In this document: piece after piece, positions 1 to 64,000 of the stretch
Layout: the number at the start of each line of letters is the position of its first letter
How positions within the stretch are numbered: position 1 is the first letter of the stretch
DNA from: an uncultured Anaerolineae bacterium
Lineage (GTDB): Bacteria > Chloroflexota > Anaerolineae > Aggregatilineales > UBA2796
Reading direction: 5' to 3'
DNA length: 64,000 nucleotides
Assembly (NCBI GenBank): GCA_938005675.1
Contig: CALKXH010000093.1
Coordinates: 1 to 64,000 of the forward strand
The notes under the pieces: generated by a model
Seen by the model: the letters and a program-made list of their open reading frames with translations, nothing else
Database searches by the model: none
What the model was told of the DNA's origin: nothing
Made by a program: the position numbers and the translations under genes

Positions 1-1
1 C

Positions 2-343
2 GGCGGCAGCGTGCAGCGGCGGCTCAGCAAGGCGACTCTGCCCGAAGGCGCGCTGCACTTCGCCGATCAAGCCGCTTTGGAGCGGCTGCGCGCCAACTTC
101 GCGGGCGATCTACGGGCGGTCTGCGAGCAGATGGCGGCGGCGCTGCGCCTTGAGTGCGGGACGGATGTCGCGCTGGTCGTGGTGGCTGAGGCAGATAGCT
201 CCGCCATGGCGGTCACCGACGGCGTGCAGCAGTATAGCCGCGCCTACTTCTACGGCACGGACGTCACGGCGCCCGACGTGCCGAGCGGCTGGGCGATCTC
301 GATGCTGTGGCAGCTGCTCAAGCGCCGCGCCGCCCAGCCCTGA
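2..343 (+). CDS. CinA C-terminal (nicotinamide-nucleotide amidase)-like protein, 5' truncated by window edge
   Basis: Frame open to window start; ...GTDVALVVVAEADS...GVQQYSRAYF... resembles the CinA-C core; ends at 343. Confidence 0.45.
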   Translation, partial: GGSVQRRLSKATLPEGALHFADQAALERLRANFAGDLRAVCEQMAAALRLECGTDVALVVVAEADSSAMAVTDGVQQYSRAYFYGTDVTAPDVPSGWAISMLWQLLKRRAAQP

Positions 344-411
344 GCTTGCGGAGCGGGCGCGCCTTGCGCTAGACTCCCGCCTTGCGCAGCGAGCCTCTGA
401 GAGATAGTCCC

Positions 412-2670
412 ATGACTGAACGGCGTTGGTGGGCGGACGGGCTGAGCGCGGCGCTCTTGGCGGCGCTGTGCTGGCTGTTCTATTGGCGCGCCCTGACGCC
501 CAATCCGCTCGATCAGGTCTCCTTTGTGGAGGGCGATTTCAGCGGGCAGTTCGTGGCGTTCGCCCACTATCAGGCGCAGCGGCTGGGCGCGGGCGAGACG
601 CCGCTCTGGAATCCCTACAATTTGGGCGGGCATCCCTTCCTCGCCGATACGCAATCCGCCGTGTTCTATCCGCCGCGCCTCGTCAGCATCGCCCTGCTCA
701 ATCTGACGGGCGGCAGCACCCCGCAGCGCATGTACGCCGCGCTGCAAGCTGAGGCAGCTGCGCACGCTCTGATCGGCTCGCTGCTGATGTACGCCTTCTG
801 CCGCGCCTTGATCGAGACGGCGTACAGCATCCCCGCCGCGTTGATCGGCGCGATCACCTTCGCCTACGGCGGCTTCCTGACGGGCTATCCGCCGCTGCAA
901 TTGGCGATCCTCGAGGCGGCGGTCTGGCTGCCGCTGATCTTGCTGGGCATTTTGCGCGCCACGCAGGATGCCGAGCGCCTCGATTGGGCGTGGCTCGCCC
1001 TGAGCGGCGTCGGGCTGGGCTTGACGCTCTTGGCGGGGCATCCGCAGACGGCGCTCTATGCGATCTACTTGAGCCTCGCCTACTTGGCGTGGCGCTGCGG
1101 CGGCAGGGCGACGGGCAAGCTCAGGAAGTTCGCAATCGGGGCGCTGATTCTGGGCGCGCTCGGCGGCGGGATCGCGGCGGTGCAGCTGCTGCACGGCTGG
1201 GAGTACCTCAGCGCCACCACGCGCGGGACGCTCGGCTTTGAGGCGAAGGGCAACGGCTTCCCCGTCAACGATCTGCTGCAGATCATCTTGCCGGGCGTCT
1301 TCAGCCTGTATTCGCCGCTGTATTTCGGCATCACGGCGCTGATGCTGGTCATCTATAGCGCGGCGCGCCTGCGCCCCGCCGAGGTTTTCTGGTTCGGCGT
1401 GCTGTTCGTGGCGCTGGGGCTGAGTCTGGGCAAGGGCGCCATCCTCTACGACATTTTCTATCAATTCGCGCCGGGCTTCAGCCTGTTCAGGCAGCAGGAG
1501 CGGGCTGCCTACCTCGTGGCGGCGGCAGCGGCGATTTTGGCGGCGCAGGGCGCCTCGGATATCCTCCACGACACGGCGCAGAGCCCCTTAGCGCGCCGCT
1601 ACGTGGCGATCTTCTTGGGCATCGCGGCGGGCGCGCTCAGTTTCAGCATCGCCGCCTTCGCCGAGTGGCTGGTGACGCCCTCAGAGAGCCTCGCCAACTT
1701 TCAGCGCGTGAGCTTCAGCCTGCTGATCGCGCTGCTCGCCGCCCTCTTGCTGATCAACCTCGCCACCTATCGCAATCGCTACTGGCTGCAATGGCGCGCC
1801 GCCGCCCTGATCGGCTTGATCGTCTTCGAGCTGTTCAGTTTCGGGCGCACCAGCCCCAATTTCGAGGCGATTCCAATCTCGGCGCGCCTGCGCGAGCCGC
1901 CCGCCCTCGCCGTCTTGCGCGCCGACGCCGCCGATCAGCCGTTCTTCCGCGTGGCGGGCGTGCGCGAGAACTTCGGCACGCTCTACAACCTGCCCGATAT
2001 CGACGGCATCAGCCCGCTGCGCTTCGCGCACGTCGAGCGCGCCCTGAAACTGCCCAACCGCGAGCGAGTCTGGCAGTTATTCGGCGTGCGCTACGTCCTG
2101 AGCCCCGACCGCGAGCTGCCCGCGCCCAGCCGCATCCTGTATGAGGAAGACAATCCGTACAATCCCGTGCGGCTGCACGCGCTAGAGTCGCCCTTGCCGC
2201 TGGCGCGCGTGATGCATCGCGCGTGGATCGAGCCTGATGAGGCGCAAGCGGCGGGCTATCTGAGCGACCCCGCCTACGACGCGGCGCATACCGTGATGCT
2301 CGCCGCGCCGCCGCCCGTCGCGCTCTCAGGCGCCGAGAGCGCCGCGGCGCGCCTCCTCGCCCTAGAGCCCGAGCGCTGGCTGATCGAGGCGGAGAGTCCG
2401 AGCGCCGCCCTGCTGCGCCTCGCTCTGGTCTACGATCCGAATTGGCGGGCGAGCGTTGACGGAGTCCCCGCGCCGATCCTGCGCGCCGATATCGCCTTCA
2501 GCGCCGTGCCGATCCCAAGCGGCAAGAGCGTGGTAGAATTGACCTATCAACCGAGCAGCTACGCGCTGGGCGCCCTGATCACGTTGGGGACGCTCCTGGC
2601 GCTCACTTTGGGAGGCTTGTTCAGCCTTGCGCATTCCCTTCGACGGCGCGCGCGCCGCCCTCCCGCCTGA
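412..2670 (+). CDS. YfhO-like multi-pass membrane protein (putative glycosyltransferase)
   Basis: Many TM segments, ETPLWNPYNLGGHPFLADTQSAVFYPPRL motif typical of the YfhO family; ATG at 412. Confidence 0.75.
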   Translation: MTERRWWADGLSAALLAALCWLFYWRALTPNPLDQVSFVEGDFSGQFVAFAHYQAQRLGAGETPLWNPYNLGGHPFLADTQSAVFYPPRLVSIALLNLTGGSTPQRMYAALQAEAAAHALIGSLLMYAFCRALIETAYSIPAALIGAITFAYGGFLTGYPPLQLAILEAAVWLPLILLGILRATQDAERLDWAWLALSGVGLGLTLLAGHPQTALYAIYLSLAYLAWRCGGRATGKLRKFAIGALILGALGGGIAAVQLLHGWEYLSATTRGTLGFEAKGNGFPVNDLLQIILPGVFSLYSPLYFGITALMLVIYSAARLRPAEVFWFGVLFVALGLSLGKGAILYDIFYQFAPGFSLFRQQERAAYLVAAAAAILAAQGASDILHDTAQSPLARRYVAIFLGIAAGALSFSIAAFAEWLVTPSESLANFQRVSFSLLIALLAALLLINLATYRNRYWLQWRAAALIGLIVFELFSFGRTSPNFEAIPISARLREPPALAVLRADAADQPFFRVAGVRENFGTLYNLPDIDGISPLRFAHVERALKLPNRERVWQLFGVRYVLSPDRELPAPSRILYEEDNPYNPVRLHALESPLPLARVMHRAWIEPDEAQAAGYLSDPAYDAAHTVMLAAPPPVALSGAESAAARLLALEPERWLIEAESPSAALLRLALVYDPNWRASVDGVPAPILRADIAFSAVPIPSGKSVVELTYQPSSYALGALITLGTLLALTLGGLFSLAHSLRRRARRPPA

Positions 2671-4069
2671 GGCGCGCCACGCCCTGCTGATCGGCGCGGC
2701 GTTGGGCGCGTTGTGCGCGCTCTTCGGCTTGCTGATCGTCCTCGGCGGTCCGATCCTCGCTTTCGGCGCGCTCTTCGGCGCGGCTTTCGGGCTGTACGCG
2801 CTCACTAACTTGAATTTCGGGCTGTATTTGACCCTCGCCATCATCGCGCTCCTGCCCTTCGGAACTCTGCCCGTGCGCTTCGCCCTCACGCCGACTTTCA
2901 TCGATGTGGCGCTGGGCGCCTTTTTGCTGGTCTACCTGTTTGAGTGGATGACGCGCCGCCGCCAAAATTTCCGCTTCGCCCCGGCGCAGCTGCTGATCGC
3001 CTTCTTCATCGGTTGGTGCGTGTTCAGCTTCGTGGCGGGCTTAGGTCACGCCGCCCTGACCACCAACGTGCTGCGCAAATTCGTGGAGATGCTGCTGAGC
3101 ATGGCGACGGCGATTGTGATCGTCGACGTGGCGCGCGATAAGCAGATTTTGGCGCGCATCGCCTTCGCCTTGAGCGCCTTCGGCGCGCTGCAGGCGCTGA
3201 TCGGCATCCTGCTCTACGCCCTGAACGATCAGACCACGCTCAATCTGCTCAATGCGCTAGGGCGGCTGGGCTATCCGCGCGGCGACGTGCTGCGCTACGT
3301 GGAGGACAATCCGCTGCTGGGCGAGCGCGCCATCGGCACGTGGGTCGATCCGAACGCTTACGGCGGCTTCCTGCTGATGTTCGGCAGCGTGGCGCTCGCC
3401 AACGCGCTCAATCGGAAGCCCGCCATCGGCGGGCGCGCCCTTGCGTGGCTGATCTTCGCGCCCTATCCCCTCGCGCTGCTGCTGACTCAGAGTCGGGGGG
3501 CGTGGCTGGCTTTCGGCGGCGCGATTGCCTTCATGGCGCTCCTGCGCTACCGCTGGCTGATCGGCGTCGGCGCGCTCGCTTTGGCGCTGCTGCTGAGCCT
3601 GCCCTTCATGCAGGGCTATGTGGAGCGCCTCCTAGACGGCTTGCAGGGCGAAGACCTCGCCACGCAGATGCGCTTCGGCGAGTTCAAGGACTCTCTAACG
3701 CTGATCGGGCGCTATCCGCTGATCGGGGTCGGCTTTGCCGGCGCGCCCGACCGCGACATCTATTTAGGGGTGAGCAGCACCTACCTGAAGATCGCCAACT
3801 CGACGGGCATCACAGGCGTGGCGCTCTTCAGCCTGATCCTGCTGGAGACGCTGCGCTATGGCATCGCGCGGCGGCGTCTGTTGCGCCAAAGCGGGCTGGA
3901 GGCGCTCTGGCTGGGCTTTGGGGCGGCGGTCTTCGGGGTGGCGATCAACGGGGTGGTCGATCACTACTACTTCAACCTGGAGTTTCACGCCGTCTCGCTC
4001 GCCTTCTGGCTGATGGTCGGCTTGGCGCTGGCGACGGCGCGCGCTACAGCAGCCCGTTATGGGTCGTGA
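2627..4069 (+). CDS. O-antigen ligase/polymerase family membrane protein (Wzy/WaaL-like)
   Basis: Multi-TM; LLLTQSRGAWLAF and GxGFAGAPDRDIYLGVSSTYLKI motifs; overlaps upstream gene. Confidence 0.75.
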   Translation: MRIPFDGARAALPPEARHALLIGAALGALCALFGLLIVLGGPILAFGALFGAAFGLYALTNLNFGLYLTLAIIALLPFGTLPVRFALTPTFIDVALGAFLLVYLFEWMTRRRQNFRFAPAQLLIAFFIGWCVFSFVAGLGHAALTTNVLRKFVEMLLSMATAIVIVDVARDKQILARIAFALSAFGALQALIGILLYALNDQTTLNLLNALGRLGYPRGDVLRYVEDNPLLGERAIGTWVDPNAYGGFLLMFGSVALANALNRKPAIGGRALAWLIFAPYPLALLLTQSRGAWLAFGGAIAFMALLRYRWLIGVGALALALLLSLPFMQGYVERLLDGLQGEDLATQMRFGEFKDSLTLIGRYPLIGVGFAGAPDRDIYLGVSSTYLKIANSTGITGVALFSLILLETLRYGIARRRLLRQSGLEALWLGFGAAVFGVAINGVVDHYYFNLEFHAVSLAFWLMVGLALATARATAARYGS

Positions 4070-5024
4070 ACGCCCACAGGGTGAAGATCAGGTAAGCGGT
4101 CAGCAGCAAGCCGCCCTGCCAGCGCGTCACTTTGCTGCCGCGCACCAACATCAGCAGGCTGAACGAGAACGCCAGCATGATCAGGATATCCGCCTCCAGC
4201 ACGCGCTGATTGATGCCTATCGGTCGCACCGTCGCCGTGATGCCTAGAATCGCCAAGATGTTGAAGATGTTCGAGCCGATGATGTTGCCGATGGCGATGT
4301 CGTTCTCTTTGTGCAGCGAGGCGATGAAGGCGGTCGCCAACTCCGGCAACGAGGTGCCGACCGCCACTAACGTCAAGCCGATGATCAGCTTCGGCACGCC
4401 CAGCGCCGTGGCGATGTTGACCGAACCCTCCACCAGCCAATTGGCGCCGATCACCACGACTGCTAAGCCCACGCTCAGCCGCCCAAGCTCAAAGAGGCGG
4501 TTGGCGCGGTGGGGATCGGGTCCGAGCTCGGCTTCATCGAGGATTTCGGTCACCGCTGCTGCTGTCCGCTGCTCGCGCAGGCTCAGGGCGTACGAGAGGA
4601 TCGTGTAGGCGATCAAGCCGCCGAATAACAGCAGTCCTTCGGGGCGGCTGATCTCTCGATTCTGGATCAGGGCGAACATCAGCAGCGAGACGACCAGCAT
4701 GATCGGCAGGTCGCGTCGGATGACTTGCTGTTTGACTGCCACCGGGAAGACCAGCGCCGTCAAGCCCAGAATCAAGCCGATGTTGGCGATATTCGAGCCC
4801 ACCACGTTGCCGACTGAGATATCCGTGGCGCCTTGCATCACGGCGTCTAGCGAGACAAAAAGCTCTGGCAGCGACGTGCCGAAGGCGACGATGGTCAAGC
4901 CGACCACCAGCGTGGAGACGCCCAGCGAGAGCGCCAAGCGCGCCGCGCCCTTGACCAGCCAATTGCCGCCGAAAAATAGCCCCAACAAACCGAGAACGAT
5001 GAGTAGCGCGTCCTGCAACAGCAT
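4044..5024 (-). CDS. Calcium/sodium antiporter (CaCA family, YrbG-like)
   Basis: Duplicated alpha repeats GTSLPELFVSL...GNVVGSNIANIGLILG and GTSLPELATAFIAS...GNIIGSNIFNILAILG. Confidence 0.93.
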   Translation of the reverse strand: MLLQDALLIVLGLLGLFFGGNWLVKGAARLALSLGVSTLVVGLTIVAFGTSLPELFVSLDAVMQGATDISVGNVVGSNIANIGLILGLTALVFPVAVKQQVIRRDLPIMLVVSLLMFALIQNREISRPEGLLLFGGLIAYTILSYALSLREQRTAAAVTEILDEAELGPDPHRANRLFELGRLSVGLAVVVIGANWLVEGSVNIATALGVPKLIIGLTLVAVGTSLPELATAFIASLHKENDIAIGNIIGSNIFNILAILGITATVRPIGINQRVLEADILIMLAFSFSLLMLVRGSKVTRWQGGLLLTAYLIFTLWAFTTHNGLL

Positions 5025-5048
5025 GGATGCTCCTTAATAGCACAGAGA

Positions 5049-5072
5049 CGCCTCACACAACACGGTGAGGCG
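5049..5072 (-). terminator. Hairpin between methyltransferase and antiporter genes
   Basis: CGCCTCAC-acaacacg-GTGAGGCG, 8 bp perfect stem in intergenic region; weak T tract. Confidence 0.4.
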
Positions 5073-5165
5073 CAGTCAGAGTTCGCCAATACGATAAGCA
5101 TAGCATAGCTGCGCGCTCTCAGCTGAGGCAGGCGCGCAAAACCACCAAAAATTAGGGTATCAGCC

Positions 5166-6071
5166 TCACGGGAGCGGCTCTTTCAGGTCGTAGATGCCAT
5201 CGCGGATCGCCCAACGCGGCTTATCCGCCGCGCTGAGCAGCACATCGCCCTCGCGGCGCAGCGGCGCGCCCGTGAGCGGGCATTTGAAGAGCTGATCGCG
5301 CTCGATCACAGCGCTCGGCGCGCCCGCAACCCGACTCTGCACGAAAATTTGCGGCGCGTAGGGGAATATGCCGCCCAGCGGCTGCAAAAGCCGATCCACA
5401 GCCACCATCAGGCGCAAGGGCAGCAGTCGTTTGAAGAGTCCCAGCCGCAGCCACGAGGCGGCGGCGCGACGGCGCGGCGCGAAGCCCGCCGCGATCAGTT
5501 TTTGACGCATATCGGCGGGATGGAAGTCGAAGTTCAGGCGGACGAACTCGATAGGCTCGCGGCTGTAGGGACTCCACGTCTGGCGGCGCAGGGCGTAGCG
5601 CAGCATCGCCTTCAGATTCAGCTTGTTGGCGAACTCCAGCACGAAGGTGCCGCCGCCCGCCATGCTCTGGCGGATTTGCCTGAAGGCGGCGAGCGGATCG
5701 GCGAGGTGATGCACCACGCGGCATAGCAGCGCGGCATCGAAGGCGTTGGCGGCGAAAGGCAAGCGGTAGAGGTCAGCCGCCACGTAGAGGAAGCGCTCGC
5801 TCCGCCCTAGCCGCGCTTGCGCCTCCTGCAGCAGGGTGCGGGAGTAGTCCATCACCACGACCTCTTCAAAGCCCGCCGCCTCGTCGATCAGCCGCCCGAA
5901 GCCGGCGCCCAGATCGATGTAGCGCTTGCCCGCGCGCGGCAAGAATCGGCGCAAGACGAGGCGCTCGACGGCGTCCTCGTACTCGCGTCCCTTACCCTCC
6001 CAAAAATCGGTGCGGTAGGTTGAACCCTCGTAATCGCAGATGGCGGGCGGCGGCGAGTCGGGCTGCGTCAT
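5166..6071 (-). CDS. Class I SAM-dependent methyltransferase with C-terminal Trm112-like segment
   Basis: YIDLGAGFGRLIDEAAG motif; C-term LFKCPLTGAPLRREGDVLL...WAIRDGIYDLK; ATG (MTQPDS) at 6071. Confidence 0.8.
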   Translation of the reverse strand: MTQPDSPPPAICDYEGSTYRTDFWEGKGREYEDAVERLVLRRFLPRAGKRYIDLGAGFGRLIDEAAGFEEVVVMDYSRTLLQEAQARLGRSERFLYVAADLYRLPFAANAFDAALLCRVVHHLADPLAAFRQIRQSMAGGGTFVLEFANKLNLKAMLRYALRRQTWSPYSREPIEFVRLNFDFHPADMRQKLIAAGFAPRRRAAASWLRLGLFKRLLPLRLMVAVDRLLQPLGGIFPYAPQIFVQSRVAGAPSAVIERDQLFKCPLTGAPLRREGDVLLSAADKPRWAIRDGIYDLKEPLP

Positions 6072-6088
6072 GGTCAGCTGAGCATCCT

Positions 6089-7066
6089 TCACGGTGCGGT
6101 CGGCGTGGGCGAGCGGTACTCCGACGGATCGATGATGGTCAAGGTGGGCGTGGGCGGCACGGGCGTGACGGTCGGCGGGATGACGACGGTCGGCGTGGCG
6201 GCGGGGGCGGGCGCGCCGCCTTGATCGGGCGGGGCTGTGATCACGGTCGCATCCGGCGGCGCAGCGATGGGCGTGGGCGTGGCGACGCCCGTGCGGAAGC
6301 CCGACCACGGGTTGCGCATGAAGTCGTTATCCTGCAGCAGGTCGGGCGGTTGCCCCGCCAAAATCTTGCCGATCACGATCCACATCTCGTTCCAATTCTT
6401 GGGCAAGTTGGTCACCACGCGGGTGAGCGGACCGATCACGTCTTGCAGGCTCTTCGCCACGTCGTTGAGCTGAGTCTCTTCGAGCGGGATATCGACCGGC
6501 ACTTTCAGGGCGACTGGCACCTTCAAATCGACGGGCACGGTCAGGTTGACGGGGACTTTCAGATCGATGGGCAGGCTGCTATCGACGGGCACGTTCAGGT
6601 TGAGCGCCACGGGCAGCTGCAAGCCCTGCGGCAAGGTGATCGCCACGTTGCCGCGAATGGTGCCGCCGCCGCCCGGCAGGGCGAAGGAGGCGTTCGCCGT
6701 GATCGGGACGGGCTGCGTCAGAACCACGACCGTGTTCTGCTGCAGCGGGATGTCCAGCACGACCGGGATGGTATCCTTGACGTTGATGCTATCGACGACT
6801 TGGATGGTATCTCGGACGTTGATGGTATCGTTCACGTCAATGGTGGTGATGATGCGCGCCTTGTTCAAGCCGACGAAGCTGCCGTACAAGCCGCCCAGCA
6901 GCGGCTCGGCGATGCCGCTGGTGATCTGGAAGATCACCGTCAGCAGCAGCAGGATCACGATCAGGAAGATGAAATTGACGACGAACGAGAAAAAGATGGC
7001 GAAATTTTTGAAGGCGTTCCAAATGCGCCGCAGCCCGACCATACGCACCTCTTCCGTGCCTGCCAA
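6089..7066 (-). CDS. Membrane-anchored hypothetical protein with short degenerate Val/Pro/Asp-rich beta-repeats
   Basis: N-terminal TM (FAIFFSFVVNFIFLIVILLLLTVIFQI) followed by INVRDTI/VPVDLKVPV-type repeats and a Pro/Thr-rich tail. Confidence 0.65.
   Translation of the reverse strand: MAGTEEVRMVGLRRIWNAFKNFAIFFSFVVNFIFLIVILLLLTVIFQITSGIAEPLLGGLYGSFVGLNKARIITTIDVNDTINVRDTIQVVDSINVKDTIPVVLDIPLQQNTVVVLTQPVPITANASFALPGGGGTIRGNVAITLPQGLQLPVALNLNVPVDSSLPIDLKVPVNLTVPVDLKVPVALKVPVDIPLEETQLNDVAKSLQDVIGPLTRVVTNLPKNWNEMWIVIGKILAGQPPDLLQDNDFMRNPWSGFRTGVATPTPIAAPPDATVITAPPDQGGAPAPAATPTVVIPPTVTPVPPTPTLTIIDPSEYRSPTPTAP
6490..6850 (-). repeat. Degenerate short tandem coding repeats (VPVDLKVPV / INVxDTIxVV units)
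   Basis: Recurrent 'cgacgggcac..ttcag' and 'gatggtatc..gacgttgatg' units visible in DNA and protein. Confidence 0.55.
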
Positions 7067-7136
7067 AATGGATGCTCAGCCGCTTTATGATAGCATCAGG
7101 CGCGCTGATCGGGCAAACACAAAGCTAACAAGGCGG

Positions 7137-7979
7137 CTAGAGCTTGGTGGCGTCGCGGGTGACGTCCTCGCCGCTCAGCTCTAGGACGGGCGTGCCGTCG
7201 CGCTCGACCCACACGCCGCACTTGCCGCCCAAGGGGCTCGCCGCCAGACGGAACTCGGCGCCATCGAAGCGCAGCACGGGATTGTACCACTCCGCCACGG
7301 CTGAGGCGTCCGCCTCGATGTAGTGACCGATCAGGGCGCGGCGGAAGCGGTCGGGCGTGACGTTCGGGTTGCTGCCGTGCACCATCGCGCCGTTGAAGAA
7401 CAGCACATCGCCGGGCTGCATGGCGACGGGGCGCACCTCGCAGCCTTCAGGGATCGGCACGGTCACGTCGGTGAAGCTCTGCGTGGTATCGGCGGGCGCC
7501 GTGCAGAGCAGCTCCCACCTGTGGCTGCCGGGCACCATCATCAGGCAGCCGTTCGCCTCGTCGCAAGGGTCGAGCGCCATCCACGCCGCCATGCACGTGC
7601 CGTTCTGCACGCGCAGATAGTAGTTATCCTGATGGAGGGCTTGTCCGCGCGCGCCCGGCGGCTTGAAGTAGAGCATGGTCTGGACGGCGTAGGGCGTCTT
7701 GCCCAGCAGCAGGGTCAGCGCCGCGCCCAGACGCGCATCGAGCAGCCAGGCGCGGCTGACCGAATCCCAGCGATGCATGTGGATCATGCGCGGATAGCGC
7801 TTGAGCGGATCGTCGCTCTGGTGCGGCACAAAGCCGAGCTCATCGCCCGGATAGGTGCCCATTTCGCGCAGGCGCGTGAAGTAATCGCGGTAGAAGGCAG
7901 CTTCTTCGCTGGTGAACAAACTGCGCGCCACCACATAGCCGTTCTGATCGTAAAAACGCTTATCGTGCTCAGTCAACAT
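7137..7979 (-). CDS. Phytanoyl-CoA dioxygenase (PhyH) family protein
   Basis: LHQDNYYL (HxD) ... MVHGSNPN; start FYDQNGYVVARSLF. Confidence 0.88.
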   Translation of the reverse strand: MLTEHDKRFYDQNGYVVARSLFTSEEAAFYRDYFTRLREMGTYPGDELGFVPHQSDDPLKRYPRMIHMHRWDSVSRAWLLDARLGAALTLLLGKTPYAVQTMLYFKPPGARGQALHQDNYYLRVQNGTCMAAWMALDPCDEANGCLMMVPGSHRWELLCTAPADTTQSFTDVTVPIPEGCEVRPVAMQPGDVLFFNGAMVHGSNPNVTPDRFRRALIGHYIEADASAVAEWYNPVLRFDGAEFRLAASPLGGKCGVWVERDGTPVLELSGEDVTRDATKL

Positions 7980-8039
7980 GCGCTCAGGCTCCTCTACTGT
8001 GTGGACTAGGCGGAGTGTAGCGCATGAGCGCGAGCGAGT

Positions 8040-8519
8040 CTAGCAAGGATTGCTCTCGCCCTCGCGCGCCGCCCGATAGCGCGCATCGATGGCGTTCATC
8101 TTGGCGACCTTCGGCGCCGAGCGCCCCCCGGCGAAGTCGGAGGCGAGCCACGCCTCAAGGATGCTCTTGGCGAGTTCGGGTCCGATCACGCGGGCGCCCA
8201 TCGTGATGACTTGCGCGTCGTTGCTTTTGCGGGCGCGCTCGGCGGAGTAGGTATCGTGGCAGAGCGCGGCGCGCACGTTCGGCACTTTGTTGGCGGTGAT
8301 GCACATGCCGATGCCCGTGCCGCACACCAAAATGGCGCGATCCGCCTCGCCTTTGGAGACAGCCATCGCCACTTGCTCGGCGATATCAGGATAATCGACC
8401 GGGTCGGTCGTATGGACGCCGAAATCCTGCACTTCGATCTCAGGCTTGCTCCGCAAGTACTCGCGGATCACGTTCAAGAGCGGCAGTCCCGCCTCGTCAC
8501 AGCCGATTGCGATTTTCAT
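8040..8519 (-). CDS. rpiB: Ribose-5-phosphate isomerase B
   Basis: MKIAIGCDEAGLPL...AILVCGTGIGMCITANKVPNVRAALCHDTYSAERARKSNDAQVITMGARVIG. Confidence 0.93.
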   Translation of the reverse strand: MKIAIGCDEAGLPLLNVIREYLRSKPEIEVQDFGVHTTDPVDYPDIAEQVAMAVSKGEADRAILVCGTGIGMCITANKVPNVRAALCHDTYSAERARKSNDAQVITMGARVIGPELAKSILEAWLASDFAGGRSAPKVAKMNAIDARYRAAREGESNPC

Positions 8520-8545
8520 GAGCGCTAGTCTCCTTCAATGTGCTT

Positions 8546-9697
8546 TCAATTGCCAATGGTCTCGTCCATCAGGCGGTCGACCACCAAGCGGAACGCCTCT
8601 TCGCTGCTGCAGCCGTCGTCCAGCGCCTGATAGTAGGTTGCCAGTTGGCGGTCGGCGCTGGTGCCGTGCTGCAGGATGTGCCGTACGTACTCCACTTCGC
8701 GGCGCGTGCCGAGTCCGTCCAGCACGTCGTCCAGAAATTCTAGAGTTTCCTCCCAAATTTGGGCTATCGGCACCGACTTGCCGCGCCCGAAGTCGATCAG
8801 CTCGCCCTCGATGCCGTAACGTTGGGCGCGCCACTTATTCTCGCGCAGCAGCTCAGTCCGATACAAGCGCCACGATTGGTTGCGCGCTCGCAACTTGAGC
8901 AGCTTGACCACCAACGCCTGCACCGCCGCCGTCAAGCAGACCGCCTCCTCAACCGTGCTGCAGACGTCCGGCACGCGCACTTCGAGGGTGCCGACGCGCG
9001 GATTCGGGCGCACATCCCACCAGATGCGCGAGGGGTCTTTGCCGCCGCCCTTGCTGAGCGAGCCGCCGCTGGCGAAGATATCCACCATGCGGTCGTACTC
9101 CTCATAGCTGCTGAAGACCGGCGGGATGCCCGTGCGCGGCAAGTTCTCAAAGACCACGCAGCGGTAGCTCTTGAGCCCGGTGTTGCGCCCGTGCCAGAAG
9201 GGCGAGCTGGTCGAGAGCGCCAAGAGCTGCGGCAGGAAGTAGCGCAGCTGATTCATCACGTCGATGAGCAGGGCGCGCGCTTCGTCGCCCTCGCCGAAGC
9301 CGATGTGGATGTGCATCCCGAAGATGACCAAGCGCCGCGCTACGTACTGCATATCGCTCGCCAACTCGCTGTAGCGCTCGCCCTCGCTGATGGGCTGCTC
9401 ATGCACGGCGGAGAACGGATGCGTCGCCGCCGCCACGATGCGCTTGCCGAAGGCTTCGGCGGCTGCGTTCACGCCGCGCCGTAACGCGATCAGCTGCTCG
9501 CGCACCTCGCTGACGTGGTGGCAGACGCCCGTGGCGATCTCGATCTGCGACTGCATGAACTCCGCCTTGACCTGATCGCCCAGACTCTGGCGGCTGCGCG
9601 CCAGCACGTCGCGCACGGCGGGCGAGAGCGCTCGCGTCTGCGCGTCTACGATCATATATTCCTCTTCCACGCCGAGCGTGAGCGGCGGACGAAACAT
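8546..9697 (-). CDS. Carboxylate-amine ligase, GCS2 family (YbdK-like)
   Basis: TLGVEEEYMIVD, GMHIHIGF, LALSTSSPFWHGRNTGLKSYR; ATG at 9697. Confidence 0.9.
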   Translation of the reverse strand: MFRPPLTLGVEEEYMIVDAQTRALSPAVRDVLARSRQSLGDQVKAEFMQSQIEIATGVCHHVSEVREQLIALRRGVNAAAEAFGKRIVAAATHPFSAVHEQPISEGERYSELASDMQYVARRLVIFGMHIHIGFGEGDEARALLIDVMNQLRYFLPQLLALSTSSPFWHGRNTGLKSYRCVVFENLPRTGIPPVFSSYEEYDRMVDIFASGGSLSKGGGKDPSRIWWDVRPNPRVGTLEVRVPDVCSTVEEAVCLTAAVQALVVKLLKLRARNQSWRLYRTELLRENKWRAQRYGIEGELIDFGRGKSVPIAQIWEETLEFLDDVLDGLGTRREVEYVRHILQHGTSADRQLATYYQALDDGCSSEEAFRLVVDRLMDETIGN

Positions 9698-9784
9698 AGC
9701 GCACTGCTCCCCAACTTGCCAAAGCCATGAGCTATTGTAGCTCACAGAGCGGCAAAACAGTAGGGGCGAGCCTGCTAGATGGCG

Positions 9785-11308
9785 CTACCGCGCGCTTGAA
9801 GGCGCCGAGAGGCGCGCAGGCTGCGCAAAACGCCGCTGCGCCGCGACGCGCACCACCTCAGCCGCCACGCGCAGCGCCCCCGCCGTGACGCCCGCCGTGC
9901 TCTGCCCCGGAAAGATGCTATCGCCGACCAGCCACAGATTCTCGACGCCGGTGTGCGGTCCGCGCACGTTCAGCAGGCTGGCGAAGGGGAAACCGCCCAC
10001 CATGCCGAGCGGTCGCCGCGTGAAGCGCTGGAAGGCGGCGGGCGTGCCGGGCAGGATCAGCTGGGCGGCGCCCCGCACGTTCGGGATGACGCGCTCGGCG
10101 GCGTCCAGCAGCCTATCGCGGTACTGCTCCACGCGCCGCTGATAGCCGTCGGGATCGTCTTGGCGCAGGCGCCACCACGGCGCGATTGCCGTGTGCGTGG
10201 AGAGCGTCACGGCGCGCATCCCGCTGGGCGCGCGCTCGGCATCGTGCGGGCTGCTGATCGAGATGAAGACCGAGTTGCCCTCGCCGAGCGGCTGATCGAG
10301 GTCTTGCACGACTTGGAAATGCTCGGCGTGAGTGGGCAGGGCGGCGCTCGGCACGCCCAAATAGAGCGTGAAGGCGCCCCACGTGCTCGGGCGGCTCTTG
10401 ACCTCGCGCTGCAGAGCGGGCGGGGCTGCCTCGCCCAGCAGATCGGCGAGCGCCCACGGCGTCAAATTCGCCAGCACGATGTCCGCCTCGAAAGTGTTGC
10501 CCTTGTTGGTGTGCAGCAGGAAGCTCTTATCGGCGCGGCGCTCGATGCGCGTGACGGCGTGCCGATAGACGATCCGTCCGCCGTGCTTAGCGAGCGCCTC
10601 TGCCAGTTGGCGGGCGATGTTGCCGATGCCGCCGCGCGGATGATAGACGCCCACGCGCGGCAAATCCACGGCGATGGCGCCGTAGAGCGCGTTGGCGTGG
10701 CGGCTGGTGGTCTGGGCGCTGATGAGCAGCTGGGCGTCGATGAACGTCCGCGCGTTGCGCTCGCGCACGCCCAGCCAATTCAGCAGCTGACCCATGCTCA
10801 GGAGCGCTAGAGGGCTGATCGGGATCAGATTCGGGCGAATTTTGGCGGCGAGGCGGAGGAGATCGCCCAGCGAGGCGGGCGGATACTCAGGGATGCGCGC
10901 CGCGAATTGCCACGCCGCCTCAGCCGCCCGCTCTTGGATGCCCCAGAAGCGCCGCAATTCGGGCAGTTTGGCGGCGCGCTCCTCGCGCCAACGTGCCTCC
11001 TCGCCCCAGCGCGTGATGGTGCGTTCGGGCAGGTGGATGACCCACGCGGGCTCGATGCGCTCGATCTGCCACGTGATGCCGAGCAGATCGCCCGCGATCT
11101 GGTGCGGACCGCCCGCTTGGAAGCCCCCGGCTACGGTCGCGCCGGCGTCGAAGCGGTAGCCCTTGTGATAGAACGTGCCGGCGCAGCCGCCCGCGTAGAC
11201 GTGCGCCTCCAACACGGTCACATCGAAGCCCTCGCGGGCTAGGAGCGCGCCCGCCGTCAAGCCGCCCACGCCGCCGCCGATCACCACCACGCGCTTCGTT
11301 CTCGTCAT
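9785..11308 (-). CDS. NAD(P)/FAD-dependent oxidoreductase, CrtI/CrtD carotenoid desaturase-like
   Basis: VVVIGGGVGGLTAGALLAREGFDVTVLEA; C-term LWLVGDSIFPGQSTAGVTAGALRVA. Confidence 0.85.
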   Translation of the reverse strand: MTRTKRVVVIGGGVGGLTAGALLAREGFDVTVLEAHVYAGGCAGTFYHKGYRFDAGATVAGGFQAGGPHQIAGDLLGITWQIERIEPAWVIHLPERTITRWGEEARWREERAAKLPELRRFWGIQERAAEAAWQFAARIPEYPPASLGDLLRLAAKIRPNLIPISPLALLSMGQLLNWLGVRERNARTFIDAQLLISAQTTSRHANALYGAIAVDLPRVGVYHPRGGIGNIARQLAEALAKHGGRIVYRHAVTRIERRADKSFLLHTNKGNTFEADIVLANLTPWALADLLGEAAPPALQREVKSRPSTWGAFTLYLGVPSAALPTHAEHFQVVQDLDQPLGEGNSVFISISSPHDAERAPSGMRAVTLSTHTAIAPWWRLRQDDPDGYQRRVEQYRDRLLDAAERVIPNVRGAAQLILPGTPAAFQRFTRRPLGMVGGFPFASLLNVRGPHTGVENLWLVGDSIFPGQSTAGVTAGALRVAAEVVRVAAQRRFAQPARLSAPSSAR

Positions 11309-11389
11309 CGCCTGTTCACCGTCCTGCTGTGCTTTGCGTCGCCTTTTTGTGAAGTTTAGCACAGCGCCGAGCCTTTGACGAACGCTCGT

Positions 11390-12997
11390 CTAGCCTTCGT
11401 CGAGGCTCAGGCGGGCTATTGGCTGCACGGCGACCTCCGGCAGCAGCTCTTGGTAGGTCAGGACGTGAACGTGCGGCAACTCCACGTCGATCAGGGCGCG
11501 GACGGCGGCGCGCAGGTCGGGCGTGGTGACGAGGATCGGGGCGCTCTCAGCGGGGCGGGCGAGGTGAGCGCGCAAGGCGCTCAGCAGGCGCGCCCGCGCC
11601 CGCTCGGGCGCCTCAGTGACCGCCGCCTCCAGCTCAGGCGCGAGCAAGTAGACGCGGATGGGCGTCCCCTCGCGCGCCGCCTGCTGAGTCAGTTGGCGGC
11701 TGAGGCGCTGCCGCACAAAGGCGAGCAAGCCTGCCTCAAGGGGCGGCGGCGCGCCGACCTGCAAGCGCTCATCGAAGGCGATCTGATCGGGCGGCACGTG
11801 GATGTAGTCGTAGGCGAGGATCGCCTCGAGGATCAGGCGCATGTTGCGCACGCCGACTCCCTCCGCCAAAAGCGCGCGCAGCAGTCGCGCCAACGTCGGC
11901 GGCGCGATGCGCTCCTGAACGGCTTCGGCGAGGGCGGGGAAGGCGAGCCCGACCTGCTCGATCATACGTTGCGCCGCCGCTTGGCACAGGAACAAGGCGC
12001 TATAGCGGCGCAGCAGCGCGCTGACGTTCAGCACGAGGTAGCCAAAGGGCGTCCAGACGTAAAAGCCCTCAGCGCGGATGGCGTCGGCATCGGCGCTGTG
12101 CGCCAAGGCGAGTTGCCGTCCGTTGAGGGGGCTGTGGGCGGGCTGCGAGGGGATGCCGCGCTCGCTCAGCTGCTCAGGGCGCGCGTTGACCAAGACTTGC
12201 GCTGCGCTCAAGCCTTGCCACGGGGCGGAGGGCAGCTCGTTGAGGGCGAGCGCGAATTGGTTGAAGGGCAACGCCTCGTCTAGGGCAAAGGTCAGCGACG
12301 GGAGGCGGATGCCTAGCTCCTCGAAGAGCCCCTCGCGCATCAAGCTGAAGAGCGCGCGCTCGTCTTCGCCCGCCGACTCGGTCAGGGCGCGCAGAGTCGC
12401 GACGGAGCAGCAGATGGCGAGTTGTTGCGGACGCAGACGCGCCAAGAGCGCCTCGCCGCGCTCATCGGTCGATTCTTGCAGCACGGCAGCGATGGTCGAG
12501 GCGTCTCGCAGCGAGAGGCGCAACGCCAACAGCGGCGCAAGCGCCTTGCGCAAGGCGCTGAGCGGATAAGCGGCGAGCGCCTCAGGCAGCTGATCGCGGT
12601 AGGCGGCGAGGACGGGCTCGGTCAGCAGCTGGGCGGCTTGATCGCTCAGGGCGTGCTGCACAAACGCGCCGAAAAAGGACGGCATCCGCTCAGGTTGTTG
12701 GCTCAGCCACTGCGCTATCGCGCTGGCAGGGACGGGCGCGTAGAGCGCGCCGCTCTCTGCCGCGAAGAGTTGACTCTCAAGGCTATCGGCGTGGCGGCAC
12801 AGGTTGCCCTCGACGTACAAGGCGGCGAGCCCGTGCGGCAAAACGGCGCGCTCGACGGAGAGAGTCGGCGCGGCGGGGATGCCCAGCCGCGCGCAGAGGT
12901 CTTGCGCCGCCCCTTGCGCCGCCGCGCCGATGGCGGAGAGGTCGATCCCCTCGCCCAAGGCGCCATCAAGCTTGAGAGTCAGTCTGAGCGGCGTCAT
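11390..12997 (-). CDS. Soluble protein made of two tandem FlhA/SctV (FHIPEP) C-terminal cytosolic-domain-like modules
   Basis: LFEELGIRLPSLTFALDEALPFNQFALALNE...GIPSQPAHSPLNGRQLAL...LLRALLAEGVGVRNMRLILEAIL...APILVTTPDLRAAVRALIDVELPHVHVLTYQELLPEVAV follows the FlhA-C pattern; N-half repeats it (LSALRKALAPLLALRLSLRDASTIAAVLQ); no TM segment. Confidence 0.75.
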   Translation of the reverse strand: MTPLRLTLKLDGALGEGIDLSAIGAAAQGAAQDLCARLGIPAAPTLSVERAVLPHGLAALYVEGNLCRHADSLESQLFAAESGALYAPVPASAIAQWLSQQPERMPSFFGAFVQHALSDQAAQLLTEPVLAAYRDQLPEALAAYPLSALRKALAPLLALRLSLRDASTIAAVLQESTDERGEALLARLRPQQLAICCSVATLRALTESAGEDERALFSLMREGLFEELGIRLPSLTFALDEALPFNQFALALNELPSAPWQGLSAAQVLVNARPEQLSERGIPSQPAHSPLNGRQLALAHSADADAIRAEGFYVWTPFGYLVLNVSALLRRYSALFLCQAAAQRMIEQVGLAFPALAEAVQERIAPPTLARLLRALLAEGVGVRNMRLILEAILAYDYIHVPPDQIAFDERLQVGAPPPLEAGLLAFVRQRLSRQLTQQAAREGTPIRVYLLAPELEAAVTEAPERARARLLSALRAHLARPAESAPILVTTPDLRAAVRALIDVELPHVHVLTYQELLPEVAVQPIARLSLDEG

Positions 12998-15900
12998 CCT
13001 CTAGCTCTTCCTGTGCCAGCACGGTCAGGTACGGGAATTCGTAGCGCGTCAGGGGCGGCAGCGCCATGCACAAGCGCCAATCCGAGACGATCAGCGCCGC
13101 GCGCGGCTGCTCAGGCGGCAGCAGCGCCCGCAACGCCGCAAGGATTTCCTGAGCGACCGACGGCGGCATGGCGAGGTAGCTGGGCGAGTCGGCGACGAGA
13201 TGCTGCAGCAAGGTCGACTCGATCTCAGGCGGCAAGCGCAGAGTCGGCAAGTGGCGCGGCAACGCCTCTCGCAGGGCGAGGCGCGCCGCGCGGTACGCCG
13301 CCTCGAAGTCGGGCGCGCCCAGCGCCGTCAGCAAGCTGGGGCGCAACGGCAAGCCATCGCGCAGCAACAGACGCGCCAAGCGCAGCGCCGTCGCGCGCTC
13401 AGCCGTCGTGAGCGCCCCTTCGGGCTGCCACGCGCTCAGCAGATCGCTCAGGGTCTGCCAAGTCAGCAGATGCGGCAAGTTCTGGCGCAAGAGCGCCTCT
13501 AGGTGCAAGAGCAGATAGTCAAAGGGATCGTCCAGCAGCCGCAAGCGCAACAGGCGCGCCCGCGACGCCTCGCTTTGATTGATCCACGCGCCGCGCACCC
13601 GACTGAGCGGCTGGAGCGCCTCGCGCTGGACGCCGATCCCCGCCGCGCGCAACGTCTCAGGCGATTCCTCGCAGAAGAGCGTCCCCGTCGGCAGAAAATC
13701 GAGGGCGAGCGGCACTTCATCGAGGGCGATCAGGTAGGCATCGAGGGGCAGCGCCTCGTTGCGGCGCAGCCGCACGCCGGGCAAGCGGAAGCCCATCTCT
13801 TGAGCAAGGCGCGCCCGCAGATCGGGCAGGCGGCGCTCCAACAAATCCGACGGCGGGGCGTCCTCGGCGCTCAGCAAGCTCGGCGCGAGGTCGATCCGAA
13901 GCGGCGCCACCAGCGGGAAGCGCTCCGCGCCGATCTCAGTCAGGCTGAAGGTCTGAGCGAGATACTGCAGCAGCGCCGCAAAGAACGACTCGCCGATCTC
14001 AGGCGGCAAAACGTCGCGCAGCTCCGCCAACTGCCAGACGAACGGGACGTCGCCCGCCAAGGCGAGGCACGCCTCCGCCAACGCCGCGCCCATCGACGGG
14101 ACGCCCGCCGCCTTGAAGCGCTTGAGGGCGGCGTTGAACTCGGCGAGGTGCGGCTTGCCCTGCGCGAGGCGCACACAGGCAATGCGCGCGCGCAGCTCGC
14201 CCTGAAAGCGCGCGTCGTCGGGCAGGAATTCGCTCAGGGCGCGGTAGCGCTCCAAAGCGGCGCTCGCCTCGCCCTCTTTGAAGCGGTCGTCCGCCGCCTT
14301 CATCAGCTCGATCAGGGCGTCGCTCAGGCAAGCGCCCGCCTCCGGGAAGCGCTCTGGCTCGCCCAGCAGCCGTTGATAGCACGCCGCCGCATCTTCATAC
14401 CGTCCCGCCTCCATGTAGAGCCTGCCTAAGCTCGCCTGCTGCCCGATGAACTGCCAGCTCCCTTCAGGCGCGTCCTCGAGGCTCTCCAAGAGGGCGGTCA
14501 GCGGGAGGGGCTGCCCGATCTCCGCCGCCCGCTCGTTCAGACGCGCCTCGAAAGCATCGAGCAGGGCGTTGGCGGGCTCGGCGTGATCCCAATCGGCGCT
14601 GAGGCGGCGGACAGTCGGCAAGTCAAGGCGGATGAGCCGCCAATGTTGCTGCGGATTGCTGAGCAGCTCAGCCGCCTGCGCGAAAGCCGCCTCAGCGCTC
14701 TCCAGATCGGCGAGGGCGAGGTAAGCGAAGCCGAGATTGGCGTAAACATAGGTCGGCGACTCGCTCTCCTGCTGCAGGGCGCGCTCCAGATAGGGCAAGG
14801 CTTCCTCAGCGTAGCCGAGCATCACGCCCGCCCAGCCGCAGAGGTTGCCATCGGCGGCGTAGAGGGGCGAGTCGCGCTCCGCCCAGAGGTAGCGGTAGGT
14901 ATCGGCGGCGCGCTCGTAGTCGCCCAGCAGACGGTAGGCATCGGCGCGCACGCCCAGATACCACGCCAGCAGCGGATCGCTCGCCTCGATGGCGCGCCCG
15001 ATCAGCGCTAGGGCGCGCTCAGGCTGCTCCTGGTGCAAGTAGATGTAGGCTTGCACGGCGTCCGCCCACGCGCTGGGCTGCTTGGCGCGGAAGCGCTCTA
15101 AGAGCGGCAGCGCCTCCTCAAACTGACCGACGTTGGTCAGCGTGATGATCGAATCCTCAAGGGCGCTGTCATCGCCCAGCTGAGCGGCGCGCCGCGCCGC
15201 ATCGACGGCGAGGCGCTCCAGATCGAGCGCCCGATACGCCCGATTGAGCGCCTGCCAGCGATAGGGATCGCCGTCATCGAGGGCTAAGCCGCGCTCTAGG
15301 AAGGCGACCGCCTCCCAACGCAGAGTCTCAACGTCCTGAGCGGGCAAACGCGCCCGACTCTCGCACTGCAGGGCGCGCACATCGTACGCCCAAGCGTGCT
15401 CAGCATCAGGATGGCGCAGGGCGAAGCCTCTCTGGAGCGCCGCCTCGCTCTCAGCTAGGAGCGGCTCGTCCACAAAGGGGTGAGAGGGCAGCGCCGCCGC
15501 GCCCAGCAGCGCGTTCGCCAAGAGCCAGTGCGCCACGGCGCCATCGGGCTGCAGACGGCAAGCGGCGCGCAGCAGCTCCGCCGCGACCGCGTGCTGATTC
15601 AGCCACAGAAAACGCTTGCCCGCCTCAAGGTACGCTGCCGCCGCCTCCTCAGCCCGACCGAGCGCCTCAAGGACTTCGGCGCGCAGGCGATGGGCGATTC
15701 GGTCGGGCTGGGCGGTGTCGTCGCGCACGCCCAGCGCGAGGGCGCGCTCGGCGGCGCGCAATGCCGCCTCAAGGTCGCTGTGGCGCAAGCGCCGAACGGC
15801 TTGCAGGTACAGGTTGCCGCTCTGCGGGCGGTTGAATTGGCGCAGCGCCGCCAAGACCGTCGCATCGTTGCCCAACACGGCGAGGGCGTCGGCGTAGTGA

Positions 15901-16496
15901 TCGTCGGCGCGCAGCCACGCCCGCTCAGACTCTGCCAGCAAGCCCAAGCCGATGTGCGCATCGGGCGAGTTGTGTCGCAGCGCCCGCTGATAGTGCGCGC
16001 GCGCCGCCTCCGCCTCGCCCATGACGCGGAAATAGTCGCCCAGCGCCGCTTGCGCCAACGGATCGTCGGGCGCCAATTGGGCGGCTTGTTCAAGGCGGGC
16101 GCGGGCGAGGTCGGGCGCGCGCGCCAGCAGGGCGCGCCCCTCGCTGACCAGCGCCGCCACCGTCGGATCGGGCAGGTGCAACGCCGCGCGGAAGGCGCTC
16201 AGGAAGTCCCGCCAGAGCTTTTCTAACGCGCGGTGCGGCGCGTTGGAGAGCTCGGAGGGGAGCGCGCCCTCTTCGAGGGTCAGGGCGAGGATCGGCACGC
16301 CGTGCGTCTGCGCCGCCCGCCGTTCGGCGCTGCAAGTCAGACTCTCGGCGTAGCGCGGCGTGATCAGGGCGAGGAACTGATCGCACTCGGCGATCTGGTC
16401 GAGCGCGCCGCTGTAGAGCGCGTAGCCCGCCAAGGCGGCGCGCACAAGTTGCGCGTAGAGCGCGTCCTCAGGCGCGAAACTCAGGTAGAGCTTCAT
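12966..16496 (-). CDS. TIR-like / TPR repeat / FHIPEP C-domain-like multidomain protein (1176 aa)
   Basis: N-term MKLYLSFAPEDALYAQLVRAAL...CDQFLALITPRYAESLTCSAERRAA...VPILALTL (TIR-like); long TPR array; C-term LPDLRARLAQEMGFRLPGVRLRRNEALPLDAYLIALDEVPLA...LPPEIESTLLQHL...AALIVSDWRLCMALPPLTRYEFPYLTVLAQEEL. Confidence 0.75.
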   Translation of the reverse strand: MKLYLSFAPEDALYAQLVRAALAGYALYSGALDQIAECDQFLALITPRYAESLTCSAERRAAQTHGVPILALTLEEGALPSELSNAPHRALEKLWRDFLSAFRAALHLPDPTVAALVSEGRALLARAPDLARARLEQAAQLAPDDPLAQAALGDYFRVMGEAEAARAHYQRALRHNSPDAHIGLGLLAESERAWLRADDHYADALAVLGNDATVLAALRQFNRPQSGNLYLQAVRRLRHSDLEAALRAAERALALGVRDDTAQPDRIAHRLRAEVLEALGRAEEAAAAYLEAGKRFLWLNQHAVAAELLRAACRLQPDGAVAHWLLANALLGAAALPSHPFVDEPLLAESEAALQRGFALRHPDAEHAWAYDVRALQCESRARLPAQDVETLRWEAVAFLERGLALDDGDPYRWQALNRAYRALDLERLAVDAARRAAQLGDDSALEDSIITLTNVGQFEEALPLLERFRAKQPSAWADAVQAYIYLHQEQPERALALIGRAIEASDPLLAWYLGVRADAYRLLGDYERAADTYRYLWAERDSPLYAADGNLCGWAGVMLGYAEEALPYLERALQQESESPTYVYANLGFAYLALADLESAEAAFAQAAELLSNPQQHWRLIRLDLPTVRRLSADWDHAEPANALLDAFEARLNERAAEIGQPLPLTALLESLEDAPEGSWQFIGQQASLGRLYMEAGRYEDAAACYQRLLGEPERFPEAGACLSDALIELMKAADDRFKEGEASAALERYRALSEFLPDDARFQGELRARIACVRLAQGKPHLAEFNAALKRFKAAGVPSMGAALAEACLALAGDVPFVWQLAELRDVLPPEIGESFFAALLQYLAQTFSLTEIGAERFPLVAPLRIDLAPSLLSAEDAPPSDLLERRLPDLRARLAQEMGFRLPGVRLRRNEALPLDAYLIALDEVPLALDFLPTGTLFCEESPETLRAAGIGVQREALQPLSRVRGAWINQSEASRARLLRLRLLDDPFDYLLLHLEALLRQNLPHLLTWQTLSDLLSAWQPEGALTTAERATALRLARLLLRDGLPLRPSLLTALGAPDFEAAYRAARLALREALPRHLPTLRLPPEIESTLLQHLVADSPSYLAMPPSVAQEILAALRALLPPEQPRAALIVSDWRLCMALPPLTRYEFPYLTVLAQEELEDDAAQTDSQA

Positions 16497-17854
16497 GCCC
16501 CGCGCTCCTTGAGCAAGCTCATCATCGCCTCAAGCACGTCCTGCTGCTCAGCCGTGCCTTCGAGGCTGAATTGATAGCGCCACTCACGGCGCAGCTCCGC
16601 CAACCATAAGCTCGGCGCCAGACCCTCAAGGCGCTCGACGACTCCGACGGCGAAGTGGCGCACAGCGAGGCGGCGCGCCTCGTCGGCGATGCGCTCAAGG
16701 CGCGGGCGGGCGGCGATCAGCAGATCGTCGGCGCTCAGGGCGGCGTGATCGGGCGGCTCAAGCGGGCGCGCCGCGCCCTGATCGGCGGGCTGGATCAAGC
16801 CATCGGCGCTGTGCAGGTACAAGACGGGCGTCCCGAAGGTGCGGGCGGCGTGTTGGCGCATGTGGCTGAGCGCTTGCCTGCCCAGCTGCACGGCGTGATC
16901 GAGCGGCTCGCCGCGCAGCAGCGCCTCGTAGAAGACGCGGCTGAAATCGATGGCAGCCATGTTGGTGATCGGATACTGCATCGCCACGACCGCCTGCACG
17001 CCCCTCTGGACGAGGCGCGGCGCCAAGCCGCCGAAACTCTCGCGCAGATCGGCGCGCGCCCCCTCGCACAGGTGCAGCACCACCAAGCGCGGCAAGGTCG
17101 CGGCGAGGCTGCACCAAGCGGCGAAGTCGGCGTCGCTGCACCAATCCGCCGTCTCGTCGGGCTGCAGGAGCGCAATCGCGCCGCTGCCCGTCTCGGCGTT
17201 GAAGGCGCCGTGTCCGATGAAGTGCAAGACGTGCGGCTGAAAAGTCCGCAGCCGCTCGGTGAAAGCGGCGACCGTCGCCTTGCCCAACACCTCGACTTGC
17301 ACCGGGTATGCCTCCGAGAGCCGCTGAATCGCCTCGATCACGCGCGGCTCTAGCACCGGATCGAGATCGCGCGGCTTGGCGACGGCGACCAAGACGCGCA
17401 ACATCCCCGCTGGGCGCAGAGTCTGGCGGCTCTCGCGCGGGAAGTAGCGCGAGAGGACGAGATCGACGTGGCTGCACAGGAAATAATCGCCGCGCGGATA
17501 GTGCAAAAACTCCCAAGGCAGGCTGGCGAGTTCCGCCGCGCCCGCCTCAAAGCTGAGCTGCAGGCGCAAGCGCTCGCCGTTCGCCTTCGCCATGCTCAGC
17601 GACTCCTCAAAGAGTCGCTCGATCTCAAGGTCGAAGAGCAGCTGATACAAATGTTGCCCGAAGACGGCGATCTCTTGCGCGTCGCTGAACTTGTTGGCGC
17701 GCAGCCAGCGCTCGAAGAGGCGGATCGTGCGCCGAGTCAGGCTGCCGCGCTCGAAGCCGCGCACAGCGCCGCGCGCCATCTTCTCGTCGGCGCGCCGACG
17801 CGCCTGCAGGCTGCGTCCGTCGTTTTCAACGCTCAGGATCAGCTCGGCGCCCAT
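16493..17854 (-). CDS. CHAT domain (caspase-like) protease with extra C-terminal domain
   Basis: LPWEFLHYP, VLHFIGHGAFN (His), LVVLHLCEGARADL (Cys), GVQAVVAMQYPITNMAAIDFSRVFYEALLRG; ATG at 17854; ATGA overlap with next gene. Confidence 0.9.
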   Translation of the reverse strand: MGAELILSVENDGRSLQARRRADEKMARGAVRGFERGSLTRRTIRLFERWLRANKFSDAQEIAVFGQHLYQLLFDLEIERLFEESLSMAKANGERLRLQLSFEAGAAELASLPWEFLHYPRGDYFLCSHVDLVLSRYFPRESRQTLRPAGMLRVLVAVAKPRDLDPVLEPRVIEAIQRLSEAYPVQVEVLGKATVAAFTERLRTFQPHVLHFIGHGAFNAETGSGAIALLQPDETADWCSDADFAAWCSLAATLPRLVVLHLCEGARADLRESFGGLAPRLVQRGVQAVVAMQYPITNMAAIDFSRVFYEALLRGEPLDHAVQLGRQALSHMRQHAARTFGTPVLYLHSADGLIQPADQGAARPLEPPDHAALSADDLLIAARPRLERIADEARRLAVRHFAVGVVERLEGLAPSLWLAELRREWRYQFSLEGTAEQQDVLEAMMSLLKERGA

Positions 17855-17865
17855 CGCCTGCCGCG

Positions 17866-18795
17866 CTACAGCCGCGTCGAGAGGTCGTAGAGGTTGGCGT
17901 CGCGCACGGGCGCGCCCGCCCGCAAGAAATTGCGCAGGCGCTCGCCCAAGTAAGCGACGATCTCGCCCAAGCCCGCCGCCGCAAAGTTGAAATTGGCGTA
18001 GGCTTGCACCGCTGCCGCCACCTTCAGCTCGCTGACGGAGCGCGGCACTTGCAGCACGACTGCGAACTGCGGCACGCGCTCGCGGAAGAACTCCGCGCCG
18101 CTGACCCGCCAAAAGACTTTGTGCGTCTTCTCGCCGCTGTGCTCGATCTGGGCGCGCACGAGGCGATAGTTGAACGGACCGACGCTCACGCCGCCGCCCA
18201 GCCCGACTCCGGCGCCCGCGCCCGCGCTCCCGCCGATGTTGGGCAGGCTCAGCGCGCCGCTGTGCAGCTCGAACTCAAAATTCTGGTTCAAGCGCACGGT
18301 CGCCTCGGCGTTCGCCTCTAGCAAAGTCAGGAATTTCTTATCGGGCAGGATCAGGGCGCTGATCGGGCGCTGATCGTCGGGGGCGGTCGGGTTGAACTCG
18401 ACGGCGCACTCCACGCGCACGAAGGGCATGTTCGGGCGGGCGTGGTAGCCGACGGGCAGATGCAGCCAGTAGAAGTTGTAGCGCTCGCTCAGGCGCTTGA
18501 ACAGCTGCGGCACGGGCAAATTCTGCTCGGTGAAGTGCGCCTCCTCCAGCTTGAGGAAGTCCAGCTGGCGGCTGAGGAAGGCGCGCTGCTCGTTCAGCTC
18601 GGCGAGGAGCTGCTCGGCGGGCGCGAGGGGGCTCTCCATGCGCCGAGTCGTCTCGCCCATGCTGCGCCTGATGGGTTCTTCGCCCAGCTCGCGCGCCAAG
18701 CCGATGACGTTCTCGCGCACCTCCGCCATCAGGGCGTCGCGGCTCTCGCCGCCGAAATCGAACTCAAAAGTCAAGGGAGTGGGACTGTCAGTCAT
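17866..18795 (-). CDS. Conserved-looking protein of unknown function with Gly-rich hinge (first gene of TIR/CHAT/FHIPEP operon)
   Basis: ATG (MTDSPTPLTFEFDFGGE) at 18795; 11 bp from CHAT start; NIGGSAGAGAGVGLGGGVSVGPFNYR stretch. Confidence 0.75.
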   Translation of the reverse strand: MTDSPTPLTFEFDFGGESRDALMAEVRENVIGLARELGEEPIRRSMGETTRRMESPLAPAEQLLAELNEQRAFLSRQLDFLKLEEAHFTEQNLPVPQLFKRLSERYNFYWLHLPVGYHARPNMPFVRVECAVEFNPTAPDDQRPISALILPDKKFLTLLEANAEATVRLNQNFEFELHSGALSLPNIGGSAGAGAGVGLGGGVSVGPFNYRLVRAQIEHSGEKTHKVFWRVSGAEFFRERVPQFAVVLQVPRSVSELKVAAAVQAYANFNFAAAGLGEIVAYLGERLRNFLRAGAPVRDANLYDLSTRL

Positions 18796-18828
18796 GCTGC
18801 CTCCGCGCGCGTGATATGGCATAGCAGT

Positions 18829-18857
18829 AGCGTACAGCGATTCGCCCGATAAGGCAA
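18829..18857 (-). promoter_or_regulatory. Candidate sigma70-type promoter for the TIR/CHAT/FHIPEP operon
   Basis: Minus strand TTGCCT-17 nt-TACGCT upstream of ATG at 18795. Confidence 0.4.
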
Positions 18858-18917
18858 GCCGCCCTCCGAAAGCTATAATTGAAGTATGCCCAATACGCAC
18901 AAGAGAGCGGAGATTCG

Positions 18918-19760
18918 ATGCGAATTTTGATCACGGGCGTCGGCGGCGGCGTGGGCGGCGCCTTGCTGCGCCGACTGCCCGACGCCATCGGCTACGCGCA
19001 CAGCCAACTGGATGTGACCGATCCGCAAGCCGTGTTGCGCGCCATCGCGGAGGCAGCCCCGCAAGTGGTGATCCACTGCGCTGCGCTCACCAACGTGGAT
19101 CGTTGCGCCCAAGCGCCTGAGGAGGCGCTCTATGTGAACGGCTTCGGCACGCAGAACGTGGCACTTGCCTGCCAGAAGGTCGGGGCGGCGCTGTGCTACC
19201 TCAGCACCAACGAGGTCTTCAATGGCGAGCGCGGCGCGCCCTACGGCGAGTACGATCCAACCCAACCCGCCAATCCCTACGGCTACAGCAAGTCCGTCGG
19301 CGAGCAGATCGTCCGCGAACTTGTGCCGCAGCACTACATCGTGCGCACCTCGTGGGTCTTCGCCCACAACGGACGCAACTTTCTGCAGCGGATCGTCGGC
19401 TTGGCGCGCGAGGGCAAGCCGCTCTCGGTCGTCACCGACGAGGTGGCTTGCCCCACCTACGCCGAAGACCTCGCCGAGGGCATCCTCGCGCTGGTGCACA
19501 CCGAGCGCTACGGCACGTATCACCTGACCAATCAAGGCGCGCTCTCGCGCTACGCCTTCGCCCGCGCCATCCTCGATGCCTACGGCATGGCGGATTATCC
19601 CATCGCGCCCATCGTCAAGGCGCAGTTCAATCGTCCCTCGCGCCCGCCGACCTACTCCGCCTTGCAGAACACCTTCGCCGCCCTGATCGGCATCACCCTG
19701 CGCGATTGGCGCGCCGCCCTACACGCTTTTATCGAGTATGAGAGAGAACGAGAGAGATAA
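18918..19760 (+). CDS. SDR/RmlD-like sugar nucleotide reductase (dTDP-4-dehydrorhamnose reductase family)
   Basis: MRILITGVGGGVGGALLRRL, YLSTNEVFNGERGAPYGEYDPTQPANPYGYSKSVGE. Confidence 0.88.
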   Translation: MRILITGVGGGVGGALLRRLPDAIGYAHSQLDVTDPQAVLRAIAEAAPQVVIHCAALTNVDRCAQAPEEALYVNGFGTQNVALACQKVGAALCYLSTNEVFNGERGAPYGEYDPTQPANPYGYSKSVGEQIVRELVPQHYIVRTSWVFAHNGRNFLQRIVGLAREGKPLSVVTDEVACPTYAEDLAEGILALVHTERYGTYHLTNQGALSRYAFARAILDAYGMADYPIAPIVKAQFNRPSRPPTYSALQNTFAALIGITLRDWRAALHAFIEYERERER

Positions 19761-19763
19761 CGC

Positions 19764-20507
19764 ATGAGCCCGACAATCCCTGTGACCTTTCAGTTGGAGG
19801 ACGGCGAGTCGTTCAGCGGCGAGGTGCCGCGCCACGCCATCGTCCACGAGGCGATGGAGCGACTCTTGCCGCACGGCTTCCTCAAAAACAAACGCATCAG
19901 CATCGCCCAGTCGCAGAGCGGCGATCTGATCTACCCGGATATGTTCTGCGGCGAGATTTACGACCAATACGGCGACGCCCAGCTGCGCATCACGGCGCGC
20001 GCCCTGCCCGAAGGCGAAGCGGCGCGCCCGTGGCGCAACCTCGGCTTCGATCACCTCGCCCTGAGCATGGTGGATCGGCGCGCCGCTGTGGACTTCTTCT
20101 CGCGCGGCTTGGGCATGGTCATCATGCGCGATGACGAGCACCTCGCCGTGCTGAGCGCCCCGCACGGCAACACGGCGCTCTTCCTCTTCGAGGCGGAGGC
20201 GGGCAAGCCGCTCAGCGATGGCGTGCCCAGCCGCATCCATCACCTCGGCTTCGTGGTGGATGACCTCGAAGCCGCCTACCAGCACTTGCGCGCCAATTTC
20301 CCTGAGTTCGTCAGCGATTTCACCCTGCTGGAGCGCCTTGAGCGCTGGTCGCTCTACGGCAAGATCAGCTTTGGCGGCGTCACCTTCATGATCCAGCTCT
20401 CGCAGATCAAAGACGCCTATCGCGGCTTCCCCGATGCAAGGCTGTACGCCGATCTGATGTACGACTACAGCAGCAGGCATTACGGCGTACGCTTCATGCC
20501 CGGTTGA
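19764..20507 (+). CDS. VOC/glyoxalase-fold protein with N-terminal extra domain
   Basis: NLGFDHLALSMVDRRAAVDFFSRGLGM...RIHHLGFVVDDLEAAYQHL. Confidence 0.75.
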   Translation: MSPTIPVTFQLEDGESFSGEVPRHAIVHEAMERLLPHGFLKNKRISIAQSQSGDLIYPDMFCGEIYDQYGDAQLRITARALPEGEAARPWRNLGFDHLALSMVDRRAAVDFFSRGLGMVIMRDDEHLAVLSAPHGNTALFLFEAEAGKPLSDGVPSRIHHLGFVVDDLEAAYQHLRANFPEFVSDFTLLERLERWSLYGKISFGGVTFMIQLSQIKDAYRGFPDARLYADLMYDYSSRHYGVRFMPG

Positions 20508-20520
20508 TGGAGGACGTGCT

Positions 20521-21285
20521 ATGAGCAAAATCATCGCAGAGGGCGTGACCATTCGCTACGCCGACCGCAGCGGCATCGGCGAGGTGACGGCGGTACAAGA
20601 CGTCTCGTTCAGCGTGGCGGAGGGCGAATTCGTCTGTCTGGTCGGACCGAGCGGCTGCGGCAAGACCAGCTTGCTGCGCGCGGTCGCCGGCTTGCAGCCG
20701 ATCAGCGGCGGTCGGCTGCACCTGCAGCGCAGCGACGAAAAACGTCCCGCCACGGCGATGGTCTTTCAGGGCGCGGCGGTCTTCCCATGGCTGACCGTGC
20801 TGGAGAACGTCAGCTACGGTTTGCGCACGCGCGGCATCCCCTACGCCCAGCAGCTCGCCATCGCGCGGGAGTGGATCGCGCGGGTGAAGTTGGAGCGCTT
20901 CGCCGAAGCCTATCCGCATCAGCTCTCTGGCGGGATGCAGCAGCGGGTCGGTTTGGCGCGCGCCTTCGCCTACAACGCCGAAGTCCTGCTGATGGATGAG
21001 CCCTTCGGCGCGCTCGACGCCCAGACGCGCCTGATCCTGCAGGATACGCTGCTGGAGCTGTGGCAAGCCAGCGGCAGCACGGTCATTTTTGTGACGCACA
21101 GCATCGATGAGGCGCTGACCTTGGCGGATCGGCTGCTGGTCATGTCGGCGCGACCGGGGCACATCCTGAGCGACGAGCGCGTGGAGATTCCGCGCCCGCG
21201 CGAGGCGGTGGCGCTGCGCAGCGATCCGCACTACGGGGCGCTGTTCGGCAAGGTCTGGGCGTTGCTGCGCGAGCAGGTCGCTTAG
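20521..21285 (+). CDS. ABC transporter ATP-binding protein (nitrate/sulfonate/taurine type, SsuB/TauB-like)
   Basis: LVGPSGCGKTSLLRAVAGL, LSGGMQQRVGLARAFAYNAEVLLMDEPFGALDAQTR. Confidence 0.92.
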   Translation: MSKIIAEGVTIRYADRSGIGEVTAVQDVSFSVAEGEFVCLVGPSGCGKTSLLRAVAGLQPISGGRLHLQRSDEKRPATAMVFQGAAVFPWLTVLENVSYGLRTRGIPYAQQLAIAREWIARVKLERFAEAYPHQLSGGMQQRVGLARAFAYNAEVLLMDEPFGALDAQTRLILQDTLLELWQASGSTVIFVTHSIDEALTLADRLLVMSARPGHILSDERVEIPRPREAVALRSDPHYGALFGKVWALLREQVA

Positions 21286-22229
21286 TCGATCACGACGGCG
21301 ATCTCGCGCACTTGCGCGCCGCCCAGCAGCTCATAGAGTTGGCGGGCGGCTAAGATGGGCAGCTCGATGTTGGGCAGGACGTTGGGCGTGCCAAAGCGGT
21401 TATGCCAATTCACGCCGTAGAGCGGGATCGGCTTGCCGTGCTGAGGCGTGAGCAGCATCTGCCACGTATGCAGGTAGGGCGCTCTGGGCGCGCGCGCCGA
21501 GGGCAAGCCCAGCCGCAACGTCCCGATGCTGCGCAGCAGCGGCGGCGCGTGCATGGCGGTCTTGCCGATGAAAGTCTCGCCATCGTAGAGGCTGAGCGCC
21601 TGCTGAGCGCTCTCCAGCCAGAGCGTCGGCTGGCTGAGCGGCGAGGGGCGCGGCAGCCAGCGCCGAAAGTGCAGGGCGTTCGCCCAGCCGAACGTGCCGC
21701 CGCCGTCGGCGGTCAGGCTCAGGGCGTACCAGAGCTGCCCGTGATCGTCGGTCAGCCAGTCGTGGACGTACATGAGCGTGCCGAAGGGATAGCGTCCGGT
21801 GATGGCGGCGTAGGGGGTGCAGGCGGCGCGCAGCGCAGTGCTGGGCGCAATGACCTCGTAGTAGCCTTTATGTAGCGCAATTGGGCGCGGCGGGCGCTCG
21901 TAAGGGAGGATCGGCTGCATCGACTCGCGCGGGAGGTAGCCCTCGGCGATGCGATACCACCAGCCGTCCTCGCTGACGCCCAAGAGGGGACGCAGGCTTT
22001 CGGCGGGCAGCTTGGCGAGCGCTTGAGCGGTAGCTTGCGGCTTGGGGCGCACGTCGGTGGCTTTGAAGAGCCGACCGAGCAGCTCGCTCTCAGGCGGGAT
22101 GCCGAAGGTGGCGCCGTGGGCTAGGGTGGTGAACTGAAGCGGGGTGGCTTCGGCGGCGGAGCTATGAGTCAGCCCGAAGAGCGCGGCGAAGGCGCTGGTG
22201 CGTTGTAGGAATTGGCGTCGTGTCAGCAT
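21282..22229 (-). CDS. Tat-signal L,D-transpeptidase (YkuD)-like protein lacking catalytic His/Cys
   Basis: RRQFLQRT signal; LYGVNWHNRFGTPNVLPNIELPILAARQLYELL aligns with YkuD HGTYWHxxFGTPxSHGCVNL. Confidence 0.65.
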   Translation of the reverse strand: MLTRRQFLQRTSAFAALFGLTHSSAAEATPLQFTTLAHGATFGIPPESELLGRLFKATDVRPKPQATAQALAKLPAESLRPLLGVSEDGWWYRIAEGYLPRESMQPILPYERPPRPIALHKGYYEVIAPSTALRAACTPYAAITGRYPFGTLMYVHDWLTDDHGQLWYALSLTADGGGTFGWANALHFRRWLPRPSPLSQPTLWLESAQQALSLYDGETFIGKTAMHAPPLLRSIGTLRLGLPSARAPRAPYLHTWQMLLTPQHGKPIPLYGVNWHNRFGTPNVLPNIELPILAARQLYELLGGAQVREIAVVID

Positions 22230-22777
22230 TATTGGTTGGCTAGAAGCGCCTGAATAGCCCCGTCCAGTTCTTCGCGCGTGCGCAAGCCCTCTAGAATACG
22301 GAACGTCCTGCCGCGCGCGTCGAGCAGCACGGTGTAGGGGATGAATTGCACGTTGTAGCGCCGAATCAGGCTGCGCGAGGCGGCGTTATCAACGTCGACA
22401 TCCCAAAAGTTGACCCGCCCGCGATATTTCTCCTGCATGGCTCGCACGGCGGGGCGCATCTGGCGGCAGGGCTGGCACCACGTCGCTGTGAAGCGGATGT
22501 AATGCGGCTTGCCGTTCAGGACGATCTCAGAGATGCCCGGCGTGGCGGTCGGCAGCCTCTCGAAGTTGCCGAAGATCATGGCGCTGGCGGCGGTCAGGGT
22601 CAGCAGCGGCTCAGGCACGCTCGGCGTGGGCGAGGCGAGCGCTGAGCGGGGGCGGGTCGGGGTGGCGGTGTTGGCTTGCGAGTAGGCTGCGCTGGGCAAG
22701 GCGAGGACGATCAGGCTGCTGAGCAGCAGGATGCATAACAGGGCGATTGGAAGCGCGCGGCGCAAAGGACTTAGCAT
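22229..22777 (-). CDS. Secreted/membrane-anchored thioredoxin-fold protein
   Basis: N-term TM; YIRFTATWCQPCRQMRPAVRAMQEKYRGRVNFWDVDVD. Confidence 0.88.
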   Translation of the reverse strand: MLSPLRRALPIALLCILLLSSLIVLALPSAAYSQANTATPTRPRSALASPTPSVPEPLLTLTAASAMIFGNFERLPTATPGISEIVLNGKPHYIRFTATWCQPCRQMRPAVRAMQEKYRGRVNFWDVDVDNAASRSLIRRYNVQFIPYTVLLDARGRTFRILEGLRTREELDGAIQALLANQ

Positions 22778-22939
22778 GATATTCTCTCACTACACGGATT
22801 CGCTCAATATGCTAGTAATTGTACAAGACTTGGGCAGAATTGCGTTTAACAATTTGCACATAATCTGTCAGAGGGGAGAGCGAGGCTTGGCGCGCCCTCG
22901 CAACGCGGCGCTGCGAGGGCGGGCTGCGCTGAGGAGGGC

Positions 22940-24037
22940 TCAGGCTTGCGCCAAGAACTCGTTCATGGCGGCGAACAGCTCGTGCATATCGGAGGGGGTC
23001 AGGTCGCCCATGTGTGCGATGCGGAAGGTTGAGTCTTTGAGCTTGCCGTAGCCGTCGGAGATGGTCATGCCGCGCGCCTTGAGGAACTTGTTGAGGGCTT
23101 TCACGTCAATGCGGCGCGTGTTGGCGACGGTCGTGACGGTCGGCGAGTGGTAGCCCTCTTCCGAGAACAGGGCGAAGCCCGCCTCAGCCGCCCAGTCGCG
23201 CGTCATGCGCGCCATGTGATCGTGGCGGGCGAAGCGCGCCTCCAAGCCTTCGGCGAGCATGTAATCGAGCTGCTGGTCGGTGGCGTAGAGCAGCGAGATA
23301 TTGGGCGTGGCGGGCGTGTGATTCTTGAGCAGGAATTTCTCCAGCTCTAGGAAGTCGAAGTAGTAGCCGCGATAGGGCACTTGCTTGGCGCGCTCAAGGG
23401 TGCGGTCGGAGACGGCGGCGAAAGCCAAGCCGGGCGGCAGCGCCATCGCCTTTTGCGTCGAGGTCAGCAGCACATCCAAGCCCAGCCCGTCGAAATCGAT
23501 CTTGTAGCCGCCGAGGATGCTCACGGCGTCCACCAGGATGAGCGTATCGGGGAATTGGCGGATGACGGCTGCCATCTCTTCGAGCGGATTCTTGACCCCG
23601 GTGCTGGTCTCGTTGAGGACGATGGCGACGGCGTCGTAGTGTTGGGCGCGCAGGCGCTCTTCAAGCTGCTCTGGCTTGATGGCGCGCCCCCATTCCACCT
23701 CGATTGCCTCCGCTTGCTTGCCGTTCGCCTTGCTGATCTCGTACCAGCGCTCGCTGAAGGCGCCGTTGACGAGGTGCAGCACTTTTTGGTCGTCGCGGAT
23801 GCAATTGCGCGAGGCAGCCTCCCACAGCCCGGTGCCGGAGGAGGTTGAGACGTACACGCGCGATTGCGTGTAGAAGAGTTGGCGCAGCTTGGCTTGGGTG
23901 CGAGCGAAGAGCGTCTCGAAGTCCGAGCCGCGATGCCCGATCATCCAGCGGCTTTGCGCCTCAAGAATCTCGCGCCGCACTTCGGTCGGACCGGGGATGT
24001 ACAGGCGGACGTGATCTGGTTTCACCGCTTCGGTCAT
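22940..24037 (-). CDS. Class V aminotransferase (alanine/serine-glyoxylate aminotransferase family)
   Basis: IPGPTEVRREILEAQSRWMIGHRGSDF; LVDAVSILGGYKIDFDGLGLDVLLTSTQKAMALPPGLAF. Confidence 0.9.
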   Translation of the reverse strand: MTEAVKPDHVRLYIPGPTEVRREILEAQSRWMIGHRGSDFETLFARTQAKLRQLFYTQSRVYVSTSSGTGLWEAASRNCIRDDQKVLHLVNGAFSERWYEISKANGKQAEAIEVEWGRAIKPEQLEERLRAQHYDAVAIVLNETSTGVKNPLEEMAAVIRQFPDTLILVDAVSILGGYKIDFDGLGLDVLLTSTQKAMALPPGLAFAAVSDRTLERAKQVPYRGYYFDFLELEKFLLKNHTPATPNISLLYATDQQLDYMLAEGLEARFARHDHMARMTRDWAAEAGFALFSEEGYHSPTVTTVANTRRIDVKALNKFLKARGMTISDGYGKLKDSTFRIAHMGDLTPSDMHELFAAMNEFLAQA

Positions 24038-24105
24038 GCAGAAAGTCTCCTTAATCGATGTGCCACAAGTGCCGATAGAAGAGTTGTGGCTCTCTTAATA
24101 AGATT

Positions 24106-25188
24106 TTAGCGCGCGCTGCGCAGCAAGTCGATCAGGCGGGCGATGGCGGGCGTGGGCATCGGATCGCTGCCGTAGAGGGCGGCGAGGTAGACGCTGACGT
24201 AATCGCCGTAGAGCGCCGCCGTGAGCGCCTGAGCGAGGGCGCTCTCGCCCGCCCCAGCGACGCTATCCGGCACGAAGCCCGCCTCCATCAGGGCGCGGCG
24301 GGTCAGGCTTTGGCGCAGGGCTAGACGCGGATGATCGTAGTGCGCCGACTCAAGGCTGACCGAGGCGATCCGCACTGACTCAGGCAGGTTCGCCAAGCCT
24401 TGCAGCAGATTATAATCCAGATTGGGCAATTCATCACATAGGGCGAGCGTCTTGGCGTTCTGCAGCAGGCTGAGCTGCCAGCGGCGCGCCACCGCCGCCA
24501 TGAAGCCGCCGCCATAGATGAGCGGCAGCCGTCCGATCATCTGGGCGGCGAGGCGCTTGGCGGGGTTGCCCGTCGGCGGGACGGCGACGCCGAGCTTGTG
24601 AGCGCTCTGGCGCAGCTGCGCGACCGCCTCTTGCACGTCGGCGCTGGGATCGCGCACCAAGCCGAGCCGATCCACCAACGCGAAGAGCAGCGTCACTTGG
24701 GCGTAAAAGGCGAGGCGCGAGACGCCCTCCGAGGCGTGGCGCCACAAGGTCACGCCCGATTGCTCGGCGTAATCCGCCAGCGCGCCGCCGCCCGTGAGCG
24801 CCAAAATTTGCGCACCGCGCGCGTCTGCCAGCTCGAAGGCGCTGAAGGTCTCCTCCGTATCGCCGCTGGGATCGAGCAGGACGACCAGAGTCGCTTGCCC
24901 ATCGGCGTAGGCGGGCAGATCGTAGCCGCGACAGACCACGACGGGCAAGTTGAGGGTCTCGGCGCTCAGGGCGGCGAAGAGCTCGGCGGCTGCGGCGGCA
25001 TCGCTGAGCGCCGCGATCACGATTTTATCGATGAAGCGAGCATTTTCGGGCATGGGAAGGGCGTCTCGCCCTTGCCAAAGGACGTCTAGGGAGTCGGCTA
25101 GGCGCTCTAGGTGGCTGAACATGCCGTAGGCATCGAGGGCGCGCAGCGCCTCAGGCTCGTCAAGGATGCTCACAGGTGAAAGCTCCAA
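24106..25188 (-). CDS. SIS-domain bifunctional phosphoglucose/phosphomannose isomerase-like
   Basis: VLLDPSGDTEETFSAFELADARGAQILALTGGGALADYAE; PVVVCRGYDLPAY. Confidence 0.7.
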   Translation of the reverse strand: MELSPVSILDEPEALRALDAYGMFSHLERLADSLDVLWQGRDALPMPENARFIDKIVIAALSDAAAAAELFAALSAETLNLPVVVCRGYDLPAYADGQATLVVLLDPSGDTEETFSAFELADARGAQILALTGGGALADYAEQSGVTLWRHASEGVSRLAFYAQVTLLFALVDRLGLVRDPSADVQEAVAQLRQSAHKLGVAVPPTGNPAKRLAAQMIGRLPLIYGGGFMAAVARRWQLSLLQNAKTLALCDELPNLDYNLLQGLANLPESVRIASVSLESAHYDHPRLALRQSLTRRALMEAGFVPDSVAGAGESALAQALTAALYGDYVSVYLAALYGSDPMPTPAIARLIDLLRSAR

Positions 25189-25366
25189 CTTGAAACGGCG
25201 AAGGATTTTTTGAAGATACCACGCAGTGGCAGGCGCTTCAACCGCCTCGCGACAGGCTGATTTAATTTAACGAACTGCCACAAAATCTTAACGCATCCTT
25301 AAAGCAAGCTTGCTATGTTGTAGATGGCAACTATGCCTGTCGCTTAGCTAAAAAACTGGAGGAGCC

Positions 25367-26749
25367 ATGAACAAGTTCACCAAAGTGTTGGCAGTGGCGC
25401 TGATCGCCGCCATTGTCGTGGGCTTTGCGGGCGTGAGCAACACGTCGGCGCAGGGTACTTACATCAAGACCTTCGATCTCAAGCTGCCGGTGGCGGAAGG
25501 TCCGTACGCGGGCATCGATCCGAAGGGCACGACCATCACCTGGTGGCATCAGCACAGCGGTCAGCGCGAGCGCGCCGTGCAGGCTGCCGCCGAGAAGTTC
25601 AACGCCGAGAATCCGTTCGGCATCACCCTGAACGTGGTCTCGAAGGGCAGCTACGACGACATCTTCACGGCGGTGACCGCCGGCATCCAGACGGGCGAGC
25701 TGCCGGAGATCGTGGTGGCGTACGGCAATCAGGCTGCCGTCTACCAGAACAACCAGGCGCTGGTCGATCTGGAAGTCTTCGTGAAGGACCCGGTGCTGGG
25801 CATTCAGGACTTCGAGCAGGATATGTTCACGCGCTTCTTCGAGAGCGACCTGAACCCCGCTCACGACAATCAGCGCTTGGGCTTCAGCACCTACCGCTCG
25901 GTTGAGGTGCTGTACTACAACGTGGACGTGCTGACCGAGATGGGCTACAGCGGTCCGCCCAAGACCTGGGACGAGTTCGGCGAGATGGTCTGCCGCTTCG
26001 TGCGCGAGGGTCGCGGCACGGATGGCTACCAAATCCGCACTGACGCCTCCTTCATCGCGGCGGGCGCCTTCGCCGCCGGCGGCGATATCTTCGACCGCGC
26101 TGCGGGCGAGTTCACCTACAACAGCGATGCCGCCAAGGTGCTGCCGCGCGCCATCCAGAAGCTGCTGAACGACGGCTGCATCAAGAAGACCGTCGACCCG
26201 CGCGGGCGTAGCGATCAGGCTGCCTTCGCCAACGGCGCGGCGCTCTTCTACACGGGCTCGTCGTCAGGCATCCCCTTCGTCTGGACTGCCATCAAGGAGT
26301 CGCCCAAGCCCTTCGTCTTCGATGTGGCGCCCATCCCCGGCTACGGCGATAACCCGCCCGTCGTGAACGTCTACGGCGCCAGCAACAGCGTGGTGGCTAA
26401 GGGCAAGACGCCGGAGCAAATCCTCGCCTCGTGGATTTTCCTGCGCTGGTTCAGCGAGGCGGAGCAGCAGGCAGAGTGGGCGAAGGGCACCAACTACTTC
26501 CCCGTCCGCCGCTCGGCTGCTGAGAAGCTCGAAGACGTCTTCGCCGCCGAAGGCACTGGTCGCCCCTACCGCAGCGCCTTCGAGCTGCTGGGCAACACTA
26601 AGGAAGAGCCCTCGGTCGACGTCTACCAGACCGTCCGTAGCGAGACCAGCAAAGCCTTCAACGACATCCTCGACGGCGCCGATGTGGATGAGCGCCTCGA
26701 CGCGCTGACCAAGCTCGCCAACGAGCTGCTGGAAGCCTCGCGCAAGTAA
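25367..26749 (+). CDS. Extracellular sugar-type ABC solute-binding protein
   Basis: Signal peptide; TITWWHQHSGQRERAVQAAAEKFNAENP...VVAYGNQAAVYQ. Confidence 0.9.
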   Translation: MNKFTKVLAVALIAAIVVGFAGVSNTSAQGTYIKTFDLKLPVAEGPYAGIDPKGTTITWWHQHSGQRERAVQAAAEKFNAENPFGITLNVVSKGSYDDIFTAVTAGIQTGELPEIVVAYGNQAAVYQNNQALVDLEVFVKDPVLGIQDFEQDMFTRFFESDLNPAHDNQRLGFSTYRSVEVLYYNVDVLTEMGYSGPPKTWDEFGEMVCRFVREGRGTDGYQIRTDASFIAAGAFAAGGDIFDRAAGEFTYNSDAAKVLPRAIQKLLNDGCIKKTVDPRGRSDQAAFANGAALFYTGSSSGIPFVWTAIKESPKPFVFDVAPIPGYGDNPPVVNVYGASNSVVAKGKTPEQILASWIFLRWFSEAEQQAEWAKGTNYFPVRRSAAEKLEDVFAAEGTGRPYRSAFELLGNTKEEPSVDVYQTVRSETSKAFNDILDGADVDERLDALTKLANELLEASRK

Positions 26750-26772
26750 CGCTCACCGTACCTGAAATGACT

Positions 26773-26804
26773 AGGGCGCGATCAGCTTGATCGCGCCCTT
26801 TGTC
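26773..26804 (+). terminator. Intrinsic terminator after solute-binding protein gene
   Basis: AGGGCGCGATCA-gct-TGATCGCGCCCT, 12 bp perfect stem, then ttgtc. Confidence 0.8.
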
Positions 26805-26827
26805 ATCCGCTTAGCGCCCACAGCGCC

Positions 26828-27064
26828 TCAGGAGCTGCCGCCGAACCAATTCAACAGCCGCTTGACCAAATTGCGCTTGCGGGCTTGCTCCTGCTGTAGC
26901 TCCCGATGCAGCTGCTCGGTCAGCTGCTTCAGCTCCTCAACGGTCATGCGCGCGCCGTTGACCAGCACCCACTCGCCCCCCAGATCGCGCAGCTCGCTGG
27001 GCGCACGCTTGTAGAGCGACTGGTAGATTTCTTGATATCGCGCCATAGCACTTTCAACGTTCAT
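26828..27064 (-). CDS. Small hypothetical protein (predicted coiled coil)
   Basis: MNVESAMARYQEIYQSLYKRAPSELRDLGGEWVLVNGARMTVEELKQLTEQLHRELQQEQARKRNLVKRLL. Confidence 0.55.
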   Translation of the reverse strand: MNVESAMARYQEIYQSLYKRAPSELRDLGGEWVLVNGARMTVEELKQLTEQLHRELQQEQARKRNLVKRLLNWFGGSS

Positions 27065-27386
27065 CGCTTCGGTCACTCCCTACAGGTCGGCTCAGCTGCC
27101 TCGTGAGGCTTCGTATAGTGCGCAGCGACCGCTATCTCAATCACGGACTCTATCCCGTTTCGGGTGAAAGGGCAATCCGCCGCGCCGCGCCGCATCAATG
27201 ACTTACAGACTGAGTGCTTTTGCCCTCGATTGTAGCATACAAATCGCATCCTTTGCACCTGAGCCGCCCTCAGGTTTCCGCCCGCCGCCCACTTCGGGCG
27301 AAAGGCGCCCACTTTCGCTTGAGCAAGCGGCTGTGGTACACTACAGGCACATGCACAGCCAGAGCGCACAGCTAACGGAGCGCTGA

Positions 27387-27926
27387 ATGACTACCCTTTA
27401 CGTCTACGTTGCCGGACCTGAAGGATCGGGCAAGACTACCTTCCTGCAATCGCTCGGTCAGCCCAGCGGCTTCATCAGTGACGCCGCCCGCGCCATCGAA
27501 TACCGTCAATTCATCGTCGATGAGACGCTCGACCTGCAAGTGCTGACTTCAATCGACTCCTCCCGCTTCGACTGCCTGCTGGAGATCGCCCAGCGCGATA
27601 TTCTCGGCTATATTGTGATGGTCGATAGCGCTGATCAGGAGACGTGGAGCATGGCGCGCATCATGCTGGCGCATCTGCGCGGCTACAGCCTCGCCCCGAC
27701 TCTGATCGTCGCCAACAAGCAGGATTTGCTCGGCGCCGCCACGCCTGAGCAAGTCGGGGCGTGGATCGGCATGGAGTCGATGGTCTATGTGACGGGCTGC
27801 CAAGCCACCAAGCCCAGCAGCGTGCGCAACGCCTTTCTGCAGCTGCTCTTCTCGGTGCGCCACGAGATCGAACGCCTTGACGCCCTGATCGCCGAGCTCG
27901 AGCGCACCTTTGGCAGCGAGGAATGA
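27387..27926 (+). CDS. Small Ras/MglA-like GTPase with atypical switch II
   Basis: GPEGSGKTTF (G1), VANKQDLL (G4); the usual DxPGQxRF position reads LTSIDSSRF. Confidence 0.75.
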   Translation: MTTLYVYVAGPEGSGKTTFLQSLGQPSGFISDAARAIEYRQFIVDETLDLQVLTSIDSSRFDCLLEIAQRDILGYIVMVDSADQETWSMARIMLAHLRGYSLAPTLIVANKQDLLGAATPEQVGAWIGMESMVYVTGCQATKPSSVRNAFLQLLFSVRHEIERLDALIAELERTFGSEE

Positions 27927-27961
27927 GGCGCGCCCTTCAGTCGCCTCGCCCAATCCGAGTT

Positions 27962-29995
27962 ATGGAGATGCCGATGAGCCGTTTTCGCCTCTTGCTCAGC
28001 CTCGTCGGGCTTTGCCTTGCGGCGCTGAGCGCCTGCGCCGCCCCCGAGCCGACCGCCACCCTCCACCCGCCAACCGCGACGCTCACCCCCGCGCCGACCG
28101 TGCCGACCGCCACCCCGACCCCCGCCCCGCTCCCCACCGCCCTGCCCGACCCAACCCAGCGCGGCGCGCTGCGCCTCTTCCACGCCGCGCCCGACCTGCC
28201 GCCCGTCGATGTTTACATCGAAGGCTCGGCGCTGGCGTTCGGCTTGCGTTACGGCAATTTCTCCTTGCCCTTGAGCCTCAACGCCGGCGATTATACGCTG
28301 CGCATCCTGCCCAACCGCGCCGATCCCAACCAACCCGACGCCCTGCTGCGCGAGTCGGTGCGCGTCCGCCCCGGCGATAGCCTGCTCTACGTGCTGCGCC
28401 CAGAGGGGACAAGCCTGCGCGCCTTGCGCTACCCGCAGGATACGCGCGCAGTGGCACAAGGCGGCGGACGCGCCGCCGCCGTCAACGCGCTGGTCGGCGA
28501 TGTGGCGCTGAGCATCTTCCTAGACGACATCCCGCTGGGCGCGGCGCAGAGCGGCGGGCAAAGCACGCAAGCGCGCGAGGTCGTCGCGCGGCGCTACACG
28601 GCGCGCTTCCTGCGCAATCAGCAGCCCCTCCTCGAGGCGCCCTTCAGCCTCGCCGCGCGCCAGTCAGACCTTTTGATCATTTACGGCACCGAGAGCGCCC
28701 CGCGCCTCGCCACGCTCTCCCTGCCGACCGACCGCCAGAGCAAGGTGCGCCTCCTGAACGCCGATCCGAGCCTCTCAGCTATCGATCTCTACCTCGATGA
28801 GCGCCTCGCCGCCTCAAATATCGCCTTCGGAGCGACCAGCGAGCTGCTCACGCTGCCCGCCCGCACCTATCGAATGCGCATCTTGCCGCACGGCGCGCCC
28901 GCCGACTCGACTCCCATTCTCGAAGGCTCGCTGCCCGCCGCCGAAGATCGCCAACTGCTCTTGGCGATCTACCGCGAGACAGTCGAGCGCAGAGCCTTCA
29001 CGCGCAGCAAGCTCTTCACCGAGCCGCTCGGCTTGCCGCCGCAAGGCAGCGCCCACCTGAGCATCTTGAACCTCGCCCGCCAACAAACCGTTATTCAGGC
29101 GCTCAATCCGACCGCCCCGCTGAGCGCGCCCGTCCCGTACGCCATGCTCAGCGCCCCGATCCCGCTCCAAGCCGGACGGCAACGCCTCGCCTTCAACACG
29201 GTCGAGCCCGATCAGCCCGCCCGCACCGCCGAGACCGCTGAGGTCAGCCTTGAGGCGGGCTGGAGCTACATCTACGTCGTGCTGAGCAGCCTGAATACGC
29301 CCACGCTGCTGATCGGCACGGATGTGCAGGCGCTCTTCGCTGCCCTGCCCACGCCCACGCTCAGCAGCCCCGTGACTGTGCGCTTGGTCAACGCCGCCGC
29401 CGAGCCGCTCAGCGTCGATCTGATCGTCGGCGACATGCCCCTCTTCACGGCAGTGCCTGAGAACAGCAGCTCGGCGGCTCGCCAAATCGAGAGCGCCATG
29501 CGCCCGGTGCGCGTGCAGCGCAGCGGCACGGCTGAAATCCTCGCCGAGCAGACCTTGCTCTTCGCGCCCAACAGCAGCCTGATCTTCGTAGTGGTGGGCA
29601 GGCAAGGCGCTTGGCAGCTGCTCCAATCTCAAGAGCGGACGCGTCCCAGCCGCAGCAACTCGCTCTTGCGCGTCATTCACGCCGCGCCCGATGCCGAGCC
29701 GATCTCAATCGAGTCGCCGCTCAGCCTGCCCGTCCGCACCTTCGGCGACCGTCCCACGCCCACGCCGCGCGCCGCTCAGTACTTCGTCCGTCTAGAGTAC
29801 GGCAACATCTCCAGCCTGATCACCTTGCGCGCTAACACCTACACCTTCATCGCTCGCAGCGCCATCGATGGCACGCCGCTGGCGGAGCTACGCGACGTCG
29901 AGATCGTCCCCGGCCTGCGCTACGACCTGATCCTAGCGCGCGGCGATAGCGGCTTGCCGCGCGATGTGCGCCTAGTGCTGGTCAAGGCGGAGTAG
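27962..29995 (+). CDS. Lipoprotein with multiple degenerate DUF4397 repeats
   Basis: Lipobox LAALSAC; repeated LRLFHAAPDLPPVDVYIEG, VRLLNADPSLSAIDLYLDE, VRLVNAAAEPLSVDLIVG, LRVIHAAPDAEPISIES. Confidence 0.8.
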   Translation: MEMPMSRFRLLLSLVGLCLAALSACAAPEPTATLHPPTATLTPAPTVPTATPTPAPLPTALPDPTQRGALRLFHAAPDLPPVDVYIEGSALAFGLRYGNFSLPLSLNAGDYTLRILPNRADPNQPDALLRESVRVRPGDSLLYVLRPEGTSLRALRYPQDTRAVAQGGGRAAAVNALVGDVALSIFLDDIPLGAAQSGGQSTQAREVVARRYTARFLRNQQPLLEAPFSLAARQSDLLIIYGTESAPRLATLSLPTDRQSKVRLLNADPSLSAIDLYLDERLAASNIAFGATSELLTLPARTYRMRILPHGAPADSTPILEGSLPAAEDRQLLLAIYRETVERRAFTRSKLFTEPLGLPPQGSAHLSILNLARQQTVIQALNPTAPLSAPVPYAMLSAPIPLQAGRQRLAFNTVEPDQPARTAETAEVSLEAGWSYIYVVLSSLNTPTLLIGTDVQALFAALPTPTLSSPVTVRLVNAAAEPLSVDLIVGDMPLFTAVPENSSSAARQIESAMRPVRVQRSGTAEILAEQTLLFAPNSSLIFVVVGRQGAWQLLQSQERTRPSRSNSLLRVIHAAPDAEPISIESPLSLPVRTFGDRPTPTPRAAQYFVRLEYGNISSLITLRANTYTFIARSAIDGTPLAELRDVEIVPGLRYDLILARGDSGLPRDVRLVLVKAE

Positions 29996-31267
29996 CTACC
30001 AAGACGGGCGGCTAGGCAGGCGCAAGTTGGCGCGGCTGAGCGCCGCCGAGAGGTTATCGCCGTAGCGCACGAGGTAGGTCGTCACGCCGCCGATCTCAAG
30101 GCAGGCGCGCGTCTCCGAGGCGCTGCGGGCGGGCGTGGCGACCCCGAAACTGTGCGGGTCGATCAGCACCGCCACCACGCGCACGCCCCGCCGCACTAGG
30201 AGCTGCGCCTCCGCCAGCCAGTCGTCGCCCATATCGGCGCTGATCAAGATGGCGATGGCGCCGCGCGTCAGTTGATGGTTCTCTAGGGCGATCAGCTGGG
30301 CGAAGGGCAGGTCGCCCTCGACTTTGGCGAGCGCCAACGCCTCCAGAATGCGGGTGAGCTGCCGCCCGCCCCGATCCGGCTGCAGGACGTTGCGCCTCGG
30401 CGTGTGGGCGATGAAGCCGAGCGAGCGCTCCTTGATCAGGAAATGCGCGCTGATCGAGGCGGCGATGGCGATGGCGTACTCGGCGCTATCGGGCGGCAGG
30501 TACAGCTCGCCGGGCGCCACGCCGCCCGTATCGAAGGGGCGCGCCACGCGCGCCGCCGCGTTCAGATCGAGCAGCACCCACAACTCCGAGAGCGGGTCGA
30601 GCTCGAATTCCTTGACGATCAGCCTATCGCGGCGGGCGGTGCTGCGCCAATGGATGCGATTGAACGAGTCGCCGGGCGCGTAGTCGCGAATGCCCGCCGC
30701 GTTGGTGGTCACGAAGTAGGCGCGTTGGCGTTGCGCCTCGCCGCCCGAAAGCACGCCGCCCTCAGGCGCAAAGTCCGCCAACGGCACAATCGCCGGGTAG
30801 ACCAGCACGCTGGAGGTGGCGGGCAGCTCACGCGCCAATTGAAAGAAGCCGAACGGATCGCCGCTGGCGAGGGTCAAGCCGCCCAGTTGAAACTCGCCGC
30901 GCAGCAGACAGGGCGTGTGAACCGACCAGCGAAAAGCGCCGTAGGGCGCCAAGGGCGGCACGACGATGCCGACGCGATGATCGGGCAGGCTGCTGTGATC
31001 GCGCACCTCCAGCCACAGCTTGGGGAGGGGGCTGCGGCTCTGCAGAGTCAGGTATTCATCGAGCGTCTTGCCGACTTGCGTGCGGCGCGCGCGCGTGTTG
31101 CGGGCGATGCGCACGCCGCTCAGGTTCAGGCGCGCCCACAGCCAGGCGAGGATCAGCAAGATCAGCAGCAAGTAGCCCAGATTGAAGAAAAACGTCCGTC
31201 CGGTTGCCAAGCCGCCGATGAAGGCGAGGATGATCAGGCTGTGGATGGCGTTACGCCGTCTTGCCAT
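29996..31267 (-). CDS. DUF58 domain-containing protein
   Basis: IRDYAPGDSFNRIHWRSTARRDRLIVKEFELD. Confidence 0.9.
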   Translation of the reverse strand: MARRRNAIHSLIILAFIGGLATGRTFFFNLGYLLLILLILAWLWARLNLSGVRIARNTRARRTQVGKTLDEYLTLQSRSPLPKLWLEVRDHSSLPDHRVGIVVPPLAPYGAFRWSVHTPCLLRGEFQLGGLTLASGDPFGFFQLARELPATSSVLVYPAIVPLADFAPEGGVLSGGEAQRQRAYFVTTNAAGIRDYAPGDSFNRIHWRSTARRDRLIVKEFELDPLSELWVLLDLNAAARVARPFDTGGVAPGELYLPPDSAEYAIAIAASISAHFLIKERSLGFIAHTPRRNVLQPDRGGRQLTRILEALALAKVEGDLPFAQLIALENHQLTRGAIAILISADMGDDWLAEAQLLVRRGVRVVAVLIDPHSFGVATPARSASETRACLEIGGVTTYLVRYGDNLSAALSRANLRLPSRPSW

Positions 31268-32648
31268 GCTGTCCCCGTGAGCTGCGCAGCCGCTCGAACG
31301 CCCACAGCGCCGCGAACGCCGAGAAGAGAAAGAGCAGCGGATCGGTCGGGACGCGATAGCGCGTCGCTGGGATGTAAATGACGTAGAAAGCAGTCATGGC
31401 GAGCTGGGCGAACCAAATCAGCGAGACCTCCCGCCATCGGCGCAGGCTGAGCGCGATCCCGCTCAGGGCGAGCAGCAGGAGCGCGCCGAAATACAGCCGA
31501 TGCACCCAACGCCCGATCAGGTCGAAGAGCGGCTCGGAGTAGGCGGCGACCGGATCGTCGGCGCCGATGGTGACGGGCGCGAAAGATTCGCCGCCCTCCG
31601 TTCGGAAGCGCAGCGCGCCGTCTGAATTGAGGAAGGGCTGGGCGCCGACTATCGGGTTGCGCATCGGGAAGACGTCCACGCTCCAATAGGCGAGGAATTT
31701 GACCCATAGCAGCTCTGGGATGTCCTGCGGGTTCTGGCGCAGGTAGGCGAAGGCGAGCTGGTAGAGGTCGTCGTTGGCAAGGCGCGTATCCTCCGTGCGC
31801 AAGGGCGCCTCAGGTCTGATCCACTGCGGATGATAGCCCGCCCGCACCAGCGGGATGGTCAGCGGATTGTTGCCGAACCAGAAGTTCATGCCGCCGTTGG
31901 TAGCGATCGGCACGAAAGCGCCGTAGACCTGATGCGTCCACGCCAGCCACGGGGCGACCAGCAGCGCGCTCACGGCGGCGACGGGCAGCAGACGGCGCGC
32001 CGCCTCCCACAGGTTCAGGCGGAATAAGAACCACAGCGCCGCGAGCGGCGCCAACGGCACGATCACTGGGCGGGTCAGGGCGGCGAGCGCCAAGAACGCC
32101 CCGCCCAGCACCCCCATAGCCAGGCTGCGCCGCTCCCGCAGCCGCACAACGCACCACAGGAAGCCGTGCATCAGCGCCATGAAGAGCGGCGTATCGATCA
32201 GGGTCAAGTTTTGGAAGATCAGATACGGGTAGAGCGCGTAGGCGAAGCCCGCCAACACGCCGACCCGCCAATCGAACAGCCGTGCCCCGATCCCGATCAG
32301 GAAATAGATCGAGAGGCAATCCAGCAGGGTGTGAAACAAGCCGACCTGCCAGTAGCCGCGCCCGAAGAGCGCGTAGACAGCCGCCAAGACGTAGCTATAG
32401 AGCGGCGGGATGGCGGCATCGGGCGCGCCCGCCACCCTGCCATAGACGCCGGTGGTGAGCAGATTTTGCGCGTAGGCGTCGTACGCCTCCGAGCCGTGAA
32501 TCGCGCCGCTCTGCTCGAAGGCGAAGACCGACGGGAAGGCGATCAGGACGGCGAGACGCGCGACGAGACACGTCAGCAGCGCCGCGCTCAGCCACCAGAG
32601 CCGCCCCGCCTCGCCTCGCAGACCTGCCACGCCCGCTTGAGCCGTCAT
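31251..32648 (-). CDS. Glycosyltransferase family 39-like (ArnT/PMT-type) membrane protein
   Basis: Multi-TM with N-term ...GSEAYDAYAQNLLTTGVYG...IPPLYSYVLAAVYALFG. Confidence 0.75.
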   Translation of the reverse strand: MTAQAGVAGLRGEAGRLWWLSAALLTCLVARLAVLIAFPSVFAFEQSGAIHGSEAYDAYAQNLLTTGVYGRVAGAPDAAIPPLYSYVLAAVYALFGRGYWQVGLFHTLLDCLSIYFLIGIGARLFDWRVGVLAGFAYALYPYLIFQNLTLIDTPLFMALMHGFLWCVVRLRERRSLAMGVLGGAFLALAALTRPVIVPLAPLAALWFLFRLNLWEAARRLLPVAAVSALLVAPWLAWTHQVYGAFVPIATNGGMNFWFGNNPLTIPLVRAGYHPQWIRPEAPLRTEDTRLANDDLYQLAFAYLRQNPQDIPELLWVKFLAYWSVDVFPMRNPIVGAQPFLNSDGALRFRTEGGESFAPVTIGADDPVAAYSEPLFDLIGRWVHRLYFGALLLLALSGIALSLRRWREVSLIWFAQLAMTAFYVIYIPATRYRVPTDPLLFLFSAFAALWAFERLRSSRGQHGKTA

Positions 32649-32651
32649 GCC

Positions 32652-33278
32652 TCAGCCCGTCCCAAATTGGCGGTCGCCGGCGTCGCCCAAGCCCGGCACG
32701 ATGAAGCCGATCTCGTTCAGGCGCTCGTCCAGCGCCGCGAGGTGGATCGGCACGTTCGGGTGCGCCTCAGAGAGCGCCCTGACGCCCTCCGGCGCCCCGA
32801 TGATGCCCACGAACTTGATGCGGCTGACGCCCCAACGCTTCAGGATGTCTACCGCCGCCACCGCCGAGCCGCCCGTCGCCAGCATCGGGTCTAGCACAAG
32901 GCAGACCTGCACGCGCGGCTCGACGGGCAACTTGTTGTAGTACTCGACCGGGCGCAGCGTCTTCTCATCGCGGTAAATGCCCAAATGCCAGACCTCAGCG
33001 TGCGGGATCAAGTCCCAGACGCCTTCGACCATGCCCAAGCCGGCTCGCAAAATCGGCACCAAGCCGACCCCATCCGTCAATTGGGCGCCCTCCGCCACGC
33101 CCATCGGCGTCTGCACGCGCAAAGGACTCAGGCGCAGGTCGGCGGTCGCCTCGTAGCACAGCAGCGCGGCAAGTTCGCGCACCAATTGGCGGAATTTGGG
33201 CGGCTCGGTGGCGCTATCGCGCAGGAGGGTGAGCTTGTGCTGGATGAGCGGATGAGCGGTTATGTGCAAGTTGGGCAT
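32652..33278 (-). CDS. upp: Uracil phosphoribosyltransferase
   Basis: [72 protein letters not shown]. Confidence 0.97.
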
Positions 33279-33351
33279 ACGGCGCGTTTTCCTTGTCCCG
33301 AAGCGCCCTGAGATTGTAGCGCCGCAAGCGAGCCACGTCAATGCGCTGGAG

Positions 33352-33380
33352 TTGTGCTGCGCCCGCACATCGGCTAGAAT
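33352..33380 (+). promoter_or_regulatory. Candidate sigma70 promoter upstream of isocitrate dehydrogenase gene
   Basis: TTGTGC-17 nt-TAGAAT. Confidence 0.5.
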
Positions 33381-33446
33381 TGGGCGCAGTGAGCATCATC
33401 CAGAGCAAACGCGCAGCCTTGGCGCGCTCAGAAAGGTATCACGCGA

Positions 33447-34898
33447 ATGTCCCAGACTGTCCCGATTACGGTTGCTTACGGCGATGGCATCGGTCCGGAG
33501 ATCATGGAAGCCTGCCTGTTCATCCTCAAAGAGGCGGGCGCCCGCATCGAGATTGAGACGATTGAGATCGGCGAGAAAGTCTACCTGCGCGGCAACCCGG
33601 CTGGCATCGAGCCGAGCGCGTGGGAGTCGTTGCGGCGCACGCGCGTCTTCTACAAAGCGCCGATCACCACGCCGCAAGGCGGCGGCTTCAAGTCGCTCAA
33701 CGTCACCGCCCGCAAGACGCTTGGTCTGTACGCCAACGTGCGCCCGTGCGTCGCTTACGACCCGTTTGTGCGCACCAAGCATCCCGGCATGGATATCGTG
33801 ATCGTGCGCGAGAACGAGGAAGACCTCTACGCCGGCATCGAGCATCGCCAGACCGACGAGGTCTACCAGTGCCTGAAGCTGATCACGCGCCCCGGCTCGG
33901 AGAAGATCATCCGCTACGCCTTCGAGTACGCCCGCCAAAACGGTCGCCGCAAAGTGACCGCCTTCACCAAAGATAACATCATGAAGATGACCGACGGCTT
34001 GTTCCATCGCGTCTTCGATGAGATCGGCGCCGAGTACCCCGACATCGAGAAAGAGCATTGGATCGTGGACATCGGCGCCGCGAAGATGGCGGATACGCCT
34101 GAGGCGTTCGATGTGATCGTGCTGCCGAACCTGTACGGCGATATCCTCTCCGACGTGGCGGCGCAGATCGCCGGCTCGGTCGGCTTGGCGGGCTCCGCCA
34201 ACATCGGCACGCAAGCCGCCATGTTCGAGGCGATTCACGGCTCCGCGCCGCGCCGCGCCGGTCAGAATCTAGCCAATCCGTCGGGCTTGCTGCTGGGCGG
34301 CGTGATGATGCTGGTTCACATCGGGCAGCCCGACGTGGCGGAGCGCGTCCACAACGCGTGGTTAGCCACCATCGAAGACGGCTACCACACCTACGATATC
34401 TACAAGGAGGGCGTCAGCCGCGAGAAGGTCGGCACGCGCGAGTTCGCCCAGAAAGTCGTGGAGCATCTGGGCAAGAAGCCGCAGCAGCTCAAGGCGGTCA
34501 CTTACTCGGCAGCCAGCAGCATGACCAAAGCCGCCGAAGTCGACTTGAGCCGCCCGCCCGCCCGCAAGGAGCTAGTCGGCGTGGACGTCTTCGTGCATTG
34601 GCGCGAGCGCGATCCGAACAAGCTCGGCGAGGCGCTCAAGGCGCTGGGCGAGGAAGGGCTGCCCCTCTCGATGATCAGCAATCGCGGGCAGAAAGTCTAC
34701 CCCGACGGCTTGCCGGAGACCTTCTGCGTCGATCATTGGCGTTGTCGCTTCCTCTCGCCCAATAAGACGCCCATCTCCCACCAGCAGATCATCAGCCTGC
34801 TCGGTCGGGTGGCAGCTGCCGGCTACGACTTCATCAAGACTGAGAACCTCTACACCTTCGACGGCGAGGAAGGCTTCTCGCGCGGGCAGGGCGAGTAG
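33447..34898 (+). CDS. icd: NADP-dependent isocitrate dehydrogenase (long form with extra C-terminal region)
   Basis: ITVAYGDGIGPEIMEA; DIVIVRENEEDLYAGIEH; NLYGDILSDVAAQIAGSVGLAGSANIG; ~150 aa C-terminal extension. Confidence 0.9.
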   Translation: MSQTVPITVAYGDGIGPEIMEACLFILKEAGARIEIETIEIGEKVYLRGNPAGIEPSAWESLRRTRVFYKAPITTPQGGGFKSLNVTARKTLGLYANVRPCVAYDPFVRTKHPGMDIVIVRENEEDLYAGIEHRQTDEVYQCLKLITRPGSEKIIRYAFEYARQNGRRKVTAFTKDNIMKMTDGLFHRVFDEIGAEYPDIEKEHWIVDIGAAKMADTPEAFDVIVLPNLYGDILSDVAAQIAGSVGLAGSANIGTQAAMFEAIHGSAPRRAGQNLANPSGLLLGGVMMLVHIGQPDVAERVHNAWLATIEDGYHTYDIYKEGVSREKVGTREFAQKVVEHLGKKPQQLKAVTYSAASSMTKAAEVDLSRPPARKELVGVDVFVHWRERDPNKLGEALKALGEEGLPLSMISNRGQKVYPDGLPETFCVDHWRCRFLSPNKTPISHQQIISLLGRVAAAGYDFIKTENLYTFDGEEGFSRGQGE

Positions 34899-34914
34899 CC
34901 CGCCCCAGACCTGT

Positions 34915-34944
34915 GGCGGATGTCACAAACTTATGACGTCCGCC
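34915..34944 (+). terminator. Hairpin downstream of icd
   Basis: GGCGGATGTCA-caaactta-TGACGTCCGCC, 11 bp stem with one G-T wobble. Confidence 0.6.
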
Positions 34945-35039
34945 GCCCTCTTCCCGCGCTGACCCGCACAGCAAGCCGCTAAACGCCCCTCAGGGCGCGC
35001 GCGCAAGGCAACAATTTTGCAACGTCCCCGCCCAGCGGA

Positions 35040-35067
35040 TTGACAGCTGGGCGAGGCGCTTTATAAT
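35040..35067 (+). promoter_or_regulatory. Perfect-consensus sigma70 promoter
   Basis: TTGACA (35040-35045)-16 nt-TATAAT (35062-35067). Confidence 0.8.
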
Positions 35068-35225
35068 GCCCGCACTATCGTTGGCGAGTTGAACGGGCTG
35101 TATGTTCGCCCATGTAACACGGTCACAGCTGACCACTCACGCTCAGCACGCCGTCGGCACGCGCCGCGCGGCGAAGCTGAACACTCCCCACGCCTAGCGC
35201 TCAGGCTGCCTCGCTCCGTGCAACG

Positions 35226-35251
35226 CCGCCGCGCAAAAGCGTGGCGGTTTT
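35226..35251 (+). promoter_or_regulatory. Terminator-like hairpin inside 5' leader (possible attenuator)
   Basis: CCGCCGCGC-aaaa-GCGTGGCGG then TTTTCGCTTG; about 70 nt before ATG 35319. Confidence 0.45.
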
Positions 35252-35318
35252 CGCTTGCCCAATCATCGGATTTGGCGACGACGGGGTCGCCGTTGCATGT
35301 GAGTTTTGAGGAGAGGAA

Positions 35319-36719
35319 ATGAGCGCACTCCCGCGCACCGAGACACTGCCCCTGCCCTTGATTGAGTCGCCCGCTTTGCCCGCGGGCTACCGAGTCATCG
35401 ATGGTCGCTTGTTCTACCGCGATCTGGACGTGCTGGCGCTCGTTGAGCGCCCCGTCTTTGTGAACGGACGGCTCGAGCGTCCCGCCATGCCGCTCTACGT
35501 GCGCCGCTTGAGCGCCCTGCGCGAGAATTACGCCTCTCTGCGCGCCGCCTTCGCCGCGGCGAGGGCGCAGGTCGGCTACCCGCGCGAGATGCTGATCGCC
35601 TATGCCAGCAAAGCCAATCCATCGGCGCCCGTCGTCAAGACCTTGCTGGAGGCGGGCGCTGCTTACGAGTGTTCGTCGGCGTTTGACGTGGACATCGTGC
35701 GCCACGCGGCGGCAAACGGCTGGCTAGATCGCGCCCGCCCGATCTTGGCGAACGGCTTCAAGCTCCCGCGCTACGCCGAGGCGCTCCTGCGCTTGCGCGC
35801 CGAGGGCTTCCAGAACATCCTGCCCATCTTTGACGATCTGGAGGAGATCGAGCTGTTCGCCGCGGCGGGCTTGCCCTTTGAGGTCGGCTTGCGGGCGCGC
35901 ACCCTCTCGGAGCAGCCCAATCGCTTCGGCATGGACGCTCCGACCTTGCGCCGCGCTGCGGAGCGCCTCGCCGCCCTGCCGCACCTGCGCCTGACCACCT
36001 ATCACGCCATGCAGACCGTCTCGGCGGCGCGCGGCTTGAGCTATCAGAATGGGCTGATTCACAGCTTGCGCGGCTATGCGGCGCTCTGGCGGCTCGCCCC
36101 GACCCTCAGCCGCTTCAATTTGGGCGGCGGCTTGCCCGCCCGCTTCAGCGGCATGAACTTCGAGGCGTGGTGGCGCCAGACGCTCGGCACGATCATGGCG
36201 GTCTGCGCCGAAGAGGGCGTGCCCGTCCCTGAGCTGATCGTCGAGACGGGGCGCTACATGGTGCAGGATCACGCCATGCGGCTCTTCAAGGTGGTCAAGA
36301 CGCGCGCGGGCAGCGATGGCGTGCCGTACTACATCGTCGAGGGCAGCATCATGAGCAATTTCCCGGATGCGTGGGCGCTGGGCGAGCCTTTCACCGTCCT
36401 GCCAGTGAACAACTGGGAAGGCGAGTTCGTGCGGGCGCGCTTGGCGGGCTTGACCTGCGATCATGACGACGTCTACCCGACTCGTCGGATGGAGGCTGAG
36501 CCGCTGCTGCTGCCCGCCAAGGCTGAGGGCTTGATCGTCGGCTTTTTTGAGTGCGGCGCCTACCAAGAGACGCTCGGCGGGCGGCGCGGGGCGCATCACT
36601 GCCTGCTGCCGGAGGGCGGCGAGCTGATCCTCGATGAAGAGGCGGACGGCGTGAGCCTGTTGCGCTACGCCGACGGGCAGGATGCGCCCGCCATGCTGGG
36701 CGCGCTCGGCTACGGCTGA
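35319..36719 (+). CDS. PLP-dependent decarboxylase, alanine-racemase-fold (LysA/NspC-like)
   Basis: EMLIAYASKANPSAPVVKTLLEAGAAYECSSAFDVD (PLP Lys), FNLGGGLPARF, VETGRYMVQDHAM, FFECGAYQ. Confidence 0.88.
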   Translation: MSALPRTETLPLPLIESPALPAGYRVIDGRLFYRDLDVLALVERPVFVNGRLERPAMPLYVRRLSALRENYASLRAAFAAARAQVGYPREMLIAYASKANPSAPVVKTLLEAGAAYECSSAFDVDIVRHAAANGWLDRARPILANGFKLPRYAEALLRLRAEGFQNILPIFDDLEEIELFAAAGLPFEVGLRARTLSEQPNRFGMDAPTLRRAAERLAALPHLRLTTYHAMQTVSAARGLSYQNGLIHSLRGYAALWRLAPTLSRFNLGGGLPARFSGMNFEAWWRQTLGTIMAVCAEEGVPVPELIVETGRYMVQDHAMRLFKVVKTRAGSDGVPYYIVEGSIMSNFPDAWALGEPFTVLPVNNWEGEFVRARLAGLTCDHDDVYPTRRMEAEPLLLPAKAEGLIVGFFECGAYQETLGGRRGAHHCLLPEGGELILDEEADGVSLLRYADGQDAPAMLGALGYG

Positions 36720-36722
36720 GCG

Positions 36723-37295
36723 CTACGCGCCCTGCCAGGGCGAGCGGGTCGGCGTGAGGGGGCGCGGCGTGACGGTCGGCAGGGGCGTGGGCGTGGGCGA
36801 GGGCGTGAAGGTCGCTGAGGGGCGCGGCGTGGCGCTTGGGCGCGGCGTCGGGTTGACGGCGGCGATCACGCTCTGATGCATGTAGGCGCTGCGCGGGATC
36901 GGGTCATTCGGATACAAATTGACCTCATACCACTCCGGCGCCTCCGCCGCCCTGCCATAGACGCAAATGCGGTTGCCTTGATAGGGCATGGCGAGGGTCT
37001 CGCAGCGCTCGGAGGGGCATTCGCGCACGCGGGCGCGCACCGCCGTGACGTAGAACTCGAAGCAGGGGCGCGCCGTCGGCTGGACGCCGAAGATCAGGTT
37101 CATGGGCGGCACCTCGAAGGTGCGGGTCGGGCGCAGGGTGACGGTCGCGGCGGCAGTGGCGGTGGCGGGCGCCGTGATGTTGCCCGCCGTGCTGAGGAAT
37201 TGGAGCGCGCCTTGCCACAAAAAGTAGCCGCCGAAGACGATCAGCGCCGCCATGATCGCGGCTTGCCACGCCGAGCCGCCTCGCTCTCGGTACAT
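36723..37295 (-). CDS. Membrane-anchored SH3b-like hypothetical protein with Pro/Thr-rich tail
   Basis: N-term TM; VTAVRARVRECPSERCETLAMPYQGNRICVYGRAAEAPEWYEV; low-complexity PTPRPSATPRPS tail. Confidence 0.6.
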   Translation of the reverse strand: MYRERGGSAWQAAIMAALIVFGGYFLWQGALQFLSTAGNITAPATATAAATVTLRPTRTFEVPPMNLIFGVQPTARPCFEFYVTAVRARVRECPSERCETLAMPYQGNRICVYGRAAEAPEWYEVNLYPNDPIPRSAYMHQSVIAAVNPTPRPSATPRPSATFTPSPTPTPLPTVTPRPLTPTRSPWQGA

Positions 37296-37310
37296 ACGTT
37301 TCTTGCTCCG

Positions 37311-38378
37311 CTAGACTGTCCTTTCGTTCAGGCGCGCCGCCAACTCCGCCAAGCGCTCGGCGAAGGGCGGGCGCAACACGCCGTACTCAGTGATGATGGC
37401 GCTGATGTACTCGTGCGGCGTCACATCGAAGGCGGGATTCGCCGCCGTCGCGCCCTCAGGGGCGATGCGCACGCCGTTGATGGCGGTGACTTCCTCGGCG
37501 CTCCGCTCCTCGATCTCGATCAGGTCGCCGTGCGCGAGGCTCAGATCGATGCTCGACCAAGGCGCCGCCACGTAGAACGGCACGTTGTGCGCCCGCGCTA
37601 CAATCGCCAAGTTGTACGTGCCGATCTTGTTGGCGACGTCGCCGTTAGCGGCGATGCGGTCGGCGCCGACGAGGCACAGATCGACGCCGCCGCGCCGCAT
37701 GAAATATCCTGAGGCGCCATCGGCGATGATCGTGTGCGGGATGCCCAGTTGGAGCAGCTCCCAGCTGGTCAGTTTGGCGCCCTGCAAGCGCGGACGGGTC
37801 TCGTCGACCAGCACGTGCAGCTGCTTGCCTTGCTCATGCGCCGAGCGAATCACGCCTAGCGCCGTCCCCCAGTGGACGGTCGCCAGGCTGCCGGTGTTGC
37901 AGTGATGGATGATGGTGGCGCGCTCTGGCACGAGCGCCGCGCCGTATGCGCCGATGCGCTGATTGATCTGCACGTCTGCATCGGCGATCTGCTGGGCGCG
38001 CGCCAACAAAGTGTCCTTGAGCGTTGCCACATCCTGTTCGAGGGCGCTCTGGGCGCTCTTGAGCATCTGCGCCACCGCCCACGCCAAGTTCACGGCGGTC
38101 GGGCGGGCTTTGCGGAGCAGCTCGGCGGCTTGCTGCAAATCAGCGTAGAGCGCTTGCGAGTCTTGAGCGGCGCTCTGCTGTGCCGCCAGCGCCATGCCGA
38201 AGGCTGCCGCCGCGCCGATGGCGGGCGCGCCGCGCACCACCATCGTCCGAATCGCCTCGGCGACTTGGGCGTAGGTCTGGCAGCGCGCGATCTCGAAGGA
38301 GTCGGGCAGTTTGCGCTGATCGATCAAGCAGACCTGCCCGTCTTGCCAGAAAACTGTGCGTATCTCAGCCGTGCTCAT
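37311..38378 (-). CDS. mtnA: S-methyl-5-thioribose-1-phosphate isomerase
   Basis: [71 protein letters not shown]. Confidence 0.96.
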
Positions 38379-38422
38379 CTCGATTCTGCCTGTGGTGAGC
38401 TGCCTTGCGCTATACTGAGCCT

Positions 38423-39847
38423 ATGGTTGCACATTATAGCACGTTTGTCAGGCGACTTTTGCCGCGCTTGTTGGTGTTGGGCGGCTGTTTGCTGGCGTTG
38501 GGCGCGCCCTACCCTGTAGCGCTGCGCGAGCATCTGGCGCGCGGGGCGAGCGCTTTTCAGAGCGGCGATCTGGGCATCGCGCGCGAGGCTTATCATCGAG
38601 CGCTCATCTTTCTGCCCGCAGACCCCTTCATCCTAGAGCAGCTCTATCGCATTGCCCTCGCCGCGCGCCGCCACGACCTCGCGCGGGCGTACCTCGCCCA
38701 ACTGACTGAGCATCATGGCTACTCAAGCGCCGTGCATCGGCTCTGGGCGGAGTTTTTCGCCGCACAGGGCGACTCCTACGCCGCCGATGCGCATCGGCGC
38801 GCCGCTTTGAGCGGGACGCCCGCCGACGTGCCGCTCCTGCGCGCCTTGGCGGAGATGGCGTTAGGGCGGCGGGCGTGGGAGCGCGCCGCTGAGTATCTCG
38901 AACGCGCGTACGCCCTCGCGCCCGACGACGGGGAGGTGCGCTACGCGCTCGCCTTGCTCAGCCTGCCCGATCAGCCACAACGCGCCGCCGCGCTGCTCGC
39001 CGAGCTGCCCGATCAGCCGCGCTTCGCGGCTGCGGCGGCGCTGCGAGCGCTCATCGGCGCGCACGGGCAGGAGTCGCCGCCAACTTTCGCCTTCAGGGTT
39101 GGCTTGACGCTGATCGAGGCAGGTCAGTGGCGCCACGCCGAGCGAGCGCTGCACCTCGCCAATGCGCAAGGCGCCGATCTGCCCGCCGCGCGCGCCTTTC
39201 TGGGCTTGGCGCAGAGCCTCAACGGGCGCGAGGGCGCGCCGCTGATCGAGCAAGCCCTTCAAGCGGCGCCCGACGACTCCCTCGTGCAGTATGCGGCGGG
39301 CTTGTATTGGCGTTGGCGCGGCGATCTGGCTCAGGCGCTTGCCGCGCTGCGCCTCGCCTACGCCCTCGACTCGCAAAACGCGGGTCTGGCGGCTGAGATC
39401 GGCGAGACTTATCGGCGGAGCGGCGATCTGGCTGAGGCGGCGCGCTGGCTGCATAACGCTTTGCGCCTCGCCCCGCAGTCCGCCGCCCTCAGGCGCGCCC
39501 TCGCCGCCTTCTACGCCGACGAGAACTACGCCCTCAACGGCGCGGGCATGAACTTCCTGCGCGAGTCGCTGGCTATTTTGCCCGCCGATCCCGAAATTTC
39601 AGCCAATTACGGCTATGCGCTGCTCTACAATGGGCAAGTTCAGCTGGCATACGCCGAGCTGCAGCGCGCTGTGGCGCTGGATAGCCAAAATCCGCGCGCG
39701 CGCTACTACTTCGCCGTGCTGCTGGAGCATCAAGGCGACTCACAAGGCGCCATCGAGAGCTACCGTTTCGTCTACCAGCACGGCGAGGGGGCGCTCAGGC
39801 TGCGCGCCGAGCGCGCTCTGCAGCGGCTGGGCGCGCCCTCGCCCTAA
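38423..39847 (+). CDS. TPR repeat protein
   Basis: Multiple TPR units (GDLAEAARWLHNALRLAPQSAALRRALAAFYAD...); N-term hydrophobic segment. Confidence 0.8.
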   Translation: MVAHYSTFVRRLLPRLLVLGGCLLALGAPYPVALREHLARGASAFQSGDLGIAREAYHRALIFLPADPFILEQLYRIALAARRHDLARAYLAQLTEHHGYSSAVHRLWAEFFAAQGDSYAADAHRRAALSGTPADVPLLRALAEMALGRRAWERAAEYLERAYALAPDDGEVRYALALLSLPDQPQRAAALLAELPDQPRFAAAAALRALIGAHGQESPPTFAFRVGLTLIEAGQWRHAERALHLANAQGADLPAARAFLGLAQSLNGREGAPLIEQALQAAPDDSLVQYAAGLYWRWRGDLAQALAALRLAYALDSQNAGLAAEIGETYRRSGDLAEAARWLHNALRLAPQSAALRRALAAFYADENYALNGAGMNFLRESLAILPADPEISANYGYALLYNGQVQLAYAELQRAVALDSQNPRARYYFAVLLEHQGDSQGAIESYRFVYQHGEGALRLRAERALQRLGAPSP

Positions 39848-39884
39848 TTTTTACAACTTTTTTACGATTCTGCGCCGATTGCGC

Positions 39885-39912
39885 TTGCATAAAGGCGCGC
39901 TTCCTTTACAAT
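39885..39912 (+). promoter_or_regulatory. Candidate sigma70 promoter upstream of 39951 CDS
   Basis: TTGCAT-16 nt-TACAAT. Confidence 0.5.
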
Positions 39913-39950
39913 TTGAGACTGAAGGCAGGCTTTGTTCGAGAGGCTGACTT

Positions 39951-40649
39951 ATGTTTCGAAAAGCGCTCTATACGGTTCTGGTCGTCGTGCTTGCCAGCAC
40001 AGCGCTAGGCGTCGGCGCTCCTGTGGCTCAGGCGCAAGGCGATCCAGAGCGCATCACGTTGGATATCACGCCCGGGATGCGTCCGCTCGACCTGATCCGA
40101 CAGCTGCGCAGCGAAAACCTGATCCCCGGCGGCGGCTCGCAGCAGCTGACCGTGCCGCGCACCGTCATCAACGTCCGCAACAAGGGCTTCTGGTACTTCC
40201 CCATCGGGCGCGGCACGCAACTGCGCGACTTCGTGCTGCACTTCGAGATGCGCGGCGTCGAACTGCCCAGCGAGACCAACGGCTGTGGCATGGCGTTCCG
40301 CATCGTCGGCGAGGAAGACTTCAGCTATGTGCTGCTGACCGCTGATCGGCGCATCATCCTCGTTCAGCGCGACCGCGGCAAGAACATCGTCGAGTTCGAT
40401 GAATCCATCGATGAGCTAGAGGGCATCGATGCGACCGACTACGAGCTGGATCGCACGCAGTTGCACTTCGTCACGCTCATCGCCTACGGCAACGAGCTGA
40501 CTCTGTTCCTCAACGGCATCGAGATCGTCCGCGAGACGACGGCGCGCTCGGTGCGCGGGCGCTTCGCCACCATGCTCTACAACGAAGAAGGCAATCCCAG
40601 CAACACTGAGTGCCGCTACAGCAACGTCTTCGCTTGGGAACTCCGCTGA
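39951..40649 (+). CDS. Secreted hypothetical protein with ConA/LamG-like fold features
   Basis: Signal peptide MFRKALYTVLVVVLASTALGVGAPVAQAQ; LHFVTLIAYGNELTLFLNGIEIVRE typical of lectin-like domains. Confidence 0.6.
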   Translation: MFRKALYTVLVVVLASTALGVGAPVAQAQGDPERITLDITPGMRPLDLIRQLRSENLIPGGGSQQLTVPRTVINVRNKGFWYFPIGRGTQLRDFVLHFEMRGVELPSETNGCGMAFRIVGEEDFSYVLLTADRRIILVQRDRGKNIVEFDESIDELEGIDATDYELDRTQLHFVTLIAYGNELTLFLNGIEIVRETTARSVRGRFATMLYNEEGNPSNTECRYSNVFAWELR

Positions 40650-40767
40650 GCAGACCGTCGGAGGTGCTGGGCGTCGGCTCAGCACTTCTGCAAGCCATTC
40701 AGGGCGCGCCTCGCTATAATCTGAGCAACATCACGACCGTTCGCCTCTGGAAGCGAGGTTTTTGCCC

Positions 40768-42192
40768 GTGTGGAAGCACTACTACACCGTCACGAGCGTG
40801 GCTGAGGCGCTGCAGCTGCTGGCTGAACATGGCAGCAAGGCGCGTCTGATCGCCGGCGGCACCGACCTGCTGATCGAGCTGGAGCGCGCCCAGCGCCCCG
40901 ACGTCGAAACGCTCATCGATATCTCGCGCCTGCCCAACTTGGATACAATTCAGCGCTACGGCGATCAGATTCGGCTGGGCGCGCTGGTCACGCACAACCA
41001 CGCCGTCGCCAGCCCGCTGATCGCCGAGTATGCCTTGCCGTTAGCGCAAGCGGCGTGGGAGGTCGGCGCGCCGCAGATACGCAATCGCGCCACCATCGCC
41101 GGCAATTTGATCACAGCCAGCCCCGCCAACGACACGATCACGCCGCTATGGGCGCTGGGCGCCTCCGTCACGCTCGCCTCGCTGCAGGGCGAGCGCAGCC
41201 TGCCGCTCAGCCAGTTCTACACGGGCGTGCGCCGCACGGTCATGCGCCCGGATGAGATGCTGATCGCCATCGATTTCCCCGCCCTCGCCGCCGACGAACG
41301 CGGCATCTTCATCAAGCTGGGCTTGCGGCATACGCAGGCGATCTCGGTCGTGAACATCGCGGCGATCCTGCGCTTCGAGGGCGAGATCGTCAGGAGCGCG
41401 CGCCTGACCTTCGGCTGCGTGGCGCCGACCATCATCAGCGCGCCGCAGGCTGAAGCCTATCTGATCGGCAAGCCGCTGACGGATGAAGTCATTGCCGAGG
41501 CAGCCCGTCTGGCGGCGTTGGCGACCACGCCGATCAGCGATGTGCGCAGCAGCGCCGAATATCGCCTCGCCATGGCGGCGACGCTGACCAAGCGCGCCTT
41601 GCGCGCCCTGCGCAGCGGCGAGGAGCGACGCGGCTATCCTGAGTCGCCCGCCATGTTGTGGGGTAACTCGGCGGGGCGCGCCGCGCCGTTGCCACAGCTC
41701 ACCCTGCACGACGATCAGCCCATCCAGACGACCATCAACGGCAAGCCCTACAGGCTGAGCGGCGCTCATCACAAGACCTTGCTGCGCCTGCTGCGCGAGG
41801 ATGCCAAGCTAGTCGGCACGAAAGAGGGCTGCGCTGAAGGCGAATGCGGCGCTTGCACGGTCTTTTTGGATGGCGCGGCGGTCATGGCGTGCATGGTGCC
41901 CGCTCCCCGCGCGCACGGCGCTGAGATCGTCACCGTCGAGGGCTTGGCGCACGGCGCCGAGCGCCTGCATCCGATTCAGCAAGCCTTCATCGAGCTGGGC
42001 GCTGTGCAGTGCGGCTACTGTACGCCCGGCTTCCTGATGAGCGGCGCCAAACTGCTCGAAGAGCATCCCGCGCCCAGCGAGGCGCAGATCAAGGAGAGCA
42101 TCGCGGGCAACTTGTGCCGTTGCACGGGCTACTATAGCATCGTGGCTGCCTTCAAGCGCGCCGCCGAGCTGCAAGCCGCCCAACAAGCCTAA
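40768..42192 (+). CDS. FAD-binding (CoxM/CutM) plus 2Fe-2S (CoxS/CutS) fusion protein of the molybdenum hydroxylase family
   Basis: [42 protein letters not shown]; then [16 protein letters not shown] and [12 protein letters not shown]...[12 protein letters not shown]; likely GTG start 40768. Confidence 0.88.
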
Positions 42193-42197
42193 AACAA

Positions 42198-42223
42198 CGG
42201 AGCAGACCGTTCGGTCTGCTCCG
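42198..42223 (+). terminator. Perfect inverted repeat between convergent genes
   Basis: CGGAGCAGACC-gttc-GGTCTGCTCCG, 11 bp stem. Confidence 0.6.
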
Positions 42224-42257
42224 CACTTGCTCAAGCGTGGCTCTGAGGGCTGCGAAC

Positions 42258-43016
42258 TCACTTCGCCCTGAGGATAGCACCCGTCGTGGCATTCACCTTG
42301 ACGCGCAGCCCGTTGCTGAGCGTCACCTCCCAGACCAGCACGTAGCCCTCGCGCCTCCCTTCTTGGTGCAGCCGCGAGAAGACCGCATTGCCGCCGAAGT
42401 TGCTGACGGCGATCTGCTCAGCTTGAGCTTGGCTGATGGCAGCGCTGGCAGGCGAGATGACGTAAGGGAGGCGGCGTAGCGGCTTGATCTCGACGATAGT
42501 CCCGTCGAGGGCGTTCACGGTCACTTCGTAGCCGCTGCTCAGCTTGATCTCCCACGCTAGGACGTAGCCGTGCCTCCGACCCATGCGCTCAAACTTCACC
42601 TCTACGGGCTGTGCGCCGGGGAAGCGGCTCTGGGCGATTTGCAGGGCTTGTTCATAACTGATCGTGGCAGCTGCTCCGCCTTGCGGTGGCAAGGGAGGCG
42701 GCACAACGGGGACTACGTTCAGCGGCGGGACGCCCCTCCCGCTTGCCCGAAGCATCTCAGTGGCGACGATCTGCAGAATCTCTTTGCTGATGGCGTTGAT
42801 CTGGACTGATCTGCCGTTGTCCAAGCCGATGATGTAGTAGGGCGGTTGCGCCGCTTGCACCAGCTCAGTTTTGATGACCTTGGCGCTGGGATACAGGCTT
42901 TGGGCGATATTCATGGCTTCCTGCAAGCTGATCAGGTCTTGAGCTTTGGCGGCGCTCAAGGGCAGAGCCAAAGCGATCAGCGCTGCTAGGGCGAGTAGGG
43001 CGATTGACTTTTTCAC
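42258..43016 (-). CDS. Secreted protein with three PepSY-like repeats
   Basis: Signal peptide; LQEAMNIAQSLYPSAKV, YEQALQIAQSRFPGAQPVEV, QAEQIAVSNFGGNAV each followed by GxVxVNAxxGxIxxI. Confidence 0.8.
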   Translation of the reverse strand: MKKSIALLALAALIALALPLSAAKAQDLISLQEAMNIAQSLYPSAKVIKTELVQAAQPPYYIIGLDNGRSVQINAISKEILQIVATEMLRASGRGVPPLNVVPVVPPPLPPQGGAAATISYEQALQIAQSRFPGAQPVEVKFERMGRRHGYVLAWEIKLSSGYEVTVNALDGTIVEIKPLRRLPYVISPASAAISQAQAEQIAVSNFGGNAVFSRLHQEGRREGYVLVWEVTLSNGLRVKVNATTGAILRAK

Positions 43017-43173
43017 GCCGACGTCTCCTCTGTTGATTGAAATCAGTTCTGACTAGCAGTATAGTACGCTTTTTCGAACCTCGTGATTAGGTGTTGATGA
43101 ATTTTGGGGCGTCTTGGCTGAGGGAGGCGCCGAGGCTCGGACTTGGCAGTTTGCATAGATGTACGCACGCTTG

Positions 43174-43202
43174 TTGCAAAAGTTGCGGAAGTTCGCTATA
43201 CG
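43174..43202 (+). promoter_or_regulatory. Candidate sigma70 promoter for peptide ABC operon
   Basis: TTGCAA-17 nt-TATACG. Confidence 0.45.
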
Positions 43203-43262
43203 TTAAAGGCGTTCAGAATTGGCTGAGCAAAAAAGCCATAAAAAATTGAGGAGATTGCATCT

Positions 43263-44966
43263 ATGAGCCTTAAAAATCGCGTTCGTTTGGCGCTCGCCCT
43301 CGCCCTGAGCCTCGTGATGGCGCTGGCGGGCTTTGGCGTTGCCGCGCCCAGCTACGCCCAAGATAGCTCAACGTTGGTGGTCGGCTTCGCCCAAGAGCCC
43401 GACAACATGAACGGCTTCTATAGCGCCATGGCGTTCGCCCAGTGGGCAAACGACCTCGTGCAGGCGAGCCTGTATGACTTCAGCGACGACCTGCAGCCCG
43501 TCCCCGTCCTGATCGCCGAGATTCCCACCCGCGAAAACGGCGGCATCAGCGAGGACTTCAAGGAATACACCGTCAAGCTCAAGTCGGGTCTGAAGTGGAG
43601 CGACGGCACGCCCCTCACGGCTGAGGACTTCGTCTTCACCTATGAAATGGTCAAGAATCCCGCCAACAACATGATTCAGGGCAGCAACATCCGCGACGCC
43701 CTCGAGTCGGTCGAGCTGGTCGACGAGACCACCTTCCGTCTCAAGTTCAACGTCGCCAAGCCCTTCCCCGAAGACCTGATCGGCTCGCCCGGTCTCTCCA
43801 CGATCCTGCCCGCCCACGTCTTCCGCCCGATCTTCGAGCGCGATGGCACGCTAGAGAACGCTGAGGAGAACCAAGACCCGACCGTCTTCAGCGGTCCGTA
43901 CGTCCTGCGCGAGTGGAAGCGCGGCGAGTCCATGCTCTTCGAGGCGAATCCGAACTACGTCTTCGGCGAGCCGAAGATCAAGCGCGTGCTGATCCGCTTC
44001 TTCCCCGATACCGACTCGCAGTACGCCGCCCTAGCGGCCGGTCAGCTGGACTTCGTGCCGAACGTCAGCGAGGGCGATATTCCGCGCGTCGCTGCCAGCA
44101 ATCCGAACCTGAAACTGGTGACGGTCTTCGGCGGCTATATCGAGAGCCTGTGGCTGAACCTGCAAGAGGAGGGCAAAGGTCCGCGCGCTGGTCACCCCGC
44201 CCTGAAGGACGTGCGCGTGCGCCGCGCGCTGCGCCTCGCCATTGACCGCGAGACGATCACCCGCGAGCTGCTGGCCGGCGCCACCAGCCCGACCGATAGC
44301 ATCTACGCCGGCTCGCCCTTCGAGGACAAGAGCCTAGGCGTGACGCCCTACGATCCTGAGGCAGCTGCTGCCCTGCTGGACGAAGCGGGCTGGGTCGTCG
44401 GCGCGGATGGCATCCGCGCTAAGGACGGCGTCAAGATGGAGCTGCGCTACAGCACCACCACCGCCGGCTGGCGCAACAACATTCAAGCCGTCATCCAGCA
44501 GCAGCTGGCGAAGGTCGGCGTGAGCGTGATCTTGGAGAAATACCCCGCCTCCGAGTACTTCGGCACTTACGCCAACAAGGGTATTGTGGCGAGCGGACAG
44601 TACGATATCGGGCAGTTCGCTAACAACACCGCTCTGACCAACCCTGCCAACGTCACCGTCGATGAGGCGCTCAGCTGCGCCCAGATCGTCAGCGAGGATA
44701 ACCCCGGCGGCAACAACTGGACGGGCTTCTGCAGCCCTGAGATGGACGCCGCCTCGCTGGTGACCAAGACCTCGCTCGATCCTGAGGAGCGCCTCGCCGC
44801 CGCCTACAAGATTCAGCAGATCATGCGCGACGAAGCGCCGCTGATCAACCTGTTCCCGCGCGGCGATAACTACGCCTACAACACCGCCCGCTTCGTCGGC
44901 GAGATTCGAATCGGCTCCGGCGTTGGCAACCAGTGGTTCGACATCATGAATTGGGAACTGAAGTAA
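43263..44966 (+). CDS. Peptide/oligopeptide ABC transporter substrate-binding protein (SBP family 5)
   Basis: Signal peptide; VVGFAQEPDNMNGFYSA; TVKLKSGLKWSDGTPLTAEDFVFTYE. Confidence 0.93.
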   Translation: MSLKNRVRLALALALSLVMALAGFGVAAPSYAQDSSTLVVGFAQEPDNMNGFYSAMAFAQWANDLVQASLYDFSDDLQPVPVLIAEIPTRENGGISEDFKEYTVKLKSGLKWSDGTPLTAEDFVFTYEMVKNPANNMIQGSNIRDALESVELVDETTFRLKFNVAKPFPEDLIGSPGLSTILPAHVFRPIFERDGTLENAEENQDPTVFSGPYVLREWKRGESMLFEANPNYVFGEPKIKRVLIRFFPDTDSQYAALAAGQLDFVPNVSEGDIPRVAASNPNLKLVTVFGGYIESLWLNLQEEGKGPRAGHPALKDVRVRRALRLAIDRETITRELLAGATSPTDSIYAGSPFEDKSLGVTPYDPEAAAALLDEAGWVVGADGIRAKDGVKMELRYSTTTAGWRNNIQAVIQQQLAKVGVSVILEKYPASEYFGTYANKGIVASGQYDIGQFANNTALTNPANVTVDEALSCAQIVSEDNPGGNNWTGFCSPEMDAASLVTKTSLDPEERLAAAYKIQQIMRDEAPLINLFPRGDNYAYNTARFVGEIRIGSGVGNQWFDIMNWELK

Positions 44967-44987
44967 GCCTGACGGCTGCTCCAGTCG

Positions 44988-45013
44988 CAGAGACGGGCGC
45001 CCGCCCGTCTCTG
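44988..45013 (+). terminator. Intercistronic hairpin between SBP and first permease
   Basis: CAGAGACGGG-cgcccg-CCCGTCTCTG. Confidence 0.55.
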
Positions 45014-45044
45014 TGGCTTAGCGGCTCATAACGCTAGGGCATTT

Positions 45045-46076
45045 ATGACTCAGTACATCCTGCGGCGTGTGCTGCAATCCATTCCGCTGTTGTTCATCAT
45101 CAGCTTCATTTTGTTCAACTTCACCAACGCTCTCGGCGATCCGATGGCGGTCTTCGCCGAGACGCGCAACCGTCCCAGCGCTCGCGACCGCGAGATCATC
45201 ATGAAGCGCTTGGGCTTAGACCGCCCTCTTTTAGAGCAGTACTTGATCTGGCTGGTCGGCAATGATTGGATGCCGCCTATCGAGATTCCGACAGACGACG
45301 GCGGCGTGCGCTATGAGCAAGGCAGACGGCGCGGCGTGCTGCGCGGCGATCTGGGCTTGTCCTTCGTCACGCGCCGCCCCTCCTGGACGCGCATCGAGGA
45401 GCGCCTGCCATGGACGCTCGTGCTGATGATCCCCTCTTACGTCATCACGGTCGTGCTGGCGATCGGCATCGGCATTTTCTCCGCCGTGCGGCAGTATTCC
45501 TTCTGGGATAACCTGATCACCAGCCTCTCGTTCTTCTTCTATTCGATGCCGATCTTCTTCATCGCCCTGCTCTCGATCTACATTTTCGCCGTGCAGTTCA
45601 GGCGCTGGGGCTTAGAGCCGATCAAGTGGGGCGGCACGGGCGATGGCAGCTTCGGCAGCCTGCTGCAGCACATGGTGCTGCCCGTCTTCTGCCTAGTGGC
45701 GATTCAGTTGGCGGGCTACGTGCGCTTCATCCGCTCGTCCATGCTGGAGGTGCTCAATCAGGATTACATCCGCACGGCGCGCGCCAAAGGCTTGGGCGAG
45801 CCAACCGTCGTGCGCCGCCACGCCTTCAAAAACGCCGCTTTGCCGCTGGTGACGCTCATCGGCTTGGATTTGCCCTTCCTGTTGGCGGGCGCGGTCGTCA
45901 CCGAGCGCATCTTCGCGTGGCCCGGCATGGGGCGGCTCTTCATCGAGAGCTTCGAGCGCGCCGATGCGCCCGTCATCATGGCGATTTTGATGGTGCTGAG
46001 CGTCGCCGTGGTCGTCTTCCAGTTGCTGACCGATATCGTCTACACATGGCTCGATCCGCGCATCCGCTACTCCTAG
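45045..46076 (+). CDS. ABC transporter permease (OppB/DppB-like)
   Basis: MTQYILRRVLQSIPLLFIISFILF; YVRFIRSSMLEVLNQDYIRTARAKGLGE. Confidence 0.93.
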   Translation: MTQYILRRVLQSIPLLFIISFILFNFTNALGDPMAVFAETRNRPSARDREIIMKRLGLDRPLLEQYLIWLVGNDWMPPIEIPTDDGGVRYEQGRRRGVLRGDLGLSFVTRRPSWTRIEERLPWTLVLMIPSYVITVVLAIGIGIFSAVRQYSFWDNLITSLSFFFYSMPIFFIALLSIYIFAVQFRRWGLEPIKWGGTGDGSFGSLLQHMVLPVFCLVAIQLAGYVRFIRSSMLEVLNQDYIRTARAKGLGEPTVVRRHAFKNAALPLVTLIGLDLPFLLAGAVVTERIFAWPGMGRLFIESFERADAPVIMAILMVLSVAVVVFQLLTDIVYTWLDPRIRYS

Positions 46077-46086
46077 GAGACCGCCC

Positions 46087-47055
46087 ATGACCACCCAGAC
46101 CGATCAGCTGCAAGGCAAACCCGCTGAGCGCGTCCTCTCGCTCGATCCCAAGCAGAACGTCAAGGGCGTCTCGAACTTTGCGCGCAGTATGCGCCGCCTG
46201 CGCAAGCATCGCATGGCGATCTTCGGAGCGGTGCTGCTGCTCTTCATCTTCCTGTACGTGCTGATCGGCTCGCTGCTCATCCCGGAGTCGGCTTCGATCT
46301 TCAACGATCCGCGCCGCGCCCTGCAGCCGCCCTCCGCCGAGCATCCCTTCGGCACAGACGTGATCGGGCGCGATTTATTGGCGCGCACCATCTACGGCGG
46401 GCAGGTCTCGCTCTTCATCGGCGTGACGGCGATGCTGGTTCAGATTCTGGTCGGCACGGCGGTCGGCTTGTTGGCGGGCTATCTGGGCGGCATCGTGGAC
46501 TTCCTGCTCATGCGCCTCGCTGAGGCAATGCTGAGCATCCCGCAGCTCTTCCTCGCCCTGATCGCCCTGCGCATCTTCTCCGACCCAACCCGCTTCCCGG
46601 ATTTCACCTTCATGGGCAGGCGCTTCAGCAGCACGATGATCGTGATCGTCTTCGTGATCGGCTTGACCAGCTGGATGCGCGTCTCGCGCATTGTGCGCTC
46701 GGTGGTGCTCTCGGTGCGCGAGCAGGAATACGTCACGGCGGCGCATTCGATTGGCGCCTCCAGCTGGCGGATCATCTTTCGGCACGTGCTGCCCAACTGC
46801 GCCGCCCCGATCATCGTCTCGGCGACGCTTGGCGTGGCAACTGCCATCCTGCTGGAGGCGTACTTGGGCTTCTTGGGCTTGGGCGTGCGCGCGCCAACGC
46901 CCACGTGGGGCAACATCATGGGCGAGGCGAACAGCTACCTCGATAGCTGGTTCTACTGGTTCTTCCCCGCCGTCTTCATCATGCTGACCGTCATGGGCAT
47001 CAACTTCTTGGGCGACGGACTGCGCGATGCCTTCGATCCGCGCTCGCTGAAGTGA
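46087..47055 (+). CDS. ABC transporter permease (OppC/DppC-like)
   Basis: HPFGTDVIGRDLLARTIYGGQVSLFIG; EYVTAAHSIGASSWRIIFRHVLPN. Confidence 0.93.
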   Translation: MTTQTDQLQGKPAERVLSLDPKQNVKGVSNFARSMRRLRKHRMAIFGAVLLLFIFLYVLIGSLLIPESASIFNDPRRALQPPSAEHPFGTDVIGRDLLARTIYGGQVSLFIGVTAMLVQILVGTAVGLLAGYLGGIVDFLLMRLAEAMLSIPQLFLALIALRIFSDPTRFPDFTFMGRRFSSTMIVIVFVIGLTSWMRVSRIVRSVVLSVREQEYVTAAHSIGASSWRIIFRHVLPNCAAPIIVSATLGVATAILLEAYLGFLGLGVRAPTPTWGNIMGEANSYLDSWFYWFFPAVFIMLTVMGINFLGDGLRDAFDPRSLK

Positions 47056-47063
47056 AGTGGCAC

Positions 47064-47091
47064 AGCCCGTCCCCGCGCGGACGGGCTTTTT
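47064..47091 (+). terminator. Intrinsic terminator after permease gene
   Basis: AGCCCGTCC-ccgcgc-GGACGGGCT then TTTT. Confidence 0.85.
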
Positions 47092-47184
47092 GCGCGTAGG
47101 GCAACCGTCTGATCGCTACGCCGCGCCCGTGCTACAATTTGCTCTGCATACACCACTACGTTGTTGTGTGATTGGAGACTGGCT

Positions 47185-47910
47185 ATGAGAAAACTTCCCA
47201 GCGGCGCTCTGCTGCTTGTCACGCTCGCCCTTGTGATGGCGGTCGGGTGCGGCTTGCCGCCCATGCAACTGGTCGTCATCATCTCGCCCACGCCCGACCC
47301 GAACACCATCATCATCACCGTCACGCCGCCCGAAACCGACCTCGCCCCGCCACCCGCCGACGTCGCGCCGATCCCTACCGCCACTCAGCCGCCGAACGTC
47401 GCCCAGCCCGTCGAGTCGCCCAACCCGACCCCCACGCCGACCCTGAGCGCCTTCCCCACTGAGACGCGCGCTCAGCTCTTCATCGCCCAGCAGGACTTCC
47501 AGAACGGCTATATGTTCTGGATCAGCACGCGCAAGGTCATTTGGGTCTTGATCAACACGCCGGGCAACCCTAACACGGGCGAGTGGCGCATTTACCCGGA
47601 TACCTATACAGAGGGCGAGCCAGAGTTCGATCCGAGCCTGATCCCGCCTAGCGAGAACCTCTTCCAGCCCCGACGCGGCTTCGGCAAGCTGTGGCGCACC
47701 ACAGCGGGCTTGCGCGAGGCGCTCGGCTGGGCGACCACGCCCGAATTCGCCCTGAACACCTCCTACGTCTATCAGCCGGGCGGCTTCATCGACGCTCAGG
47801 GCAATTGGGTGCCCGGTCCGGGCAAGCACTTCATCACCACGCTCGGTCGCCAGACCTTCGCCCTGATCGAGAGCGCCGAGGGCTTCGGGCGCTGGGAGCG
47901 CGTCGGCTAA
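47185..47910 (+). CDS. Hypothetical lipoprotein
   Basis: Lipobox MAVGC; Pro/Thr-rich linker; globular C-term RRGFGKLWRTTAGLREALGWAT. Confidence 0.7.
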   Translation: MRKLPSGALLLVTLALVMAVGCGLPPMQLVVIISPTPDPNTIIITVTPPETDLAPPPADVAPIPTATQPPNVAQPVESPNPTPTPTLSAFPTETRAQLFIAQQDFQNGYMFWISTRKVIWVLINTPGNPNTGEWRIYPDTYTEGEPEFDPSLIPPSENLFQPRRGFGKLWRTTAGLREALGWATTPEFALNTSYVYQPGGFIDAQGNWVPGPGKHFITTLGRQTFALIESAEGFGRWERVG

Positions 47911-49088
47911 CGCGGCGCGACGGCGGGCTGCGGGCGCGGAAAGACGGCGTAGCGCAGCCCCGCCCTACCTTGTGAGTCCTGTGCCAGCCACGCTAAGTGC
48001 AGCGCGTTGTTGGCGCTGAGCGCCGCCGCCACGTCGCCGCTCAAAATTTCGCCCCGCGCCGCCCCTTCGAACTCCCGCAGGCGAAAAACGCCCTGCCCCG
48101 TCAGCGCCCCGAAGACGATCCGCCCGCCCGCGCGGCTGCCGACCAGCGTCGGCGCGCCGCCTTGCGCCGCATCGGCAAAGGGCAGGTTGATCGCGCGCAG
48201 ATCGGCGGGCAGGGCGCTCAAATCGAGGGCGCGGCTCTCCAGAGGCGCCTCCAGCGGGAACGATAAGCCCGCCAAGCGCGCCGATTCGCCCCTAGCGCTC
48301 ACGCTCACCACGTTCCAGAGCGCGTACAGCCGTTCCGAGTCGGCAGCCGCGCCCAGCGACTCGACGTACTCGCCCTCGGCGAGGCGCAACACAGCCAGCA
48401 GAGTCGGGGCGGGCGGGCGTGGCGCGCTCTGATCGAGCAAGGCGAGGTCGAAGGAGGCGTAGAGCAGCTGCCATAGCGCGCCGTCGGCGGGCGAAAGCCA
48501 CAGCAGGTGCAGCCTATCGCGCCCGTCGAGGGCTGCCGCCGCCCTGTGCGCCCGCTCAGCCATCGCCAACTTGCCGTAGGGACGCCCTAGCCGATCCAGC
48601 ACGTGGATCGCGAGCGCGCCCTCGTGCAGGCTGAGCGCCACAACGCCGCCGATGGGCGTCGGCAGAGCTGTGTAGCGCTGCGCCGCCCCGATCTCAAAGG
48701 GCGCGCGGCGCAAGTTGCCGTCCGCCTCAAATACGGCGACCTGCAAACTCGGCGCGCCGCCCGCTGAGCGCTCCAGCCACAATAGGGCGAGGCGGCGCTC
48801 CGCCAAAGGCAGCAAGCGCAGGTCGCTCGGCGCCCCGCTGATCGGGAAGCGCCACGTCTGCCCCGTCCTGAGGCGCTTGAGGTGCAAGTCCGGCGCGATC
48901 AGGTCGCCGCTCCAAGCCAGCCACACCTCTTGCGAGGTCGCCAGCAGCGCTATGCCGCTCTGCGCGGCGACCTGATCGGCGAGGCGCTGTGCGCCACCCG
49001 ACTCCGCGCTCGCACAGCCCGCTAAGAGCAAGGCGCATAACGCCGCAAGGCGCACAGAGATTAGAGCTGCAGAAAAAATGTTGCTCAC
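47907..49088 (-). CDS. Hypothetical lipoprotein (possible beta-propeller)
   Basis: Lipobox LLLAGC; repeated RLHLLWLS / LHLAWLAQD-type blades. Confidence 0.6.
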   Translation of the reverse strand: MSNIFSAALISVRLAALCALLLAGCASAESGGAQRLADQVAAQSGIALLATSQEVWLAWSGDLIAPDLHLKRLRTGQTWRFPISGAPSDLRLLPLAERRLALLWLERSAGGAPSLQVAVFEADGNLRRAPFEIGAAQRYTALPTPIGGVVALSLHEGALAIHVLDRLGRPYGKLAMAERAHRAAAALDGRDRLHLLWLSPADGALWQLLYASFDLALLDQSAPRPPAPTLLAVLRLAEGEYVESLGAAADSERLYALWNVVSVSARGESARLAGLSFPLEAPLESRALDLSALPADLRAINLPFADAAQGGAPTLVGSRAGGRIVFGALTGQGVFRLREFEGAARGEILSGDVAAALSANNALHLAWLAQDSQGRAGLRYAVFPRPQPAVAPR

Positions 49089-49156
49089 GGGTTGCTTTTT
49101 GATATGATTCTCAAGGTTTTTGAGAGCACACCTCGCACGAGTCGTCCTTGAGAGCT

Positions 49157-49600
49157 ATGGCACAGACACCCAACGCAGCCTCTGAGCGCGATACTACCCG
49201 TCTCAGCGAAGATACGCCCACACTCCCGCCCAGTGCACCTCCTCACAGCGCGGCGCACAGCGCGATCTGGCAGCTCAGCCTGCTGCTACAAGACGAGCGC
49301 GACGTGCTGCTGAACCTGACCGACCGCGCCATCATCGGGCGCGCCGACGAAGCCGATGGCTTCATCCCTGAGATCGACCTCGCGCCCTTTCACGGGCGCG
49401 ATAAGGGCGTGTCGCGTCGGCACGCTGAGTTTATCCTGCGCGAGGGTCAGTTGCACCTGCGCGACTTGGGCAGCACCAACGGCACGCGCCTGAACGGTCA
49501 GCCTCTGCAGCCCAATCGCTTGTATTGCCTGCGCGAGGGCGATCTGTTGCAGCTGGGCAATATCTACTTGCGCGTCAAGCTGAGTCAGCCTTCTCAATGA
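49157..49600 (+). CDS. FHA domain protein
   Basis: IIGRADE...[36 protein letters not shown]. Confidence 0.93.
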
Positions 49601-50675
49601 TGCCGCCGCCCAAGCACAGCTCGCCCTGATAGAAGACCGCCGCCTGTCCGGGCGTGATATCGCGCAGCGGCGCCTCAAAATCCACTTGAGCGCGCCCATC
49701 GGGCAGGGGCGTGATCAAGGCGGGGACGGGCGATGCCTTGTAGCGAATCTTGACCTCCGCCCGAATCGGCGCGGTCGGCGGTGCGCCGCTGATCCAGTTG
49801 ACGCGCCGCGCTGTGAGTCGCGCGCTGCCCAGCTCGTCTTTCGTGCCGACGATCAGGGCGTTGTTGGCGGTATCCAGCGCGATCACGTAGAGCGGCTCGC
49901 CGCCGACGATGCCCAAGCCCTTGCGCTGACCGATGGTGTAGTTCGGCAAGCCGGTGTGCCTGCCCAGCACGCGCCCGTCGCGCGTCCTGATCTCGCCCTC
50001 GCGGCTGATCGGCGCGCCCAACAGCGCCGCGCTATGCTCGCGCAGGAAGCGCCGATAGTCGCCATCGGCAAGGAAGCACAAATCCTGACTCTCGCCCTTG
50101 GATGCCACCTCCAGACCGAGTTCAGCGGCGATCTGGCGCACGCGCGCCTTGTGCAGCTCGCCAATCGGGAACAAGACGCGCGCCAGCTGCGCCTGCCCTA
50201 GCACGCTCAGCACGTAGCTTTGATCCTTGCCCTCATCGACGCCCTTGAGCAGCTGATACGTCCCGTCGGGCGCTTGACGCACGCGCGCGTAATGCCCGGT
50301 GACGAGGTAATCGGCTTCTAGCGAGAGGGCGTGGTTGAGCAGCCACTCAAAGCGGATGTGCCGATTGCACTCCAAGCAGGGATTGGGCGTCACGCCTTGA
50401 GCGTAGCCCTCGACGAAGAACTGCACGATCTGGCGCTTGAAGACGGCTTGCGTATCCAGCACATAGAAAGGGATGCCCAGCTTGCGCGCCACCCTGCCGG
50501 CGTCGGTCATCTGATCGGGCGTGCAGCAGCGATTGTAGCCGTGCGCGCCCGCGCCATCCTCCGCCCACAGCCGCATCATGATGCCGATGGTCTCGTAGCC
50601 TGCCTGCACCATCAGCGCCGCCGCCACCGAGCTATCCACGCCGCCGCTCATGGCGACGACCACTCGCTTCGTCAT
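49575..50675 (-). CDS. mnmA: tRNA-specific 2-thiouridylase
   Basis: [56 protein letters not shown]. Confidence 0.97.
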
Positions 50676-50769
50676 GCCCTCACCTATGCTCGCCGCGAAA
50701 TTTTCTGAATTTTACCATAAAAATTGCCGCGCAGGGATGCTCGCTTTGCGCGCCGAAAGTTCGTGCGCG

Positions 50770-50818
50770 AAAAATCTCCGCCGCGCGCAACAATTCGGCG
50801 AGATGGTCGCGGCGGAGA
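50770..50818 (-). terminator. Second minus-strand terminator-like hairpin
   Basis: TCTCCGCCGCG...CGCGGCGGAGA, 11 bp stem with 22 nt loop, followed on minus strand by TTTTT. Confidence 0.45.
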
Positions 50819-50874
50819 GCGCGCCGCTGCCCGTCCTGCCCCAAAGCGCCTCTGAGGCGGCGAGTCTCGCGCCA

Positions 50875-50909
50875 AAAAAGCTTCCGCCCCTCGTTTCAAG
50901 GGGCGGAAG
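50875..50909 (-). terminator. Intrinsic terminator of GH1 gene/operon
   Basis: CTTCCGCCCCT-tgaaacg-AGGGGCGGAAG then CTTTTTT on minus strand. Confidence 0.88.
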
Positions 50910-50923
50910 GTCTTGTAGGAGGC

Positions 50924-52261
50924 TCAGTTCAGCGCGCCGTCCTGAATGACGTGCTTCAGGTAGAGCGCGCTGCGCTTGAGCGTCCGCCGCTGCGTGTTGA
51001 AGTCCACGTGCACGATGCCGAAGCGCTTGGTGTAGCCCTCCGCCCACTCGAAGTTATCCAGCAGCGACCACACGAAGTAGCCCTTGAGCGGCACGCCCTG
51101 CTCAAGCGCCTCCGCCGCCGCTCGGAAGTGATCGCGCAAGTAGGCAACGCGCTGTGGGTCTTCGAGCAGCTCGCCCTCCACGCACTCAGGCTCCGGGAAC
51201 GCCGCGCCGTTCTCGGTGATGTAGATGGCGGGCGGGGCGTAGTCCCGCTGCACGCGCAGGAGCAGTTCGCGCAGCCCTTGCGGATAGATTTCCCAGTTCA
51301 TGTCGGTCACGGGCGCGCCCTCAGGCAAGACCGTCCCGAAGCCTTGCGGACTGTGCGGGTCGTGGCGGACGATCAGGCGCGTGTAGTAGTTCACGCCCAA
51401 GAAGTCCAGCGGCTGCGCAGCGAGGCGCACCGCCTCCAGATCGAGTCCGTCGAGGCTGCCGCGCGGGCTCAGCGCGGCGACCACATCGGCGGGATACTGC
51501 CCTTTGAAGATCGGATCGAGGAACCAGCGATTCTGCAATCCGTCGAAGAGCTGCGCAGCTTGGGCATCCAGCGGGCTATCGCTGAGCGGCTGGACGGGCG
51601 AGAGGTTCAGGGTGATGCCCAGCTGCGCTTGCGGCAGCAGCTCCCGCAGGACTTGTACGGCGCGTCCGTGCGCGAGGTGGGTGTGATGGGCGGCGCGGAA
51701 AGCGGCGCGTTCATCGCGGATGCCGGGCGCGTGAATGCCCCAATGGTAGCCCAAGAACGCCACGCACCACGGCTCGTTGAGCGTGATCCAATGCTTCAAA
51801 CGGTCGCCGTAGTGCTTGGCGGCGAGGGCGGCGTACTCAGCGAACCAGTCAGGCATCTCGGCGCTCGTCCAGCCGCCGCGATCCTCAAGGCGTTGAGGCA
51901 AGTCCCAGTGGTAGAGCGTGGCGAAGGGCGTGATGCCCGCCTCCAGCAGCTTATCGATCAGGCGGTTGTAGAAGTCGATGCCTGCCTGATTGGGCGCGCC
52001 CGTGCCTTCGGGCAGCAAGCGCGCCCACGCGATGGAGAAGCGATAGGCGCGCAAGCCGATCTGCCCCATCAGCGCCACGTCTTCGGCGTAGCGATGGTAG
52101 TGATCGCAGGCGACGTCGCCCGTGTGACCATGCTTGACCTTGCCCTCCGTGTGCGAGAAGCGCGTCCAGATGCACTCGCCGCGCCCATCTTCGCGGGCTG
52201 CGCCCTCGATTTGATAGCTGGCAGTTGCCGCGCCCCACACAAAGTCCGTCGGAAAGTTCAT
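50924..52261 (-). CDS. Glycoside hydrolase family 1 beta-glucosidase
   Basis: FVWGAATASYQIEGAAREDGRG; HWITLNEPWC; IYITENGAAF; ATG at 52261. Confidence 0.97.
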   Translation of the reverse strand: MNFPTDFVWGAATASYQIEGAAREDGRGECIWTRFSHTEGKVKHGHTGDVACDHYHRYAEDVALMGQIGLRAYRFSIAWARLLPEGTGAPNQAGIDFYNRLIDKLLEAGITPFATLYHWDLPQRLEDRGGWTSAEMPDWFAEYAALAAKHYGDRLKHWITLNEPWCVAFLGYHWGIHAPGIRDERAAFRAAHHTHLAHGRAVQVLRELLPQAQLGITLNLSPVQPLSDSPLDAQAAQLFDGLQNRWFLDPIFKGQYPADVVAALSPRGSLDGLDLEAVRLAAQPLDFLGVNYYTRLIVRHDPHSPQGFGTVLPEGAPVTDMNWEIYPQGLRELLLRVQRDYAPPAIYITENGAAFPEPECVEGELLEDPQRVAYLRDHFRAAAEALEQGVPLKGYFVWSLLDNFEWAEGYTKRFGIVHVDFNTQRRTLKRSALYLKHVIQDGALN

Positions 52262-52278
52262 AGAGTGCCTCGTCTCTT

Positions 52279-53559
52279 TCACGGGCGACAGTTCGTCTCA
52301 AGCTGGTAGAGTGTGACCGAGTAGGCGGGCAAGACCAAACGCGGCGCGTCGCTCTCAAGGGCGATGGACTCCGCTTTGTGCTGCTGATCGAGCCGCCACG
52401 CCGCCTTGATCGGGCAAGCGGGCGCGCCATCGACCTCCAGCTTGGCAGTCCGCTCCTCCTCAAAGGGGTTGACGACCACGACCGTCAACTCGCCCGCCTC
52501 GTTCAGCGCCGCCGCCACCGTCAACTTCGAGTCGGAGCTCTGCGAGGGCAGCAGAGTCTTGCCGAAACGCTTGTAGAGCGGATAGACGTAGAAGGTCGGG
52601 CGGGCTTGGTAGCGGTCGAACAAGCCGAAGTCGGTGCCGCCGTAGCTCGCCAGCATGAAGTACGCCACGATCTCAACTTGGTAGTTGATCAGGCGCGTCA
52701 GCACGTCCGCCCACCAGATGGCGTGGAAGAACGAGTCGGGCGTCGCCTCGCCGCCCAGCGTCTTGCTCCAATGCGAGCTGACCTCTAGGATGCCAATCGG
52801 ATAGTCGCGCCCGGTCGCCTCGCGGATGACCTTGCGCAGGTCGGTGATGATGAAATCCCACTGCTGGGCGGTCTCGCGCAGCTGAGGGATGGTGGTGGCG
52901 GGCGCGTTGAAGACGGTCGGCAGCGGATAGCGATGGATCGAGACGACGTTGACCAGATCGCCGTTCTCGCGCATGAAGATGCGAATCCACTCGCGCAGCG
53001 GCGCGTGATAGTCGGTTGGGTTGGGCGGATACTGGCTGATGTCCGGTCCGACCAGCAGGATGTTCGGATCGACCTCGCGCATGGCGAGCGCGAAAGCGCG
53101 CCAATCTTTGGCGAACTGGCTCGCCGAATAGTTCTTGTAGAGGTTCGGCTCGTTGCCGATGCTCCAGTAGCGCACGCCGTAGCCCTGCTCGAGGTTGACG
53201 TACCGCACGATAGACGCCGCGCGCTCCGGCGTGCCGCCCTCAAGCCGCACGTGGATGAGCGGCTCGGCGTTCAGGCGGCGCGCAAACTTGATGAACGGAT
53301 CGATGTGATAGGGCTGCAAGTCGTTCTGATCGCCCCACGCCCCGCCCGGAAAGCGCAAGAAGGTGATGCCGCTCTCAGCTGCTTGCTCCCACAAGCCAAC
53401 CGGCAACACCGCCCACGGTCCGTAGTTGGCGCCGAAGACGTATGGGCTGATCGCGCCCAACGGCTCAGTTTTGACGCTAATGGTTGCCTCAGCAGCGTGC
53501 GTGCCGCCGAAAGCGCCGAGCAGCGCGAAAAGGCACAGGAAAACTAGCCAACGACGCAT
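52279..53559 (-). CDS. Secreted clan GH-A-like glycoside hydrolase (GH39/44/51-like; family uncertain)
   Basis: Signal peptide; ISPYVFGANYGPW; FLRFPGGAWGDQND; VRYWSIGNEPNLYKN. Confidence 0.7.
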   Translation of the reverse strand: MRRWLVFLCLFALLGAFGGTHAAEATISVKTEPLGAISPYVFGANYGPWAVLPVGLWEQAAESGITFLRFPGGAWGDQNDLQPYHIDPFIKFARRLNAEPLIHVRLEGGTPERAASIVRYVNLEQGYGVRYWSIGNEPNLYKNYSASQFAKDWRAFALAMREVDPNILLVGPDISQYPPNPTDYHAPLREWIRIFMRENGDLVNVVSIHRYPLPTVFNAPATTIPQLRETAQQWDFIITDLRKVIREATGRDYPIGILEVSSHWSKTLGGEATPDSFFHAIWWADVLTRLINYQVEIVAYFMLASYGGTDFGLFDRYQARPTFYVYPLYKRFGKTLLPSQSSDSKLTVAAALNEAGELTVVVVNPFEEERTAKLEVDGAPACPIKAAWRLDQQHKAESIALESDAPRLVLPAYSVTLYQLETNCRP

Positions 53560-53563
53560 GGTC

Positions 53564-54658
53564 TCACTTCTCCACACCGGTGATGACGACGCCGCGCATG
53601 AAGAAGCGCTGCGCCAAGATGAACAGGAAGATCGGCAAGAGCATTGCCATCAGCGAGGTCGCCTGCACCAGCTCGGGGCGCGGCGCGTAACGGAAGTTGA
53701 ACAGCTGCACGCCGACCGAGATCGGCTGCAACTCAGGCTGACCGAGCAGATAGATCAGCGGACCGAAGTAATCGTTCCACGCCCACACGAAGTGGAACAA
53801 GCCGACCGTGATGATCGCCGCCCACGACTGCGGGATGATGATGTGCGTGAGGATGCGGAACGGACCGGCGCCGTCGATCATCGCCGCCTCGTCCAGCTCG
53901 CGCGGCAAGGTCAGGAAGAATTGCCGCAGCAAGAAGACGTTATAAGCGTTGGCGAAGAAATGCGGCACGATCAGCGGCAACCACGTCCCCGTCCAGCCGA
54001 TGGACGAGAAGAAGGCGTAGGTCGGGATGAGCGTGACCTGACCGGGCAGGATGATCGTGCCGATCAGCACGATGAAGAGCCAGTTCTTGCCCGGAATCGG
54101 GAAGCGCGCGAAGGCATAAGCGACCGAGATCGACGAGAGCAGCGTGCCGATCATGCCCACGAAGGCGATCACGAACGTATTGCGGAAAAGCAACGGGAAG
54201 TTGATCATCTGCCACGCCTCGGGGAAGTTCTCCCAGCGGGCGTAGAACTCGTAAGCGGGCTTCAGAGCGCGCCAGTTGCCCTCCCACGCGATCGGCTCGG
54301 CGTCGGGATTGTTCGGATCGATGAAGACCACGCTGGTGCGGCGCTTGGTCAGAGCTGCCAATTGACGCACCTCGCCATCGATAGGCACCTCGAAGACCTC
54401 AAGGCGCTGCGTGCGCTGCCCGTCGTTGTAGTCGTAAAACATCTGCTTCATCGGCAGGATCGGCGAGTCCGGTCCGCCCGCCAGCGACTCCTGATCGCGC
54501 AGGGCGACGGTCATCATGTTGCCGAAGGGCAGCAGATAGACGAAGGCGATCAGCGAGGTGAAGAGCACCACCAGCGAGGTCGCCGTGAACTTCCTGAGCT
54601 GCTTGACAAAATAGGGCGAAAGGGCGACCGACGGATGCGGTTGCGAGAGCGTAGCCAT
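53564..54658 (-). CDS. Carbohydrate ABC transporter permease (MalG-like)
   Basis: FRNTFVIAFVGMIGTLLSSISVAYAFARFPIPGKN; EAAMIDGAGPFRILTHIIIPQSWAAI. Confidence 0.93.
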   Translation of the reverse strand: MATLSQPHPSVALSPYFVKQLRKFTATSLVVLFTSLIAFVYLLPFGNMMTVALRDQESLAGGPDSPILPMKQMFYDYNDGQRTQRLEVFEVPIDGEVRQLAALTKRRTSVVFIDPNNPDAEPIAWEGNWRALKPAYEFYARWENFPEAWQMINFPLLFRNTFVIAFVGMIGTLLSSISVAYAFARFPIPGKNWLFIVLIGTIILPGQVTLIPTYAFFSSIGWTGTWLPLIVPHFFANAYNVFLLRQFFLTLPRELDEAAMIDGAGPFRILTHIIIPQSWAAIITVGLFHFVWAWNDYFGPLIYLLGQPELQPISVGVQLFNFRYAPRPELVQATSLMAMLLPIFLFILAQRFFMRGVVITGVEK

Positions 54659-54659
54659 C

Positions 54660-55619
54660 TCACTCGCCTCCTGCGTAGTAAACCCAACGCCGCGACGTCG
54701 TGAACAGGATCACGGTCAGCCCGATGGCGATCAAGAAGATGAACCACGCCATCGTCGCGCCGTAGCCCATGTCCTGAAAGAGGAACGCCGTGCGGTACAG
54801 ATGCATGTTGAAGAAATACGCGGCGCCGTTCGGATTGCCCGTGCCGCGCGTCAGGACGTAAGGCACCACGAAGAACTGCAGCAAGCCGATCACGCTGAGG
54901 ATCAGGTTGTAGAAAATGACCGGCGAGATCATCGGCAAGGTGACCTTGAAAAAGGCGGTCACGGCGTCGGCGCCATCAACTTTGGCGGCGTCGTACAGCT
55001 CTTGCGGCACGCCCTGCAGCGTGGCGAGCGTGATCAGCATGGCGTTGCCCACGCCCCACACGCCCATCAAGACCATCGCCGGGGCGATCCAGAACTCGTG
55101 TCCGAGCCAGTTGGGCGGCTCGACGACGCCCATCAAGCGCAGCAAGCGATTCAGCCAGCCGGTCTGCCCGTTCAGGAACGCCTGCCAAATGAAGATGCCC
55201 GAAATGGCTGGCACCATGTACGGCAAGTAGAACAGCAGGCGGAAAAACGGCTTGCCTATCAGATATTTCGAGTTCAGCAGCGAAGCCAGCAGCACCGGTA
55301 AGGCAATCGCCACTGGCAGCGAGAGGATGGCGAAGCCGAAAGTGACGCGCAGCGCGTTGATCGCCAACGGATCGTTGAAGAGCTTGATCCAGTTGTTCAG
55401 CCCGACGAACTTGATCTCGTTAGGGCGCGTCAAGTAGAAGTCGGTGAAGCTGAAGATCAGCGAGGCGACAATCGGCACGAAGGTGAAGATAAAGAAGCCG
55501 ATCAGCCACGGCGAGAGGAATATCCAGCCCCAGCGCTTTTGCTGTTCGTAGATGCTCACCTCCCGACGCGGACGGGCTATGGCGCGTTCGGCGCGGAGCG
55601 GTGTTGGCACGCTCGTCAT
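54660..55619 (-). CDS. Carbohydrate ABC transporter permease (MalF-like)
   Basis: FLSPWLIGFFIFTFVPIVASLIFSFTDF; LYDAAKVDGADAVTAFFKVTLPMISPVIFYNLI. Confidence 0.93.
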   Translation of the reverse strand: MTSVPTPLRAERAIARPRREVSIYEQQKRWGWIFLSPWLIGFFIFTFVPIVASLIFSFTDFYLTRPNEIKFVGLNNWIKLFNDPLAINALRVTFGFAILSLPVAIALPVLLASLLNSKYLIGKPFFRLLFYLPYMVPAISGIFIWQAFLNGQTGWLNRLLRLMGVVEPPNWLGHEFWIAPAMVLMGVWGVGNAMLITLATLQGVPQELYDAAKVDGADAVTAFFKVTLPMISPVIFYNLILSVIGLLQFFVVPYVLTRGTGNPNGAAYFFNMHLYRTAFLFQDMGYGATMAWFIFLIAIGLTVILFTTSRRWVYYAGGE

Positions 55620-55751
55620 AGGTGTATCTCCCTGTCTAGCGCTCAAAATTGCGAGAGGGGAAGGCAGGTGGATGAAGCTCACACCTGCCTTCTTGGGCAA
55701 CGCCCCTCGTCTGCGCGCCGACCCAGCCTCACAGACGAGCGGGCAGCGCCC

Positions 55752-57122
55752 CTAGCGCAGAGCTTCTGCGACGATAGCTTGCAGGTCAGCCTCGAGCTTG
55801 TTGATCTCCGCCTCCAAGTCCATCGTCTTGCCGGTATCGCCGTAGAGCTGGCTGCGGAAATCGGCGAAGCGCTGGATGCCCTTCGGGAAGTTCGGGAAGA
55901 ACGACTCGTGATGCGGCGAAGCAGCGTACTCAAGGCTGGCTGGCACGATATCCCAGTTGGTCACCGACGGGAACGACTCCTGACGCAGCTTGGTGGCTGC
56001 CTCTTGCAGGTCGGGGCGGGCAGGGTAGCCGCCGTAGGTCAAGAGCAACTCAGGCGCAGCCTCGCCCAGCAGGTACATCAGCACTTTGAAGGCAGCGTCG
56101 GGATTCTTGCTGGCTTTGGTGATGCGGAAGGTGTCGGCGTCGGTCGGCACGTGGTACTGCCCCTTGTAGCTCGGCACGACCGCCAAGTCCCAGTTGGACT
56201 TCAGATCGCCGATGCAGCAGGTGTACCACAGCGGCACGCGGGCCATCGCCACGTTGCCGGAGGCGAAGGCGCTGGGCTGCAGCAGCTCGCTGCCTTCGTA
56301 GGTGGCGTTGGGGATGAAGTAGCGCTTCCACAAGCCGTCGTGCGTCCAGCGCAGCTGCTCGCGCCAGTAGTCGGGCAGGACGACCTTGCCCAGCTCAGCG
56401 TCGTAGACGGGATGCCCGCCGAAGGTGGTCAGCTCGGCGCGCAGCAACGCCCACTGCTGAATGAAGCCGAATTGCCGAATCTGATTCGGGTCGAAGCCGG
56501 GATCGTTGGGCGTCAAGCCGTTGGCGTCGACGGTCAGCTCGACGGCGAGATCAGCCAGCGTCTCCCAGTTCCACTCGCGCTCTTCGCCGTTCAGCACGTA
56601 CGGCTCGTTGAAGTTGGCGGGCGGATAGGGCAGCTCAGCCTCATCGAACAGGTCTTTGTTGTAGAAGATCAGCGACGGGAAGACCGCGAAGGGGATGCCG
56701 ACCAAGCCCTCCTCGGTGCGGTACAGATTGACGAGGCTCTCCGGGAACTGAGTCAGGTCGTAGTTGTACTTCTCGACCAGCGGCTGCAGATCGAGCCAGG
56801 CATCGGCGAAGCTGTTGGCGCCGAGGAAGCCGACCGGTCCGACGATATCGGGCGCGTCGCCGGAGGCGATCAGCGTCGCGAGGACGTCATAAGCCGTCTC
56901 GAAGCTGGCGGCGATGTTGATCTTCAACTCGATCTCGTTCTGGCTGGCGTTGAACTTCTCCACCGCACGGTTCTGCACCTCAATTTGAGCGGGCTGCGAA
57001 CCCGTGCCGATGCCGACGAACCACGTCACGACGGTGCGGCTCTGTGCCTTGACGTTCGAGAGCGCCGGCACGAGCGCGATCACCGCCACAAGGAACAGGA
57101 TCAGTAGCGCTTTGCGAGACAT
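55752..57122 (-). CDS. Carbohydrate ABC transporter solute-binding protein
   Basis: Signal peptide MSRKALLILFLVAVIALVPALSNVKAQ; VTWFVGIGTGSQPAQIEVQNRAVEKFNASQNEIELKI. Confidence 0.9.
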   Translation of the reverse strand: MSRKALLILFLVAVIALVPALSNVKAQSRTVVTWFVGIGTGSQPAQIEVQNRAVEKFNASQNEIELKINIAASFETAYDVLATLIASGDAPDIVGPVGFLGANSFADAWLDLQPLVEKYNYDLTQFPESLVNLYRTEEGLVGIPFAVFPSLIFYNKDLFDEAELPYPPANFNEPYVLNGEEREWNWETLADLAVELTVDANGLTPNDPGFDPNQIRQFGFIQQWALLRAELTTFGGHPVYDAELGKVVLPDYWREQLRWTHDGLWKRYFIPNATYEGSELLQPSAFASGNVAMARVPLWYTCCIGDLKSNWDLAVVPSYKGQYHVPTDADTFRITKASKNPDAAFKVLMYLLGEAAPELLLTYGGYPARPDLQEAATKLRQESFPSVTNWDIVPASLEYAASPHHESFFPNFPKGIQRFADFRSQLYGDTGKTMDLEAEINKLEADLQAIVAEALR

Positions 57123-57184
57123 CGAAAACCTCCTAAAAGTGGCGTGTTCAAGCGAAAACACAGGACTGAATGCCAAAAGGGTGT

Positions 57185-58258
57185 TTATTCCGATAGGTCG
57201 TCTGCTGAGCGGGCATCACCTCCTTTGGGCGTTGGGCTGTGAGCGCCGCAGGATTGGCGGACGATCAGCTCGGTCGGCAAGATGACGTGTTGCGGCGCGC
57301 TGAGCTTGCCGTTGATCAAATCCACCAGCAGACGGGCGGCGGTCTCGCCTTTGGCGCGAATCGGCTGGCGGATGGTCGTCAGGGGCGGATCGGTCTGCAG
57401 GGCGACGTCCACATCGTCGAAGCCGACGAGGCTCAGATCGTCTGGCACGCGCAAGCCCGCCTCGTGAATGGCTTGCAGGGCGCCCGCGGCGACCGTGTCG
57501 TTTGAGGCGAAGACGGCGTCGGGTTTATGCGGCAGCAGCTGCTGCATGGCGCGGTAGCCCGTCTGGTAATTGAAGTCGCTCTCGACGATCAGGCGCTCAT
57601 CGATGGGCAAGCCGGCGGCGCGCAGGGCGTTTCGATAGCCGACCAAGCGGTCACAGCTATCAGCGATAGCTAGGATGCCGGCGATATGGGCGATCCGCCG
57701 CCTGCCCAGCTGGATCAAATGCTGGGTGGCGATCTCGGCGGCGCGCACGTTATCCACGCTGACGTAATTGGTGTTCTCGACGTTAGTCAGCGGGCGGTCG
57801 ATCATCACGAAGGGCTGCCGCAGGCGGCTGAGCTTCTCGTAGAGCGGATGATCGCTGGGCAACGAGACGAAGATCAGCCCGTCGGTCAGGTGTGGGTTGG
57901 AGAGCCTGCGCATCAGGTGCTGATCGCTGTGGGTCACTTCGCCCAGCCACATCAGCATGGCGTAGTCGAGTTGGCGGATGGCGTCGCTCAGCCCGGCAAG
58001 GATGAGCGGATAGTAGTTGTTATCGCTGAAGAAGACGTTCGCCGAAGTGGGCATCACCACGCCGAGGATATCGGTGCGCCGCTTGACCAGCGCACGGGCG
58101 GCGGCGTTGGGATGAAAATCTTCTTCCTCGATGATGGCGAGCACGCGCTGGCGGGTCTGTTCGCTGACGTTGGGCGAGTCGTTGATGACGCGCGAGACAG
58201 TCGAGCGCGAGACGCCAGCTTTGCGAGCGATGCTCTCCAAGTCCATCGGCTTGTCCAT
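57185..58258 (-). CDS. LacI family transcriptional regulator
   Basis: LESIARKAGVSRSTVSRVINDSPNVSEQTRQRVLAIIEE; periplasmic-binding-like effector domain. Confidence 0.96.
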   Translation of the reverse strand: MDKPMDLESIARKAGVSRSTVSRVINDSPNVSEQTRQRVLAIIEEEDFHPNAAARALVKRRTDILGVVMPTSANVFFSDNNYYPLILAGLSDAIRQLDYAMLMWLGEVTHSDQHLMRRLSNPHLTDGLIFVSLPSDHPLYEKLSRLRQPFVMIDRPLTNVENTNYVSVDNVRAAEIATQHLIQLGRRRIAHIAGILAIADSCDRLVGYRNALRAAGLPIDERLIVESDFNYQTGYRAMQQLLPHKPDAVFASNDTVAAGALQAIHEAGLRVPDDLSLVGFDDVDVALQTDPPLTTIRQPIRAKGETAARLLVDLINGKLSAPQHVILPTELIVRQSCGAHSPTPKGGDARSADDLSE

Positions 58259-58286
58259 CGTCAAATCACCTGAGCGCTTGTCTGAT

Positions 58287-58300
58287 TGATAGCGCTCCCA
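58287..58300. promoter_or_regulatory. LacI/CelR-type operator, site 1
   Basis: TGATAGCGCTCCCA, 12/14 to palindrome TGGGAGCGCTCCCA. Confidence 0.6.
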
Positions 58301-58317
58301 GCAGACCAATCTCTTTT

Positions 58318-58331
58318 TGGGATCGCTCCCA
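58318..58331. promoter_or_regulatory. LacI/CelR-type operator, site 2
   Basis: TGGGATCGCTCCCA, 13/14 to palindrome TGGGAGCGCTCCCA. Confidence 0.7.
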
Positions 58332-58345
58332 TGAGTCTTAATCTA

Positions 58346-58374
58346 AGCTTAGAGGATATGGCGAGGGCTGTCAA
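58346..58374 (-). promoter_or_regulatory. sigma70 promoter of lacI-first sugar-uptake operon
   Basis: Minus strand TTGACA-17 nt-TAAGCT. Confidence 0.7.
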
Positions 58375-58420
58375 GCGAATCGGAAAAACGTAAAGAAAAT
58401 TTCACATTTGTGCAAAGCGC

Positions 58421-58446
58421 GAGGCGGGCAGATCGCCGCCCGCCTC
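58421..58446 (-). terminator. Hairpin downstream of GH2 gene
   Basis: GAGGCGGGC-agatcgcc-GCCCGCCTC, 9 bp stem. Confidence 0.5.
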
Positions 58447-58452
58447 AGCCGC

Positions 58453-60942
58453 TCAGCCGAGCTTCAGCGCGCCGCCGTACCAACGCACAGCCCGCACGCC
58501 GCCCAAGCCCCGCAGCAAGCAGACCGTCTGCGGATCGTCGGGCAGCACCTCCAGCAGGTTATCGTCCCAGCGCCCGTCGGGGTCTTCCGCCTCCAGCCAG
58601 ACGCCCCGCACCGGACGATCCGCGCTGATCTGATAGCGCCCCTCGCCCAATGCGGTCACTTTGAGCTGCGCCGCGCTGTAGTCGGCGGCTCGCGGCGGCT
58701 CCGGGAAGCGCGCCGCCCGCGCCACGACCGCCTCGCCTTGCCGCAGGCGCGCCGCCCAGACGCACAACCCCTCAGGCGAGGCGCGCTCCCAAAGCGGCGT
58801 AGCCTGATTCGCCTCGATCAGCACGGCGAGCCGCTCGCGGCTGAGCAAGCGCCCGTCGAGCGCCCAGCGATCCAGCTCCAACTCGGCTGCGACCGACTGG
58901 ACGCCCAAGTTGACCGCCCAGCAAGTCACCGTTCCCCCGTCGGCTTGCAGAATCAGGGCGAGCGGCGCGAGAGCGCGCTTGACTCGATAGTAGGCGGGCT
59001 TGGCGCGCAGGAAATAGTCTAGCAGCGCCCAGCTGATGACCGGATAGCAGTCGTTCAGCTGCCAGACCAGCCCCCCGCCGATGTAGCGCCGCCCCTCGCC
59101 GCGCCAACCCAGCCGCCAAGCCTCAAAAGCCGCGCCGACCGCCTCCGCCTGCACCAACTGAGTCAGGTAGACGTAGTCGGGGAGGCTCTCCGCCGCCTCA
59201 AAGACGTCATCAGCGACGTTGCGGGCGAGGTAGTGCTGCAGGCGCAGCGCGCCCTGACCCGCCTTGTTGTGATAGGTCAGGACGGCGCTCTGCGGCGCGC
59301 GATCTTCGGGCGGCGTGAACGCCTCGATAGTCGGCAGGCTCGGCAGCGCTTGCATCCCGAACTCGCTGACGAAGCGCCCGCCGTAGCGCGCGTAAGCTTG
59401 ATAGTCCGCCATCTCGCCGTGCCAGATTTCCCAAGTGTGCCTATCGCCGACGGTCTGATCCAGCACGCTCCTGCCCCCGTAGGGGCTGCCCTGCCAGTAG
59501 GGGCGCGTCGGATCGAGGGCGGCGCAGACCTGCGGCAGCAGGCGCTCGTAGATTTCGCGGGCGGGGAAGGCGCTCTGGACGAAGTCGCCCGTGAAGTCGG
59601 GATCGTAGGCGTTCAGCGTCTCGGCGATCTGATAGTCCTCGTTATTGCCGCACCACAGCACGATGCAGGCGTAGTGCCGCAAACGCTTGAGCTGCGCCGT
59701 CGCCTCCGCGCGGACGCTCGCCAAGAAGTCGGCGTGGGCGGGATACATGCCACAAGCGAACATGAAATCCTGCCAGACCAACAAGCCCAGCTCGTCACAC
59801 AGCTCGTAGAACGCCTCATCCTCGTAGATGCCGCCGCCCCACACCCGCAGCATCAGCATGTTGGCTTCGGCGGCGGCGCGCAACCACTCGTGATAGCGCG
59901 CGGCGCTCAGGCGCGGCGTGAAGCTATCAGCTGGAATCCAGTTGGCGCCGCCGCAGAAGATCGGGACGTTGTTGACCTCGAAGTAGAAGGACGTCCCGTC
60001 TTGGTCGGCGAGGGGCGCTTGAATCAGGCGGACGCGCCGAATGCCGATCCGCAGGTCGCGCCGATCCAGCACCGCCTCCGCCACGCCCAGCAGCTCGATG
60101 ACGGCGTGGTAGCGCGCCGGCTGCCCGTAGCCGCGCGGCTGCCACAACTGCGGCGCTCTGAGCGTGAAGACGTGCCGCGCCGCGCCGTGATCGAGCGCGA
60201 TTTGCGCCGACTCGACCAGCGCGCCGAACGGATCGTAGAGCGTCAGGCGGACTGCCTCAGCCGCGCCAACGGCGCTGACTGTGGCGCTCAGCTCGGCGTA
60301 GCTCAGATCGTCGCTGAGGGTCGGCTGCAGGTGCCACTCGGCAAGGCGCGCCTTGTACGCCTCAAGGTAGGCGGGGCGCCAGATGCCCGCCGTCAGCAGC
60401 GTCGGACCCCAATCCCAACCGTAGTGATACTGCGCCTTGCGCACGTAGACGCGGCTAGTATCGCCGTTCCAGACGGGGCGGGCGCCGTATTGTGCCTCCA
60501 GCGCCTTGCCGCGCCGCAGCGCCGACTCGAAGCGCACGGCGATGCGATTTTCGCCCTCGCGCAGGTGCGCCTTGACCGCGACTCGTTGCGGCAGGAACAT
60601 GTTGGCGCTGCTCAGGACGTGCGCGCCGTTCACATAGACCTCGGCGAAAGTATCGAGACCCTCGAAGCACAGGTCGAGGTGCGGCTGAGCCAGCTGCTCG
60701 GCGCTCAGGCGCACCGTCGCCTCGTACAGCCAGTCCGTCTCGCCGATCCACTGGACAGCCGCCTCGTTCATGCCGAAGAACGGGTCGGGAATCTGCCCGT
60801 TGCGCAGCAGATCGAGGTGGACGCAGCCGTGCAGCTGGGCGGGCAGCCAGCCCGCGCTCGATTCGAGGGCGGCGGGCAGGTCGCTCTCAGGCGGGAGCGC
60901 CTTGAAGCGCGCTTGATCGATGCGGATGCGTTGTAGCGGCAT
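58453..60942 (-). CDS. Glycoside hydrolase family 2, beta-mannosidase-like
   Basis: YHYGWDWGPTLLTAGIWRPAYLE; MLRVWGGGIYEDEAFYELCDELGLLVWQDFMFACGMYP; VLWCGNNE. Confidence 0.95.
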   Translation of the reverse strand: MPLQRIRIDQARFKALPPESDLPAALESSAGWLPAQLHGCVHLDLLRNGQIPDPFFGMNEAAVQWIGETDWLYEATVRLSAEQLAQPHLDLCFEGLDTFAEVYVNGAHVLSSANMFLPQRVAVKAHLREGENRIAVRFESALRRGKALEAQYGARPVWNGDTSRVYVRKAQYHYGWDWGPTLLTAGIWRPAYLEAYKARLAEWHLQPTLSDDLSYAELSATVSAVGAAEAVRLTLYDPFGALVESAQIALDHGAARHVFTLRAPQLWQPRGYGQPARYHAVIELLGVAEAVLDRRDLRIGIRRVRLIQAPLADQDGTSFYFEVNNVPIFCGGANWIPADSFTPRLSAARYHEWLRAAAEANMLMLRVWGGGIYEDEAFYELCDELGLLVWQDFMFACGMYPAHADFLASVRAEATAQLKRLRHYACIVLWCGNNEDYQIAETLNAYDPDFTGDFVQSAFPAREIYERLLPQVCAALDPTRPYWQGSPYGGRSVLDQTVGDRHTWEIWHGEMADYQAYARYGGRFVSEFGMQALPSLPTIEAFTPPEDRAPQSAVLTYHNKAGQGALRLQHYLARNVADDVFEAAESLPDYVYLTQLVQAEAVGAAFEAWRLGWRGEGRRYIGGGLVWQLNDCYPVISWALLDYFLRAKPAYYRVKRALAPLALILQADGGTVTCWAVNLGVQSVAAELELDRWALDGRLLSRERLAVLIEANQATPLWERASPEGLCVWAARLRQGEAVVARAARFPEPPRAADYSAAQLKVTALGEGRYQISADRPVRGVWLEAEDPDGRWDDNLLEVLPDDPQTVCLLRGLGGVRAVRWYGGALKLG

Positions 60943-60958
60943 AAGTCACCATCACCTC

Positions 60959-62740
60959 TCAGGAGACCTGCACGGTGAGCGCCTCAAGATCGTTGATCAT
61001 ATCATCGATGATCTGCAAGCCTTGCGCCCAGAAGGTCGGATCGGTCAGATCGACGCCGACTTTGGCGAGGATGCGCTCCGGCGCCTCCGAGCCGCCGCTC
61101 GCCAAGACCTCCAAATAGCGCGGCGCGAAGGCAGCGCCCTCCTGCTTATAGCGGCTGAAGAGCGCCAAGACCAGCAGCTCCCCGAAGGCGTAGGCGTAGA
61201 CGTAGCCCGGCGTGCGGATGAAGTGCGGCACGTAGCTCCACCAGATGCCGTAATCGTCGCGCAGGGTCAGGCTGGCGCCGAACATCGCGCGCTGAGTCTG
61301 CAGCCAGAGGGCGCTGAAGCGCTCGACTGAGAGCTCGCCTTCCGCGCGGCGGGCGGTGTGGATGGCGTCTTCGAAGCGATTCATGCTGATCTGGCGGAAG
61401 ACGGTGGCGAACGTGTCCTCAATCTTGCTGGCGAGCATCGCCAAGCGCGCCGAAGGGTTGCTCTCGCGCGCCATCAGATCGTTGAAGACCAGCATCTCGC
61501 CGAAGACCGACGCCATCTCGGCGGTGGTGAGGGGCGTGTACGCGCCGAACAGCCCGTGCTGACGCGCCAAGTACTGATGCACGCCGTGTCCCAGCTCATG
61601 GGCGAGGGTCATCACGTCGCGGGCGGCGCCGGTGTAGTTGAGCATGATGAAGGGATGCGCGCTCGGCACGGTCGGGTGCGAGAACGCGCCGCCGCTCTTA
61701 TTGGGCACGACGGGCGCGTGAATCCAGTTCTGATCGAAGAATTGGCGCGCCACGTCCGCCATCTGCGGCGAGAACGCGCCGAAGGCATCCAGCACGATCT
61801 GGCGGGCGGATTGCCACGTGTAGCGCGTCTCGGCGCTGGGCAGGGCGGCGTAGCGGTCGTAATCGAAGAGCTCCTCCACGCCCAGCAAGCGCCGCTTGAG
61901 GGCGTAGTAGCGCTCCACGATGTCGTAGCGATCGGTCACGGCGTCGACGAGCGTCTGGACGGCTTGATCGGTCGTCTCGTTGGCGAGGTTGCGCGCGCTC
62001 AGCCACGTCGGGTAGCGGCGGAGGCGATCCTCGCTGGCTTTATCGGCGAGCAGCGTGTTGAAGACGTAGCTGAGCGTCCGCACGTGCGGGCGCAGACCCG
62101 CCGTGATCGAGTCGGCGGCGCGACGGCGCACCTCGCGCTCAGGCGAGTAGAGTTGGCGCATCACGACCGCTTGCGGCACAAGCTGCCCCTCCCACTCGTA
62201 GCGCAAGCCGCTGACCGTCTCCTCGAAGAAGCGCGCCCACGCCTGCCGTCCGGTGACGGCTTTCTCATTGAGAAGTTTCTCTTCAGGCTCGCTGAGCAGG
62301 TGCGGACGGTAGCGCCGCTGCTTGTGCAGATGGTGGCGATAGCGGCTGAGGGCGGGATCGTCGGCGATGCGGGCGGCTTCATCGCTCAGCTGCGTCCATT
62401 CGAGCGTGAAGAAGAGCAGAGTCTGATCGAGTTTGGCATCCGCCTCATTGATGCGCTGCAGCAGCGCGCCGCGCGTCGGATCGGCGGTGTTAGTCGTCCA
62501 GTGCAGGGTGGCGTAGGCGCTCAGCCCGCCCATTTTCTCGTAGATCGCCTCCAGTTCGCGCAGCGCTTCAGCTAATTCGGCGGCGCTCAGGCTCGCCACG
62601 CGCCCGCGATAGCGCTCGGCGAAGCGCTCCGCCGCCGCCTGCGCCTCGGCGAGGTCGCGCGGGATGGCGGGATCGGCGGGATCGGCGTAGAAGACGCTCA
62701 AATCCCACAGCACGTTCTCGGAACCATTGCTTTGGCTCAT
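60959..62740 (-). CDS. pepF: Oligoendopeptidase F (M3 family)
   Basis: [15 protein letters not shown] (HExxH); ATG ([18 protein letters not shown]) at 62740. Confidence 0.95.
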
Positions 62741-62900
62741 CGTAACCTCAAGTCTCTCAAAAAAACGGCTCAGATGGCTTAAGCATACCGCATTTGTAGG
62801 CGTGACGCTTTTCCGTCTAAAGGCGGAAAGTTGCAAATTTTGCTATCTCAGGCTGAAAATTGTAAAAGGGTTCCCGTTTGCTAGGAAAAAGGACAATTGC

Positions 62901-64000
62901 ATGAACCGTTTGCAGCACGCCAGCTCGCCTTATTTGCGCCAGCACGCCGATAATCCCGTCGATTGGTACGAGTGGGGCGCCGAGGCGCTCGAACGCGCCC
63001 GCCGCGAGGATAAACCCATCTTGCTGAGCATCGGCTATAGCGCCTGCCATTGGTGTCACGTCATGGCGCACGAGTCTTTCGAAGACCCTGAGACCGCCGC
63101 CATCATGAACCGCGATTTCATCAACATCAAGGTCGACCGCGAAGAGCGCCCCGATCTGGATGACATCTACATGCAGGCGACTCAAATCTTCACGCGCGGA
63201 CACGGCGGCTGGCCGATGACCGTCTTCCTGACGCCCGAGGGCAAGCCTTTCCACGCCGGCACCTACTACCCGCGCGAGGCAGGGCGCGGTATGCCCACTT
63301 TCCAGCAGATCATGGCGGCAGTCATCGATGCGTGGCGCAATCGGCGCGAGCAGGTCTATCACGTTGCCGAGCAGATCGCCGAGGGCTTGCAGCGCGACCT
63401 GCTCGATCTGGGCGAGTCGGGCAGCGCCCTAGACGCCGAGCTGCTCGAACAAGCCGTCCGCAGAGCGATGCGCGACTTCGATCCGGTCTACGGCGGCTTG
63501 TCGCGCGCCCAGCCCAAGTTCCCCGCCCCGATGAACTACGAGTTCCTGCTCAGCATGACGCCTTACCTCGCCGACGCCGACTTGCGCGCTCGCGCGCTTG
63601 AGGTGGTCACGTTCACCCTCAAAAAGATGGCGCGCGGCGGCATATATGACCAGATCGGCGGCGGCTTCCATCGCTACAGCGTGGATCGGATGTGGCTCGT
63701 GCCGCACTTCGAGAAGATGCTCTACGATAACGCCCAGCTCAGCCGCTTGTATCTGCACGCTTGGCAGGCGACGGGCGAGGCGTTCTTCAAGCGGATTGCC
63801 GAGGAGATTTACGACTATCTGCTGCGCGAGATGCAAGCGCCCGAAGGCGGCTTCTACAGCAGCACCGACGCCGATAGCGAGGGCGAGGAGGGCAAGTTCT
63901 TCGTCTGGAGCTTGGAGGAGCTGCGCGCCATCTTGCCGCCTGAGGTGGCTGAATCCGCCATCGCCTACTGGGATGTGACCGAGAGCGGCAACTTCGAGGG
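62901..64000 (+). CDS. DUF255/thioredoxin-domain protein (YyaL/SPATA20-like), 3' truncated by window edge; absent from supplied ORF track
   Basis: Translating from ATG 62901: [60 protein letters not shown]... Confidence 0.95.

What the first reader, a model, noticed from the sequence alone, without database searches (positions are those of the whole stretch)
11390..18795. Four-gene TIR / TPR / CHAT / FHIPEP operon with no type III secretion context
Directly seen: four tightly coupled minus-strand genes. The 309 aa orphan is followed 11 bp later by the CHAT protease gene. CHAT overlaps the TIR-like/TPR/FHIPEP-C gene by ATGA. That gene overlaps the double FHIPEP-C gene by 32 bp. A candidate promoter lies just upstream. 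Established knowledge: TIR domains (NADase or signalling) and CHAT proteases are recurrent in bacterial conflict and programmed-death systems. The FlhA/SctV cytosolic domain forms the nonameric ring of flagellar/T3SS export gates. Inference: the FlhA-C ring scaffold has been taken out of secretion and used as an oligomerisation or sensing platform coupled to TIR and CHAT effectors. I know of no characterised system with this composition. This is my best candidate for an undescribed system.
Basis: partly seen in the sequence, partly recalled or inferred. Interest (0 to 1): 0.93.

Follow-up and report, generated by a model that had tools for sequence, protein, structure and literature searches.

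The report
FlhA-ring, CHAT protease, pore-former operon
A four-gene bacterial operon, whose core is found in at least five phyla, couples a caspase-like (CHAT) protease to soluble pieces of the type III secretion export gate and, in this bacterium, to a predicted pore-forming protein; it looks like an undescribed cell-suicide or immune system that reuses a piece of secretion machinery, most likely as a sensing or assembly platform.

Summary
The operon is real, and its coordinates and overlaps are as reported. Two proteins carry the complete cytosolic domain of FlhA/SctV (Pfam FHIPEP, E 2e-34 and 5e-21) without membrane parts; the genome has no other FlhA/SctV and no FliP. CHAT is clear (9e-28, His215/Cys263 kept). 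"TIR" is weak (below Pfam's cut-off, fold model uninformative) and was seen only in this genus.

New here: the core CHAT → TPR–FlhA-C → FlhA-C recurs in 17 genomes of five phyla; 15 of 18 host genomes tested lack FliP. The two FlhA-C positions form two clades outside FlhA and SctV. The gene before CHAT is swappable (family A, B or none). A and B also accompany CHAT/caspase proteases or STAND NTPases in MoxR–vWA, iSTAND/EAD, VMAP and nSTAND1 conflict loci. The window's "orphan" (family A) models with the fold of α-hemolysin/leukocidin pore formers (VIA Z 12.3; Foldseek E 4e-6).

Best reading: a protease-executed suicide or immune system with FlhA-C as platform, CHAT as switch, and A (pore former) or B as executioner. 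Composition, synteny and conflict-type partners are shown; activation, cleavage and pore formation are inferred.

The parts
17866..18795 (-). Gene 1 (family A, P0001, 309 aa): predicted cytosolic beta-barrel pore-forming protein, swappable partner of CHAT
   Evidence: No Pfam/PADLOC/NCBIfam hit; AF2 pLDDT 71.6, pTM 0.72; Foldseek ranks 1-38 hemolysin/leukocidin family, best E 4e-6; VIA Z 12.3 over 183 residues; homologues always found beside CHAT or with conflict genes
18166..18258 (-). Gene 1 residues 180-210: Gly/Ser-rich, low-confidence stretch at the place of the membrane hairpin (prestem) of the pore-former fold
   Evidence: pLDDT under 50 at 180-210; alternating hydrophobicity of residues 186-206, p<0.001 in P0001, Fisher 8e-6 over 6 representatives, post hoc; negative by a moment test
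16493..17854 (-). Gene 2 (P0002, 453 aa): CHAT cysteine protease
   Evidence: PF12770 E 8.8e-28; PDB 8tl0 CHAT protein E 2e-6
17210..17212 (-). CHAT catalytic His215 (LHFIGHG)
   Evidence: alignment of 21 CHATs
17066..17068 (-). CHAT catalytic Cys263 (LHLCEG)
   Evidence: alignment of 21 CHATs
12966..16496 (-). Gene 3 (CF1, P0003, 1176 aa): TIR-like N-terminus, TPR array, FlhA/SctV-C
16173..16496 (-). TIR-like N-terminus of gene 3 (residues 1-108; seen only in this genus)
   Evidence: TIR_2 E 6e-5, below cut-off, in three orthologues; fold model uninformative
12993..13910 (-). FlhA/SctV cytosolic domain of gene 3
   Evidence: PF00771 positions 330-655 of 657
11390..12997 (-). Gene 4 (CF2, P0004, 535 aa): FlhA/SctV-C with a degenerate N-terminal FlhA-C-like copy
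11432..12460 (-). FlhA/SctV cytosolic domain of gene 4
   Evidence: PF00771 positions 320-656 of 657; family profile hits SctV structure 6wa6 at E 1e-56

Best explanation
A horizontally spread, protease-executed cell-suicide or immune system. SHOWN: a conserved core operon, CHAT protease -> TPR-FlhA/SctV-C (CF1) -> FlhA/SctV-C (CF2), often preceded by a swappable protein of family A or B, in 17 genomes of five phyla, mostly without any type III secretion. INFERRED: CF1 and CF2, built from a module that forms nonameric rings in export gates, act as an oligomeric platform or sensor (TPR array and FlhA-C docking surfaces bind the ligand). Assembly or ligand binding activates CHAT. CHAT then cuts the partner encoded by the first gene. 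In the window that partner is a cytosolic pore former of hemolysin-like fold, which is released to insert into the cell's own membrane, as gasdermin is released by a caspase. The TIR-like domain of the window's genus may add NADase or signalling output.
For: Synteny across phyla; no FliP in 15 of 18 hosts; FlhA-C identity to solved SctV/FlhA-C, E 1e-56; CF1 and CF2 each one clade apart from FlhA and SctV; CHAT dyad intact in most systems; families A and B recur with CHAT/caspase or STAND proteins in MoxR-vWA, iSTAND/EAD7, VMAP and nSTAND1 loci, some on plasmids; pore-former fold of gene A; patchy distribution and phylum-crossing identities.
Against: No functional data. The fold of A rests on a moderate-confidence model (pLDDT 71.6, TM-scores only about 0.3) with no sequence support. 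Three systems have a CHAT that lost catalytic residues (L017, L018, L125), and L077, L078, L017, L018 and L125 have no A or B detected. The window locus lies among housekeeping genes, not in a defence island. Ring formation of the soluble modules is untested.
Confidence: 0.5

Rival explanations
1. Non-lethal regulated proteolysis: the FlhA-C/TPR complex brings client proteins to CHAT to control envelope, division or differentiation (HetF- or separase-like), and A/B are adaptors, inhibitors or sensors rather than toxins.
For: P0002 has a distant match to HetF (E 2e-13); FlhA-C is a docking platform for chaperone-client complexes in secretion (PMC8166844, PMC5932034; abstracts); housekeeping genes around the window locus; stable vertical retention in the genus.
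Against: Patchy, phylum-crossing distribution; A and B occur in recognised conflict loci; pore-former fold of A.
Confidence: 0.25
2. TIR is the executioner: ligand-bound TPR/FlhA-C activates an N-terminal TIR NADase of gene 3, and CHAT regulates it.
For: TIR_2 similarity in three orthologues at about 6e-5 with a kept C-x-x-E58 pattern.
Against: Below the family cut-off; the match lacks the first third of the domain; no support from AF2 or the PDB; no TIR match in any sampled system outside the genus.
Confidence: 0.08
3. A CHAT system in which A and B are the sensors (for instance membrane-damage or phage-protein receptors) and the FlhA-C proteins are the substrates or outputs of CHAT.
For: A and B are the swapped parts, as sensors often are; the core genes stay constant.
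Against: Swapped parts next to a protease are effectors in the known precedent (PMC12799240); the fold of A suggests membrane insertion.
Confidence: 0.13
4. Remnant of a lost flagellum or injectisome.
For: The modules are genuine FlhA/SctV homologues.
Against: No membrane half; no FliP in 15 of 18 hosts; two distinct soluble clades kept in order beside CHAT across five phyla.
Confidence: 0.02

Closest known systems
FlhA/SctV cytosolic domain (type III export gate)
   Same: Complete D1-D4 domain homologous by sequence
   Different: No membrane half, two soluble paralogues, TPR fusion, CHAT operon, mostly no secretion system in the genome
vWA-MoxR / VMAP / iSTAND ternary conflict systems (PMC7159879)
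   Same: Families A and B and CHAT/caspase proteases are shared parts; modular, multi-gene
   Different: TPR-FlhA-C pair stands in place of MoxR, vWA and VMAP/iSTAND; no NTPase in the operon
Craspase (type III-E TPR-CHAT, PMC9729208) and SAVED-CHAT
   Same: CHAT protease driven by a sensor; TPRs involved; P0002 matches the PADLOC SAVED_CHAT model at 8e-17
   Different: TPR and CHAT are separate genes; no SAVED domain or Cas protein in the operon
Bacterial gasdermin-protease operons (PMC9079055)
   Same: Pore-forming protein encoded next to a caspase-fold protease (working analogy)
   Different: The pore-former model matches hemolysin/leukocidin folds, not gasdermin; FlhA-C platform
Nuclease-protease pairs of Hachiman/AVAST and canu (PMC12799240)
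   Same: An interchangeable, usually upstream pro-effector with its activating protease, reused by several sensing systems
   Different: Different effector fold and another protease family (trypsin-like or caspase, here CHAT); cleavage not shown here

Membership tests
FlhA/SctV export-gate protein | C-terminal cytosolic D1-D4 domain | tested here: met
   PF00771 positions 320-656 of 657; SctV/FlhA-C structures at E 1e-56 and weaker
FlhA/SctV export-gate protein | N-terminal membrane domain with the FHIPEP signature | tested here: not met
   Match starts at profile position 320/330; no membrane-helix-like stretch
FlhA/SctV export-gate protein | Works with the FliP/SctR export apparatus in the same genome | tested here: not met
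   No FliP in G000 and in 15 of 18 host genomes
CHAT peptidase | CHAT domain above curated cut-off | tested here: met
   98 bits against 24
CHAT peptidase | Catalytic His/Cys dyad | tested here: met
   H215 and C263
TIR domain | Score above the family cut-off | tested here: not met
   23.3-23.9 of 28 bits in three orthologues
TIR domain | TIR fold | tested here: inconclusive
   AF2 pLDDT 47
Hemolysin/leukocidin beta-barrel pore former | Fold of the family | tested here: met
   On a predicted model only: VIA Z 12.3, Foldseek E 4e-6
Hemolysin/leukocidin beta-barrel pore former | Amphipathic membrane hairpin (stem) | tested here: inconclusive
   Alternation test positive but post hoc, moment test negative
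Hemolysin/leukocidin beta-barrel pore former | Sequence similarity to family members | tested here: not met
   Family A profile finds no pore former in the PDB sequences
Hemolysin/leukocidin beta-barrel pore former | Oligomeric pore in membranes | not testable with these tools
   Needs liposome assay or structure
Bacterial gasdermin | Gasdermin fold | tested here: inconclusive
   Not among the listed fold matches of gene A, which excludes nothing
vWA-MoxR ternary conflict system | MoxR ATPase, vWA protein and third component in the operon | tested here: not met
   None in the four window genes; present in loci that share family A or B
Craspase (type III-E) | TPR and CHAT in one protein | tested here: not met
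   TPR and CHAT lie in separate genes
Craspase (type III-E) | gRAMP (Cas7-11) partner | not tested
   No Cas hit among the four genes; the rest of the genome was not searched
SAVED-CHAT | SAVED domain fused to CHAT | tested here: not met
   Match covers only positions 65-252 of the 498-position model; no SAVED domain in Pfam scan

The most novel reading that the evidence does not exclude
A bacterial 'inflammasome': soluble FlhA/SctV-C modules, related to the type III export gate, assemble a multimeric ring that senses infection through TPRs, activates CHAT, and the protease frees a hemolysin-fold pore former (or the alternative partner B) that kills the cell from inside.
Probability: 0.3. Interest if true: 0.96.

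Novelty: new variant of a known kind. Interest (0 to 1): 0.87.

Why it matters
It is a non-secretory use of the FlhA/SctV cytosolic domain for which I found no description, kept as two distinct paralogues across five phyla. If right, a ring-forming piece of the flagellar/injectisome export gate can stand where other systems have a MoxR or STAND NTPase switch. It would also add a hemolysin-like pore former to intracellular, protease-gated bacterial suicide. It yields two unnamed protein families (A and B) that travel with CHAT/caspase proteases and can be tested at once. One locus lies in a record named Geodermatophilus obscurus DSM 43161, not labelled as a metagenome assembly.

Tried and rejected
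AF2 of the TIR-like N-terminus (3 sequences) gave pLDDT 47 and was not used. The third FHIPEP hit of the genome, on C85, is NusA. A hydrophobic-moment test of the gene A hairpin with the Eisenberg scale was negative; the alternation test with Kyte-Doolittle was positive but designed after seeing the sequence, and one of three control segments (a predicted strand pair) was also significant. Most phylum hits of the FHIPEP profile have open frames near 700 aa, as expected of flagellar FlhA, and were set aside. Viral-contig searches (A and B) and a phage search (B) were empty; the viral structure library gave no match at E <= 0.001. The CHAT-seeded survey keeps only the 80 best CHAT loci, so frequency and phylum list are lower bounds. 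No coherent defence island was found around the window. L062 has a broken CHAT frame and a shortened TPR frame, by decay or assembly error, and was used only as supporting synteny. Gasdermin was not among the listed fold matches of gene A, which excludes nothing.

Full report
OBSERVATION. The four minus-strand genes are as described: 17866-18795 (309 aa), 16493-17854 (453 aa), 12966-16496 (1176 aa), 11390-12997 (535 aa), with an 11-bp gap and 4-bp and 32-bp overlaps. Pfam gives CHAT 8.8e-28 for gene 2, TPRs plus FHIPEP 4.8e-21 for gene 3, FHIPEP 2.1e-34 for gene 4, and nothing for gene 1. The FHIPEP matches cover only profile positions 320/330-656 of 657, the cytosolic D1-D4 part of FlhA/SctV. 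No protein has a stretch hydrophobic enough for a membrane helix. In the whole genome (3.19 Mb, 94% complete) there is no other FHIPEP gene; the one extra weak hit is NusA. FliP is absent. Gene 4 probably also carries a degenerate N-terminal FlhA-C-like copy (profile-profile 91%, E 1e-6). The upstream promoter was not found by the consensus scan, which says little either way.

TIR. The first 130 residues of gene 3 and of two genus orthologues match TIR_2 at 6e-5 to 1e-4, always under the curated cut-off. They keep a C-x-x-E58 pattern at the place expected for the TIR catalytic glutamate (the expectation is my own knowledge). The match covers profile positions 43-108 only. AF2 failed (pLDDT 47) and no PDB sequence matched. 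CF1 orthologues sampled outside the genus show no TIR match and have other N-termini. TIR is plausible but peripheral.

CONSERVATION. In the genus the whole operon is kept and is followed by an FAD-dependent gene as in the window (L013, L015; L014 starts inside gene 3). In a sister genus (L017, L018) the CHAT / TPR-FHIPEP / FHIPEP triplet is kept at 25-30% identity. In another chloroflexot family, L067 carries all four genes, with gene 1 at 29% identity. A scan of 84,980 species genomes seeded with CHAT and read with my own HMMs found the triplet in Chloracidobacterium sp. UBA7656 (L075), a deltaproteobacterial MAG (L076), Anaerolinea sp. (L077), Geodermatophilus obscurus DSM 43161 (L078), three further Chloroflexi MAGs (L079, L125, L145) and an Opitutales MAG (L099, no second FlhA-C gene on the contig). 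With the window, three other genomes of the genus, G007 (L016, a fragment), the sister genus (two genomes), L067 and L062 that makes 17 genomes. Of 18 host genomes tested (these and L073, whose contig ends after CHAT), 15 lack FliP. In a tree, the FlhA-C of gene 3 (CF1) and of gene 4 (CF2) each form one clade (100/99), separate from SctV (96/90) and FlhA (100/100) (some branches are long). The two positions therefore diverged before the system spread. Identity does not follow taxonomy: window CHAT is 47% identical to the Acidobacteriota protein but 25-27% to those of its own family's other genus, and 40 relatives of the Geodermatophilus genome lack CF2. This suggests horizontal transfer.

THE FIRST GENE IS A SWAPPABLE PROTEASE PARTNER. 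Gene 1 (family A) lies in front of CHAT in the window genus, L067 and L145, and also in front of CHATs without FlhA-C detected (L071, L104, L113, L114, L117, L124, L148, L151). In L075, L076, L079, L099 and L062 its place is taken by another ~360-aa family, B, 32-56% identical across phyla and without detectable similarity to A. Both families occur in recognised conflict loci. A-CHAT stands with AAA/MoxR-type ATPase, VWA_CoxE and EAD7- or iSTAND-bearing proteins (L104; Anabaena cylindrica plasmid pANACY.03, L160), and with an EAD10 protein in L124. B stands with VMAP-C, MoxR ATPase and caspases on a Pseudanabaena plasmid (L154) and next to nSTAND1 in L163. Such MoxR-vWA ternary systems are described in PMC7159879, where FlhA does not occur. 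FlhA-C/TPR thus sits where other loci have an NTPase switch.

FOLD OF GENE 1. The AF2 model from 14 sequences (pLDDT 71.6, pTM 0.72) matches the alpha-hemolysin/leukocidin/NetF pore-former family. The best Foldseek E is 4e-6 and ranks 1-38 are all of that family, though TM-scores are only about 0.3. VIA Z is 12.3 over 183 residues spanning 70-309, with the top 33 rows from that family and the next unrelated fold at Z 10.2. The poorly modelled Gly/Ser-rich stretch 180-210 falls inside the match, where this family keeps its membrane hairpin (own knowledge), and residues 186-206 alternate in hydrophobicity. That test was designed after seeing the sequence, and a moment test was negative. Sequence searches do not find pore formers. 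The protein has no membrane helix, and I see no signal-peptide-like N-terminus. Helices at 19-37 and 59-69 flank a low-confidence stretch (40-56) that could be a cleavable pro-region; that is inference.

CHAT STATE. His215 and Cys263 are intact in the window and in most systems. Both are lost in L017 and L018, and the Cys in L125. L077, L078 and the FlhA-free L104 pair an intact CHAT with one that has lost the Cys (in L078 the His too). Active/inactive pairs recall caspase and pseudo-caspase regulation (inference).

MECHANISM. Proposed: a ligand is sensed through the TPR array and/or FlhA-C surfaces; CF1/CF2 assemble; CHAT is activated; CHAT cleaves A (pore) or acts on B; the cell dies. Composition, order, conservation, dyad and association with conflict genes are shown. 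Ring assembly, activation, cleavage and pore formation are inferred.

NOVELTY. No paper found combines FlhA/FHIPEP with CHAT or a death system, and PADLOC shows no match to A, B, CF2 or the FlhA-C part of CF1. The library holds open-licence papers only, so absence there is not proof. I rate it a new variant of a known kind (protease-executed conflict systems) with a platform not seen before in that role.

Noticed in passing
L160:8001-14074; L104:2270-12836; L113; L114: Family A plus one or two CHATs stand in AAA/MoxR-VWA_CoxE loci with iSTAND or EAD7 proteins (Anabaena cylindrica plasmid and Chloroflexi MAGs), without FlhA-C.
   Followed up: partly
L154:9995-12298; L163:8963-13127; L155:10067-11314; L156:9857-11023: Family B, unnamed in Pfam, accompanies caspases with MoxR/VMAP, an nSTAND1 protein, or lies near a C1 peptidase, on plasmids and chromosomes: a widespread conflict-system partner.
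   Followed up: partly
L077:8887-11456; L078:7981-11606; L104:3339-6766; L017; L018; L125: Intact and Cys-less CHATs are encoded as neighbours in several loci; some FlhA-C systems have only a CHAT without its Cys.
   Followed up: partly
L067:13365-14912; L145:8878-10371; L071:9732-11732; L125:1112-2656: CHATs with C-terminal CxxC pairs that look like zinc ribbons.
   Followed up: no
G000:C135:20931-21743 and G000:C109:27137-27613: Two further CHAT genes in the window's genome; neighbourhoods not examined.
   Followed up: no
L145:7370-7900: A 176-aa ORF without Pfam match directly upstream of the A-CHAT-CF1-CF2 operon; possible extra component.
   Followed up: no
L013:11870-12259: The TIR-like N-terminus of one genus orthologue also has a very weak DUF4062 hit (E 0.25); DUF4062 was recently reported as TIR-like NADases (PMC13174449 abstract).
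   Followed up: no

Follow-up and report, generated by a model that had tools for sequence, protein, structure and literature searches.

In type III secretion, the cytosolic domain of the export-gate protein SctV assembles as a nonameric ring, which takes in complexes of chaperone and cargo. SctV-C and the SycD-type TPR proteins are parts of the type III secretion system (T3SS) that bind clients and chaperones. To our knowledge, the cytosolic domains of export gates have been seen only attached to a gate in the membrane. Here we describe a gene cassette in which such domains are found as soluble proteins beside a CHAT-domain protease. The cassette lies in a 64,000-nucleotide stretch of DNA from an uncultured Anaerolineae bacterium (Chloroflexota; contig CALKXH010000093.1), the whole of which we refer to as the window.

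The cassette proteins share the cytosolic domain of SctV (YscV/CdsV/InvA), which is the same by sequence, fold and tree placement, and an NPANG-type loop is present in most tandem members. They differ from SctV in having no membrane gate half, in being arranged in tandem or fused to TPR repeats, in their link to CHAT and in belonging to hosts most of which are missing FliP/SctR. Flagellar FlhA has a homologous cytosolic domain, assigned to the same Pfam family (FHIPEP), but it forms a separate clade, and the cassette proteins lack its transmembrane half and do not retain its dimple residues F459 and T490. The class II T3SS chaperones SycD/LcrH have a homologue in both well-covered Asgard loci; however, no FliP was found in the host of one of these (L102), so there is no export apparatus for the chaperone to serve.

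Several bacterial conflict systems also resemble the cassette in part. At the head of the Pelagihabitans pacificus operon are MBL and trypsin effectors of the types known from Avs1 and Lamassu, but a TPR-SctV-C pair stands in the place of a STAND or SMC sensor. No STAND or NTPase match, as would mark an Avs system, was found in the operon proteins scanned, nor was the SMC-like LmuB of Lamassu found in the operon, and LmuA-type effectors were present in the Pelagihabitans locus (L088) only. The CHAT protein of the window is best matched by the SAVED_CHAT model, which links it to the SAVED-CHAT (CBASS) and other CHAT effectors, but neither a SAVED domain nor a CD-NTase/nucleotide cyclase was found in the operon. 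The MoxR-vWA/iSTAND ternary conflict systems are similar in their multi-gene logic, swappable effectors and hosts, and one of them adjoins the L086 cassette; the cassette itself, in contrast, has no AAA or vWA. Neither FlhA nor FHIPEP is mentioned in the two papers on ternary conflict systems (Kaur 2020, doi 10.7554/eLife.52696; doi 10.7554/eLife.70394). No description of such a cassette was found in the open-access literature that links FHIPEP or the FlhA/SctV proteins to CHAT, to conflict systems or to phage, and within that literature it is apparently new. If the cassette is placed among the effector-swapping conflict systems, its platform has no precedent that we found there.

Operon organization

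The tandem SctV-C protein is encoded by the last gene of a four-gene operon in the order U, CHAT, TIR-like/TPR/SctV-C fusion and tandem SctV-C, with all four genes on the same strand (Table 1). A preliminary description of this DNA had delimited the tandem open reading frame correctly but had treated the protein on its own, missing the operon with its TPR-SctV-C fusion and CHAT protease and the presence of the cassette in several phyla. The gaps between successive genes (11 nt, -4 nt and -32 nt) suggest translational coupling of the operon. The motifs HFIGHG and LHLCEG, which begin at aa 211 and aa 260 of the window CHAT protein, show that its His/Cys dyad is present. The N terminus of the fusion matched TIR_2 at 23.9 bits, against a cut-off of 28, with E values of 6e-5 to 1e-4 that recurred in three congeners. 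An acyl-transferase Pfam match in the window was weak and overlapped the FHIPEP match, and we judged it spurious.

Table 1. Features of the cassette operon, in window positions
Feature	Size or residues	Position	Strand	Evidence and remarks
Tandem SctV-C protein	535 aa	11390..12997	minus	Last operon gene; 32-nt overlap with preceding gene
C-terminal complete SctV-C module	aa 181-529	11411..12457	minus	Pfam, NCBIfam SctV, Foldseek
N-terminal reduced SctV/FlhA-C module	aa 1-180	12458..12997	minus	hhalign, element order, dN/dS
TPR::SctV-C fusion	1176 aa	12966..16496	minus	Pfam TPR and FHIPEP 4.8e-21; start overlaps CHAT stop by 4 nt
SctV-C domain of fusion	aa 848-1174	12975..13955	minus	FHIPEP match, tree
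TPR region of fusion, limits approximate		13962..16139	minus	Pfam
TIR-like N-terminal domain of fusion	aa 1-110	16167..16496	minus	TIR_2 below Pfam cut-off; this genus only
CHAT-domain (caspase-like) protease	453 aa	16493..17854	minus	Pfam CHAT 8e-28; PADLOC SAVED_CHAT 8e-17
Lead gene U	309 aa	17866..18795	minus	No known family; GGAGG ribosome-binding site before it; 11-nt gap to CHAT

The lead gene is U in some cassettes and an unrelated gene, V, in others. No convincing PDB or Pfam relatives were found for either, no relationship between the two was detectable, and the structure model of U was of poor quality (pLDDT 43.5).

Architecture and fold of the tandem protein

The tandem protein is soluble and contains the cytosolic half of an export-gate protein only, as the preliminary description had held. 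Pfam FHIPEP matched the 535-aa open reading frame with E = 2.1e-34, aligning aa 181-522 to profile positions 321-656, which represent the cytosolic half alone, and the NCBIfam SctV model matched with an E value of 2.7e-33. Both the start of the FHIPEP match at profile position 321 and the hydropathy profile indicate that the N-terminal transmembrane gate domain is absent: no transmembrane helix was found, and maximum hydropathy over 19 residues was 1.28, compared with 3.16 in E. coli FlhA. An AlphaFold2 model built from a 13-sequence alignment had a pLDDT of 86.5 and a pTM of 0.87, and Foldseek ranked CdsV/SctV-C, InvA-C and FlhA-C as its top PDB matches, with E values as low as 7e-21 and target-normalised TM scores of 0.7-0.8, in keeping with the FlhA-C-related fold that had been anticipated. 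Pfam, NCBIfam and Foldseek agree in assigning the ACD1-4 cytosolic domain of the SctV/FlhA family to the protein.

Profile comparison and the order of secondary-structure elements show that the N-terminal half of the tandem protein is a real second copy of the module, in reduced form. Two tandem FlhA-C-type modules had been proposed at the outset, each expected to match FHIPEP; both modules exist, but the first is not an equal copy, and whereas the C-terminal half gave the strong Pfam match above, the N-terminal half resembled the family too faintly for an ordinary HMM match and was detected by profile-profile comparison. In hhalign, a profile of 11 N-modules matched FlhA-C along 186 columns from ACD1 to ACD3 (E = 6.9e-8) with a probability of 94.6 percent, compared with 0.2-0.4 percent for the control profiles CHAT, U and TPR. 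We note that a smaller alignment that included two misassigned FlhA rows had given 15-69 percent, and the rise came with additional relatives and the removal of those rows. The order of secondary-structure elements agrees between the two halves, a level of agreement equalled by one of 2000 shuffled orders. The N copy retains ACD1 and ACD3 and is missing the ACD2 insertion and ACD4. Purifying selection acts on both halves, with dN/dS of 0.23-0.42 in the N half and 0.12-0.31 in the C half.

Two other loci show departures from this architecture. The third gene of one cassette (L078:7992-8663, genome G116) encodes a single reduced module of 224 aa with ACD1 and ACD3 only, resembling the N half of the window protein alone. 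In a Bryobacterales MAG (L109:7917-9577), the tandem gene occupies two overlapping frames, owing to a frameshift or a sequence error.

Co-divergence, companion genes and deletion

The two SctV-C genes co-diverge, with r = 0.91 across all loci and 0.88 when one locus per close genus was used. Distances of CHAT and the SctV-C genes were correlated at r = 0.32-0.39 (n = 7, not significant), and in the CHAT alignment the His/Cys dyad was present in 11 of 15 proteins and lost in the remaining four. Companion genes varied among loci. The Pelagihabitans pacificus operon (L088:414-9104) consists of MBL, trypsin-CHAT-like, TPR-SctV-C and SctV-C genes. Its leading MBL protein matched LmuA (1.2e-112) and Avs1a (3.4e-45), and its trypsin-CHAT protein matched LmuA (2.9e-35) and Avs2 (2.6e-11); Avs/Lamassu-type effectors were found in this one locus. 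Just downstream of the operon, on the other strand, are another MBL gene and an uncharacterized gene for a protein of 663 aa. Two further cassettes have a different protein in the CHAT position (L087:1125-2930 and L104:1845-3275); it is conserved, belongs to no known family and shares 37 percent identity between the two loci. A third locus (L112) shows the two SctV-C genes only.

The two well-covered Asgard cassettes contain homologues of the SycD/LcrH-type T3SS chaperones (L102:8957-9439 and L163:11687-12163), which are 48 percent identical and gave matches of 1.3e-29 and 1e-24. Exo_endo_phos-family genes are located near both of these cassettes (L102:2-970 and L163:12282-13109). Caspase, iSTAND-like, AAA and vWA-CoxE genes (L086:12708-16708) lie approximately 3 kb downstream of another cassette. 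In a member of the same genus as the window (G755), the CHAT-TPR-SctV-C block has been deleted as a unit between the same flanking genes. The scar (L165:6969-7049) consists of 27 C-terminal codons of the tandem gene beside an FAD oxidoreductase, and U has been retained.

The cassette joins a constant platform to variable effectors, occurs patchily and can be dispensed with. Conflict systems usually show these features, none of which proves that the cassette is one. The presence of soluble export-gate domains in a conserved CHAT cassette, together with hosts that mostly have no secretion system, suggests that part of an export machine has been reused as a sensor or scaffold. We consider the chances evenly divided on whether a T3SS-derived cytosolic sorting ring now controls swappable effectors in this way, which makes the cassette a candidate conflict system of anti-phage or programmed-death type; a predicted role in cellular defence is itself about an even bet. 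Several observations speak against it: no defence-island signal was found in this genus, where the flanking genes are metabolic and syntenic; the CHAT dyad is missing from four of 15 proteins; Avs/Lamassu-type effectors are confined to one locus; an AU test gives no decision on a single origin of the soluble domains; and the residues of the chaperone-binding loop are unevenly conserved.

The cassette could instead be a cytosolic machine for protein sorting or regulated proteolysis, with no conflict role, whose SctV-C/TPR platform hands chaperone-bound clients to CHAT or to another secretion system. The client- and chaperone-binding functions of SctV-C and SycD-type TPR proteins in T3SS, and the SycD-like protein of the Asgard cassettes, would be consistent with such a machine. 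Additionally, within this genus the cassette lies on the chromosome, keeps its synteny and evolves under purifying selection. However, the cassette is patchy, being present in roughly 1 percent of the samples taken from the class and from the phylum, its effectors are swapped for known immune effectors, and the block has been deleted in a close relative, all of which argue against a sorting machine and lead us to consider it unlikely, though deserving of attention.

Distribution and hosts

The cassette extends well beyond the genus of the window. A single-protein search across the phylum mostly returned ordinary full-length FlhA, and soluble forms were told apart by a Pfam family search that reports profile coordinates. 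The gene order CHAT, TPR-SctV-C, SctV-C was repeated in Chloroflexota within the genus, the family and the class, as well as elsewhere in the phylum. A scan of 85,488 species genomes added the isolate Pelagihabitans pacificus and MAGs that bear the names Acidobacteria, Chloracidobacterium, Bryobacterales, Deltaproteobacteria or Heimdallarchaeota, and the order (U or V), CHAT, TPR-SctV-C, tandem SctV-C is common to distant lineages. Beyond the seeded genome, no cassette was found in 199 Acidobacteriota or in 250 Bacteroidota genomes, and no soluble SctV-C proteins were found in viral contigs. The plasmid matches among those listed were canonical T3SS proteins and were rejected as cassette members.

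The records from outside Chloroflexota are mostly metagenome bins, and two loci (L083 and L104) lie outside the check that was made, so this breadth would be overstated if the contigs were mis-binned. However, Pelagihabitans pacificus is an isolate that carries the cassette on a 1.7 Mb scaffold. In a second Asgard genome (L163), the cassette is reduced, lacking CHAT, and its 819 kb contig encodes a Ras-family GTPase close by; 3 of the 119 genomes of the Asgard phylum are positive. Given these records, we regard mis-binning as an improbable explanation for the breadth of the cassette.

Neither full-length FlhA nor FliP was found in the genome of the window. FliP was absent from all 10 Chloroflexota hosts and from five of the seven other hosts, the two exceptions being the hosts of L085 and L109. 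With no full-length FlhA in the genome of the window and no FliP in most hosts, there is therefore no canonical export gate for the SctV-C proteins to serve there. If the soluble family is indeed widespread, paired with CHAT and also archaeal, it would show that the ring can work without secretion. FHIPEP matches in non-motile genomes are, moreover, no evidence for flagella or injectisomes.

Ancestry of the soluble domains

The soluble domains group with SctV, the injectisome protein, and not with FlhA, so that SctV replaces FlhA, the family named in the preliminary description, as the likely parent. The tandem protein scored 115 bits with the SctV model versus 82 bits with the FlhA model, SctV was ahead in every tandem case run, and the best PDB relatives of the tandem protein are SctV proteins. 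In a tree of open reading frames chosen by HMM, from which three very long branches were left out, the tandem C-terminal domains formed one clade and the fusion domains another, and both had 100 percent bootstrap. A 100/100 split set FlhA apart and left both clades on the side of SctV. An AU test of a single origin for both soluble clades (p = 0.24) gave no decision.

Residues D456, F459 and T490 are what we take to be the chaperone-binding dimple positions of FlhA, and the equivalents of F459 and T490 in the tandem family are mostly the SctV-type N and L. The SctV signature residues of the chaperone-binding loop are mostly present in the tandem family (N in 11-12 of 14 members) and are poorly retained in the fusion protein. 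One of them is altered in the tandem copy of the window, where S occupies the D456-equivalent position.

Descent of the tandem domain from flagellar FlhA would be compatible with the span of Pfam FHIPEP, which covers both families, with the structural matches to FlhA-C and with the scores of the window's TPR fusion, for which the FlhA model is slightly ahead of the SctV model (51 versus 42 bits). The model scores of the tandem proteins, their PDB relatives, the separate FlhA clade and the replacement of F459 and T490 all argue against it, and we regard this origin as highly improbable. That the cassette is a relic in decay, left behind when a type III secretion or flagellar system was lost, as the missing export apparatus, the reduced N module and the absence of ACD4 or the ACD2 insertion from some family members might suggest, is largely refuted by purifying selection on all four genes (dN/dS of 0.15-0.34 for the whole tandem gene and approximately 0.1 for the CHAT, U and TPR genes) and by the recurrence of the same three- to four-gene order in several phyla with two co-diverging genes, which leaves it extremely improbable.

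Proposed mechanism

If the cassette is a conflict system, its SctV-C domains, cut off from the membrane gate, would serve as a soluble platform. The tandem protein and the TPR-SctV-C fusion would assemble, probably into a hetero-oligomer resembling a ring, where two neighboring positions may be filled by the tandem protein. A trigger could be bound by the TPR arms or, in archaea, by the SycD-like chaperone. Binding would then change the assembly and activate or recruit the companion effector. Judged by homology, the putative effectors are the CHAT protease and the TIR-like domain on the fusion in the window, and MBL and trypsin in Pelagihabitans. The outcome may be proteolysis, nuclease action or loss of NAD, limiting the invader or killing the cell.

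In its broadest form, this proposal would define a new class of immune system common to bacteria and Asgard archaea, in which a captured SctV-C ring and a TPR chaperone act as the sensor in the cytosol and set off exchangeable effectors of protease, nuclease or TIR type. We advance it tentatively, with its chances a little below even. If true, it would represent a new type of sensor for bacterial immunity. As a guess, the product of the lead gene, whether U or V, may regulate the system or be cleaved by the protease. One genome (G542) also has a distant relative of U that stands alone (L167:8821-9843), far from the cassette of that genome.

Follow-up and report, generated by a model that had tools for sequence, protein, structure and literature searches.

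The window, a 64,000-nucleotide stretch of contig CALKXH010000093.1 from an uncultured Anaerolineae bacterium, contains a set of closely packed genes in which the cytosolic domain of FlhA/SctV (FlhAC) is found beside a CHAT protease. The genes and features are as follows.

12966-16496, minus strand: TIR-like - TPR - FlhAC gene, 1176 aa, ATG start
16242-16496, minus strand: TIR-like domain, aa 1-85, BB-loop segment missing; Glu58 codon at 16323-16325
13947-16160, minus strand: TPR array, ~aa 113-850 (Pfam; limits approximate)
12993-13910, minus strand: FlhA/SctV cytosolic domain, aa 863-1168, FHIPEP positions 330-655
11390-12997, minus strand: tandem FlhAC protein P0002, 535 aa; its start overlaps the TIR-TPR-FlhAC gene by 32 bp
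12464-12937, minus strand: reduced first FlhAC module of P0002, ~aa 21-178, without the C-terminal subdomain (hhalign)
11432-12460, minus strand: full FlhAC module of P0002 (119.5 / 111.4 bits)
16493-17854, minus strand: CHAT protease, 453 aa, upstream, overlapping the TIR-TPR-FlhAC gene by 4 bp; start set from orthologues
17210-17212 and 17066-17068, minus strand: CHAT dyad residues His215 and Cys263, both present in the window
17866-18795, minus strand: P0004, ~310 aa, 11 bp before the CHAT gene; no known family

In Pfam searches of the 1176-aa protein, FHIPEP was detected at aa 863-1168 (75.4 bits against a cut-off of 29.1, E 4.8e-21), and several TPR models also passed their cut-offs. Together with the TIR profile comparison described below, this shows that one protein combines a TIR-like part and TPRs with a C-terminus resembling FlhA-C, as the first-pass annotation had proposed from motifs that are all present in it. 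The second FlhA-C protein that it had placed downstream is P0002, which matches FHIPEP at 119.5 bits (Pfam; cut-off 29.1). Homology to FlhA/SctV (LcrD, InvA, CdsV, YscV; PF00771) extends across the whole cytosolic domain, and the best PDB matches of the window FlhAC were LcrD/SctV, CdsV and FlhA. The FHIPEP matches start at position 321-330 of the 657-position profile and so cover the cytosolic half only. The membrane domain of FlhA/SctV is absent, and the N-terminal parts are TIR-like/TPR or reduced FlhAC. Unlike FlhA/SctV, the window proteins are thus soluble, lack the membrane half, are TPR-fused or tandem, and lie beside CHAT. Within the window's genome, FHIPEP is matched only by the TIR-TPR-FlhAC gene and P0002.

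The first ~178 residues of P0002 were matched to FlhAC by hhalign at 95% with a score of 60.2, compared to 25.5 for the best of 150 shuffles. This comparison was negative with shallow profiles and positive with deeper profiles and shuffle controls. Against the flagellar FlhA set alone it gave 89%, FlhA_L058 having been removed and one misread row remaining. AF2 modelled the reduced module with pLDDT mostly of 80-93, dropping near the module's end; over the whole of P0002 the mean pLDDT was 58.5 and the second module was of low confidence. Among the Foldseek matches listed for this model all were SctV or FlhA, and since their TM was at most 0.30 they only repeat the sequence result. Because P0002 carries a second, reduced FlhAC, the two proteins hold three FlhAC modules. 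Behind P0002, at a distance of 27 bp, lies a flavin amine oxidase gene (9785-11362, minus strand); L069 (12001-13566) and L071 (12066-13586) have an ORF of comparable size at this position, and the other families do not.

On the full 1176-aa protein, TIR_2 (PF13676) scored 19.5 bits at aa 31-84, under the curated cut-off of 28. Searching aa 1-125 alone raised the match to a significant 24.1 bits (E 5.5e-5), still below that cut-off. The same match was found independently in two orthologues (E 5.7e-5 and 8.3e-5). A profile of three N-termini was also compared by hhalign with 30 TIR domains from related genomes. Residues 1 to 106 were aligned with a probability of 92 and a score of 41.2, compared to a best score of 22.1 in 200 column shuffles, which bears out a shortened TIR-like N-terminus. 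Glu58 aligns to the conserved TIR Glu and is kept in three orthologues. Where other TIRs carry the WxDxxxIxxG segment (BB loop), the alignment has a gap of ~13 residues. The window protein therefore resembles TIR_2 in profile homology and in the Glu at the catalytic position, and differs in lacking the BB loop and in scoring under the Pfam cut-off. The dN/dS was ~0.12-0.18 for aa 1-85 (roughly 0.1-0.4 across other cassette parts), indicating that the TIR stretch is under purifying selection and is not decaying. AF2 of aa 1-125, run from three sequences only, gave a pLDDT of 39.5, so the TIR-like fold is a call from sequence profiles. Replacing the BB loop of the SfSTING TIR abolished its NADase (PMC9402430). 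Because this loop is missing here and Glu58 is the only one of the checked catalytic features left, the TIR-like domain is unlikely to be an active NADase; a reduced cap with a docking or adaptor use is more likely, given that it lacks the loop that SfSTING needs. Within the cassette, TIR is seen only in the window's genus: other N-termini are present in genomes G270, G306, G204, G825 and G528, and in four other genera the corresponding gene keeps TPR-FlhAC but shows no N-terminal TIR. Genomes of the family are rich in TIR domains, with 7 in the window's genome, 37 in G303 and 51 in G304.

The 453-aa protein upstream matches the CHAT profile at 98 bits (Pfam), and CHAT adjoins TPR-FlhAC in the window and in all seven testable relatives. 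Both residues of the CHAT His-Cys dyad are kept in G825, G528 and the window's genus. They are gone in G270 and G306, and the Cys is gone in G204, so proteolysis cannot be the output in these three genomes. The window CHAT resembles the CHAT proteases of CBASS (SAVED_CHAT, PADLOC; 59 bits) and PDB 8tl0 in having a CHAT domain with the His-Cys dyad. Unlike in SAVED_CHAT, the match is limited to the CHAT part, and the neighbours that were scanned showed no SAVED domain or CD-NTase. In TPR-CHAT (Csx29) of the gRAMP/Craspase system, a CHAT protease works jointly with TPRs, whereas in the window TPR and CHAT are on separate proteins and FlhAC modules are added. The CHAT protein of G825 (59 bits) has a weak C-terminal match to EAD7, a domain named effector-associated (18.8 bits; cut-off 32). 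This weak match recalls the VMAP / iSTAND ternary conflict systems (PMC7159879). Those systems are multidomain operons in which caspase-like and TIR domains occur, and they are described from multicellular bacteria, Chloroflexi among them; Flh proteins are not mentioned in that paper. A scan of the neighbours in the window, G306 and G528 showed no MoxR AAA+ or vWA, the flanks of other relatives having been read by eye only.

P0004 precedes CHAT in three genomes of the window's genus and has a Gly-rich stretch in its middle. It was considered as a known effector, a reading that was dropped as it has no family and no PDB match; in the window's genus only, it is a candidate CHAT substrate. Relatives of P0004 away from the cassette (L084:23-991, L085:9821-10846) are 40% identical in G207 and ~21% in G270.

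The three-gene cassette of CHAT, TPR-FlhAC and tandem FlhAC was found in a single phylum, Chloroflexota, where it spans three families and five genera. The gene order is the same in seven relatives, with genes overlapping or abutting. It was found in G301 and G300 of the window's genus, where P0004 is also present, in G306 and G270 of its family, and in G204 and G825 of another family of the same class. The clearest relative is G825, with a three-gene run and FHIPEP matches of 140 and 135 bits. In G528, which shares only the phylum, the cassette is fragmentary and the CHAT reading frame is broken; the gene lies in two frames (L075:9397-10628), which reflects either a broken gene or an assembly error, and is preceded by a 391-aa protein (L075:10676-11851) of no clear family and no evident likeness to P0004. 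The contigs of G298 and G302 start inside the cassette. As far as seen, the relatives are draft genomes of uncultured bacteria with a completeness of 87-98%. FlhAC profiles matched 8 of 11 family genomes, one of which (G303) is doubtful, leaving 7 of 11 with confidence. A profile search of the wider order gave matches in family members alone, and beyond the family the cassette was found in 2 other genomes among 396 of the class. A broad contig scan with narrow patterns matched only three same-genus loci, and a scan of viral contigs gave no cassette relative. Short weak FlhAC matches in G303, G434, G147, G155 and G073 (E ~1e-4) were not counted; the 1369-aa product of the G303 gene (L074:11044-15153) combines TPRs with nucleotide cyclase and AAA ATPase domains and has no FHIPEP. 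On the same strand in G306, the cassette is followed by genes for a response regulator and a histidine kinase (L072:1432-3374). The idea of a mobile defence island was set aside, as the scanned neighbours are metabolic or regulatory and not defence genes.

The export-gate gene fliP/sctR (PF00813) is absent from all nine cassette genomes (87-98% complete) and present in the control, G646. Since fliP is absent, the cassette FlhAC modules are not secretion parts. In the tree, the FlhAC of the tandem proteins cluster together (support 90/93), separate from Chloroflexota FlhA. No single group unites the TPR-FlhAC copies, and long branches are seen for several rows, including G204; the row FlhA_L058 is in a wrong reading frame and is to be ignored. 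NCBIfam models favoured SctV over FlhA for several copies (127 vs 102 bits in G825) and FlhA over SctV for others. In G204 and G528 the FlhAC of the tandem protein lacks the SD2-containing middle, as assigned from the alignment; the window's P0002 and most copies keep it. In the open-licence literature we found no paper joining FHIPEP/FlhA with TIR, CHAT, TPR, caspase or conflict systems.

Our favoured reading, to which we give a probability of about 0.5, is that the cassette is a soluble scaffold of export-gate origin that regulates a caspase-like protease and probably forms a ring. As the cell has no export apparatus, the FlhAC modules would most likely serve as a cytosolic assembly platform, either a ring or a partial ring. 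FlhA-C and SctV-C form nonameric rings (PMC8213127, PMC7584215), and by analogy the cassette FlhAC may do so too. SctV also crystallises as an octamer and a decamer (PMC9629515), so the oligomer size is not given by homology. We infer that the cassette proteins contact one another: the TPR arm would serve to hold or sense a partner, with assembly acting as the switch for the CHAT protease and proteolysis as the output, either in signalling or in cell death. The reduced TIR-like cap that this arm carries in the window's genus would be for docking or adaptor use. More tentatively, the export-gate ring may have been exapted outside secretion as a soluble apoptosome-like platform. One FlhAC module in the TPR protein and two in the tandem protein would allow three heterodimers to build a nine-module ring that activates the caspase-like protease, with the TIR-like cap and the other N-termini as interchangeable inputs.

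FlhA-C/SctV-C are known to dock chaperone-substrate complexes (PMC5932034, PMC9163089). FlhAC could have kept this ancestral function, binding chaperone-like or client proteins and handing them to CHAT with no need of a ring. Retention of the SD2-containing middle in P0002 and most copies is consistent with such an adaptor, but chaperones bind the SD2-4 cleft (PMC7584215) and its loss from the G204 and G528 tandem copies makes the scaffold the better fit, leaving docking a rather doubtful account. It is somewhat less probable still that the cassette is a housekeeping regulator with no immune role, in which CHAT-dependent proteolysis acts in filament growth or division (compare HetF). The confident presence in 7 of 11 family genomes, the metabolic or regulatory setting and an NCBIfam HetF match to the CHAT protein (48.8 bits) point that way; however, this match is far under the 1200-bit cut-off and spans the CHAT part alone, and the cassette is sparse beyond the family.

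The first-pass annotation had read the system as a means of clustering a TIR effector, in which an FlhAC ring would gather active TIR NADases and deplete NAD+. TIR homology, Glu58 in three orthologues and purifying selection speak for this model, but it is improbable: the BB loop is missing, and four other genera keep the cassette with no TIR seen. It also overlooks the conserved core, which is the three-gene cassette, and leaves out the adjoining upstream CHAT with its intact dyad. A remnant of a degenerate flagellar or type III system would account for the FlhA/SctV homology, but is hardly credible for a cytosolic half that is multiplied, TPR-fused, under purifying selection and kept with the same partners in five genera.

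The cytosolic domains of FlhA/SctV are otherwise known as parts of the flagellum and injectisome. A soluble, duplicated FlhAC beside a caspase-like protease, in genomes where the export gate is absent, suggests that a signalling scaffold can be made from the ring. The cassette offers a way to test how new assembly platforms are gained by protease and TIR systems of bacteria.
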